NCBI GenBank assembly: GCA_903831865.1
Contig: CAIKZH010000001.1
Coordinates: forward strand, 1 to 41,578
Direction of reading: 5' to 3'
Origin: an uncultured Coriobacteriia bacterium
Lineage (GTDB): Bacteria; Actinomycetota; Coriobacteriia; Anaerosomatales; PALSA-660
DNA length: 41,578 nucleotides
Shown piece after piece: positions 1-41,578 of this stretch. A program made the translations under genes and the position numbers. Positions within the stretch are counted from its first letter, which is position 1. The number at the start of each line of letters is the position of its first letter. The notes under the pieces are model-generated. The model did no database searches. It saw only the letters and a list, made by a program, of their open reading frames with translations, and was not told where the DNA came from.

Positions 1-1
1 C

Positions 2-115
2 GTCACCCTCGACGATGTCCAGCGCGTGGCGCGGGATACGCTCGGTGGTCCGCGCACGCTCGCCCTGGTCGGTCCCCACCCGGAGAGCGATATCGACAGG
101 CTCCTGCCGCGCTGA
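2..115 (+). CDS. C-terminal end of M16 (insulinase-like) zinc peptidase, partial
   Basis: Frame 2 reads VTLDDVQRVARDTLGGPRTLALVGPHPESDIDRLLPR*; resembles M16 family C-termini; upstream of dapB as in other actinobacteria. Confidence 0.5.
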   Translation, partial: VTLDDVQRVARDTLGGPRTLALVGPHPESDIDRLLPR

Positions 116-144
116 AGCGGCTGATGATGGAGGTGCGCAGCAAC

Positions 145-927
145 ATGATCGAGGTCATCGTCACCGGGGCCGCAGGCCGTATGGGCGGCGAGGTCGTCAA
201 GGCCGTGACAGCGGCCGACGGGATGCGGGTGGCAGCAGCCGTCGATGCGAGCGGCGCGACGGGCACTGTGGATGACGGGCAGGGCGGCTCTGTGCCGCTC
301 ACGCATGACCTCGCCTCGGCGCTGTCCGGGGGCGGGCAGCGGGTGCTCGTCGACTTCACCGTGCCCGGCGCGGTCGAGGCGAACGTGACCGCCGCGTTGG
401 CTGCGGGCGTGCACTGCGTCGTCGGCACCACCGGGGTAACGGATGCGCGCTGGCGCGAGGTGGCGGCCGCATCCAGAGACGTCTGCCTGTTCGTCGCGCC
501 GAACTTCGCGATCGGCGCCGTGCTGATGATGCGTTTCGCGCAGCGCGCGGCCAAGTACATGCCGAGCGCCGAGGTCATAGAGCTGCACCACGACAGGAAG
601 CTCGACGCGCCCTCCGGCACCGCCATGCGCACGGCAGCACTCATCGCCGCGGCGCGCGGCGAAACGCCCGCCTCTCCGGGGCGCGAGACCGAGGTCGCCC
701 CAGGCGCGCGTGGCGCGGAGGTCGACGGAGTCCACGTGCATTCGGTGCGCCTGCCTGGTCTCGTCGCCCACCAGGAGGTCATCTTCGGCGGGCTGGGGCA
801 GACGCTCACGATCCGTCACGACTCCATCGACCGGACATCCTTCATGCCGGGAGTGGTGCTGGCGGTGCGCGAGGTCGTGTCTCGGAGCGGACTCGTGATC
901 GGGCTCGAGGAGCTGATGGGTCTGTGA
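145..927 (+). CDS. dapB: 4-hydroxy-tetrahydrodipicolinate reductase
   Basis: MIEVIVTGAAGRMGGEVVKAV..., ELHHDRKLDAPSGTA motif; ATG at 145 preferred over ORF start 124. Confidence 0.95.
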   Translation: MIEVIVTGAAGRMGGEVVKAVTAADGMRVAAAVDASGATGTVDDGQGGSVPLTHDLASALSGGGQRVLVDFTVPGAVEANVTAALAAGVHCVVGTTGVTDARWREVAAASRDVCLFVAPNFAIGAVLMMRFAQRAAKYMPSAEVIELHHDRKLDAPSGTAMRTAALIAAARGETPASPGRETEVAPGARGAEVDGVHVHSVRLPGLVAHQEVIFGGLGQTLTIRHDSIDRTSFMPGVVLAVREVVSRSGLVIGLEELMGL

Positions 928-2174
928 CCGACCCGTCTGAGCCCCGACCGGTCGTCGTCATGAAATTCGGCGGTACGTCGGTCGCCGGGGCCGAGGGCCG
1001 CGCCGCGCTCAGCGCGAGGGTGCGAGAGGCTCTTGTGGACGGTCGGGACCCTGTCGTTGTCGTGAGCGCGATGGGACGTCGCGGGGCCCCGTATGCGACT
1101 GACACGCTCCTCGGTCTCCTGGAAGGGTTCGAGACGGTCCCCAGGGAGGCCGACCTGCTCGCGTCGACCGGCGAGATCGTCTCCTGCGTGGTGGTCGCGC
1201 ATCGGCTGCGTGCCGACGGCGTCGCTGCGATGGCGATGACAGGGGGAGAGGCCGGCGTCGTCACGGACGGCGTCTTCGGCGCGGCGGCAGTCGTCGGTGT
1301 CGATCCCACACCCCTTAGGGCGGCGCTGCGCGCGGGAGTCGTACCGGTCGTCGCCGGCTTCCAGGGGATCGGTCCCGACGGCGAGGTCACGACCCTTGGC
1401 CGCGGCGGCTCCGACACGAGCGCCTGCGCCATCGGCGTCGCGCTTCGCGCCCAGGCGGTCGAGATCCACACCGACGTCGACGGTGTGATGACGGCGGATC
1501 CCCGAGAGTGCGAGGACGTGCGGGTCCTTGACGCCGTTGTCTACGAGGAGCTCTTCCAGATGGCGAGGAGCGGCGCCAAGGTCGTCCACGCGCCCGCCGT
1601 CGAGCTCGCGATGGAGGCCGGCGTGCCGGTCTGGGTCCGCAACACCTACACGCCCGCGAAGGGCACGATGATCGCCACCGCCGAGAGGCTGGACCCCGCG
1701 GGCCGAAGGGGCGTGGCGACGGCGGTGACGAACGTCGACGACATGGTGCGCGTCCGCCTCGCGACCGCCCCTGGGGGCGGCGAGGGCGCGCGCACTGCGG
1801 GGCTCACACGCGTCTTTCGCGCGATGGCGGACGCCGGGGTGTCGCTCGACATGTTCACGCCGTGCGGCGACTCGTTACTCTTCTCGTTCGAGGCATCGAG
1901 GTCGCCTGCTGTCGAGAAGGCGCTCGCGCGAGTGCACCTTCCGTATGAGATCGAGACCGCCCTTTCGATGGTGACCCTCGTGGGCGCGGGCATGCACGGG
2001 GTCCCGGGAGTGATGGCCCGTGTGGCCGAATCCCTGTCCTCGGCCGGCGTGGTCGTGCTGCAGATAGCGGACTCGTACTACACGATATCGGTGCTGGTGC
2101 CCGAGGCATGCAGCCGCGCGGCGGTCGCGGCGCTCCACTCGGAGTTCGGGCTCGGGTCCGGTGCCGGCGCATGA
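924..2174 (+). CDS. lysC: Aspartate kinase with C-terminal ACT domains
   Basis: VVMKFGGTSVAG, TLGRGGSDTSA, HTDVDGVMTADPR; GTG start overlapping dapB stop (GTGA). Confidence 0.93.
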   Translation: MTDPSEPRPVVVMKFGGTSVAGAEGRAALSARVREALVDGRDPVVVVSAMGRRGAPYATDTLLGLLEGFETVPREADLLASTGEIVSCVVVAHRLRADGVAAMAMTGGEAGVVTDGVFGAAAVVGVDPTPLRAALRAGVVPVVAGFQGIGPDGEVTTLGRGGSDTSACAIGVALRAQAVEIHTDVDGVMTADPRECEDVRVLDAVVYEELFQMARSGAKVVHAPAVELAMEAGVPVWVRNTYTPAKGTMIATAERLDPAGRRGVATAVTNVDDMVRVRLATAPGGGEGARTAGLTRVFRAMADAGVSLDMFTPCGDSLLFSFEASRSPAVEKALARVHLPYEIETALSMVTLVGAGMHGVPGVMARVAESLSSAGVVVLQIADSYYTISVLVPEACSRAAVAALHSEFGLGSGAGA

Positions 2175-2304
2175 CGGGTCGTGAACGCGGCGGAGCCGGG
2201 GGCGGCGCCGGGAGCGCGGCTGTGGGACAATCGAGCACGTTCGAACGGCGCTGCTCGCCGCTCTGCTCAGGATCGGCAAGGCGAGCGCGATGAAGGAGCA
2301 TGAC

Positions 2305-3195
2305 ATGGCACAACCGCGTTTCGGACGCCTCATCACGGCGATGGTCACGCCGTTCGACCGCGACCTGCAGCTCGACCTTGACCGCGCGGCCCAGCTGGCC
2401 GACCGGCTGCTGGACCAGGGGAGCCAGGCGCTCGTGGTGTGCGGCACGACCGGCGAGTCACCCACGGTCTTCTACGATCAGAAGCTCGAGCTCTTCCGCG
2501 CCGTCATCGACTCGGTGTCCGGCCGCGCCCCGGTGATCGCCAACGCCGGCGACAACAGCACGGCGGACTCCGTCGAGTTCGCCCGCAAGGTCGAGTCACT
2601 CGGCGTGGACGCGATAATGGCGGTGGTCCCGTACTACAACAAGCCGCCGCAGGAGGGGCTGTACCGCCACTTCCGCGCCGTCGCCGAGGCGGTCGACGTG
2701 CCGGTCGTGCTGTACAACATCCCCGGTCGCTGCGTGATCAACATGACAGCCGAGACGACCCTGCGCCTCGCTCGCGACGTGCCGAACATCGTGGCGGTCA
2801 AGGAGGCCTCCGGCAACCTCGGTCAGATCGCCGAGATCGTCTCCGGGGCGCCGGACGGCTTCGAGGTCCTCTCCGGCGACGACGAGATGACGTTGCCGAT
2901 GATGGGCGTCGGTTGCACGGGCGTGATCTCCGTAGCGAGCCACGTGGCGGGGCCCCGCGTGCGTGAGATGGTCGACGCCGCGCGATCCGGTGACCATACG
3001 AAGGCGTTGTCGCTGCACCTTCAGCTGCTGCCGCTGTTCAAGGCCCTCTTCATCACCTCGAACCCGATCATGGTCAAGGACGCGCTGGCCCAGTGCGGGT
3101 TCACCGTGGGGGAGTGCCGCCTGCCGCTCGTCCCGCCCACCGCAGAGCAGTCTGCGGAGCTTGGCCGCGTGCTCGCCCATCTCCACCTGATCTGA
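2305..3195 (+). CDS. dapA: 4-hydroxy-tetrahydrodipicolinate synthase
   Basis: GTTGESPTV, YYNKPPQEGLYRHF, YNIPGR, VAVKEASGN motifs. Confidence 0.96.
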   Translation: MAQPRFGRLITAMVTPFDRDLQLDLDRAAQLADRLLDQGSQALVVCGTTGESPTVFYDQKLELFRAVIDSVSGRAPVIANAGDNSTADSVEFARKVESLGVDAIMAVVPYYNKPPQEGLYRHFRAVAEAVDVPVVLYNIPGRCVINMTAETTLRLARDVPNIVAVKEASGNLGQIAEIVSGAPDGFEVLSGDDEMTLPMMGVGCTGVISVASHVAGPRVREMVDAARSGDHTKALSLHLQLLPLFKALFITSNPIMVKDALAQCGFTVGECRLPLVPPTAEQSAELGRVLAHLHLI

Positions 3196-3250
3196 CATCC
3201 CACCGGACGTCCCACCGCCGCGGATCGGAGGCGGGCGTCCTCACACGTGC

Positions 3251-3270
3251 CGGCATGTCGTGACATGCCG
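3251..3270. promoter_or_regulatory. 20-bp inverted repeat CGGCATGTC-GT-GACATGCCG immediately 5' of rnj
   Basis: Perfect 9-bp arms, 2-bp centre; 15 nt upstream of the preferred rnj ATG (3286). Confidence 0.6.
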
Positions 3271-3285
3271 CGGAAGAGACGGAAC

Positions 3286-4956
3286 ATGAGCCATCGCAAA
3301 CATGTGCTGCGCGTCATCCCGCTCGGCGGGCTCGACGAGATCGGCAAGAACATGACCGTGCTCGAGTACGGCGACGATATGGTCGTCGTCGACGCGGGCC
3401 TCATGTTCCCCGATGTCGAACTCCCGGGCATCGACCTCGTGCTGCCCGACTACTCCTACATCCTCAAGCGGCGCAACAAGCTGCGGGGGATCGTGATCAC
3501 CCACGGACACGAGGACCACACGGGCGCCTTGCCGTACCTGCTTCGCGACCTCGGAGAGGCGGTCCCGGTCCTCGGTACCCGCCTCACGTGCGGGTTGATC
3601 GAGGGCAAGCTGGCGGAGCACAACATCAAGAAGCCCAAACTGAGAGTGGTGAAGCCCGGGATGCACGTGACCCTGGGCATCTTCGGCTTCGACTTCATCG
3701 CGACGAACCACTCGATCCCGGACTCGGTGGCGCTGCTCATCCGAACGCCCGTCGGCAATGTGCTCCACACCGGCGACTTCAAGTTCGACCAGACGCCCAT
3801 CGACGGGCGCACGACGGACTACGCCTCGCTCACGAAGGCGGGGAGAGATGGTGTGGCCCTTCTCCTGTCGGACTCCACCGGCGCGGAGAACCCCGGATAC
3901 ACGCGTTCCGAACGCGAGGTGGGCGCCGCCCTGCACCGCATCATCGAGGACGCGCCGCAGCGGGTCATCGTGGCCTCCTTCTCAAGCCACATCCACCGAG
4001 TGCAGCAGGTATGCGACGCGGCGGTCGACAACGGCCGCAAGGTCATTGTGACCGGCCGCAGCATGATCAAGAACACGGGCATCGCTCGCGAGCTCGGCTT
4101 CCTGCACATCGACGACGGGAACATTCTCGACGCCTATGACGGCAACGACATCCCCGCCGAGAAGGTCGTCATCCTGTGCACAGGCAGTCAGGGCGAGCCG
4201 CTCTCGGCGCTGGCCAGGATGGCGAACGGCGATCATCGCACTGTCTCGATCCAGGCGGGGGACACCGTGGTCATCTCGGCGTCGCCGGTGCCGGGCAACG
4301 AGAAGGCAGTCTCCCGCGTCATCAACCGTCTGTGCAAGGCGGGCGCCCAAGTCTTCGACCGAGCTGTCGCACCCGTCCACGTCTCGGGGCACGCCGCCGC
4401 CGAGGAGCTCAAGCTCATGCTGACCATGTGCCAGCCGCGCCACTTCATCCCTGTCCACGGCGAGACTCGGCACCTGGTGGCCCACTCGCGACTGGCGCAG
4501 TCTGTCGGCATGCGGGCCGAGGACGTCTACATCCTGGACAACGGTGACTGCCTGGAGATCGACGAGAATGGCGCGAAGGTCGCCGAGCACGTCAACGAGG
4601 CGGGCGTCGTCTACGTCGACGGCCTGCACGTGGGGGACGTCGAGGACGTGGTGCTGCGCGACCGCGTGCAACTCTCCTCAGACGGTATCGCGACGGTCGT
4701 CGTGGCCATAGACCAGCGCACGCGACGCATCATCGGTGAGCCGGAGCTCGTCCTGCGTGGGATCCCGTTGGACAGGGCCGACGAAGTCATGCGCGAGGCT
4801 CAGGCGAGGGTCGCCAAGGCGCTCGCACGTATGGAGAAGGAGGGCGCGCGGGACCGGGGTCTCATCCAGCGCGCCGTCCGCGACGCGCTGTCGCAATACG
4901 TGTGGGAGTCCCTGCGTCGACGTCCGATGATCATCCCCGTCGTGATGGAGGTCTGA
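3286..4956 (+). CDS. rnj: Ribonuclease J (metallo-beta-lactamase/beta-CASP)
   Basis: ITHGHEDHTGALPYLL, HTGDFKFDQTP, SDSTGAENPG, PVHGETRHL; downstream of dapA. Confidence 0.95.
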   Translation: MSHRKHVLRVIPLGGLDEIGKNMTVLEYGDDMVVVDAGLMFPDVELPGIDLVLPDYSYILKRRNKLRGIVITHGHEDHTGALPYLLRDLGEAVPVLGTRLTCGLIEGKLAEHNIKKPKLRVVKPGMHVTLGIFGFDFIATNHSIPDSVALLIRTPVGNVLHTGDFKFDQTPIDGRTTDYASLTKAGRDGVALLLSDSTGAENPGYTRSEREVGAALHRIIEDAPQRVIVASFSSHIHRVQQVCDAAVDNGRKVIVTGRSMIKNTGIARELGFLHIDDGNILDAYDGNDIPAEKVVILCTGSQGEPLSALARMANGDHRTVSIQAGDTVVISASPVPGNEKAVSRVINRLCKAGAQVFDRAVAPVHVSGHAAAEELKLMLTMCQPRHFIPVHGETRHLVAHSRLAQSVGMRAEDVYILDNGDCLEIDENGAKVAEHVNEAGVVYVDGLHVGDVEDVVLRDRVQLSSDGIATVVVAIDQRTRRIIGEPELVLRGIPLDRADEVMREAQARVAKALARMEKEGARDRGLIQRAVRDALSQYVWESLRRRPMIIPVVMEV

Positions 4957-4958
4957 GC

Positions 4959-5831
4959 GTGTCGCATGCGTGGGCCGTCTTGCTCGGCCTGGTGCAGGGC
5001 GTCACGGAGTTCCTTCCGATCTCCTCGACCGCGCACCTCCGACTCATACCATGGGTGTTCGGCGTGGACACGTCGCTGCCGCTCGTCGCGTCCGCGCAGT
5101 TCGACATCGCGCTGCACGCCGGGAGCTTCATCGCGATCCTCGCCGCCCTGTGGTCCGACTGGGTGGACCTCTTCTCCACCGCGTTCGGCTCGCGCGCCGT
5201 CACCGTGTCGGAGAAGAGCCCGACGCAGGACCCACTGGTCAGCGACAGGACTCAGGCGCGGCGGTTCATCGGCTTCCTGCTTGTCACCTCCGTTCCCGCC
5301 GGGATCGTGGGGGTCCTGCTCGATCAGCCGCTCGAGAAGTACTCGACTCCTGCCGAGTTCCACGCCGCGCCGCTCCTGGTGGGAGCGTGCCTGGCACTCT
5401 TCGGCGTCTTGCTGTGGGCTGTCGATCGCTATGTGTCGAGGCAGGATCCGATCGGCTCGATGACGTGGTGGAAGGCATTCGGCATCGGCTGCGCGCAGGC
5501 AGTCGCGCTCATCCCCGGGGTGTCCCGCTCCGGGTCCACGATGACGGCCGGCCGCGCCATGGGGTTCTCTCGCGAGACGGCGGCGCGCTACTCGTTCATG
5601 GCTGCACTGCCCATCATCGGCGGCGCCGCCGCGTGGGGCTTGCGCGACGTCCCCATCTCGACCCTGCTCTCCTTGGACTGGGTGCTCGGGTTCACGGCGG
5701 CTGCGCTGTCCTCGTACCTGTTCATGCGCGTCATGCTGGCGTACGTGAGAAAGCACACGTTCGCGGTCTTCATGTGGTACCGCATCGCGGCCGGCCTCTT
5801 CTTCGTCGCGCTCTTCTGGATCCGCGGCTGA
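4959..5831 (+). CDS. uppP: Undecaprenyl-diphosphatase (BacA/UppP)
   Basis: GLVQGVTEFLPISSTAHL, ALIPGVSRSGSTMTAGRAMGFSRETAARYSF; GTG start at 4959. Confidence 0.95.
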   Translation: MSHAWAVLLGLVQGVTEFLPISSTAHLRLIPWVFGVDTSLPLVASAQFDIALHAGSFIAILAALWSDWVDLFSTAFGSRAVTVSEKSPTQDPLVSDRTQARRFIGFLLVTSVPAGIVGVLLDQPLEKYSTPAEFHAAPLLVGACLALFGVLLWAVDRYVSRQDPIGSMTWWKAFGIGCAQAVALIPGVSRSGSTMTAGRAMGFSRETAARYSFMAALPIIGGAAAWGLRDVPISTLLSLDWVLGFTAAALSSYLFMRVMLAYVRKHTFAVFMWYRIAAGLFFVALFWIRG

Positions 5832-5870
5832 TCCGACGCCTCGGGCACGCCCGATCGTTCGTGCTGCCGC

Positions 5871-5919
5871 TATACTTGGCCGGTCGGGAGGGCGACGCGG
5901 GCGCCGCGTGGCCCGACCG
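5871..5919 (+). promoter_or_regulatory. ftsK promoter -10 (TATACT, 5871-5876) followed by 5'-UTR hairpin
   Basis: CGGTCGGG (5881-5888) pairs with CCCGACCG (5912-5919); inner stem ACGCGG/CCGCGT (5895-5900/5904-5909). Confidence 0.55.
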
Positions 5920-5948
5920 CGCGAGCGGACCGTCGATGAAGCCCTCCG

Positions 5949-8213
5949 GTGAAGGAACAGGTAGTGGCGACAAAGGGCACTTCGCGTGGCAGACCTCGTG
6001 ATCCGGGCGTCCGGGGCCGTTCGTCCACGGCGCGCAAGCCCTCCAAGAAGGCCGGCGACACGTCGCTGGCCCGCGACGTGTGGGGGATCGCCCTTGTCGT
6101 TATCGCGATAGCCTTGGCGATCTCGGTGCTGGCTCCCGGCAGCGCCCCCGTGCCCAGGTGGGTCGCGTCCATCCTTGGGATGGTCATGGGGCTCGGGCGA
6201 TTCGTGGTCCCCTTCGCTCTGTTCTTCTGGGCGCTCTCGATCGTGTTCAGGCGTGACGCGAGCGACCTGGTGGTCGCGTCCGGTTTCGCACTCGCGTTCC
6301 TCTCGCTGATCACGATGCTGTCCGCTTCGGTCCCGCTGGCGAGCGCCACCTTCTTCGGGTCAGCTGCTGCCGTCGCGCATGGCGGCTATGTGGGGGCCGG
6401 AGTCGCGTGGCTGTTGCTCCGCCTTCTGGGGACTGCCATCTCCTACGTGGTCCTGTCCGGCGGGCTGCTCATAGGGATCGTGATGGCCACGGGGACCTCG
6501 CTCGCAGACGTGTGGGACCGGGCGCACGAGGCGTTCGTGCGCCCGAGACCGGCATCGCGCCCACCGGAGCGGGCGGCCCGGCCGGACCCGGGCCCGACCG
6601 CCAAGACCCTGCCTTTGGGCGACCTCGACACCGAGGAGCCCGCGGCAGCGGGTCTCCTCACCCGGACGCTCCGCGCCGCCGACCATCAGGCGGAGAGGGT
6701 CACCGTGCCCGTCATGCGCGCTTCGGTCCCTCACCGCAACGAGGACTTCGAGCTCCCGTCCCTTTCGGTGCTTCGAGTGAGCCCCACCAGCGCCGCGGCC
6801 AGCCGCGCCACCGACAAGGAACTGCAGGCAGTCGCGCAGGTCATCGAATCGACTCTGTCCACCTTCGACATCGCATCAAGGGTGGAGGACTGGATCGCCG
6901 GTCCGACGGTCACGCTCTTCGAGGTCAAGATCGCGCGCGGGGTGAAGGTCAACAGGGTCACCGCGCTATCCGACGATCTCGCGCTCGCCCTCGCGACCCC
7001 GACCGTGCGCGTCCTCGCGCCCATCCCAGGCAAGTCACTCATCGGGATCGAGGTGCCCAACGAGCATCGCACCACGGTCACCCTCGGCGACGTGCTCGCG
7101 GGCAGCACGACGGAGGAGACGAGTCCTCTGATGCTGGCGATCGGCAAGGACGTCGGCGGTGAGAGCGTCGTGCTGGATCTTGCACGCATGCCCCACCTGC
7201 TGATCGCCGGTTCGACGGGCACAGGGAAGTCCGTGTGCATCAACGCGCTGCTGGTCTCGCTCCTGATGCGTGCGACACCCGACGATGTCCGCCTGATCCT
7301 CATCGATCCGAAGCGCATCGAACTGTCCTTGTACAACGGCGTGCCGCACCTCTACGTCCCGGTGGTCACGGAGGCGAAGGAGGCGGCGAGTGCGCTGGCG
7401 TGGGCGGTCTCGGAGATGGACTCCCGCCTGCGAAGACTGCAGAAGGCATCCGCGCGCAACATCGCCATGTACAACTCGATGGCCCACGACGGGACGCTGC
7501 CCGAGGGCATGGAGGCGATGCCTTACCTGGTGATCGTGATCGATGAGCTCGCGGACCTCATGATGGTCGCGGCCCGCGAGGTCGAGGACTCGATCTGCCG
7601 GCTCGCTCAGCTGGCGCGCGCTGCGGGCATCCACCTGGTCGTAGCCACCCAACGGCCGTCCACCGACATCATCACCGGACTGATCAAGACCAACATCACC
7701 ACCCGTATCGCCTTCGCGGTCTCGTCCAGCATCGATTCTCGCGTGATCCTTGATACGCCGGGCGCCGAGCGTCTGGTCGGTCTGGGCGACATGCTGCTGT
7801 CCACACCGGCCTTGGCGAAGCCGAAGCGTGTGCAGGGCGCCTACGTCGCCGAGGACGAGATCTCCGCCCTCGTCGAACACGTGAAGAAGCAGGCCGAGCC
7901 TGAATACCACGAGGAGATCCTGCACGTCCGCATCGCCACGACCGGTGGTGGCGTCGACGACGGGGGCGACGACGACCCTCTGCTGTGGGAAGCCGCCGAC
8001 ATCGCCGTGACCTCCGGCGTGGGCTCCACCTCGCTCCTGCAGCGGCGTCTGAAGGTGGGCTACGCCAGGGCTGGCCGCATCATGGACATGCTCGAGCAGA
8101 AGGGCGTCGTAGGACCTCCCGACGGCAGCAAGCCTCGTGAGGTCCTCGCGGATGTCGAGGAGCTCGAGTCGATGAAAGCGTTCGAGCGCAGCGACGCGCG
8201 CGAAGACGGCTGA
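5949..8213 (+). CDS. ftsK: DNA translocase FtsK/SpoIIIE
   Basis: N-terminal hydrophobic segments, HLLIAGSTGTGKSVCINALLVSLL Walker A, C-terminal winged-helix gamma domain (GVGSTSLLQRRLKVGYARAGRIMDMLE). Start may be GTG 5949 or GTG 5964. Confidence 0.95.
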   Translation: MKEQVVATKGTSRGRPRDPGVRGRSSTARKPSKKAGDTSLARDVWGIALVVIAIALAISVLAPGSAPVPRWVASILGMVMGLGRFVVPFALFFWALSIVFRRDASDLVVASGFALAFLSLITMLSASVPLASATFFGSAAAVAHGGYVGAGVAWLLLRLLGTAISYVVLSGGLLIGIVMATGTSLADVWDRAHEAFVRPRPASRPPERAARPDPGPTAKTLPLGDLDTEEPAAAGLLTRTLRAADHQAERVTVPVMRASVPHRNEDFELPSLSVLRVSPTSAAASRATDKELQAVAQVIESTLSTFDIASRVEDWIAGPTVTLFEVKIARGVKVNRVTALSDDLALALATPTVRVLAPIPGKSLIGIEVPNEHRTTVTLGDVLAGSTTEETSPLMLAIGKDVGGESVVLDLARMPHLLIAGSTGTGKSVCINALLVSLLMRATPDDVRLILIDPKRIELSLYNGVPHLYVPVVTEAKEAASALAWAVSEMDSRLRRLQKASARNIAMYNSMAHDGTLPEGMEAMPYLVIVIDELADLMMVAAREVEDSICRLAQLARAAGIHLVVATQRPSTDIITGLIKTNITTRIAFAVSSSIDSRVILDTPGAERLVGLGDMLLSTPALAKPKRVQGAYVAEDEISALVEHVKKQAEPEYHEEILHVRIATTGGGVDDGGDDDPLLWEAADIAVTSGVGSTSLLQRRLKVGYARAGRIMDMLEQKGVVGPPDGSKPREVLADVEELESMKAFERSDAREDG

Positions 8214-8315
8214 GGAGACGCCCCCTCCGCCGAACGGGTCATGAAGTCCAGCCTGAGACGCCCTGCGCTACAATCACACGCGGATACGCACACGGACTGC
8301 GACGGACAGGCGCGC

Positions 8316-9083
8316 ATGGCCACAGTGGGAGAGACGCTCGCCGCCGAGCGGCGTCGCCAGGGCAAGTCGCTCGCCGATGTGTCCGAGAACACGAAGATCC
8401 GCTCGCGGCTGCTGGACTGCCTCGAGCAGGGACTCTACGACAAGCTTCCCAGCCCCACCTACGTCAAGGGCTACATCCAGAGCTACGCGCACTACCTGGA
8501 GATCCCGGCCGAGCCACTTGTCGAGCAGTATCGTCAGGAGAGCGCGGGGCACCCGAGCGCCGGCTCTCCCGCGGACCGCTACCTCTCCGCGATCCCCGCG
8601 CAGACGCTGGTGCCGTCGCGGGAGGCCCAGCACGCGATCCCGCGCAACATCTGGATCCTCATGGCCGTCGTTCTGCTGGTCGTGATCCTCGGTCTCTGCG
8701 GCCTCACAAGGCTCTTCAGCGGTCCGTCTCCCACGACGACCACTCCGCCGACCCCGTCGGCGGTGACGACGACCGGGTCGCCGGGCGCGAGCGCGACCGT
8801 CGCGACGCCGTCCGTGCAGACCACATCGACGACCGCGGCGGGTAGCTTCACGCTGCGCATCACCATCCGCCAAGGGATGGCATCATGGGTCAAAGCCACG
8901 ATCGACGGCACTCTCGCCAATGACGGCACTCTTCTCGGCGGGGACAGTCGTGAGTACCAGGTGGGCAGCGACGCCGTGCTCGTGATCGGGCAGCCCGGGG
9001 CGGTCCTGGTGACCCGCGACGGCGGCCCGGTGCACGTGCCGTCGACTCCCAACGCCCCGTTCAGGATCGACGCGACGAAGTGA
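8316..9083 (+). CDS. RodZ-like protein: N-terminal HTH (HTH_25), TM helix, C-terminal DUF4115-like domain
   Basis: MATVGETLAAERRRQGKSLADVSENTKIRSRLLDCLE...; single TM (WILMAVVLLVVILGLCGL); Thr-rich linker; ASWVKATIDGT. Confidence 0.8.
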   Translation: MATVGETLAAERRRQGKSLADVSENTKIRSRLLDCLEQGLYDKLPSPTYVKGYIQSYAHYLEIPAEPLVEQYRQESAGHPSAGSPADRYLSAIPAQTLVPSREAQHAIPRNIWILMAVVLLVVILGLCGLTRLFSGPSPTTTTPPTPSAVTTTGSPGASATVATPSVQTTSTTAAGSFTLRITIRQGMASWVKATIDGTLANDGTLLGGDSREYQVGSDAVLVIGQPGAVLVTRDGGPVHVPSTPNAPFRIDATK

Positions 9084-9135
9084 CCACGCGCGGCCGACTC
9101 AGGCCGCCGCACCACATGACTGGAGGGGATGCACG

Positions 9136-9633
9136 TTGGCGAAGGACGAGAGCTTCGACATCGTGAGCGAGGTCGATATGCAGGAAGTCGATAACGCCGT
9201 GCAGCAGGCCTCGCGGGAGGTGTCGCAGCGGTACGACCTGAAGGACACACGTTCGGAGGTCGACCTCGACAAGCAGGCGGCGACGGTGACGGTCAAGGCG
9301 CCGTCGGACTTCGTGGCCCGCCAGGTGATCGACCTGCTGCACACCAAGCTGGTCCAGCGGAAGGTGGACCTGAAGGCACTCACCTGGGGCAAGATGGAAG
9401 TCGCCGCCGGCTCCACGGTCCGCACCACGGCCTCCATCGTGAACGGCATCGAGGAGACCGTCGCGAAGAGGATCTCGAAAGACATCCGCGACGCGAAGTT
9501 CAAGGTGAAGTCTCAGGTCGAGGGTGAGAAACTCCGCGTGTCCTCGGCGAGCCGTGACGAACTGCAGAAGGTCATCGCGCTTGTCAGGGGCAACGACTAC
9601 GGCATCCCTCTGCAGTTCACGAACCGCCGCTAG
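9136..9633 (+). CDS. yajQ: YajQ family cyclic-di-GMP/nucleotide-binding protein
   Basis: ESFDIVSEVDMQEVDNAVQQASREVSQRYDLK signature; TTG start. Confidence 0.93.
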   Translation: MAKDESFDIVSEVDMQEVDNAVQQASREVSQRYDLKDTRSEVDLDKQAATVTVKAPSDFVARQVIDLLHTKLVQRKVDLKALTWGKMEVAAGSTVRTTASIVNGIEETVAKRISKDIRDAKFKVKSQVEGEKLRVSSASRDELQKVIALVRGNDYGIPLQFTNRR

Positions 9634-9642
9634 CCGCCGAAG

Positions 9643-10962
9643 ATGACCGACAGCCCGCCAGAGCACGCACGGCCCTCGGTGGCGTTCGTCACGCTCGGCT
9701 GCCCCAAGAACGAGGCCGACTCCGATCGGATGGCTGCCTCGCTGTCCGCGACGTTCGAACTCGTCGATGACGTCGAGAGTGCGGACACGGTCGTCGTCAA
9801 CACCTGTGCGTTCATCCAGGAGGCCACGGAGGAGTCGGTCCGGGTCGTCCTCGAACTCGCCCAGGGCTGGAAGACGGAGCGCGCGGATCGCCGGCTCGTT
9901 GTCGCGGGATGCATGCCGTCACGCTACGGCCGCGACCTCAGCGACGCCATGCCCGAGGTCGACATGCTCCTTCCCGTCACCGACGAGGACGGGCTCGCGC
10001 GTTCTCTTGCGGCCCTGGCAGGGGTGCCGCTGGTGAGCGCGCCGACGGACGTCCGGACGCCGGCCCCGGGCGCGTCGGCATACGTGAAGGTGTCCGACGG
10101 CTGCCACCGGGCCTGCACCTACTGCGCCATCCCCGCCATCCGGGGGCCCTATCGATCTCGGACCGCCGACGAGCTCGTCGCGGAGGCCGAGCTCCTCGTC
10201 GGCGGTGGCGCCCGCGAACTCGTGCTGGTGGGGCAGGACGTCTCGGCGTGGGGCCGCGACCTTCCGGGTGACGAGTCACTCTCCACGCTCGTGGGCAGGC
10301 TGGCTGACGTGCAGGGCCTCGCCTGGCTTCGGCTGCTCTACATACAACCGGACGGCATCACTCCGGACCTGCTCGAGGCGATGGCGGCGTCGCCTGTCGT
10401 CTGCCGCTACCTCGACATCCCGATGCAGCACGCCTCGAGACCGGTGCTCGCGGCCATGGGACGCAAGGGACGTGACACGGACTATCTGCGACTTCTCGGA
10501 ACGGTCCGCGCGGCGCTGCCAGGTGTCGCGCTTCGCTCGACGTTCATCGCAGGCTTCCCGGGCGAGACGCGGGCGGACTATGAGCGTCTCCTGAGGTTCG
10601 TGCGAACGGCGAGATTGGACTACACGGGCGTGTTCGCATTCTCGTCCGAGGAAGGGACGGCTGCGGCGAGACTGACGCCGAAGGTCGCCGCGCGCACGGT
10701 CAGGTCCCGCGTGCAGCGCCTTCGGGACCTCTCCGACGAGATCGGGTTCGACCTGGCTGCGTCGCGTATCGGCACTCGAGTGGAGGTCCTGGTCGAGGGC
10801 GTCGACGACGACGGGTACACGGTCGGACGGCATCGCGGGCAGGCGCCCGAGGTCGACGGCGGCGTCCTGCTGCAAGGCGGCGAGGGGATCGCGCCCGGCA
10901 CCATCGTGGACGCCGAGATCGTCGAGGCCCTCGGGTACGACCTTGTCGGAGAGGTGCGTTGA
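9643..10962 (+). CDS. rimO: Ribosomal protein S12 methylthiotransferase
   Basis: VTLGCPKNEADSDRM, CHRACTYCAIP radical SAM motif, TRAM-like C-term. Confidence 0.94.
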   Translation: MTDSPPEHARPSVAFVTLGCPKNEADSDRMAASLSATFELVDDVESADTVVVNTCAFIQEATEESVRVVLELAQGWKTERADRRLVVAGCMPSRYGRDLSDAMPEVDMLLPVTDEDGLARSLAALAGVPLVSAPTDVRTPAPGASAYVKVSDGCHRACTYCAIPAIRGPYRSRTADELVAEAELLVGGGARELVLVGQDVSAWGRDLPGDESLSTLVGRLADVQGLAWLRLLYIQPDGITPDLLEAMAASPVVCRYLDIPMQHASRPVLAAMGRKGRDTDYLRLLGTVRAALPGVALRSTFIAGFPGETRADYERLLRFVRTARLDYTGVFAFSSEEGTAAARLTPKVAARTVRSRVQRLRDLSDEIGFDLAASRIGTRVEVLVEGVDDDGYTVGRHRGQAPEVDGGVLLQGGEGIAPGTIVDAEIVEALGYDLVGEVR

Positions 10963-11567
10963 GGTCCGTGCGCAGGCTCGGTCTCGCCAACTGGGTGACG
11001 ATACTTCGGATGACGTTCATCCCGGTGTTCCTTGTGTTCCTGCTCGGTGAGTTCGGCTCAGAACCGGGATGGGTCGCGTGGCGTCCCTGGATCGCGGCGG
11101 CCGTGTTCACGGCGCTTGCGGCCACCGATGCCGTCGACGGCTACCTCGCGAGGTCGCGCAACGAGGTCACCACCTTCGGGAAGTTCATCGACCCGCTCGC
11201 GGACAAGCTTCTGGTGACCGCCGCGCTCGTCGGCCTCGTTCAGCTGGGCAATCTGCCCGGATGGGTGGCCATCGTGATCCTCAGCCGAGAGTTGATCGTG
11301 TCCGGGCTCCGGATGGTCGCCGTCGCTGAAGGGGTCGTGATCGCGGCCTCATCGTGGGGAAAGGTGAAGACCGTCTTCCAGATCATCGCGATCGTGGCAT
11401 TCATCCTCATGGCCGCTCCGATCATCCCGGCCGCGTTGCTCCCGCAGGTGCGGTTCGTTGCCTGGACGATCATGGCCGCCGCACTCGTGCTCACCGCCGT
11501 GTCGGCCGTGCAGTACTTCTACCACGCGCGCGAAGTGATCGCGGGGCCGTGGAGCTCCTCCGCATGA
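10959..11567 (+). CDS. pgsA: CDP-diacylglycerol--glycerol-3-phosphate 3-phosphatidyltransferase
   Basis: LANWVTILRM; DAVDGYLAR...TTFGKFIDPLADKLLV CDP-alcohol phosphotransferase motif. Confidence 0.93.
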   Translation: MRSVRRLGLANWVTILRMTFIPVFLVFLLGEFGSEPGWVAWRPWIAAAVFTALAATDAVDGYLARSRNEVTTFGKFIDPLADKLLVTAALVGLVQLGNLPGWVAIVILSRELIVSGLRMVAVAEGVVIAASSWGKVKTVFQIIAIVAFILMAAPIIPAALLPQVRFVAWTIMAAALVLTAVSAVQYFYHAREVIAGPWSSSA

Positions 11568-11598
11568 GGCGGATATTCTCGAGTCTTGGAGGCGCCTG

Positions 11599-12822
11599 AT
11601 GAGCGGACGCATCGCGGCCATCGTCACGGTGGGAACGGAGCTCGTGCGTGGCCTCTCAGTGGACACCAACACCGCGGAGATCGCGCATGCCCTGCGGCGC
11701 GCGGGCATCGACGTCCTCGAAGCGGTGACGGTCGGCGATGACGAGGGCCTCCTCGCGCCGCTTCTGAGGCGCTGCGCCGAAGAGTACGACGTGGTGGTCG
11801 TCACCGGCGGACTCGGGCCGACGCACGACGACATCACGCGCGCGGCCGCCTCCTCGGGACTCGGGCTTCCTCTGGTTCGAGACGAACGCCTGGTCGAGGG
11901 CCTGCGTGGGGCGGCTGCCAGGCAGACCGACCGACGCGCGGCCCGGCAGGCCTACCTGCAGGCCGACGTCTTAGGTGGTGCGCGCGTGTTGCCCGCGGTG
12001 AAGGGCACAGCGCCGGGTCAGGTGGTCCGGACGGCGCGTGGCAGCCTCGTCCTGCTGCCGGGGCCGCCGCGCGAGATGAGACCGATGCTCGACGTGCTCA
12101 GCGCGGAGTGGGGGAGCGGCCATGCCGAGCCCGCGACGCTGCGCTGCCACGGGCTGTCGGAGTCCGATGTCCAGATGGTCGCGCAGGACGTCCTGGCCGG
12201 TCGCGAGGACATCGAGCTCACGGTGTTGGCCAGGCCGGGCGACGTGCGCCTCGTGCTGTTCGACCGGGGGGCCGGCGCCTCGAGCGTGGAGGCCGCCGCC
12301 GCGGCCATCGCCGACCGTCTGGGCGAGTCCTGCTACTCTCGCGACGGCTCCTCCCTGGCAGAGGTCGTGTTGAGGCTGGCACGCGCAGGGCGATTCCACA
12401 TCGCTACCGCCGAGTCGTGCACCGGAGGGATGCTCGGTGGGGCGATCACCGACGTTCCCGGCGCGTCGGAGTCCTACGCCGGTGGGGTCGTGGCCTACTC
12501 GGACGCCGCCAAGTCGTCGCTGCTCGGTGTCGATCCGAAGTCGCTGGAGGAGCAGGGGGCCGTGTCGGGACCCGTCGCCGCAGCGATGGCCACAGGCGCG
12601 CGCGACGCGCTGGCGGCCGACTTCGCGGTGTCGGTGACCGGGATCGCCGGCCCAGGAGGCGGCAGCGCGGACAAGCCGACGGGCACGGTGTGGTTCGGGA
12701 TGGCCGCGCCCGACGGGGTACGGACAGACCTTCGCCACTTCCCGGGTGATCGCGACGTCGTCCGCACACGGGCTGTGGCCGCAGCTCTCGACCTGCTGCG
12801 GCTCGCCCTCCTGCACGCCTGA
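11599..12822 (+). CDS. cinA: CinA family competence/damage-inducible protein (nicotinamide-nucleotide amidase)
   Basis: VTVGTELVRG, VTGGLGPTHDDIT, ATAESCTGGMLGGAITDVPGAS, VTGIAGPGGGSADKPTGTVWFG. Confidence 0.95.
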   Translation: MSGRIAAIVTVGTELVRGLSVDTNTAEIAHALRRAGIDVLEAVTVGDDEGLLAPLLRRCAEEYDVVVVTGGLGPTHDDITRAAASSGLGLPLVRDERLVEGLRGAAARQTDRRAARQAYLQADVLGGARVLPAVKGTAPGQVVRTARGSLVLLPGPPREMRPMLDVLSAEWGSGHAEPATLRCHGLSESDVQMVAQDVLAGREDIELTVLARPGDVRLVLFDRGAGASSVEAAAAAIADRLGESCYSRDGSSLAEVVLRLARAGRFHIATAESCTGGMLGGAITDVPGASESYAGGVVAYSDAAKSSLLGVDPKSLEEQGAVSGPVAAAMATGARDALAADFAVSVTGIAGPGGGSADKPTGTVWFGMAAPDGVRTDLRHFPGDRDVVRTRAVAAALDLLRLALLHA

Positions 12823-12824
12823 GG

Positions 12825-13442
12825 ATGCCTGACCGGGTCTTTCTCGCGATCGACATGCCTGAGGGCGCGAGACGGCTACTGAGCGCGCTCCAGAGCGTCT
12901 TGCGAGAGTCGGACCCGCGGTGGCTCGACGAGAAGTGGGTGCGCCCCGACCTCTTCCATGTGACGGTGCGCTTCATCGGGAGGCTCGAGGACGACGACGT
13001 GAGGCGGCTCCTCGCTGCGTTGGAGCGACCGCTCGCTCGGCTGAGCCCCTTCCGCCTCGAGTTGCGGGGCGTGCGAGCCGTTCCTAGCCCAGGGCGCGCC
13101 GCCATGGTCTGGGCGACCCTCGCAGCGGAGCGCGAGTCCCTGAGCGCCTTGGCCTCGCATGTCGAGGAGACGCTCTCGAGCGTCCTCGGGCCAAGCGAGC
13201 CTCGTCCGCACGGATTCCGTCCACACGTGACGCTTGTGAGAGCGAGAAGGCCCCACGTCCTCGCGGCCGACGCGGTGGACGCCGCCGAGACGCTGTTGGC
13301 CGACGCCGGTAAGGATCCGGACCGCATCGTGTCAGTGCGCTCACTTACTCTCTACTCGAGCACACTTGGACGTGGCGGACCCACGTACGAACGCATTGGC
13401 GAGGTCATGCTGGGACCGACCGGGCCACAAGGTGCTGATTGA
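12825..13442 (+). CDS. thpR: RNA 2',3'-cyclic phosphodiesterase (2H family)
   Basis: Two 2H motifs: FHVTVRFIG and FRPHVTLVRAR. Confidence 0.9.
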   Translation: MPDRVFLAIDMPEGARRLLSALQSVLRESDPRWLDEKWVRPDLFHVTVRFIGRLEDDDVRRLLAALERPLARLSPFRLELRGVRAVPSPGRAAMVWATLAAERESLSALASHVEETLSSVLGPSEPRPHGFRPHVTLVRARRPHVLAADAVDAAETLLADAGKDPDRIVSVRSLTLYSSTLGRGGPTYERIGEVMLGPTGPQGAD

Positions 13443-13467
13443 CTACGAACATACGTTCGTGTACGGT
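13439..13467 (+). promoter_or_regulatory. recA promoter with LexA (SOS) box in the spacer
   Basis: TTGACT (13439-13444) - 17 nt - TACGGT (13462-13467); GAACATACGTTC at 13447-13458. Confidence 0.85.
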
Positions 13468-13525
13468 CAGACGGTGGTGATGCGGCCCTGGCGGCCACGT
13501 CCCGAGGCGGATAGGGAGCGTGCGC

Positions 13526-14623
<1,098 letters not shown>

Positions 14624-14651
14624 CAGTGGAAGGGCGGGCGCCTTGGCACTC

Positions 14652-15317
14652 GTGACGGAGGTGGTTGCTCCATACCGCGGCTGCCGCCGGAGGGATGTCT
14701 GGGTCGACGGCGTGCTGTGGCGGACGACGTCATCCGACGTCGTTCGCGCCGTGGGGGTGCGCAAGGGACTCGAGCGAAGTGACGAGTCCCTCACCGGCGC
14801 GATCGACGAGGAGGAGCCGGTCCAGGCCCGTGCCCGCGCGTTCCGACTCCTCGCGTATCGCGAGCGCTCCAACGCCGAACTGCGCGACCGGCTCGTCGCC
14901 GACGGCTACCCCGCGTCCGTCGCCCTCGCAGTGGTGGACGAACTCCAGGCCTCCGGGCTCGTGGATGACGCACGCTACACGGAGGTGGCCGCACGCACTC
15001 TAGTGGATACCCGACGGTTCGGTCGCGAGCGAGCAAGGCGTGAGCTGATCGCAAAGGGCGTGGACGAGGACAGCGCGCGTGAAGCGCTCGACGCCGCCCT
15101 GACGCCGGAGGTGGAAGCGGAGCGAGCACTCTTCGAGGCCCGCTCGCTTGCCGCGCGGCCGGCGGCATCTTTCGAGAAGATCGCCGGACGTCTCACCCAC
15201 AAGGGCTACTCGGCGTCGCTGGCGGTGGCCGCCGCGCGTCGAGCACTCGACGAGGCCGCTGACGTGCGCGATGGCGGCCTCGTCGGCGATTGCGATGGGC
15301 CCGCTGACCTGCAGTAA
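14652..15317 (+). CDS. recX: Regulatory protein RecX
   Basis: ARAFRLLAYRERSNAELRDRL, LVDDARYTEVAARTLVDTRRFGRERARRELIAKGV; start uncertain (TTG 14643 or GTG 14652). Confidence 0.85.
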   Translation: MTEVVAPYRGCRRRDVWVDGVLWRTTSSDVVRAVGVRKGLERSDESLTGAIDEEEPVQARARAFRLLAYRERSNAELRDRLVADGYPASVALAVVDELQASGLVDDARYTEVAARTLVDTRRFGRERARRELIAKGVDEDSAREALDAALTPEVEAERALFEARSLAARPAASFEKIAGRLTHKGYSASLAVAAARRALDEAADVRDGGLVGDCDGPADLQ

Positions 15318-15355
15318 TCCTTCGTTCGCGGTCGGCCGGCCCGCCATGCGACTCC

Positions 15356-15385
15356 TTGACCCGGCATGCGCCGGCACCGTATCCT
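15356..15385 (+). promoter_or_regulatory. Sigma70-like promoter for rny
   Basis: TTGACC (15356-15361) - 18 nt - TATCCT (15380-15385), ~285 nt upstream of rny. Confidence 0.6.
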
Positions 15386-15669
15386 GTCACCGGCAGAAGT
15401 GATCTCACCGCGCTTCGCGGCGCGGTGTGTACGTGGGATGGACGGCCCGAGCGCTCTGACGCTGGGCGTTCGGCGTGGTCGCGGCACCACATGGTGCTGT
15501 GATTCCACATACTCGGAGCATCGCCTTTGCCGGACGTCGGGTCGTCCGGCTCGTCGGCGTTCACGATGTTGCGCAGAGCAACGAGTGAACGGAAGGCGGC
15601 AGGTCCCCGCGTCGCACGCGAAATGGCGACTAAGGACGCAGCGCCGTGCGTCCGGAGGGAGGGATCGGC

Positions 15670-17211
<1,542 letters not shown>

Positions 17212-17242
17212 CACCGAGCCATGGCTGTGGAACCTGAAGGAG

Positions 17243-17268
17243 ACGAGCGGCGCGAATGCGCCGCTCGT
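17243..17268 (+). terminator. Hairpin downstream of rny
   Basis: ACGAGCGGCGC-GAAT-GCGCCGCTCGT, 11-bp perfect stem, 4-nt loop, 30 nt past rny stop. Confidence 0.7.
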
Positions 17269-17340
17269 CCTGACTCCGGGCTCTCAGGGAGCGCACCTGT
17301 CCACGACGTGGCCTGCCTGCCGGATGATCGCCTGGACCTC

Positions 17341-17802
17341 GTGATAGAGGTCGCGCACGCGTCGGACCTCGCAGACGCCCTGGCCGTGCAGCACGCCGCC
17401 TTCGGGCGCGTCGCGCGGATGTTCGGCATCCCTCCCGAGAACCTGAGCGCGGTACGGGAGACGCTGCAGGACCTGCGTGCCCTCCGCGAGGCCGGAGCGA
17501 CGATCCTTGTCGCTCGCCTGGGGGATCGCGTCGTGGGCACTGTGAGGGCAACGGCCCGTGTCGACGGCACCGTCGACGTCGGCCGTCTTGCCGTGGTCGC
17601 GGACGCGCTGCGCCGCGGTGTGGGGCGCTCGCTCATGTGCGCCGTCGAGGACCGGTTCCCCGAGGCGAGACGGTTCGAGCTGTTCACGGGTGCCGAGGCG
17701 ACGGTACCGCTCGCCCTCTATCGCTCCATGGGCTACCGGGTGATCCGCACGGAGCCCGGCGACGCCGTCCCCATCGTCTGGCTCGCGAAGGACCGCACGT
17801 GA
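17341..17802 (+). CDS. GNAT family N-acetyltransferase
   Basis: VGTVRATARVDGTVDVGRLAVVADALRRGVGRSLM... LYRSMGYR; start moved from ORF start 17221 because that region holds the rny terminator. Confidence 0.75.
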   Translation: MIEVAHASDLADALAVQHAAFGRVARMFGIPPENLSAVRETLQDLRALREAGATILVARLGDRVVGTVRATARVDGTVDVGRLAVVADALRRGVGRSLMCAVEDRFPEARRFELFTGAEATVPLALYRSMGYRVIRTEPGDAVPIVWLAKDRT

Positions 17803-17857
17803 GCAGCGCGACTCACGTCTCGATGACGTCCGTCTACCGCGGTGCCGCGCGCCCGGC

Positions 17858-17870
17858 TACACTCCTCGCA
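17858..17870 (+). promoter_or_regulatory. -10 element (TACACT) positioned for a leaderless transcript
   Basis: TACACT 17858-17863, 6 nt, then ATG at 17870. Confidence 0.5.
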
Positions 17871-18946
17871 TGACTCCCGACGACTCTCTCCTCGACTTCG
17901 TGACCGCCGTCTCGGGCGATCAGTACGTCAAGGTCGAGGAGAATCTGGGCGACGGCTTCGTCCGCCTGAAGGTCTCCGAGGCTGAGAGGCGACAGGCGAA
18001 ACACGACATCCGCTCTGTGGAGGACGTCGTCGTCGAACTGCTCCGCAATTCCCGGGACGCGCATGCGCGCCGGATCTGGGTGGCCAGCAGCCGCGAAGGA
18101 GACACCCGCACGCTCACTGTGATAGACGACGGGGTGGGTGTCCCGCCCACGATGCGTGAGCGCATCTTCGAACCTCGCGTGACCAGCAAGCTCGAGACGA
18201 TGGTCGTGGACCGCTGGGGGGTGCACGGGCGGGGGATGGCGCTCTTCTCCGTCAAGAGCAACGTCGAGGAGGCGCGGATCGTCGCGTCGGATGTCCACAA
18301 GGGGTGCTCCGTCGTCGTCGTTGCCGCCACCGCCTCACTCCCCGAGCGAGCGGACCAGTCCAGGTGGCCTTCGGTGGAGCGCGACGAGACCGGCCGCCTG
18401 CGCGTAGGGACGGGGCCCCACAACATCGTGAGGCGCGTCGTGGAGTTCGCGCTGGAGCATCTGGACGTCGACGTCTTCAGCGGTACGCCGACCGAGGTGC
18501 TGGCTTCGCTGACGGCCGGCGCGCGCTCATCGCTCGACTCGCGCCAGCTTCTCTTCTGTGACGATCCGTCGGCGGTCGCTGTGTGGCAGCGTCCCGCGCT
18601 GGCGGGAGACGCCAACGACCTTGTCTCACTCGCAGGCGACATCGGTCTGCAGATCTCCGAGCGGACCGCGCACCGGGTGATAGCGGGGGAGATCGCGTCA
18701 CTCTCGAGTGTTCACGACCTCGTCGACGCTTCTCTGGTCGAAAGTGCTGACCGCCGTCCGGACATCTACAGGGATCGCCGGGGACTCCAGCTGCACTCTC
18801 GGGACGTGGCCGAGTTCCAGCGCCGGCTCGAGGACGCCTTCGACGTCGTGGGGGAGCGCTACTACCTGCACCTGGAAGGCGAGCCCAAGGTCAGGGTCGG
18901 ACGCGACTGCGTGACGGTACGTTTCAATGTCGCCAAGGACGACTGA
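17870..18946 (+). CDS. Standalone GHKL (Bergerat-fold) ATPase, uncharacterised
   Basis: N box VVELLRNSRDAHA, G1 VIDDGVGVPP, TSK...GVHGRGMALFSVKSN; no DHp/phosphoacceptor or sensor domain seen. Confidence 0.75.
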   Translation: MTPDDSLLDFVTAVSGDQYVKVEENLGDGFVRLKVSEAERRQAKHDIRSVEDVVVELLRNSRDAHARRIWVASSREGDTRTLTVIDDGVGVPPTMRERIFEPRVTSKLETMVVDRWGVHGRGMALFSVKSNVEEARIVASDVHKGCSVVVVAATASLPERADQSRWPSVERDETGRLRVGTGPHNIVRRVVEFALEHLDVDVFSGTPTEVLASLTAGARSSLDSRQLLFCDDPSAVAVWQRPALAGDANDLVSLAGDIGLQISERTAHRVIAGEIASLSSVHDLVDASLVESADRRPDIYRDRRGLQLHSRDVAEFQRRLEDAFDVVGERYYLHLEGEPKVRVGRDCVTVRFNVAKDD

Positions 18947-18958
18947 CCCATTGGGCTT

Positions 18959-18986
18959 CGGGCGGGCGTTGCCCGTGGAGCGCCCG
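18959..18986 (+). terminator. Possible hairpin after the GHKL ATPase gene
   Basis: CGGGCG (18959-18964) / CGCCCG (18981-18986); no U-tract. Confidence 0.3.
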
Positions 18987-19036
18987 ACGCGCGGGCTCAC
19001 CTGCCCGCCGACCCCGTCGGATCCGGCGCTGTGAGG

Positions 19037-19042
19037 TATAAT
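19037..19042 (+). promoter_or_regulatory. -10 element TATAAT upstream of spoVS
   Basis: Consensus hexamer 75 nt 5' of spoVS; no obvious -35. Confidence 0.5.
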
Positions 19043-19116
19043 CCGAGCTCACTGGAGGTTTCGTCGCTTCGCTCGTCGCCAACACCGCAGCAGATATCCG
19101 GGCACGGAAGGCCACA

Positions 19117-19401
19117 GTGGAAGTCCTCAAGGTCTCCTCACACTCCAACCCCAACTCCGTCGCGGGCGCGCTCGCGGGCGTGATCCGCGAGCAGGGTGCG
19201 GCAGAGATGCAGACCGTCGGCGCCGGCGCCCTCAATCAGGCCGTCAAGGCGATCGCTATCGCCCGTGGCTTCGTCGCACCCTCGGGTGTCGACCTCATCT
19301 GCGTCCCTGCGTTCGCTGACATCTGCATCAACGGCGAGGAGCGCACAGCGATCCGCATCCTGGTGGAGCCCCGTGACATGCGGGAACGCTCCGCCTCGTA
19401 G
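19117..19401 (+). CDS. spoVS: Stage V sporulation protein S (SpoVS)
   Basis: MEVLKVSSHSNPNSVAGALAGVIREQGAAEMQTVGAGALNQAVKAIAIARGFVAPSGVDLICVPAFADI. Confidence 0.95.
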   Translation: MEVLKVSSHSNPNSVAGALAGVIREQGAAEMQTVGAGALNQAVKAIAIARGFVAPSGVDLICVPAFADICINGEERTAIRILVEPRDMRERSAS

Positions 19402-19419
19402 GAGTCGCCGGAGGGGTCC

Positions 19420-20241
19420 GTGGCGATCGATCTGCACATCCACACGACCCACTCCGACGGCACACTCACGCCGGAGGCCGTCGTCGATCTGGCGCGTGAG
19501 GCCAGCCTGACAGCCATCGCGATCACCGATCACGACACGGTCAGCGCCGTGGCGGCCGCGACAGAGGCCGCCGGCTCGGAGATCGAGGTCGTCGCCGGTC
19601 TGGAGCTCTCCGCCCAGGGGCCGGGCGACCCGGACGTGCACATCCTCGGCTACTTCGTGGACCCGGCCGCCCCCGGTCTTCTCCGGACGCTGACCTCACT
19701 GAGGACCGCGCGCACCGCGCGCGCCGTGACCATGGTCCAGTCGCTCACCGCGGCCGGCTATCGCATCACCTGGCAGGACGTCCTGCAGCAGGCGGGCGCC
19801 GGAGCCGTCGGTCGGAGCCATGTGGCGCGTGCGCTTCTCTCCAATGGCGAGGTGGCGTCACTCGAGGAGGCCTTCATGCGCCTCATCGGCGCCAGAGCGC
19901 CCTTCTACTTCGCAAAGCGATCACTCACGCTGGGCGATGCCGTCGCGCTCGTGCACGACGCCGGCGGGGCGGCCGTCCTCGCGCACCCGGGCATCACCGG
20001 CGAAGGCTCCCTGGTCGCGCTGGTCGACGAGGGCCTGGACGGGATCGAGGCGTACCACGCCGAGCACACCACCTCGCAGCGAGCGCACTTTGCAGCGCTT
20101 GCGAAACGGTTCGGCCTGGTCGCCACCGGCGGCTCGGACTTCCACGGTCCGGGAGCCAAGGGAGCGCTGATCGGCGCGGGGGAGTGCCCCCCGCGTGCGC
20201 TCGACTCCCTGCGGGAGCGCGCCGCCGCTCGGCGGTCCTGA
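19420..20241 (+). CDS. PHP domain phosphoesterase (RNase AM/YciV-like)
   Basis: DLHIHTTHSDGTLTPE, AITDHDTVSAV, GLELSA, HPGI, GGSDFHG. Confidence 0.88.
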   Translation: MAIDLHIHTTHSDGTLTPEAVVDLAREASLTAIAITDHDTVSAVAAATEAAGSEIEVVAGLELSAQGPGDPDVHILGYFVDPAAPGLLRTLTSLRTARTARAVTMVQSLTAAGYRITWQDVLQQAGAGAVGRSHVARALLSNGEVASLEEAFMRLIGARAPFYFAKRSLTLGDAVALVHDAGGAAVLAHPGITGEGSLVALVDEGLDGIEAYHAEHTTSQRAHFAALAKRFGLVATGGSDFHGPGAKGALIGAGECPPRALDSLRERAAARRS

Positions 20242-20252
20242 AGGTCACGCGT

Positions 20253-20275
20253 CCCGGGGTGACTCGCACCCCGGG
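20253..20275 (+). terminator. Hairpin terminator after PHP gene, abutting miaB promoter
   Basis: CCCGGGGTG-ACTCG-CACCCCGGG, 9-bp perfect stem. Confidence 0.65.
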
Positions 20276-20293
20276 TGCTACCATCTGCGAGCC

Positions 20294-21652
20294 ATGAGAA
20301 CCTACGAGGTCCGCACCTTCGGGTGTCAGATGAACAAGCACGATTCCGAGCGCATCGCCGGGATGCTGGAGTCGCACGGGCTGGCAGCCGCTCCTCCCCA
20401 CCAGTCGGCCGACGTCGTCGTGTTCAACACCTGCTGTGTCCGCGAGAACGCCGATGACCGCCTCTACGGGCAGGTGAGCTCGCTGGCGACACTCCACCGC
20501 GAGGGCCGCTGCGTGATCGCCGTGGGCGGTTGCATCGGGCAGCGCGACGGCGCCGATCTGCTTCGCACGCTGCCGCACATCGACGTCGTCTTCGGCACCC
20601 ACAATCTCGCCATGCTCCCGCAGCTCATCGACGCCGCATCGCACACACCTCGACCTTTGGTCGAGGTCGGCGGTCCCGCGGAGGGCGACTTCACCTCACA
20701 CCTGCCCTCCCGCCGCGAGCGCCGGTGGCACGCCTGGATCCCCATCGCGGTCGGCTGCGATAACCACTGCACGTACTGCATCGTGCCTCGGGTCAGAGGC
20801 CCTGAGCGTTCCAGACCCTTCGCGGATATCGTCGGCGAGGTCGAGAGGCTCGCCGCAGACGGCGTCGTCGAGGTGACTCTGCTGGGTCAGAACGTCAACT
20901 CCTACGGGCGCGACCTGTACGGCGAGCCCAGGTTCGCCCAGCTCCTGATCGACGTGGCTGCGACAGGCATGGAACGCATAAGGTTCACGACGAGCCATCC
21001 CAAAGACCTTTCACCCGTCACGATCGAAGCGATGGCCACAACACCACAGGTGTGCCGCCATCTGCATCTTCCTCTGCAGTCGGGCTCTGACCGGGTGCTG
21101 GCGGCCATGAACCGTCGGTACACGGGCGACTCCTATCTCGACCTCGTTCGGCGTCTCAAGGATGCGATGCCCGACCTGGCGCTCACCACCGACATCATCG
21201 TGGGCTTTCCAGGCGAGACGGATATCGACTTCGACCAGACGTTGAGGGTCGTGAGGGAAGCGCGGTTCGACCAGGCATTCACGTTCATCTACAGCCCGAG
21301 ACAGGGGACGCCCGCTGCCGAGATGTCCTCGCAGGTGCCGAAAGACGTGACCCAGCCTCGGTTCGATCGTCTGGTGGAACAGGTCCAGTCGCTGGCGCTG
21401 GAGAACAACCTCAAGCTCATCGGTTCGCGACAGCGCGTTCTCGTCGAGGGCCCGAGCAGGCGCGACTCGGCGATGATGGTGGGCCGCACGGGCGCCAACA
21501 AGGTCGTGCACGCCGCTTTGAAGGACGAGGCCACCGCCCGCGCGATGGCCGGCCGGTTCGTGGACGTGACGATCGACGATGCGCAGACCTGGTTCCTCAT
21601 GGGTACGCTCAATCCGGAGCCGGACCCGCCGGTCCCGACGCGCTCGTCCTAG
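20294..21652 (+). CDS. miaB: tRNA-2-methylthio-N6-dimethylallyladenosine synthase
   Basis: RTFGCQMNKHDSERIAGML, NTCCVRENAD, CDNHCTYCIVPRVRGPERSRP; start moved to ATG 20294. Confidence 0.96.
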   Translation: MRTYEVRTFGCQMNKHDSERIAGMLESHGLAAAPPHQSADVVVFNTCCVRENADDRLYGQVSSLATLHREGRCVIAVGGCIGQRDGADLLRTLPHIDVVFGTHNLAMLPQLIDAASHTPRPLVEVGGPAEGDFTSHLPSRRERRWHAWIPIAVGCDNHCTYCIVPRVRGPERSRPFADIVGEVERLAADGVVEVTLLGQNVNSYGRDLYGEPRFAQLLIDVAATGMERIRFTTSHPKDLSPVTIEAMATTPQVCRHLHLPLQSGSDRVLAAMNRRYTGDSYLDLVRRLKDAMPDLALTTDIIVGFPGETDIDFDQTLRVVREARFDQAFTFIYSPRQGTPAAEMSSQVPKDVTQPRFDRLVEQVQSLALENNLKLIGSRQRVLVEGPSRRDSAMMVGRTGANKVVHAALKDEATARAMAGRFVDVTIDDAQTWFLMGTLNPEPDPPVPTRSS

Positions 21653-21662
21653 AGGAGGTCCC

Positions 21663-23042
21663 ATGACCTTCGACGTTCTCGGCATCATCGCGCCGCACCC
21701 GCCGATACTGGTTCCGGAGGTGGGGCATGCCGACTCGGAGGTGGCCCGGGCCTCCGCGACGGCCCTCGGCCACGCGGCCCACCTGCTCGAGAGGTTCGCC
21801 CCCCAGACGGTGGTGATCATGTCTCCCCACACGGAGGCGTACTCCGACGCGTTCACGGTGACCACAGCAGCACGTGTCCGAGGCGACCTGGGTCGGTTCG
21901 GCGCCCCCCAAGTCGTGTACGACGTCCCAGGCGATGCCGAGCTGGCCGAGGCCATCATCGCCGAGGCGATGCATGCCGGCATCAGCGTGGCGCCGCACGA
22001 GGACATCGACCCCAAGGGTCCTCTGGATCACGGCGTCCTCGTGCCCATGCGATTCCTGGACCCGGGATGCCGCTTCCCGCTGGTGGACCTCTCCTTCACC
22101 TATCTCTCGCCGGGGGTCCACGCCGCGTTCGGGGCTGCGGTGAGGCGAGCCGCGGAGCGCATCGGGAGACGCATCGCCTTCGTGGCGAGCGGCGACATGA
22201 GCCACCGCCTGAAGCCCGATGCGCCCGCAGGGTACTCGCCTCGCGCCGCCGACTTCGACGCCGAGGTCGTCAGGCTCATAGGCCGGGGCGACTTCGACGC
22301 CCTGGCCTCGATCGACCCGATCCTGCGCGAGGAGGCGGGGGAGTGCGGCTGGCGCTCGTTCCTCACTCTCGGCGGCTTCCTGAAGGGCGATCAGGTCGCC
22401 CCCAGGGTGCTGTCCTACGAGGGCCCGTGGGGAGTCGGCTACATGGTCGCCGTCTTCGCGCCCGAGCAGGAGTTGGCAGATCTGCCCGTCACGACTCCGA
22501 TGCGGGGGTCGAAGGGCGGGTCGAAGGGGGATGCCGAGTCCGAGCCGGTGGCTCTGGCTCGCGCCACCATCGCGGCGTATGTGACGGACCACATCCGGCC
22601 CTCCGGCGCGCGTCTGACCGACAGTGCGCTGCCGGAACGCGCCGGGGCGTTCGTGTCGCTCCACGAACACGGCCGCCTACGCGGGTGCATCGGCACGATC
22701 GGCCCCACGCGTTCTTCTCTCGCCGAGGAGATAGCCCACAACGCGGTGGCCGCGGCCACTGAGGACCCTCGCTTCCCGCCTCTGAGCGCCGAAGAGCTGG
22801 ACGGACTCGAGATCAAGGTCGATGTGCTCCACGCGCCGGAGCACGCGAGCTCCCTGAGTGATCTCGACCCGAAGACGTACGGCGTGATCACCACGTGCGG
22901 GTCCCGGCGGGGCCTCCTTCTTCCGGACCTGGAGGGCGTGGACACGTGCGAGGACCAGGTGGCCATCGCGATGCAGAAGGGCGGCATCGCCGCGGGAGAG
23001 CCCATACATCTCGAACGGTTCAAAGTGGACCGGTATGTCTGA
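21663..23042 (+). CDS. MEMO1-AMMECR1 fusion (AmmeMemoRadiSam system proteins B + A)
   Basis: N-term IIAPHPPILVPEVGHAD...VIMSPHTEAYSD (MEMO); C-term GAFVSLHEHGRLRGCIGTIGPTRSSLAEEIAHNAVAAATEDPRFPPL (AMMECR1). Confidence 0.9.
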   Translation: MTFDVLGIIAPHPPILVPEVGHADSEVARASATALGHAAHLLERFAPQTVVIMSPHTEAYSDAFTVTTAARVRGDLGRFGAPQVVYDVPGDAELAEAIIAEAMHAGISVAPHEDIDPKGPLDHGVLVPMRFLDPGCRFPLVDLSFTYLSPGVHAAFGAAVRRAAERIGRRIAFVASGDMSHRLKPDAPAGYSPRAADFDAEVVRLIGRGDFDALASIDPILREEAGECGWRSFLTLGGFLKGDQVAPRVLSYEGPWGVGYMVAVFAPEQELADLPVTTPMRGSKGGSKGDAESEPVALARATIAAYVTDHIRPSGARLTDSALPERAGAFVSLHEHGRLRGCIGTIGPTRSSLAEEIAHNAVAAATEDPRFPPLSAEELDGLEIKVDVLHAPEHASSLSDLDPKTYGVITTCGSRRGLLLPDLEGVDTCEDQVAIAMQKGGIAAGEPIHLERFKVDRYV

Positions 23043-24009
23043 ACGGTCGGGGGGTGCGTGCACCCGCGGCCATGTCCTTGCGGTCGTCGGCCCCACGTGT
23101 GTGGGCAAGACCGCGCTGGCCGAGGAGCTCGCCCTGCGGCACGGAGGCGAGCTCGTGTCTGCGGACTCCATGCAGGTGTACCGCGGCATGGACATCGGCA
23201 CCGCGAAGGCGCCCCGCGCCGGGTCGCGAGTGACACAGTGGTGCGTGGACCTCGTGGACCCTGGCACGGCGTATTCCGCCGCGATGTACCAGGTGGATGC
23301 GCGCGAGGCCATCGACGCCATCTTGAGCCGAGGCGGACTGCCCGTCGTGGTGGGCGGCAGCGGTCTCTACATCCGTGCCGCGCTCGACGACATGCGGTTC
23401 CCGCCAGGTGACGCCGGGTCCGCCACCCGCGCGCACTACGAGACCGTTCTGGGGTCCTCGGGAAGCACTGCGCTCCATGCTCTGCTCGCGGCCCGCGACG
23501 CGCCTTCCTCAGTCCTCATCCACCCGGCCAATGCGCGCAGGGTCGTCCGCGCGCTGGAGATGCTCGACGCGGGCGGCCCGACCTACTCGGAGCAGCACGC
23601 GGCCTTCCACAAGCGCACCCCGATCTACGAAGCCGTCCACATCGGCCTGTCGATGGACCGCGCGACCCTGTACGCGCGGATCGGCGCCCGGGTGGACCGC
23701 ATGCTGAGCGACGGCCTGCTCGACGAGGTGCGCGGCCTCCTGGACGCCGGCTTCCGACAGGCTCTCACGGCCCCGCAGGCGATCGGCTACAAGGAGCTAG
23801 TGCCTGTCGTGGAGGATGACGCTGACGCACTCCAGGCTGCGGAGGCCATCAAGCGAGCCACCCGCCGCTATGCGAAGCGTCAGCTCACCTGGTTCCGCGC
23901 GGATCCGCGAGTCCGGTGGCTCGATGTCACGACCCTGTCGGCGTCCGCAGCCGTCGACGCCGCCGAGGCGCTGATAGAATCGGTGGGAGACGAGGGCCAC
24001 CGGTCCTGA
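23035..24009 (+). CDS. miaA: tRNA dimethylallyltransferase
   Basis: VVGPTCVGKTALAEELA, SADSMQVYRGMDIGTAKAP, YAKRQLTWFR. Confidence 0.95.
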   Translation: MSERSGGACTRGHVLAVVGPTCVGKTALAEELALRHGGELVSADSMQVYRGMDIGTAKAPRAGSRVTQWCVDLVDPGTAYSAAMYQVDAREAIDAILSRGGLPVVVGGSGLYIRAALDDMRFPPGDAGSATRAHYETVLGSSGSTALHALLAARDAPSSVLIHPANARRVVRALEMLDAGGPTYSEQHAAFHKRTPIYEAVHIGLSMDRATLYARIGARVDRMLSDGLLDEVRGLLDAGFRQALTAPQAIGYKELVPVVEDDADALQAAEAIKRATRRYAKRQLTWFRADPRVRWLDVTTLSASAAVDAAEALIESVGDEGHRS

Positions 24010-24050
24010 CACGACGAGATCCGCGTCACGCGCGGCAGGCGGGCACACAC

Positions 24051-24905
24051 ATGGACTTCCGCTTCACCAAGATGCATGGCTGCGGCAACGACTTCATCGT
24101 CGCCGACGACCGTGACGAGGATTGGGACTTCGACCCGCAGGCGATAGCACTGCTGTGCGATCGGCACTTCGGCATCGGCGCCGACGGTCTCATCCTCGTG
24201 CGACGGGCGGACGACGCGAGCGCTGACCACCGGATGGTCTACTACAACGCCGACGGCTCGAGCGCGGAGATCTGCGGAAACGGGATGAGGGTCTTCGCAA
24301 AGTTCATCGCGGACCGCGGGCTGATCGCCGGAGACTCGGTCACGGTGCAGACACCCTGTGGCGTGAAGGCGATCGAGGTCGAGCGCGACGGCGAGGGCGC
24401 TGTGCTGCTTGCGCGCGTCGACATGGGCGCTCCTGTGCTCGAGGCCGGGATGGTGCCCACGACGCTTGGCGGGTCGCCCGTGGTCGACGCCCTTCTCCAC
24501 ACCGAGGCGGGGGACGCCTACCTCACGTGCGTCTCGATGGGCAACCCGCATGCGGTCATGTGGGTGGACGACACCGATGTCGCCTCCGTCGCCTCGCTTG
24601 GCCCCCTGATCGAGCGGCATCATGCGTTCCCGCGAGGCACTAATGTCGAGTTCGCGCAGGTGGTGGCCCGCGACCATGTCAGGCTGCGCGTGTGGGAGCG
24701 CGGCGTAGGGGAGACGCTCGCATGCGGGAGCGGTGCATGCGCCACTGTAGTGGCCGGCGCCCTTGCGGGACGCCTGGACCGCGCGGCGACGGTGGAACTG
24801 CTCGGCGGCGAACTGTTCGTCGAGTGGACCGAGGCCGGTCCTGTGATGATGACGGGGCCGGCGGAGCAGGTGTTCGAGGGCTCCTGGCCGATACCCGACG
24901 AGTAG
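24051..24905 (+). CDS. dapF: Diaminopimelate epimerase
   Basis: FTKMHGCGNDFIV, EICGNGMRVFAKF, ETLACGSGACATVVAG. Confidence 0.96.
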   Translation: MDFRFTKMHGCGNDFIVADDRDEDWDFDPQAIALLCDRHFGIGADGLILVRRADDASADHRMVYYNADGSSAEICGNGMRVFAKFIADRGLIAGDSVTVQTPCGVKAIEVERDGEGAVLLARVDMGAPVLEAGMVPTTLGGSPVVDALLHTEAGDAYLTCVSMGNPHAVMWVDDTDVASVASLGPLIERHHAFPRGTNVEFAQVVARDHVRLRVWERGVGETLACGSGACATVVAGALAGRLDRAATVELLGGELFVEWTEAGPVMMTGPAEQVFEGSWPIPDE

Positions 24906-24974
24906 GCGACGCCGTCGGGTGCAGCGCGGACGATGCGCTAGTATGGCCGCACCCCTGGTCGGCAAGGCAACGAT

Positions 24975-26153
24975 ATGGCAGGAAGGACGTGCGTCTTGAG
25001 GACCGCGAACCGCATCGCGAATCTGCCCCCGTACCTGTTCGCTGAGATCGACCGCAAGGTCGCGGTCAAGAAGGCGCAGGGGATCGACGTCATCTCGCTG
25101 GGCATCGGTGACCCCGACACGCCCACTCCCAGCAGGATCGTCGATCGCATGGCGCAGGCCATCCGCGTCCCCGCGAACCATCGCTACCCGAGCTACGCGG
25201 GTTCCGCGGCCTATCGTGCGGCAGCGTCGGCCTGGATGCAGGCACGCTTCGGCGTCGCGGTGGACCCGGACACCGAGACGCTCGCGCTCATCGGAAGCAA
25301 GGAGGGAATCGCCCACCTCTTCCTGGCATTCGTCGACCCGGGTGACGTCACGCTGGTGCCCGGGTGCGGCTATCCCGTTTACCACACCGGCGGTATCCTC
25401 GCCGGTGGCGAGACCTACTTCATGCCGATGCGGGAGGACAGCGACTTCCTCGCGGACTTCGAGTCCACGCCTGCCGACGTGCTCGCCCGCGCGAAGATGA
25501 TGTTCCTCAGCTACCCGAACAACCCCACCTCCGCCGTGGCGAACGAGGAGTACTTCGACCGAGCTATCGAGTTCGCCAGGCAGCATGATCTTCTGCTCAT
25601 CCACGACAACGCCTACTCGGAGATCGGCTTCGACGGCTACCGTCCACCCAGCTTCCTCGAGAGGCCCGGGGCGAAGGACGTCGCGATAGAGCTCTTCAGC
25701 TGCTCGAAGGCGTACAACATGACGGGCTGGCGCGTCGCATTCGCCTGTGGCAACGCGGCCGCCATCAAGGCCCTCGGCACCGTGAAGAGCAACATAGACT
25801 CCGGCGTCTTCACCGCCGTCCAGGACGCGGCCATAGAGGCCTTCGCCGGCCCACAGTCGGAGATCGACGCCCTCTGCGCGCTCTACCAGCGCCGGCGAGA
25901 CCTCGTCATGAAGGCTCTGGACGGCATCGGGATCGAGGCGCGCACTCCGAAGGCGACCATCTACATCTGGGCCAAGGTGCCTTCCGGCCATACCTCCGTC
26001 TCGTTCGCGACGCATGTGCTGGAGAGCGCGAACGTCGTCGTTCCCGCCGGGTCCGCGTACGGTCCGGACGGAGAGGGGTTCGTGCGCATCTCGCTCACGA
26101 CGCCCGACGACCGCCTGGAAGAGGCGGTGGCCCGCATCTCAGCATGCCTGTGA
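24975..26153 (+). CDS. dapL: LL-diaminopimelate aminotransferase
   Basis: RIANLPPYLFAEIDRKVA, ISLGIGDPDTPTP, YPNNPTSAVA, HDNAYSEIGFDGYRPPSFLE, SCSKAYNMTGWR. Confidence 0.92.
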   Translation: MAGRTCVLRTANRIANLPPYLFAEIDRKVAVKKAQGIDVISLGIGDPDTPTPSRIVDRMAQAIRVPANHRYPSYAGSAAYRAAASAWMQARFGVAVDPDTETLALIGSKEGIAHLFLAFVDPGDVTLVPGCGYPVYHTGGILAGGETYFMPMREDSDFLADFESTPADVLARAKMMFLSYPNNPTSAVANEEYFDRAIEFARQHDLLLIHDNAYSEIGFDGYRPPSFLERPGAKDVAIELFSCSKAYNMTGWRVAFACGNAAAIKALGTVKSNIDSGVFTAVQDAAIEAFAGPQSEIDALCALYQRRRDLVMKALDGIGIEARTPKATIYIWAKVPSGHTSVSFATHVLESANVVVPAGSAYGPDGEGFVRISLTTPDDRLEEAVARISACL

Positions 26154-27487
26154 CGCGGTCCGTGTCCACCAAGCGCGACTGCTCCGGCGCCGCAGGTGAT
26201 ACCGCGAGCGAGCAGGAACGCGCCGTCCTTGTGGGCGTCGATCGCGGGCGGCCGGAGGCGACGGTCGAGTCACTCGCGGAACTCGCCCGCCTTGCCACCA
26301 CCGCCGGAGCCGTCGTCGTCGCCACGCTGACCCAGCGCCTCCACACCGTGGACCCGAGGACCTTCATCGGCAAGGGCAAGCTGGAGGAGGTCGCGGCGGT
26401 CGTCCGCGACGCGCGTGCGTCGGTCGTCGTCTTCGACGACGAGCTCACGCCTTCGCAGCAGGCGAACATCGAGGACGCAGTGCCGGACGTCCGCGTCCTC
26501 GACCGCACCGCCCTCATCCTCGAGATCTTCGCGCTGCATGCGGTGAGCCGTGAAGGCAAGCTGCAGGTCGATCTTGCGCAGCTGGAGTACGTCCTGCCGC
26601 GATTGCGGGGGATGTGGGGGCACCTTGTCGCGGAGCGCCTGGGCGGTGGCAGGGGAGCCCGATTCGGCGCCGGCGAGTCCCAGCTCGAATCCGACAGGCG
26701 CATCACCCGCAAGCGGATCGCGGAGCTCCGCCGGGACCTCAAGCGCGTGAGTTCCGAGCGGGAGCTGCAGCGCAAGCAGCGTGCCCGGAGCGGCATCTTC
26801 CGCGTCGCGCTCGTCGGCTATACGAACGCAGGCAAGTCGACCACGCTCAATGCGCTCACGGACGCCGGAGTGCACGTCGCGGACCAGCTCTTCGCCACGC
26901 TCGATGCCACCACGCGGACGATGGACCTGGCGGAGGGGCGCAAGGTGACCATCACAGACACTGTCGGGTTCATCCACAAGCTCCCGCACGGGCTCATCGA
27001 GGCGTTCAAGTCCACGCTCGACGAGGTGCGCGAGGCCGACCTTCTGCTGCACGTCGTGGACTCCGCTCATCCCCAGGCGCGGGAGCAGATCGCCGCTGTC
27101 ACTGAGGTGCTGGGGGAGATCGGCGCGGCGAGCCGGCCCACTCTCCTCGTCCTCAATAAGGTCGACGGGCTCGACGAGGCCGAGCGCGCCTCATGGCGCG
27201 GCAGGTATCCCCATGCGGTGCTCTACTCCGCAGCCACCGGCGAAGGCCTGGAGGCGTTGCGGGACGCGGTCTCCGCTGAGGCCGCCCGTCGGTCGCTCAC
27301 GCTGACGCTCCTCGTGCCCTACGATCGAGGGGACATCGTCGCTCTCGCCCACGAACAGGCGCTGGTCGCGATGGAAGAGCACACGGGGGAGGGGACGAGG
27401 ATGGTCGTCCGCGCCGCACCTCATGTCGCCGCCCGGTTGGAGCCGTTCGCGACACATCATGGGGGCGGACCGGACCCTACGGAGTGA
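26144..27487 (+). CDS. hflX: GTPase HflX
   Basis: FIGKGKLEEVAAVV, RMWGHL-type region (LRGMWGHL), GGRGARFGAGESQLESDRR, VGYTNAGKSTTLNALT. Confidence 0.95.
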   Translation: MPVTRSVSTKRDCSGAAGDTASEQERAVLVGVDRGRPEATVESLAELARLATTAGAVVVATLTQRLHTVDPRTFIGKGKLEEVAAVVRDARASVVVFDDELTPSQQANIEDAVPDVRVLDRTALILEIFALHAVSREGKLQVDLAQLEYVLPRLRGMWGHLVAERLGGGRGARFGAGESQLESDRRITRKRIAELRRDLKRVSSERELQRKQRARSGIFRVALVGYTNAGKSTTLNALTDAGVHVADQLFATLDATTRTMDLAEGRKVTITDTVGFIHKLPHGLIEAFKSTLDEVREADLLLHVVDSAHPQAREQIAAVTEVLGEIGAASRPTLLVLNKVDGLDEAERASWRGRYPHAVLYSAATGEGLEALRDAVSAEAARRSLTLTLLVPYDRGDIVALAHEQALVAMEEHTGEGTRMVVRAAPHVAARLEPFATHHGGGPDPTE

Positions 27488-27493
27488 TCCGGG

Positions 27494-28117
27494 CTACATG
27501 CGGCGAAAGACCGCGGTGACCTTCCCGACCACCGCGACGTCACGCGTGTAGATGGGCTCCATGGAAGCGTTCTCCGGCTGCAGACGGACGCGATCCGGCT
27601 CCCTGAAGAACCTCTTCACCGTCGCCTCCTCACCCAGCAGCGCCACGACGATCTCGCCGTTCACGGCGTCCGGCTGCTCGCGCACGACCACGAAGTCGCC
27701 GTCCAGTATGCCGGCGTCGACCATCGAATCGCCCTTCACGCGAAGGACGAAGGTCGCGTCGTCGCGAACCACCTCCGTGGGCAGGCTCAGCACCGACTCG
27801 ATGTTCTCGGCGGCCAGGATGGGAGACCCCGCCGCCACGGCGCCCACCACGGGGAGGTCGACCAGGTCGCCTCGAGGCGCGGAAGCGCCCGCATCGCGCT
27901 CGAGGACCTCCAGCGCGCGAGGCTTCGTCGGATCCCGCCGGATGAGGCCCTTGTGCTCGAGCGCGGCAAGATGCGCGTGCACCGTCGATGAGGAGGACAA
28001 GCCCACCGCCTGGCCGATGTCACGGACCGTCGGGGGGAACCCCTTCAGACGCACCTCCGCCTTGATGTAGTCGAGCACCTGTCTCTGACGATCGGTGAGG
28101 TCGCGCTCGCGTGCCAT
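27494..28117 (-). CDS. lexA: SOS repressor LexA
   Basis: MARERDLTDRQRQVLDYIKAEVRLKGFPPTVRDIGQAVGLSSSSTVHAHL; Ala-Gly cleavage site (VAAG), GDSM catalytic Ser, TVKRF catalytic Lys; start 28117. Confidence 0.97.
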   Translation of the reverse strand: MARERDLTDRQRQVLDYIKAEVRLKGFPPTVRDIGQAVGLSSSSTVHAHLAALEHKGLIRRDPTKPRALEVLERDAGASAPRGDLVDLPVVGAVAAGSPILAAENIESVLSLPTEVVRDDATFVLRVKGDSMVDAGILDGDFVVVREQPDAVNGEIVVALLGEEATVKRFFREPDRVRLQPENASMEPIYTRDVAVVGKVTAVFRRM

Positions 28118-28140
28118 GTCCGCGCCCCTTCGGCCGAGTC

Positions 28141-28152
28141 GAACGTGCGTTC
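28141..28152. promoter_or_regulatory. LexA box (GAACGTGCGTTC)
   Basis: Matches GAACNNNNGTTC; downstream of predicted lexA -10 on - strand. Confidence 0.85.
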
Positions 28153-28164
28153 CTTCTTCGAAGA

Positions 28165-28193
28165 AGTGTATCGGTATCGCTGGCTGGTGGCAA
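28165..28193 (-). promoter_or_regulatory. lexA promoter
   Basis: Minus strand TTGCCA (28193-28188) - 17 nt - TACACT (28170-28165); imperfect SOS box AAACACACGTTC at 28192-28203 overlaps the -35. Confidence 0.7.
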
Positions 28194-28212
28194 ACACACG
28201 TTCGACTGCCGC

Positions 28213-28258
28213 TTGCAAGCGAACAGACGTTCGCTATACTCAGTACGAACATGCGTTC
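28213..28258 (+). promoter_or_regulatory. yneA/chiZ-like gene promoter with two LexA boxes
   Basis: TTGCAA (28213-28218) - 16 nt - TATACT (28235-28240); GAACAGACGTTC 28221-28232 in spacer, GAACATGCGTTC 28247-28258 at TSS. Confidence 0.85.
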
Positions 28259-28326
28259 GCACCGGAGTGATGTCAGACCCGTATCGGACCATGGGATCGA
28301 CGAGCCGATCGGAGAGGGGACCGAAG

Positions 28327-28737
28327 ATGACCACTCGCACGGCAGCGCGCTCGCGGACTGTCACCGCGGCAGCGCGGCACGAGGTCCCGGGACGACTCGG
28401 TCGCCGTCGCGCGAGGATCGTGGGCCCTGTGGCATGGGCGGCCGCTCTGGCGCTGTGCCTGGCCGCTGCAGGCGCGCTGCCCACGCTCGCGACCGGCAGC
28501 ATGGCGCAGACGGCCAGCACCGTGACCGTACAGGTCCGACCGTCCGACTCGCTGTGGTCGATAGCCACCGCACACGCTGAAGGGGGCGCGACGACCGCCG
28601 CCATGGTGGAGCGCATCTCCCGGCTCAACTCGCTGCGGGGCCCGCGACTCCTTCCGGGCCAGCGCTTGATCGTGCCCGTGCCGTACGGTGCGCGGACGAC
28701 CGTCTCGCGACCGACTGCCGAGGACGCCACGCGCTGA
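28327..28737 (+). CDS. Small membrane/LysM-domain protein, predicted SOS cell-division inhibitor (YneA/ChiZ-like)
   Basis: TM segment followed by LysM (VQVRPSDSLWSIATAHAEGGATTAAMVERISRLNSLRGPRLLPGQRLIVP); divergent from lexA, SOS boxes; GGAGAGGGG RBS before ATG 28327. Confidence 0.8.
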   Translation: MTTRTAARSRTVTAAARHEVPGRLGRRRARIVGPVAWAAALALCLAAAGALPTLATGSMAQTASTVTVQVRPSDSLWSIATAHAEGGATTAAMVERISRLNSLRGPRLLPGQRLIVPVPYGARTTVSRPTAEDATR

Positions 28738-28762
28738 CACGCGTGCCCCGCTCGGTCCTCAT

Positions 28763-28794
28763 GACCGGCCCCGGAACCGCCTCCGGGGCCGGTC
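28763..28794 (+). terminator. Hairpin terminator after yneA-like gene
   Basis: GACCGGCCCCGG-AACCGCCT-CCGGGGCCGGTC, 12-bp perfect stem. Confidence 0.75.
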
Positions 28795-28870
28795 GACCCG
28801 CGTCTGCGACTCCCGGCTGACAGGCCAATCCCGCCGCCCGGCGCCATTCCTTCGGGCGTGCGTTGTTGCC

Positions 28871-28910
28871 CCACATCTTGTGTGCTAGCGTACTGCTGGA
28901 CTAGATGTAG
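28871..28910. promoter_or_regulatory. Pair of NrdR-box-like sites
   Basis: CCACATCTTG(TGT) 28871-28880 and CTAGATGTAG 28901-28910, resembling the core of acaCwAtATaTwGtgt, exactly 30 bp apart. Confidence 0.6.
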
Positions 28911-28921
28911 GGGTGAAGCTG

Positions 28922-29368
28922 ATGAAGTGTCCGTTCTGCGGTCATGGGGAGACCAAGGTCGTCGATTCCCGTGTCTCGGAGTCTCAGGACGCGATCCGCC
29001 GTCGCCGCGAATGCCTTCAATGTGAGCAGCGTTTCACCACCTACGAGCGAGTCGAAGAGATGCCGCTGATGGTCATCAAGAAGGACGGGCGCAGGGAGCC
29101 GTTCGATCGCGGCAAGCTGCTTCGGGGGCTCATCGCGGCGACCGTGAAGCGCGACGTCTCGCCGGACCAGCTGCAGACGCTCATCGATGAGGTCGAGGCG
29201 GAGCTTCATAACACGTTCCGCTACGAGATCGCCTCCAAGCAGCTGGGTGACCTCGTACTGGACCGGCTCAAGCGGCTCGACAAGGTCGCGTACGTGCGCT
29301 TCGCGTCCGTGTACAAGGAGTTCCAGGACCTGGACGGGTTCACGAAGGAACTGAAGGGCCTGAAGTGA
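28922..29368 (+). CDS. nrdR: Transcriptional repressor NrdR
   Basis: [43 protein letters not shown] zinc ribbon plus ATP-cone. Confidence 0.97.
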
Positions 29369-29796
29369 ACCTCCCGATGAAGCGTCTGGATCCCGGCCTG
29401 CCGGTTCCCGCGTACGCCCATGAGGGCGACGCCGGTCTGGACCTGTACGCGGCAGATGACGTCATCTTGCAGCCACTGGAGCGCAGCCTTCTCAGCACCG
29501 GAGTGGCCGTCGCCATCCCCGACGGATATGCGGGCTTCGTCCACCCGCGGAGCGGACTCGCCCTGCGGGAAGGACTCGGGTTCGTGAATGCCACCGGCCT
29601 GATCGACGCGCACTACCGGGGCGAGATCAAGATAGTGGCGATCAACCTCGATCCTCACCGTCCCATAGAGATCAAGCGTGGCGATCGGATCGCTCAGCTC
29701 GTGGTCCAGCCGGTGGTCGGCGCCGTGCCCGTGGAGCTGGACGAACTGGACGCGACCGTCCGAGCGGAGGGTGGCTTTGGAAGCACCGGCCGCTGA
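29365..29796 (+). CDS. dut: dUTP diphosphatase
   Basis: [52 protein letters not shown]. Confidence 0.95.
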
Positions 29797-30268
29797 GGTC
29801 CGCGTGCGCGTCGCCGCCGTCGTCCCACTGGACGAAGGCATCGTGCTCGTCCGCCACGAGAAGCACGGCATCTCGTATCACCTGCTCCCGGGCGGGGGAG
29901 TCGAGATGGGGGAGACGCTGACGCAGACTGCAGTCCGCGAGGTGCGCGAAGAGACCGGCCTCGCGGTCGATGTGTCGCACCTGCTGTTCGTCAACGACAG
30001 CATCGCGCCTGACGGCGCACGTCACGTCGTGCAGCTCACATTCCTGGCATATCCGAGCGAGGACGCGACGCTGTCGACGCCCGTGGACCCTCGCGTTGCC
30101 GGTGTCGACGTGATCGCCGCCGACGCGCTCGCGCGGCTCGACCTGCGGCCGCCCATGGCCGCGGAGCTCGCGAGCGCCGCGGCGAGCGGCTTCTCCGGGC
30201 CTGCGCGCTACCTCGGCGCGCTGTGGGCCGCCGGCGATGCCGCCGAGGGGTCGCCCGGTCCCGGATGA
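29771..30268 (+). CDS. NUDIX hydrolase
   Basis: [24 protein letters not shown] Nudix box; GTG start overlaps dut end. Confidence 0.85.
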
Positions 30269-30433
30269 GGCCATACCGGGGGCGAGCACGTCCCCGACGT
30301 CCAGCTAGCGAACGGGTGGAAGGAGCCGGTCGATCCGGCGGAAGGGGGGCTTAGGGGGGAGACAGGGGCGTCGCGGTCGCAGGAGCGGCCGACTCTGACT
30401 GTTGTTGGCAGATCATCGAGGAGGGCTGGTCGG

Positions 30434-31822
30434 ATGGAGAAGTTCTTCAAGTTCACCGAGCGGGGCACGAACGTCCGGACCGAGATGCTTGCGGGGCTCG
30501 TCACATTCATGACGATGGCGTACATCATCTTCGTCAACCCGGGCATCCTGTCCAGCGCCTTCGGCGCCACACCGGCGATCGCGGCGTCGTGGATCCCCGC
30601 TATTGCGACGGCGACGTGTCTTGGCGCTGCGATCATGTGCATCGCGATGGGCATCTTCGCGAACAGGCCGTTCGCTCTGGCTTCAGGGATGGGCCTCAAC
30701 GCGGTCGTCGCGTTCAGCATCATCATCGGCTTGAAGGTGCCGTGGCAGGTAGGCATGTCCGTCATCTTCGCCGAGGGCGTCATTATCACGATCCTGGTGC
30801 TGACCGGCCTGCGCGAGGCGGTCATGAACGCCATCCCGCTGGACCTCAAGCGGGCGATCGGCGTCGGCATCGGTCTCTTCATAACGTTCATCGGTCTGGC
30901 CGATGGCAAGCTGGTCGTGGCCAGCCCGGCTACACTCGTCACCCTTGGCGACTTCACCAAGCCGGCAGCGTGGGTGACACTCATCGGCCTGATCGCGATC
31001 CTTGCGTTCATGGCGCTCAAGGTGAAGGGCGACATCCTCTGGGGCATCCTGGTCGCTACCGCGGCTGCCCTCTTGTTCGGCCTCGCCAAGCTTCCGACGA
31101 GCGTCTTCGCGTCCCTCGACTTCCGCACCTTCGGCGCGCCGTTCCAGACGGTCACGATGGCAAATGGCTCATCCGGCATGGCCGTGCTGCAGCTGTTCAC
31201 GTCCGCACTCGCACCGACGCTGCTGCTGTTCGTGTTCGCGACGATGCTCTCCGACTTCTTCGACACCATGGGCACCGTTGTGGCGATCGGCGAGCAGGCC
31301 GGCTTCACCAACCCCGACGGCTCGGTCCCCGGGATCCGCTCCATCCTCACGGTCGACTCGATCGCGGCGATCGTGGGTGGCTTCTTCGGAGCCAGCTCCA
31401 TCACCACCTACATCGAGTCCGCATCGGGCGTGGCTGAAGGGGGTCGCACCGGCCTGACCTCGATCGTCGTGGGCCTGCTCTTCCTGGTGGCTGCCTTCTT
31501 CTCGCCGATCATCGCCATGGTCGGCGGTACGCTGCCGATCACCGCGGGGGCCCTCATCGTGGTCGGCTTCCTGATGATGAAGACCGTCCGCGAGATCCCG
31601 TGGCTGGACTTCGAGGAGGCGTTCCCGGCATTCCTCACCATCGTCGGGATCCCGCTCACGTACAGCATCACCTCGGGTATCGGTCTCGGCTTCATCAGCT
31701 ACGTGATCATCAAGGTCCTGCACGGCAAGGCGAAGCAGGTGCACTGGCTGATGTGGATCATCAGCGCAGCATTCGTCCTCATCTTCATCCAGCCGCTGCT
31801 GCAGAAGTTGATCGGCGGCTAG
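30434..31822 (+). CDS. NCS2 family permease, AzgA/PbuG-type (guanine/hypoxanthine)
   Basis: MEKFFKFTERGTNVRTEMLAGLVTFMTMAYIIFVNPGIL; FFDTMGTVVAIGEQAG; polytopic. Confidence 0.92.
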   Translation: MEKFFKFTERGTNVRTEMLAGLVTFMTMAYIIFVNPGILSSAFGATPAIAASWIPAIATATCLGAAIMCIAMGIFANRPFALASGMGLNAVVAFSIIIGLKVPWQVGMSVIFAEGVIITILVLTGLREAVMNAIPLDLKRAIGVGIGLFITFIGLADGKLVVASPATLVTLGDFTKPAAWVTLIGLIAILAFMALKVKGDILWGILVATAAALLFGLAKLPTSVFASLDFRTFGAPFQTVTMANGSSGMAVLQLFTSALAPTLLLFVFATMLSDFFDTMGTVVAIGEQAGFTNPDGSVPGIRSILTVDSIAAIVGGFFGASSITTYIESASGVAEGGRTGLTSIVVGLLFLVAAFFSPIIAMVGGTLPITAGALIVVGFLMMKTVREIPWLDFEEAFPAFLTIVGIPLTYSITSGIGLGFISYVIIKVLHGKAKQVHWLMWIISAAFVLIFIQPLLQKLIGG

Positions 31823-31831
31823 GCGCAGAGA

Positions 31832-31865
31832 GGGGCACAGCGGCGAGGGATCGCCGCTGTGCCCC
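31832..31865 (+). terminator. Strong hairpin between the two NCS2 permease genes
   Basis: GGGGCACAGCGGCGA-GGGA-TCGCCGCTGTGCCCC, 15-bp perfect stem, 4-nt loop; no U-tract. Confidence 0.7.
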
Positions 31866-31898
31866 GAAACCCTCGACACCGGAAAGGGGAGTGGGTAG

Positions 31899-33263
31899 TT
31901 GGCCTTCGACCGCGTAGTACAGACCGACGAGAAGCTGCCGATCCTTCAGGCGCTGCCGCTGTCAGCCCAGCACCTCATGGCGATGTTCGGCGCCACGGTG
32001 CTCGTCCCGTACCTCACGGGCCTGAACCCCGGCATCGGCCTGATGACGTCAGGCATCGGCACGATCATCTATCTCATATGCGTACGCAACAAGATCCCGA
32101 GCTTCCTCGGCTCCAGCTTCGCGTTCATCGCCCCCATCATCGCGGTGGGTGGCGGCGCCCTCAACGGCGTCGCCCTGCACCCCGACAGGATCCCCTTCGC
32201 ACTCGGGGGACTGATCGCTGCAGGGGTCGTCTATATGATCGTCGCCGGGATCGTGAAGCTGTTCGGGACAGGCTGGCTCAATAGGATCCTGCCTCCGGCC
32301 CTTGTAGGCGCCGTTGTCATCGTCATCGGCCTCGGGCTCTCGGCGAGCGCCATCAAGATGGCGCTGTACCCGGGCAGCGACCCGACGAAGGGCGTCAATC
32401 TCGTCTTCGTCCTGATCGCGTTCCTCACGCTCGCTTCCGCGGTTGTCTTCTCATCGTTCTTCAAGGGCTTCACGAAGACCATCCCGATCCTGCTGGGGAT
32501 CGTCCTCGGCTACGTCGTGTGCCTCTTCATCCCCGGCATGATCAATTTCAAGCCGGTGGCTGACGCGGCATGGATCGGCCTGCCGCCCATCACGTTGCCG
32601 AAGTTCGACTTCTCGGCGATGGCGATCATCGCTCCGGTGGCGTTCGTCGTGATCATCGAACACATAGGGCACCTTCTCGTGATCAACGAGATCACGGGGA
32701 AGGACTTCACGCCTCTGCTGCCGCAGTCCCTGCTCGGAGACGGCATCGCGACGGCGATATCGGGCCTGCTGGGCGGCACGCCGTCCACTACCTACGCCGA
32801 GAACATCGGCGTCATGGCCGTCACCAAGGTGTACTCCACGCAGCTGTTCTGGTACGCGGGCGCTCTGGCCATCCTTGTGGGCGGCTTCGTGCCGAAGCTG
32901 AGCGCGATCATCAGTTCGATACCGACGCCCGTTATGGGCGGCATCTCGCTGCTGCTGTTCGGCCTCATCGCGTCCAGCGGACTCCGCCTTCTGGTGAAGA
33001 GCGGCATCGACTTCGGCCACAGCCGCAACCTCATCATGACCAGCGTGGTCCTCGTCGTCGGCATCGGCATGGAGACCGGCGGGTTCACGATCCCGCTGGG
33101 CCAGTATTCGATCCCCGGGATGACGCTTGCGGCGCTCCTGGGCGTCGTGCTGAACCTGGTGCTGCCCAAGGAGTCCGAAGGCATAGCGGTCGACTCACCC
33201 GACTTCAGCGGCGAACTCCAGGCGGAGTCGGCTCAGGAGCTGACCACACCGTCCGCCAAGTAG
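31899..33263 (+). CDS. NCS2 family nucleobase permease (UraA/uracil-xanthine type)
   Basis: LSAQHLMAMFGATVLVPYLTGLNP; EHIGHLLVINEITGKDF; GGTPSTTYAENIGVMAVTKVYS. Confidence 0.92.
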   Translation: MAFDRVVQTDEKLPILQALPLSAQHLMAMFGATVLVPYLTGLNPGIGLMTSGIGTIIYLICVRNKIPSFLGSSFAFIAPIIAVGGGALNGVALHPDRIPFALGGLIAAGVVYMIVAGIVKLFGTGWLNRILPPALVGAVVIVIGLGLSASAIKMALYPGSDPTKGVNLVFVLIAFLTLASAVVFSSFFKGFTKTIPILLGIVLGYVVCLFIPGMINFKPVADAAWIGLPPITLPKFDFSAMAIIAPVAFVVIIEHIGHLLVINEITGKDFTPLLPQSLLGDGIATAISGLLGGTPSTTYAENIGVMAVTKVYSTQLFWYAGALAILVGGFVPKLSAIISSIPTPVMGGISLLLFGLIASSGLRLLVKSGIDFGHSRNLIMTSVVLVVGIGMETGGFTIPLGQYSIPGMTLAALLGVVLNLVLPKESEGIAVDSPDFSGELQAESAQELTTPSAK

Positions 33264-33292
33264 CGCGTCCCGCTTTCTGGCCCTTTCAAGCG

Positions 33293-33333
33293 ATCGGCCC
33301 CGGCCTGCGGAGAACCCGCGGTCCGGGGCCGAT
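33293..33333. terminator. Bidirectional hairpin terminator
   Basis: ATCGGCCCCGG / CCGGGGCCGAT 11-bp perfect stem between convergent transcription units. Confidence 0.75.
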
Positions 33334-33524
33334 CCATCTCGCGGGGCTCCACGTGTGAGGCGTCCACGTCGTTCTGCTCTCTCAGCAACGCCTGATAATA
33401 CATCTTATGTAAAGTCGGAGGTTCAGCGCCATGAAGCCGGGCCATGAATTCCGAGATGACTCCTCCCAGCCCCTCTTCCGCCTCCTGCCGATGTGTCGGA
33501 GACGGGCGCACACAGCGCGGGGCT

Positions 33525-33839
33525 CTACGCGCCGTCCACTGGGAAGTAGCGTGCCTCGAACTCGGAGCGCGTGAGCGACTCCAGATCCTCTTGCGCGGAG
33601 GTGAGAGCCGCGTGTGCGTCTTCAGGGGACTCGAACGTGCCCATGGGAGTGGCCTCTTCGCTGTCCGTCACCGCTACGGCCTGGACCACATAGAGCTCAC
33701 TCTCCTGCGCACGTGGCGAGGACGCCTCGTGACGCCAAAGGATGTCGTCGCGCCACTGAAGGTCCAGGACGTCGGCGTCCCCGACGTGGATGATCCGCAG
33801 CCGGTAGTAGTCGGAGGCCGCTCCGATGCCCCTGCCCAC
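33525..33839 (-). CDS. Hypothetical protein (104 aa)
   Basis: Intact ORF in the - strand cluster; acidic, no recognised motif. Confidence 0.55.
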   Translation of the reverse strand: MGRGIGAASDYYRLRIIHVGDADVLDLQWRDDILWRHEASSPRAQESELYVVQAVAVTDSEEATPMGTFESPEDAHAALTSAQEDLESLTRSEFEARYFPVDGA

Positions 33840-33849
33840 AAGGGCTCCC

Positions 33850-34272
33850 CTACTTCTTGGTCGGTTGGATGAACTGGGCCGAGTCGGTCACCCAGCCCGC
33901 GTGGCCGAAGGTGTCCTGCACGCGGAACCATCCTTTGGCGAAGCCGATCACCGTGAGCTTCGAGTTCTTCTGCTCGGTGGCGATCACGTCGGCGGTCGAG
34001 GACGGCTGCACGTGGAGGCGCAGGCCGTCGATGAGCGACGCCATGACCGTGCCGGTGGAGACCGCGGACGTCGTCTCCGCCGTGGCTGAGGCGATCGCGG
34101 CGGCCTGCGCGGCCGCAGCGACGGCATCGGCGTGACTCTGGTCGTGCCGGAACTGCGTCCAGATCCCGGACAGCTGCCAGAGGATCACCAGAAGCACGAT
34201 CCAAGGGATCGTCCACCGGGCGATCTTGAAGATCGGGTTCTTGATCACTCGCTCGTGAGACTCGGGCTCCAT
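33850..34272 (-). CDS. Membrane-anchored protein with bacterial SH3-like domain
   Basis: N-terminal TM (WTIPWIVLLVILWQLSGIW); GLRLHVQPSSTADVIATEQKNSKLTVIGFAKGWFRVQDTFGHAGWVTDSAQFI. Confidence 0.7.
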   Translation of the reverse strand: MEPESHERVIKNPIFKIARWTIPWIVLLVILWQLSGIWTQFRHDQSHADAVAAAAQAAAIASATAETTSAVSTGTVMASLIDGLRLHVQPSSTADVIATEQKNSKLTVIGFAKGWFRVQDTFGHAGWVTDSAQFIQPTKK

Positions 34273-34305
34273 GTGCAGGGATCGCCTCCCAGTGGCGACA
34301 TCGGA

Positions 34306-34851
34306 CTAGATATAGAGTCCGCCCCCGTACACGGCGGAATCGTCGACACCGGTCTCGCGCAGTTGCCTGTCCAGCTCCTCGCCCGCCGCCGCGATGGCGG
34401 CGCGGATGCCCGTCACATCGATGGCGGCCACACCATCGAGGACGGCCTCCGGCGTGGGCGCCTGGTTGATCCGGCCGACTTCGTCGCGCAATTTGATCGC
34501 GGACGACATCAGCAGGTCTGCCGCCTGCCAGAAGCGCTTCGGGAGTGCGACGTTCTGCAACTCCTCGGCCTCGATGGCCATCCGCGTCTGCAGCTCCTCG
34601 AGCGCCTTGCGATGCGTGCTGGTGGGATCGATGGCGAACTGCGACACGACCGTCGGGTCGTCGCTGCCGAGCGCCCCGAAGACCGCCTCCAGGCCACGAT
34701 ACGCCGCGCTGACCGCCTCGCGACGGCCGACGAGCCCCACAAGTGACTTCCGAACCTGTCTGCGCCACAGCAGGATCGAGCCGACGACGATCCCCGCTAT
34801 CACCAACACGCCGACTGTCGCGACGATCCCATAGATGACCCAGATGCTCAT
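34306..34851 (-). CDS. Hypothetical membrane-anchored helical protein
   Basis: MSIWVIYGIVATVGVLVIAGIVVGSILLWRRQVRK TM then helical region. Confidence 0.6.
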   Translation of the reverse strand: MSIWVIYGIVATVGVLVIAGIVVGSILLWRRQVRKSLVGLVGRREAVSAAYRGLEAVFGALGSDDPTVVSQFAIDPTSTHRKALEELQTRMAIEAEELQNVALPKRFWQAADLLMSSAIKLRDEVGRINQAPTPEAVLDGVAAIDVTGIRAAIAAAGEELDRQLRETGVDDSAVYGGGLYI

Positions 34852-35044
34852 GTGTCTCCCGTATCCGCCTCTTGCCGTCCAAGATGACGGCGCCACCCAG
34901 TCTATCGGAAACCGGCCGCGCGAACGCGAGCATGTCCGTCATCGCGTCCGAGAAGATCGCCTCGCCTTCCTCGCCGTCAGACAGTGCCTCGCTGCGCGGA
35001 AGCCGGACCTTGGCTGAGCCGTCGGACCGAGACGCCGCCCGGAG

Positions 35045-35464
35045 TCAGGCCTTCGCGACCTCTAGGGCAGGTACTACCCGGACGGGACTGCCCTTCAGTA
35101 GCGCCGTCGCCCTGTCCGCGTCGACGACGTTGAGAACGACGTACGTCCCGATCAGCGAGTACACGTATTCGATGTTGACCCCCGCCTGGGCGACGATCCG
35201 AAGCACTCCCGCGAGACCTCCGGGGTGATCGGGCAGGTCGACCACGATCACATCATTCTCCTTGACGGTGAATCCGGCGTCTCGCAGCGCTGGCGCCGCC
35301 ACATCTGGGTTGTCGACGATCAGCCTGAGGATGCCGTGATCCGCCGTGTCAGACACCGAGAAGCCCCGGATATCCACGTTCGCGTCGCCGAGTACGTTCG
35401 TCACCTCCGACACGCGACCGGCCTCGTTCGCGATGAAGACAGACAGCTGCACCACGTTGCTCAC
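35045..35464 (-). CDS. Tandem ACT-domain protein
   Basis: SVFIANEAGRVSEVTNVLGDANVDIRGFSVSDTADHGILRLIV and VVDLPDHPGGLAGVLRIVAQAGVNIEYVYS; GTG start overlaps iorB stop (GTGA). Confidence 0.9.
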   Translation of the reverse strand: MSNVVQLSVFIANEAGRVSEVTNVLGDANVDIRGFSVSDTADHGILRLIVDNPDVAAPALRDAGFTVKENDVIVVDLPDHPGGLAGVLRIVAQAGVNIEYVYSLIGTYVVLNVVDADRATALLKGSPVRVVPALEVAKA

Positions 35465-36051
35465 GTCTCGCACGCCTCCTTCTCACACGCCGCGCACCCG
35501 AGATCGAATGCGGCGAGGTTGCCTTCCACGGTCTTCGGGGGCACTATCGCGGCGATACACTCGCGCCACGAGTCGCCGGGGAACGGCAGCCCACGCGAGA
35601 GCGCCCCGAGCAGCACGATGTTCGCGCTCCTCGGAGAGCCCGCTTCACACGCGAGCGCCTCCGCATCGAGCATGACCGCGCCCTCGTACACGAGTGCGGC
35701 GTACATTCCTGTTGGAGTCGCCCATTGGCCGATCAGTACCGGCAGAGGCGCGATCATTCGCGTATTGACGACAAGGCGTCCTTCCGGCTTGAGGTACGGC
35801 AACCACCGCGCCGCCTCCAGGAGTTCGAAACTCACCATGTGATCGGCCATACCGGGGCCTATCACGGGCGACGCCACCTTGTCGCCGATGCGCACGACCG
35901 TATCGACGCTCCCGCCCCGCTGCGACATCCCGTGCACCTCGGCCAGCTTCACGTCCATGCCGGCCGCTGTGGCGACCTTCGCGAGAACGTCAGACGCGAG
36001 GATCGTGCCCTGGCCGCCGACGCCCACGAGCAACACGGTCTCGGTATTCAT
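35461..36051 (-). CDS. iorB: Indolepyruvate ferredoxin oxidoreductase beta subunit
   Basis: LLVGVGGQGTILASDVLAKVA...GMSQRGGSVDTVVRIG; start 36051. Confidence 0.93.
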   Translation of the reverse strand: MNTETVLLVGVGGQGTILASDVLAKVATAAGMDVKLAEVHGMSQRGGSVDTVVRIGDKVASPVIGPGMADHMVSFELLEAARWLPYLKPEGRLVVNTRMIAPLPVLIGQWATPTGMYAALVYEGAVMLDAEALACEAGSPRSANIVLLGALSRGLPFPGDSWRECIAAIVPPKTVEGNLAAFDLGCAACEKEACET

Positions 36052-37805
36052 CGCGCGCACTCCGCGTCCGCGGCGAGGACCTTCTTGATCGCGCCGACCC
36101 TGCACACCTGTACGCACTGACGGCAGCCGGCGCACGCCGCTGCGTCTATGGTCGCTCTGCTGTGTTCGCCGCGACTGATGGCGGGGCACCCCAGGCGCAC
36201 GCATTCACCGCACGAGTCGCACTTCTCCGCGTCGACCGCGAAGGGCACCCCCCGCTCGCGCGAAAGCATGATGCAGGGAGCCCGTGCGATCACGACCGAC
36301 ACGCCGGGAGCCTGGACCGCGTCCCGGAGCGCCTTCTCAGTGGGCCGCAGCAGGTTGGGGTCGACAGTCGTCACGTCCTTCACGCCCAGAGCACGCACAA
36401 GGCCCTCGATGTCGATCTGAGGGGCCGGCTCGCCGCTGAGTGTGCGACCGGTGAAGGGATTGTCCTGATGGCCGGTCATGGCGGTCACCCTGTTGTCCAG
36501 GATCACCACCGTCGCATCGCCGCCGTTGTAGGTCATCTCCAGCAGCCCGGTCATCCCTGAGTGGGCGAACGTCGAGTCCCCGATGACCGCGACCACCGGA
36601 CTCGCGCTCACGGCCCCGACCGGCGAGCCCAGCTGGAACCCGCGGGCCATCCCGATCGACGCACCCATGCACAGACAGGTGTCCATGGCCGCAAGTGGCG
36701 GCAACGCCGCCAAGGTGTAGCAGCCGATGTCTCCGACGACTGTCGCATTCATCTCGCGCAGCGCGCGGAACACGCCGCGATGCGGGCAGCCGGCGCAGAG
36801 CATCGGAGGCCTGTCGGGCAGGTCGAGGATGGGCTGCCGGGTCTCGAGTGCCGGCTCGCCGAAGGCCTGCGCCACTATCGTCGGGGAGAGCTCACCGATA
36901 TGCGGCACCGCGACATCCGTGACGCTGATGCCGGCCGCCCGAAGCGACTCGAGAAGGTAGGGGTCCAGCTCCTCGACCACGTAGAGGTCATGGACCTTCG
37001 TCGCGAACTGCCTGATCCGCTCTATGGGCAACGGGAACGTCATCCCGAGCTTGAGGGTCGACGCGGAAGGCAGGGCTTCGCGAACGTACTGGTATGCGAC
37101 ACCCGACGTGACCACACCCACGGCGGCGTCTCTGATCTCCTCGACCGTGAAGGGGCTCCCCTCGCTCGCTGCCGCGGCGCGGCGAAGCCGAGAGTCGAGA
37201 TCGACCCTCCTCCGCTTCGCGTTGCCCGGCATCATCACCCATTTCGGCGGGTTCTTCGCGTACGGCCAACCGCGCCTTTCCGTGCGCTCCCCCACCTCGA
37301 CGAGGCTCTTGCTGTGAGAGAGCCGTGTGGTCGATCGCAGAAGCACCGGCATGTCGAGAGACTCCGACAGCTCGAACGCCGCGATCGCCATCTCCCGGGC
37401 CTCGGCGCTGTCCGACGGCTCGAGTATCGGGACCTTGCCGAAGGGCCCCCATCGCCGAGAGTCCTGCTCGTTCTGAGAGGAGTGCATCCCGGGATCGTCC
37501 GCGACGACGATGACGAGGCCTGCGCCCACGCCCGTGTATGCAAGGGTCATGAAGGGGTCGGCCGCGACGTTCAGGCCCACGTGCTTCATCGTCACGAGGG
37601 ACCGGGCGCCGGCCATGCTCGCACCCGCCGCGACCTCGAGGGCCACCTTCTCGTTCGGCGACCATTCGCAACGGGCACCCGGCATCTTCACGAGACTCTC
37701 GAGGATCTCGGTGGAAGGCGTCCCGGGATAGCCCGTGCAGACGGTCACCCCCGCCTCCCAGGCGCCTCTCGCGATCGCCTCGTTCCCGGACAACAGTGTG
37801 GGCAT
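36048..37805 (-). CDS. iorA: Indolepyruvate ferredoxin oxidoreductase alpha subunit
   Basis: LLSGNEAIARGAWEAGVTVCTGYPGTPSTEI; C-terminal CDSCGECVRLGCP and CAGCRQCVQVC 2x[4Fe-4S]. Confidence 0.95.
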   Translation of the reverse strand: MPTLLSGNEAIARGAWEAGVTVCTGYPGTPSTEILESLVKMPGARCEWSPNEKVALEVAAGASMAGARSLVTMKHVGLNVAADPFMTLAYTGVGAGLVIVVADDPGMHSSQNEQDSRRWGPFGKVPILEPSDSAEAREMAIAAFELSESLDMPVLLRSTTRLSHSKSLVEVGERTERRGWPYAKNPPKWVMMPGNAKRRRVDLDSRLRRAAAASEGSPFTVEEIRDAAVGVVTSGVAYQYVREALPSASTLKLGMTFPLPIERIRQFATKVHDLYVVEELDPYLLESLRAAGISVTDVAVPHIGELSPTIVAQAFGEPALETRQPILDLPDRPPMLCAGCPHRGVFRALREMNATVVGDIGCYTLAALPPLAAMDTCLCMGASIGMARGFQLGSPVGAVSASPVVAVIGDSTFAHSGMTGLLEMTYNGGDATVVILDNRVTAMTGHQDNPFTGRTLSGEPAPQIDIEGLVRALGVKDVTTVDPNLLRPTEKALRDAVQAPGVSVVIARAPCIMLSRERGVPFAVDAEKCDSCGECVRLGCPAISRGEHSRATIDAAACAGCRQCVQVCRVGAIKKVLAADAECAR

Positions 37806-37927
37806 CTACGAATCGCGACCTTCCGGGGTCCGGGAGTCAGGGCATGCCGAGGAAACGGGGCGGATTCTACCACAGGAGGGCGCACCCCACGCCTGCCGCG
37901 CGTGGTGCCATGTGACGATGAGCGGCC

Positions 37928-38722
37928 TCATACGAGCGCCGAGCGGGCGGCCGTCAATGCCGTGGCCTTCACCGCGTCCACGTCCGCGACTCGTGGGTCG
38001 ACCCACGCGCGGACATCGACTCGCACTCGATCGAGGCTCGCCGCAGAGACGCTCGCCGACGGGGCGGGCTCTGCCAGCACGCCAGCCACCGCCGACACTG
38101 ACGCGAGGACACACTCTCGCGTGCGTGCCGGGTCGCCAGCCGCGCCCGTGCGCAGCACGATCTCGAAGTCCTGCGCGGTACGCGAGCTGATGTTGACCAC
38201 GGTGCCGTTGAAGACTGCCGTGTTGGGCACGTATACTCGCCGACCGTCAGGCATGCGCAGGACCGTGTCACGGATGCGGACGTCTTCGACCGCTCCTTCC
38301 GACCCCGCGACGCAGATCGTGTCCCCGATCGTGAAGGGGCACTGGAGCAGGAGCAGTACGCCGGAGACGGTGTTCGCGAGGACGTCGCGAAGGGCGAAGC
38401 CGAGAGTGACGCCGGCGAGTCCCAGGCTCGCCACCAGTGCGGTCAGGCTGACCCCGAGCACCGCCAGCGCCGCGACAGCGCCCACCGCTACCACAGCAAC
38501 TGAAGAGGACCGAGCTATCAGAAGGTCGACGTGCGCCTGCGTCGAGCGCCGAGCCATGACCTTCCGCGTACCGGCGAACACGAGCCTGGCCGCGACCCAT
38601 GTCAGAAGGGCGACGACCAGCGCCGCCGCGAGCGCGGGCAGCAGGCGCGCCGAACCACGCACGACGGTGTCGAGGGCCTCGAGCAGGCCGGCTCCGAACT
38701 GCGCACTCACGCGATCGAGCAC
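37928..38722 (-). CDS. MscS-family mechanosensitive ion channel
   Basis: ALVASLGLAGVTLGFALRDVLANTVSGVLLLLQCPFTIGDTICVAGSEGAVEDVRIRDTVLRMPDGRRVYVPN. Confidence 0.93.
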   Translation of the reverse strand: MLDRVSAQFGAGLLEALDTVVRGSARLLPALAAALVVALLTWVAARLVFAGTRKVMARRSTQAHVDLLIARSSSVAVVAVGAVAALAVLGVSLTALVASLGLAGVTLGFALRDVLANTVSGVLLLLQCPFTIGDTICVAGSEGAVEDVRIRDTVLRMPDGRRVYVPNTAVFNGTVVNISSRTAQDFEIVLRTGAAGDPARTRECVLASVSAVAGVLAEPAPSASVSAASLDRVRVDVRAWVDPRVADVDAVKATALTAARSALV

Positions 38723-38752
38723 AGGGGGTCCCCTAGACCTTCGTGGGATGGC

Positions 38753-39847
38753 TCACGGGCGGACGGCGCCGACGTAGTCGCCCCGGCTGGAGAGCCGCGC
38801 GTACCTGACGACTTCTCCGGTGTACGGCGCCTCGATGAACGTGCCGTTGCCCGCGTAGATGCCCACGTGATGGATCCGGCTCGCGTCGGCGCCGTAGCCG
38901 AAGAAGACAAGGTCGCCCGCGCCCAGCAGGTCGGTGCGTCCGGGCGGGATGTAGTGACCGATCCGGAACTGCTCGCGGCTCGTCCTGGGGATCGAGATGC
39001 CGGCCTTCGCATAGCAGTACTGCGCGAGACCCGAGCAGTCGAAACCGCTGGGTGAGCTGCCGCCCCAGACGTAGGGCACGCCCAGGTAGTGCGAGGCGAT
39101 CTGCACCACCTCCGGATGCGGCTCCCCGAGGCTTCCCAAGTCGGTGGAGCGAGAGCTCGCGCCCGCAGTCCTCCTGGCTGATCGTGCCAGGGCCGCTGCG
39201 GCAGCCGCCTCCCGCGCCGCCTCCTGCTTCATGAGCGTCTTGACCTGGCTGTTGAGCGAGGCCACATAGGACGACTGCTGGCGCACTGCGGCCTCGACGA
39301 CGGCCTGTTTCGCGGTCGCATCGGTGCGCAGGGCGACCTGCTCCCCCTCGCGGTTCTCCAGAGCGACCTGCACGCGCGTCACTTCATCTCTCTGGGAACG
39401 GATCCGGATCACCAGGTCCGCGTCGGAGGCGCTGATCCGATCGAGAGCGTCGACCCGCGACAGGAAGTCCTGGAAGTCCCTGGTACCGAGCAATACGTCT
39501 GCGATCCCTACAGGTCCGCTCCGGTAGATGGCCTCAGCGCGCTGCGATAGAAGGTCCTCGGACGCGTCGAGCCGCAGCTGGGTGGCGACGAGCGTCTCCT
39601 CCGTCGAGGCTATCTGGATCCGCGTCTGCTCCAGCTGGTCGGTGACGGCGAGGAGGTCCTCGCGCTTCATCTCGAGATCGTCGTTGAGGGACTGCAGCCT
39701 CGTACTCGCTGCCACCGCCTCGGCCTGCTTGGCGCGGATCTGAGGAGTGACGCGAAGCGCCGTTGCTGTGACAGGTGCGCTGGCGAGCGCAGTCGTCAAC
39801 AGGACGCTCATGAGGATCCCAGCCGATCGGCTGAAGGTCTGTCGCAT
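38753..39847 (-). CDS. Secreted NlpC/P60 peptidoglycan endopeptidase with N-terminal coiled coil
   Basis: Signal peptide, coiled coil, GVPYVWGGSSPSGFDCSGLAQYCYAKAGI ... HHVGIYAGNG; RBS GGAG before ATG at 39847. Confidence 0.92.
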   Translation of the reverse strand: MRQTFSRSAGILMSVLLTTALASAPVTATALRVTPQIRAKQAEAVAASTRLQSLNDDLEMKREDLLAVTDQLEQTRIQIASTEETLVATQLRLDASEDLLSQRAEAIYRSGPVGIADVLLGTRDFQDFLSRVDALDRISASDADLVIRIRSQRDEVTRVQVALENREGEQVALRTDATAKQAVVEAAVRQQSSYVASLNSQVKTLMKQEAAREAAAAAALARSARRTAGASSRSTDLGSLGEPHPEVVQIASHYLGVPYVWGGSSPSGFDCSGLAQYCYAKAGISIPRTSREQFRIGHYIPPGRTDLLGAGDLVFFGYGADASRIHHVGIYAGNGTFIEAPYTGEVVRYARLSSRGDYVGAVRP

Positions 39848-39940
39848 CCGCTCCAACCCCCCGTGCTGCGAACAACTGCTGCGTCGTGGTGGGTCTTCGA
39901 TGTGACTGTGAAGGGTCATCGTTCGGCCCTCGGTGAAATG

Positions 39941-39964
39941 ATACCACTCGGCGCCGACTGGTAT
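39941..39964. promoter_or_regulatory. 24-bp near-perfect palindrome in divergent hydrolase promoter region
   Basis: ATACCACTCGGCGCCGACTGGTAT; only one mismatched pair; overlaps TATCAT (- strand, 39943-39938) and TATGCT (+ strand, 39962-39967). Confidence 0.65.
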
Positions 39965-40024
39965 GCTCTTTCGGACGACGCGCAGATGCATCATGGCACA
40001 CGACCTGCGAGTGTGATCCGAGAC

Positions 40025-41111
40025 ATGCGCAGCAACTTTCGGCGCCTCGCGGCGCTCCTCGCTCTCCTCGGCATGCTCGGCGTGCCCGCCGTCGCTTCGG
40101 GCGCGCCGACACTGCCGCCTATCGCGCCGGCCAAGGTCACGGCGTCGGTCGCCAACCCCGCATACGACGCCTCCACCCAGCAGGCGCTCCAGCTGCAACA
40201 GCAGGTCGCCGACGCGCAGGGCGAAGAGGTCGCGGTGGAGAACCGCATAGCTGCCACGAGCCAGATGATCACGGACCAGCAGGACCAGCTCGACCAGGCC
40301 GACGAACAGCTGAAGACAGCCCAGGACGCGTTCGACGCGCGCATCGTGGCCATGTACGAGTTCTCAGGATTCGATTCACTGGCGGTCCTCCTGGACTCGC
40401 ACTCTCTCGACGATTTCGCCATCCGCATGAACGCGCTCAGCAAGATCGTCGAGGCGGACCAGTCCACGCTCGCGGACGCACGCGTGGTGTCGGAGCAGGC
40501 CGACTACGAAGCGGCACAACTGGAGAGCCTGCGCGCCCAGCAGGTGACACTGCGTGACCTGAAAGCGCAGCAGGAACAGCAGCTCAAGTCCGCGCTCACG
40601 CAGCAGGAGGCCGTGCTCGCGACACTCTCACGCACGGACCGCGTGGTCGTGACCAACAGCCAGAAGCAGTACGCCTCCACCCGAGCGAAGTGGCGAGCCG
40701 CCTCCATCCCGATCGGTACGCCGATCGCGAAGGTGGCTGGCAGGGTCCTCCCCTACACCACCCTTACCTATCTCGTCTCGCAGTACCACTACAAGACGTA
40801 CCGGACGACGGGCGTGAAGTACAACGCGGTGTGCTCCTGGTACGGCGCCGATTTCAACGGCAAGGGCACATCCTCCGGCGAGATCTACAACATGGAGGAC
40901 TTCACGTGCGCCAGCAAGACCCTTCCCTTCGGTACCTGGCTGGCTCTCACTCGCTATGACGCGGGCAGCCGGACGTATCGGCGCATCGTCGTGGTCGTGA
41001 ACGACCGTGGGCCGTTCGTGGCCGGTCGGGATCTCGATCTGTCGAAGGCCGCTGCCTACGCGCTCGGGATGGCGGGCGCGGGCGTCGCCAAGGTGAGCGT
41101 CGAGGAGGTCA
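40025..41111 (+). CDS. Secreted coiled-coil protein with C-terminal RlpA-like DPBB domain; reads on in-frame into EccC-like sequence
   Basis: Signal peptide MRSNFRRLAALLALLGMLGVPAVASGA; coiled coil; VCSWYGADFNGKGTSSGEIYNMEDFTCASKTLPFGTWLAL...VVVNDRGPFVAGRDLDLSKAAAYALGMAGAGVAKVSVEEV. No stop before window end, so absent from the ORF track. Confidence 0.85.
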
Positions 41112-41578
41112 CCCCGGACCGGTGGCGTATGTTCGCCGACAAGGACCGTGACCGTCTCAAGATTCCCTTCGGACATCAGATCAAAACCGGCAACATCATG
41201 TATCTGGACATCAAGGAGGGCGCTGAGTTCGGGGGCGGCCCGCACGGCATGCTCATCGGCACCACCGGGTCGGGGAAGTCCGAATTCCTGCGCACCCTGA
41301 TCTTGTCGCTGGTGGCCATGCACCACCCGGATCAGGTGAACCTGCTGCTCACCGACTTCAAGGGCGGTTCGACGTTCCTGGGAATGGAGAAGCTGCCCCA
41401 CACCGCGGCGGTGATCACCAACATGGCCGAGGAAGCCGAGCTGGTGAGCCGGATGGGGGAGGTGCTGACCGGCGAACTCGACCGCCGGCAGGGGCTGTTG
41501 CGCCAGGCCGGCATCCAGGTCGGGGCGACCGGGGCGCTCTCGGGGGTGGCCGAGTACGAGAAGTACCGGGAGCGCGGC
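41112..41578 (+). other. EccC-type (type VII secretion FtsK/SpoIIIE) ATPase fragment, mycobacterial-like; likely chimeric join
   Basis: DRDRLKIPFGHQIKTGNIMYLDIKEGAEFGGGPHGMLIGTTGSGKSEFLRTLILSLVAMHHPDQVNLLLTDFKGGSTFLGMEKLPHTAAVITNMAEEAELVSRMGEVLTGELDRRQGLLRQAG...GVAEYEKYRERG; exact junction uncertain (~41102-41165). Confidence 0.8.

Follow-up and report, generated by a model that had tools for sequence, protein, structure and literature searches.

A near-universal gene of the Coriobacteriia, present also in human gut Collinsella and annotated merely as an 'ATP-binding protein', encodes what appears to be an undescribed family within the known GHKL superfamily. The protein, referred to here as the ATPase, joins an intact ATP site to a structurally unmatched C-terminal domain, an architecture that the superfamily gains. 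As its gene constantly neighbours rny, which encodes RNase Y, it is a possible helper in RNA turnover. The reading favoured here, to which we give a probability of a little over one in three, is that it acts as an ATP-dependent dimer switch serving RNase Y-based RNA turnover in the Coriobacteriia and their relatives. If this is true, one of the major nucleases of bacterial mRNA decay would be regulated by a switch that ATP drives. We know of no precedent for control of this kind, and a literature search returned neither one nor any paper linking a GHKL protein to RNase Y or SpoVS.

The window analysed is a 41,578-nucleotide stretch of DNA from an uncultured Coriobacteriia bacterium (contig CAIKZH010000001.1). 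Its gene order is recA-recX-rny-GNAT-ATPase-spoVS-PHP-miaB-AMMECR1-domain gene-miaA, in which PHP denotes a phosphoesterase gene; rny, the GNAT acetyltransferase gene, the ATPase gene and spoVS are confirmed by Pfam (Table 1) and the remaining neighbours are named by sequence recognition. A first-pass annotation of the window had placed the ATPase gene between rny and spoVS. spoVS does lie downstream, but the GNAT gene on the rny side had been overlooked, and the ATPase gene is therefore the second after rny in the window. A GNAT gene also separates the two at loci L061, L062 and L065. The 358-residue GHKL (Bergerat) protein that the annotation described is borne out by the open reading frame and its HATPase_c match, and full-length conservation across 125 genera rules out a chance reading frame.

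Table 1. Features of the rny-ATPase-spoVS region, in coordinates of the window.
Feature	Position	Strand	Basis or remark
rny, RNase Y	15646..17211	+	RNase_Y_N 1.3e-59, HD, KH
GNAT acetyltransferase gene between rny and ATPase gene	17221..17802	+	Acetyltransf_7, E 4.8e-9
TACACT, -10-like hexamer 6 nt before ATPase ATG	17858..17863	+	Candidate leaderless promoter
ATPase gene, 358-aa GHKL protein (P0001)	17870..18946	+	ORF with ATG start; HATPase_c, E 6.5e-11; class-wide conservation
Well-conserved stretch near the N terminus (residues 22-45; VEENLGDGFVRLKVSEAERRQAKH region)	17933..18004	+	Possible dimer strap; putative role
Bergerat/GHKL ATP-binding domain, residues 46-154	18005..18331	+	Pfam, phmmer, Foldseek
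N box E56-LLR-N60-SRD-A64, putative catalytic Glu56	18035..18061	+	E56 conservation
G2/ATP-lid motif GVHGRGMAL, residues 117-125	18218..18244	+	G117 and H119-G122 class-invariant
C-terminal domain, residues 155-358 (204 aa)	18332..18943	+	AlphaFold2 pLDDT 91; unmatched to families or folds
Invariant S263-x-R265-x3-R269 (SERTAHR), HTH-like helix pair	18656..18676	+	34/34 in A2
TATAAT, -10-like hexamer upstream of spoVS	19037..19042	+	Probably spoVS's own promoter
spoVS	19117..19401	+	PF04232, 1.4e-37

Membership of the GHKL superfamily is well marked. The HATPase_c match spans residues 46-150 and scores 43 bits (cut-off 26), HATPase_c_3 matches residues 49-126, and Foldseek aligns the model to GHKL structures with probability 1.0. 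Conservation was read from two alignments, one of 35 class orthologues (A1) and one of 34 members from across the phylum (A2). The motifs quoted earlier are all present: the N box with E56, N60 and D63, DDGVGV at 86-91, TSK at 105-107 and GVHGRGMAL at 117-125. Invariant in A1 are E56, N60, D63, D86, G90, T105, K107, G117 and H119-G120-R121-G122; in A2 most ATP-site residues are still invariant or nearly so, with Lys or Arg at 107 and a worn lid in family f36. Glu56 itself is kept in 35/35 members of A1 and 33/34 of A2. The ATPase carries an intact ATP site. Residues 22-45, just ahead of the ATP-binding domain, are among the best-conserved stretches of the family, with G29, L33, E37 and R41 invariant in both alignments.

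Three shortened orthologues from f36, at L254, L255 and L256, have a degraded ATP lid (HGAGLSL, RAAGLAL) and an intact S-x-R-x3-R motif, and in that of L255 a Gln replaces the catalytic Glu. From these changes they are likely to be pseudo-ATPases, which still adjoin rny.

The first-pass annotation regarded the protein as a hydrolysing GHKL enzyme and not a histidine kinase. The second half of this statement stands, as a Glu precedes the N-box Asn by four residues and so excludes a typical histidine kinase; the first is supported in that the protein is a standalone GHKL member of the hydrolysing type. An N-box Glu is, however, also common to the GHKL Ser/Thr protein kinases (SpoIIAB/RsbW, PDK/BCKDK), and hence Glu56 alone is no proof of a pure ATPase. 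Sensor histidine kinases share the HATPase_c match, but the ATPase has Glu at the position of their N-box Asn (35/35) and neither a DHp/HisKA nor a sensor domain, and this identity was rejected. No phosphoacceptor or sensor domain had been noticed before, in agreement with the lack of any further Pfam domain in the protein at E<=1.

Among better known proteins, the nearest are MutL, Mlh1 and PMS2, whose N-terminal regions have the same Bergerat motifs with E-x3-N. The ATPase matches MutL 5x9y at 7.9e-6 with phmmer and at 1.8e-7 when a profile is compared with solved structures, where MutL and Mlh1 come top, followed more weakly by histidine kinases (AdeS, CckA) and MORC2; Foldseek gives 1.9e-5 to MutL LN40 (1nhh). 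The likeness is, however, confined to residues ~46-150. The MutL model TIGR00585 is matched over positions 19-101 of 555 only, at 37 bits against a cut-off of 180, and the ATPase has no transducer (S5-fold), linker or endonuclease domain and no MutS partner. Topoisomerase VI B and MORC ATPases, which also carry a GHKL domain in a multidomain protein, yield long, low-confidence Foldseek alignments, but TM-scores are 0.2-0.31 at an rmsd of ~20, the transducer and the H2TH, S5 and CW accessory domains have no Pfam or fold match in residues 155-358, and the conserved neighbourhood holds no topoisomerase A partner. A TopoVIB-like protein was accordingly rejected: the GHKL domain alone aligns, and the C-terminal domain finds no counterpart in the PDB or viral libraries.

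AlphaFold2 models the whole ATPase with a pLDDT of 87, and its C-terminal 204 residues still more confidently. That domain had been called unrecognized, and it belongs to no Pfam family or solved fold that could be found: the best PDB fold match has an E value of 0.24, the best in a viral fold library 0.21, and residues 155-358 give no recurring Pfam match among 34 members. A confident structural match to a characterized family, which the first-pass annotation had named as grounds for abandoning its proposal, was sought with Foldseek and not found; over the whole protein, meaningful scores are confined to the GHKL part. Q163, N185, G205, S263, R265 and R269 are invariant in A2 (34/34). As the invariant residues survive even in f36 with its degraded lid, the conserved C-terminal surface is probably the functional core.

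These features can be assembled into a mechanism. Two protomers, each with ATP in its Bergerat domain, would come together as a closed dimer swapped at the N termini, with residues 22-45 as the strap, and hydrolysis driven by Glu56 would reopen it. The cycle would be relayed to the C-terminal domain, where the surface formed by Q163, N185, G205 and S263-x-R265-x3-R269 may contact RNase Y itself or one of its bound factors, in this way controlling the nuclease's activity, assembly or partner loading. SpoVS, as an Alba-fold candidate binder of RNA or DNA, would be an optional further component. We infer, then, that the ATPase dimerizes, hydrolyses ATP and is linked to RNase Y both functionally and physically.

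The case for RNase Y is made by the company that the gene keeps. The ATPase is encoded in 297/300 Coriobacteriia genomes, and in 271 of the 272 of good quality, nearly always in one copy; 125 genera were sampled, and orthologues within the class are ~37-75% identical. The general gene order is recA-recX-rny-ATPase-(spoVS)-(PHP)-miaB, brackets marking optional genes. rny lies upstream on the same strand, either directly or one gene away, at all 58 testable class loci and at all 20 that come from elsewhere in the phylum, and in most of the class the ATPase gene follows it immediately. The two genes overlap or are separated by <=30 nt in 32/64 loci; for the ATPase gene and spoVS a gap of <=30 nt is found in 3/66. 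A named Collinsella aerofaciens record has the same gene order, the ATPase, labelled only 'ATP-binding protein' by NCBI, starting 1 nt past the rny stop. A lack of conserved adjacency to rny and spoVS, which the first-pass annotation had also named as grounds for abandoning its proposal, is not what is seen: the adjacency is retained throughout the class and beyond it.

In a sample of 297 genomes from the phylum, the ATPase is found in 119, RNase Y (detected by RNase_Y_N) in 210 and SpoVS in 95. The genomes with the ATPase are a subset of those with RNase Y (118/119), the one exception being a genome that is 79% complete. The intact catalytic motifs and the confident structure model also speak for the RNase Y reading, as does the retention of the rny-ATPase pair in lineages without SpoVS (f36, f45, f20 and G008). 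At such loci, G304 included, the order closes to rny-ATPase-miaB or to rny-ATPase followed by another gene, with no recurrent replacement for spoVS except, in f45, a pair of membrane-protein genes. The nuclease itself can do without the ATPase, as 92 genomes of the phylum sample have RNase Y but not the ATPase and one genome of the class has lost the ATPase. This genome, G163, is a complete, small one and the only good-quality class genome that lacks the gene. In the 1.2 of its 1.45 Mb that were read, the locus included, recA, rny, spoVS and miaB are arranged as elsewhere, and ~230 bp take the place of the ATPase gene (locus L320, about 140-640), and a profile search of the whole genome found no copy elsewhere. 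As G163 keeps rny and spoVS, both RNase Y and SpoVS can persist without the ATPase.

The strongest counter-reading, itself unlikely, is that the gene order is simply inherited: the ATPase would sit in an old, stable block from recA to miaB and function elsewhere, its position being uninformative. The links to RNase Y are all positional, and adjacency may be inertia because the loci descend vertically within this one syntenic block. The block contains the functionally unrelated recA, recX, PHP, miaB and miaA genes, and part of it is common to Bacillota, where it persists without the ATPase. In 33 genomes, the partial distance correlation given recA and miaB is 0.20 for ATPase and rny (10/500 permutations), which speaks for the RNase Y reading, and 0.04 for ATPase and spoVS (166/500 permutations). 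The correlation between ATPase and miaB distances, 0.28, is no lower than the rny value and counts against that reading. These correlations are weak evidence and tell only against a special link to SpoVS. It also counts against RNase Y that in the order to which the window belongs the ATPase gene is separated from rny by a GNAT gene or by a gap that holds a promoter-like element. Inheritance fits less well with the traffic inside the block, where SpoVS, PHP, GNAT and further genes are present at some loci and missing at others while rny and the ATPase gene stay together, often overlapping or within 30 nt, and with the finding that no genome with the ATPase convincingly lacks RNase Y.

In a more specific form of the RNase Y reading, the ATPase would represent an undescribed class of RNase Y cofactors that hydrolyse ATP. 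As a dimer clamp of the GHKL kind whose C-terminal fold is new, it would tie mRNA decay to the ATP level of the cell, both in Coriobacteriia and in adjacent lineages of Actinomycetota, and occupy the slot held in Bacillota by YmdB. In this detail it is unlikely. The earlier statement that ymdB fills the rny-spoVS gap of Bacillus agrees with what is seen in Bacillota, where the slot holds TIGR00282/YmdB. This metallophosphoesterase is unrelated to the ATPase and belongs to a phosphodiesterase family without an ATP site, making it a positional analogue only. At L155, and as a second ORF in several loci from Peptococcaceae, Selenomonadaceae and Natroniella, a protein of 173-225 aa is encoded between rny and spoVS of Bacillota, either in addition to YmdB or in its place.

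The first-pass annotation had proposed SpoVS as the main partner, with RNase Y as the alternative. On this reading, the ATPase would drive the loading or removal of an Alba-like protein on nucleic acid, and SpoVS does belong to the Alba superfamily (PMC11621453). spoVS is immediately downstream at 52/59 class loci and 14/20 others. In the phylum sample 84 genomes have both proteins, and among the genomes with RNase Y co-occurrence is strong (ATPase and SpoVS 83, ATPase alone 35, SpoVS alone 8, neither 84), although related genomes are not independent, for which reason counts are given in preference to the tiny Fisher p values. Against this partnership, co-occurrence is not obligate: 35/119 genomes with the ATPase lack SpoVS, and 11 genomes of the phylum have SpoVS without the ATPase. 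SpoVS of Bacillota works without the ATPase, as the sampled genomes bear out, and G163 retained it after the ATPase was lost. No ATPase-spoVS co-evolution signal is seen beyond phylogeny.

The two genes also seem to be expressed apart. In most members of the window's order a TANACT hexamer precedes the ATPase ATG by 6-8 nt, compared with 0.3% of ATGs from the same loci, and most members have TATAAT or TATACT ~75-115 nt upstream of spoVS. These order-wide hexamers suggest that the ATPase gene and spoVS are transcribed separately there, the former possibly without a leader. A generic sigma-70 scan of the locus found neither a promoter nor a terminator, and an Rfam search of it gave no RNA element at E<=0.1. 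Taken together, SpoVS is a quite improbable partner, and RNase Y, from the genomic evidence, the better fit.

The protein could also be a GHKL Ser/Thr protein kinase of the SpoIIAB/RsbW or PDK type, with RNase Y, SpoVS or another neighbour as its substrate, and not a mechanical ATPase, a proposal that we consider quite improbable. It would account for the N-box Glu, which such kinases also use, and the best NCBIfam matches do mix histidine kinases with MutL. The RsbW/SpoIIAB and PDK families, however, are not among the best Pfam or NCBIfam matches, the best solved structures for the profile are MutL/Mlh1 and then AdeS, CckA and MORC2 in place of Ser/Thr kinases, and the ATPase has an additional C-terminal domain of 200 aa.

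It is very unlikely that the protein is an ATP-regulated nucleic-acid binder whose C-terminal S-x-R-x3-R helix-turn-helix would bind DNA or RNA upon closure of the GHKL domain. An HTH-like spacing (L-x3-A-x3-GL-x2-S-x-R-x3-RI-x2-GEI-x-PL) is seen in most members, matches to HTH_31, HTH_3 and IclR stay below threshold (HTH_31 at E 0.012 in the S-x-R-x3-R segment, with the consensus sequence only), and weak XRE structures occur among the poor Foldseek matches. No HTH match is significant, however, both domains are net acidic and the HTH-like segment has a charge of -1 to -3. The acidic domains speak against a non-specific nucleic-acid clamp, and with the lack of a transducer-domain match they tell against that part of the original proposal. 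A MutL-derived mismatch-repair factor is scarcely credible, even though the nearest solved relatives are MutL proteins and canonical MutL is missing from the Coriobacteriia genomes tested: MutS1 (controls positive) is likewise absent from every one tested, where canonical repair therefore does not explain the ATPase and at most a MutS-independent role is left, f36 has true MutS and MutL besides it, and the similarity to MutL stops where the Bergerat domain ends. A role in anti-phage defence was rejected, the ATPase being a vertical core gene with no PADLOC match and no phage homologue.

Sampling for orthologues covered the phylum of the window, Bacillota and Armatimonadota. None was found in about 45 genomes of Bacillota or in 121 of Armatimonadota. 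Among 46 genomes with randomly sampled spoVS loci, mostly from Bacillota, the only orthologue is that of G581 (L139), a Coriobacteriia-like MAG that carries the ATPase locus; matches in the others cover the Bergerat domain only, usually in frames of ~600 aa or longer.

Some loci depart from the usual arrangement. At L122, from an Acidimicrobiales MAG, and at L207, rny and the ATPase gene are both missing between recA and spoVS, so that the order reads recA-spoVS-miaB. In G200 a phosphoglucomutase-like gene is inserted between the ATPase gene and spoVS (L078, 6229-7998), and two copies of SpoVS are encoded in G367, G543, G504 (f56) and G442. A 900-kb 'plasmid 6' of Collinsella aerofaciens in PLSDB (NZ_OY725717.1, L329) bears recA, rny, miaB and lexA and looks like a fragment of the chromosome mislabelled as a plasmid.
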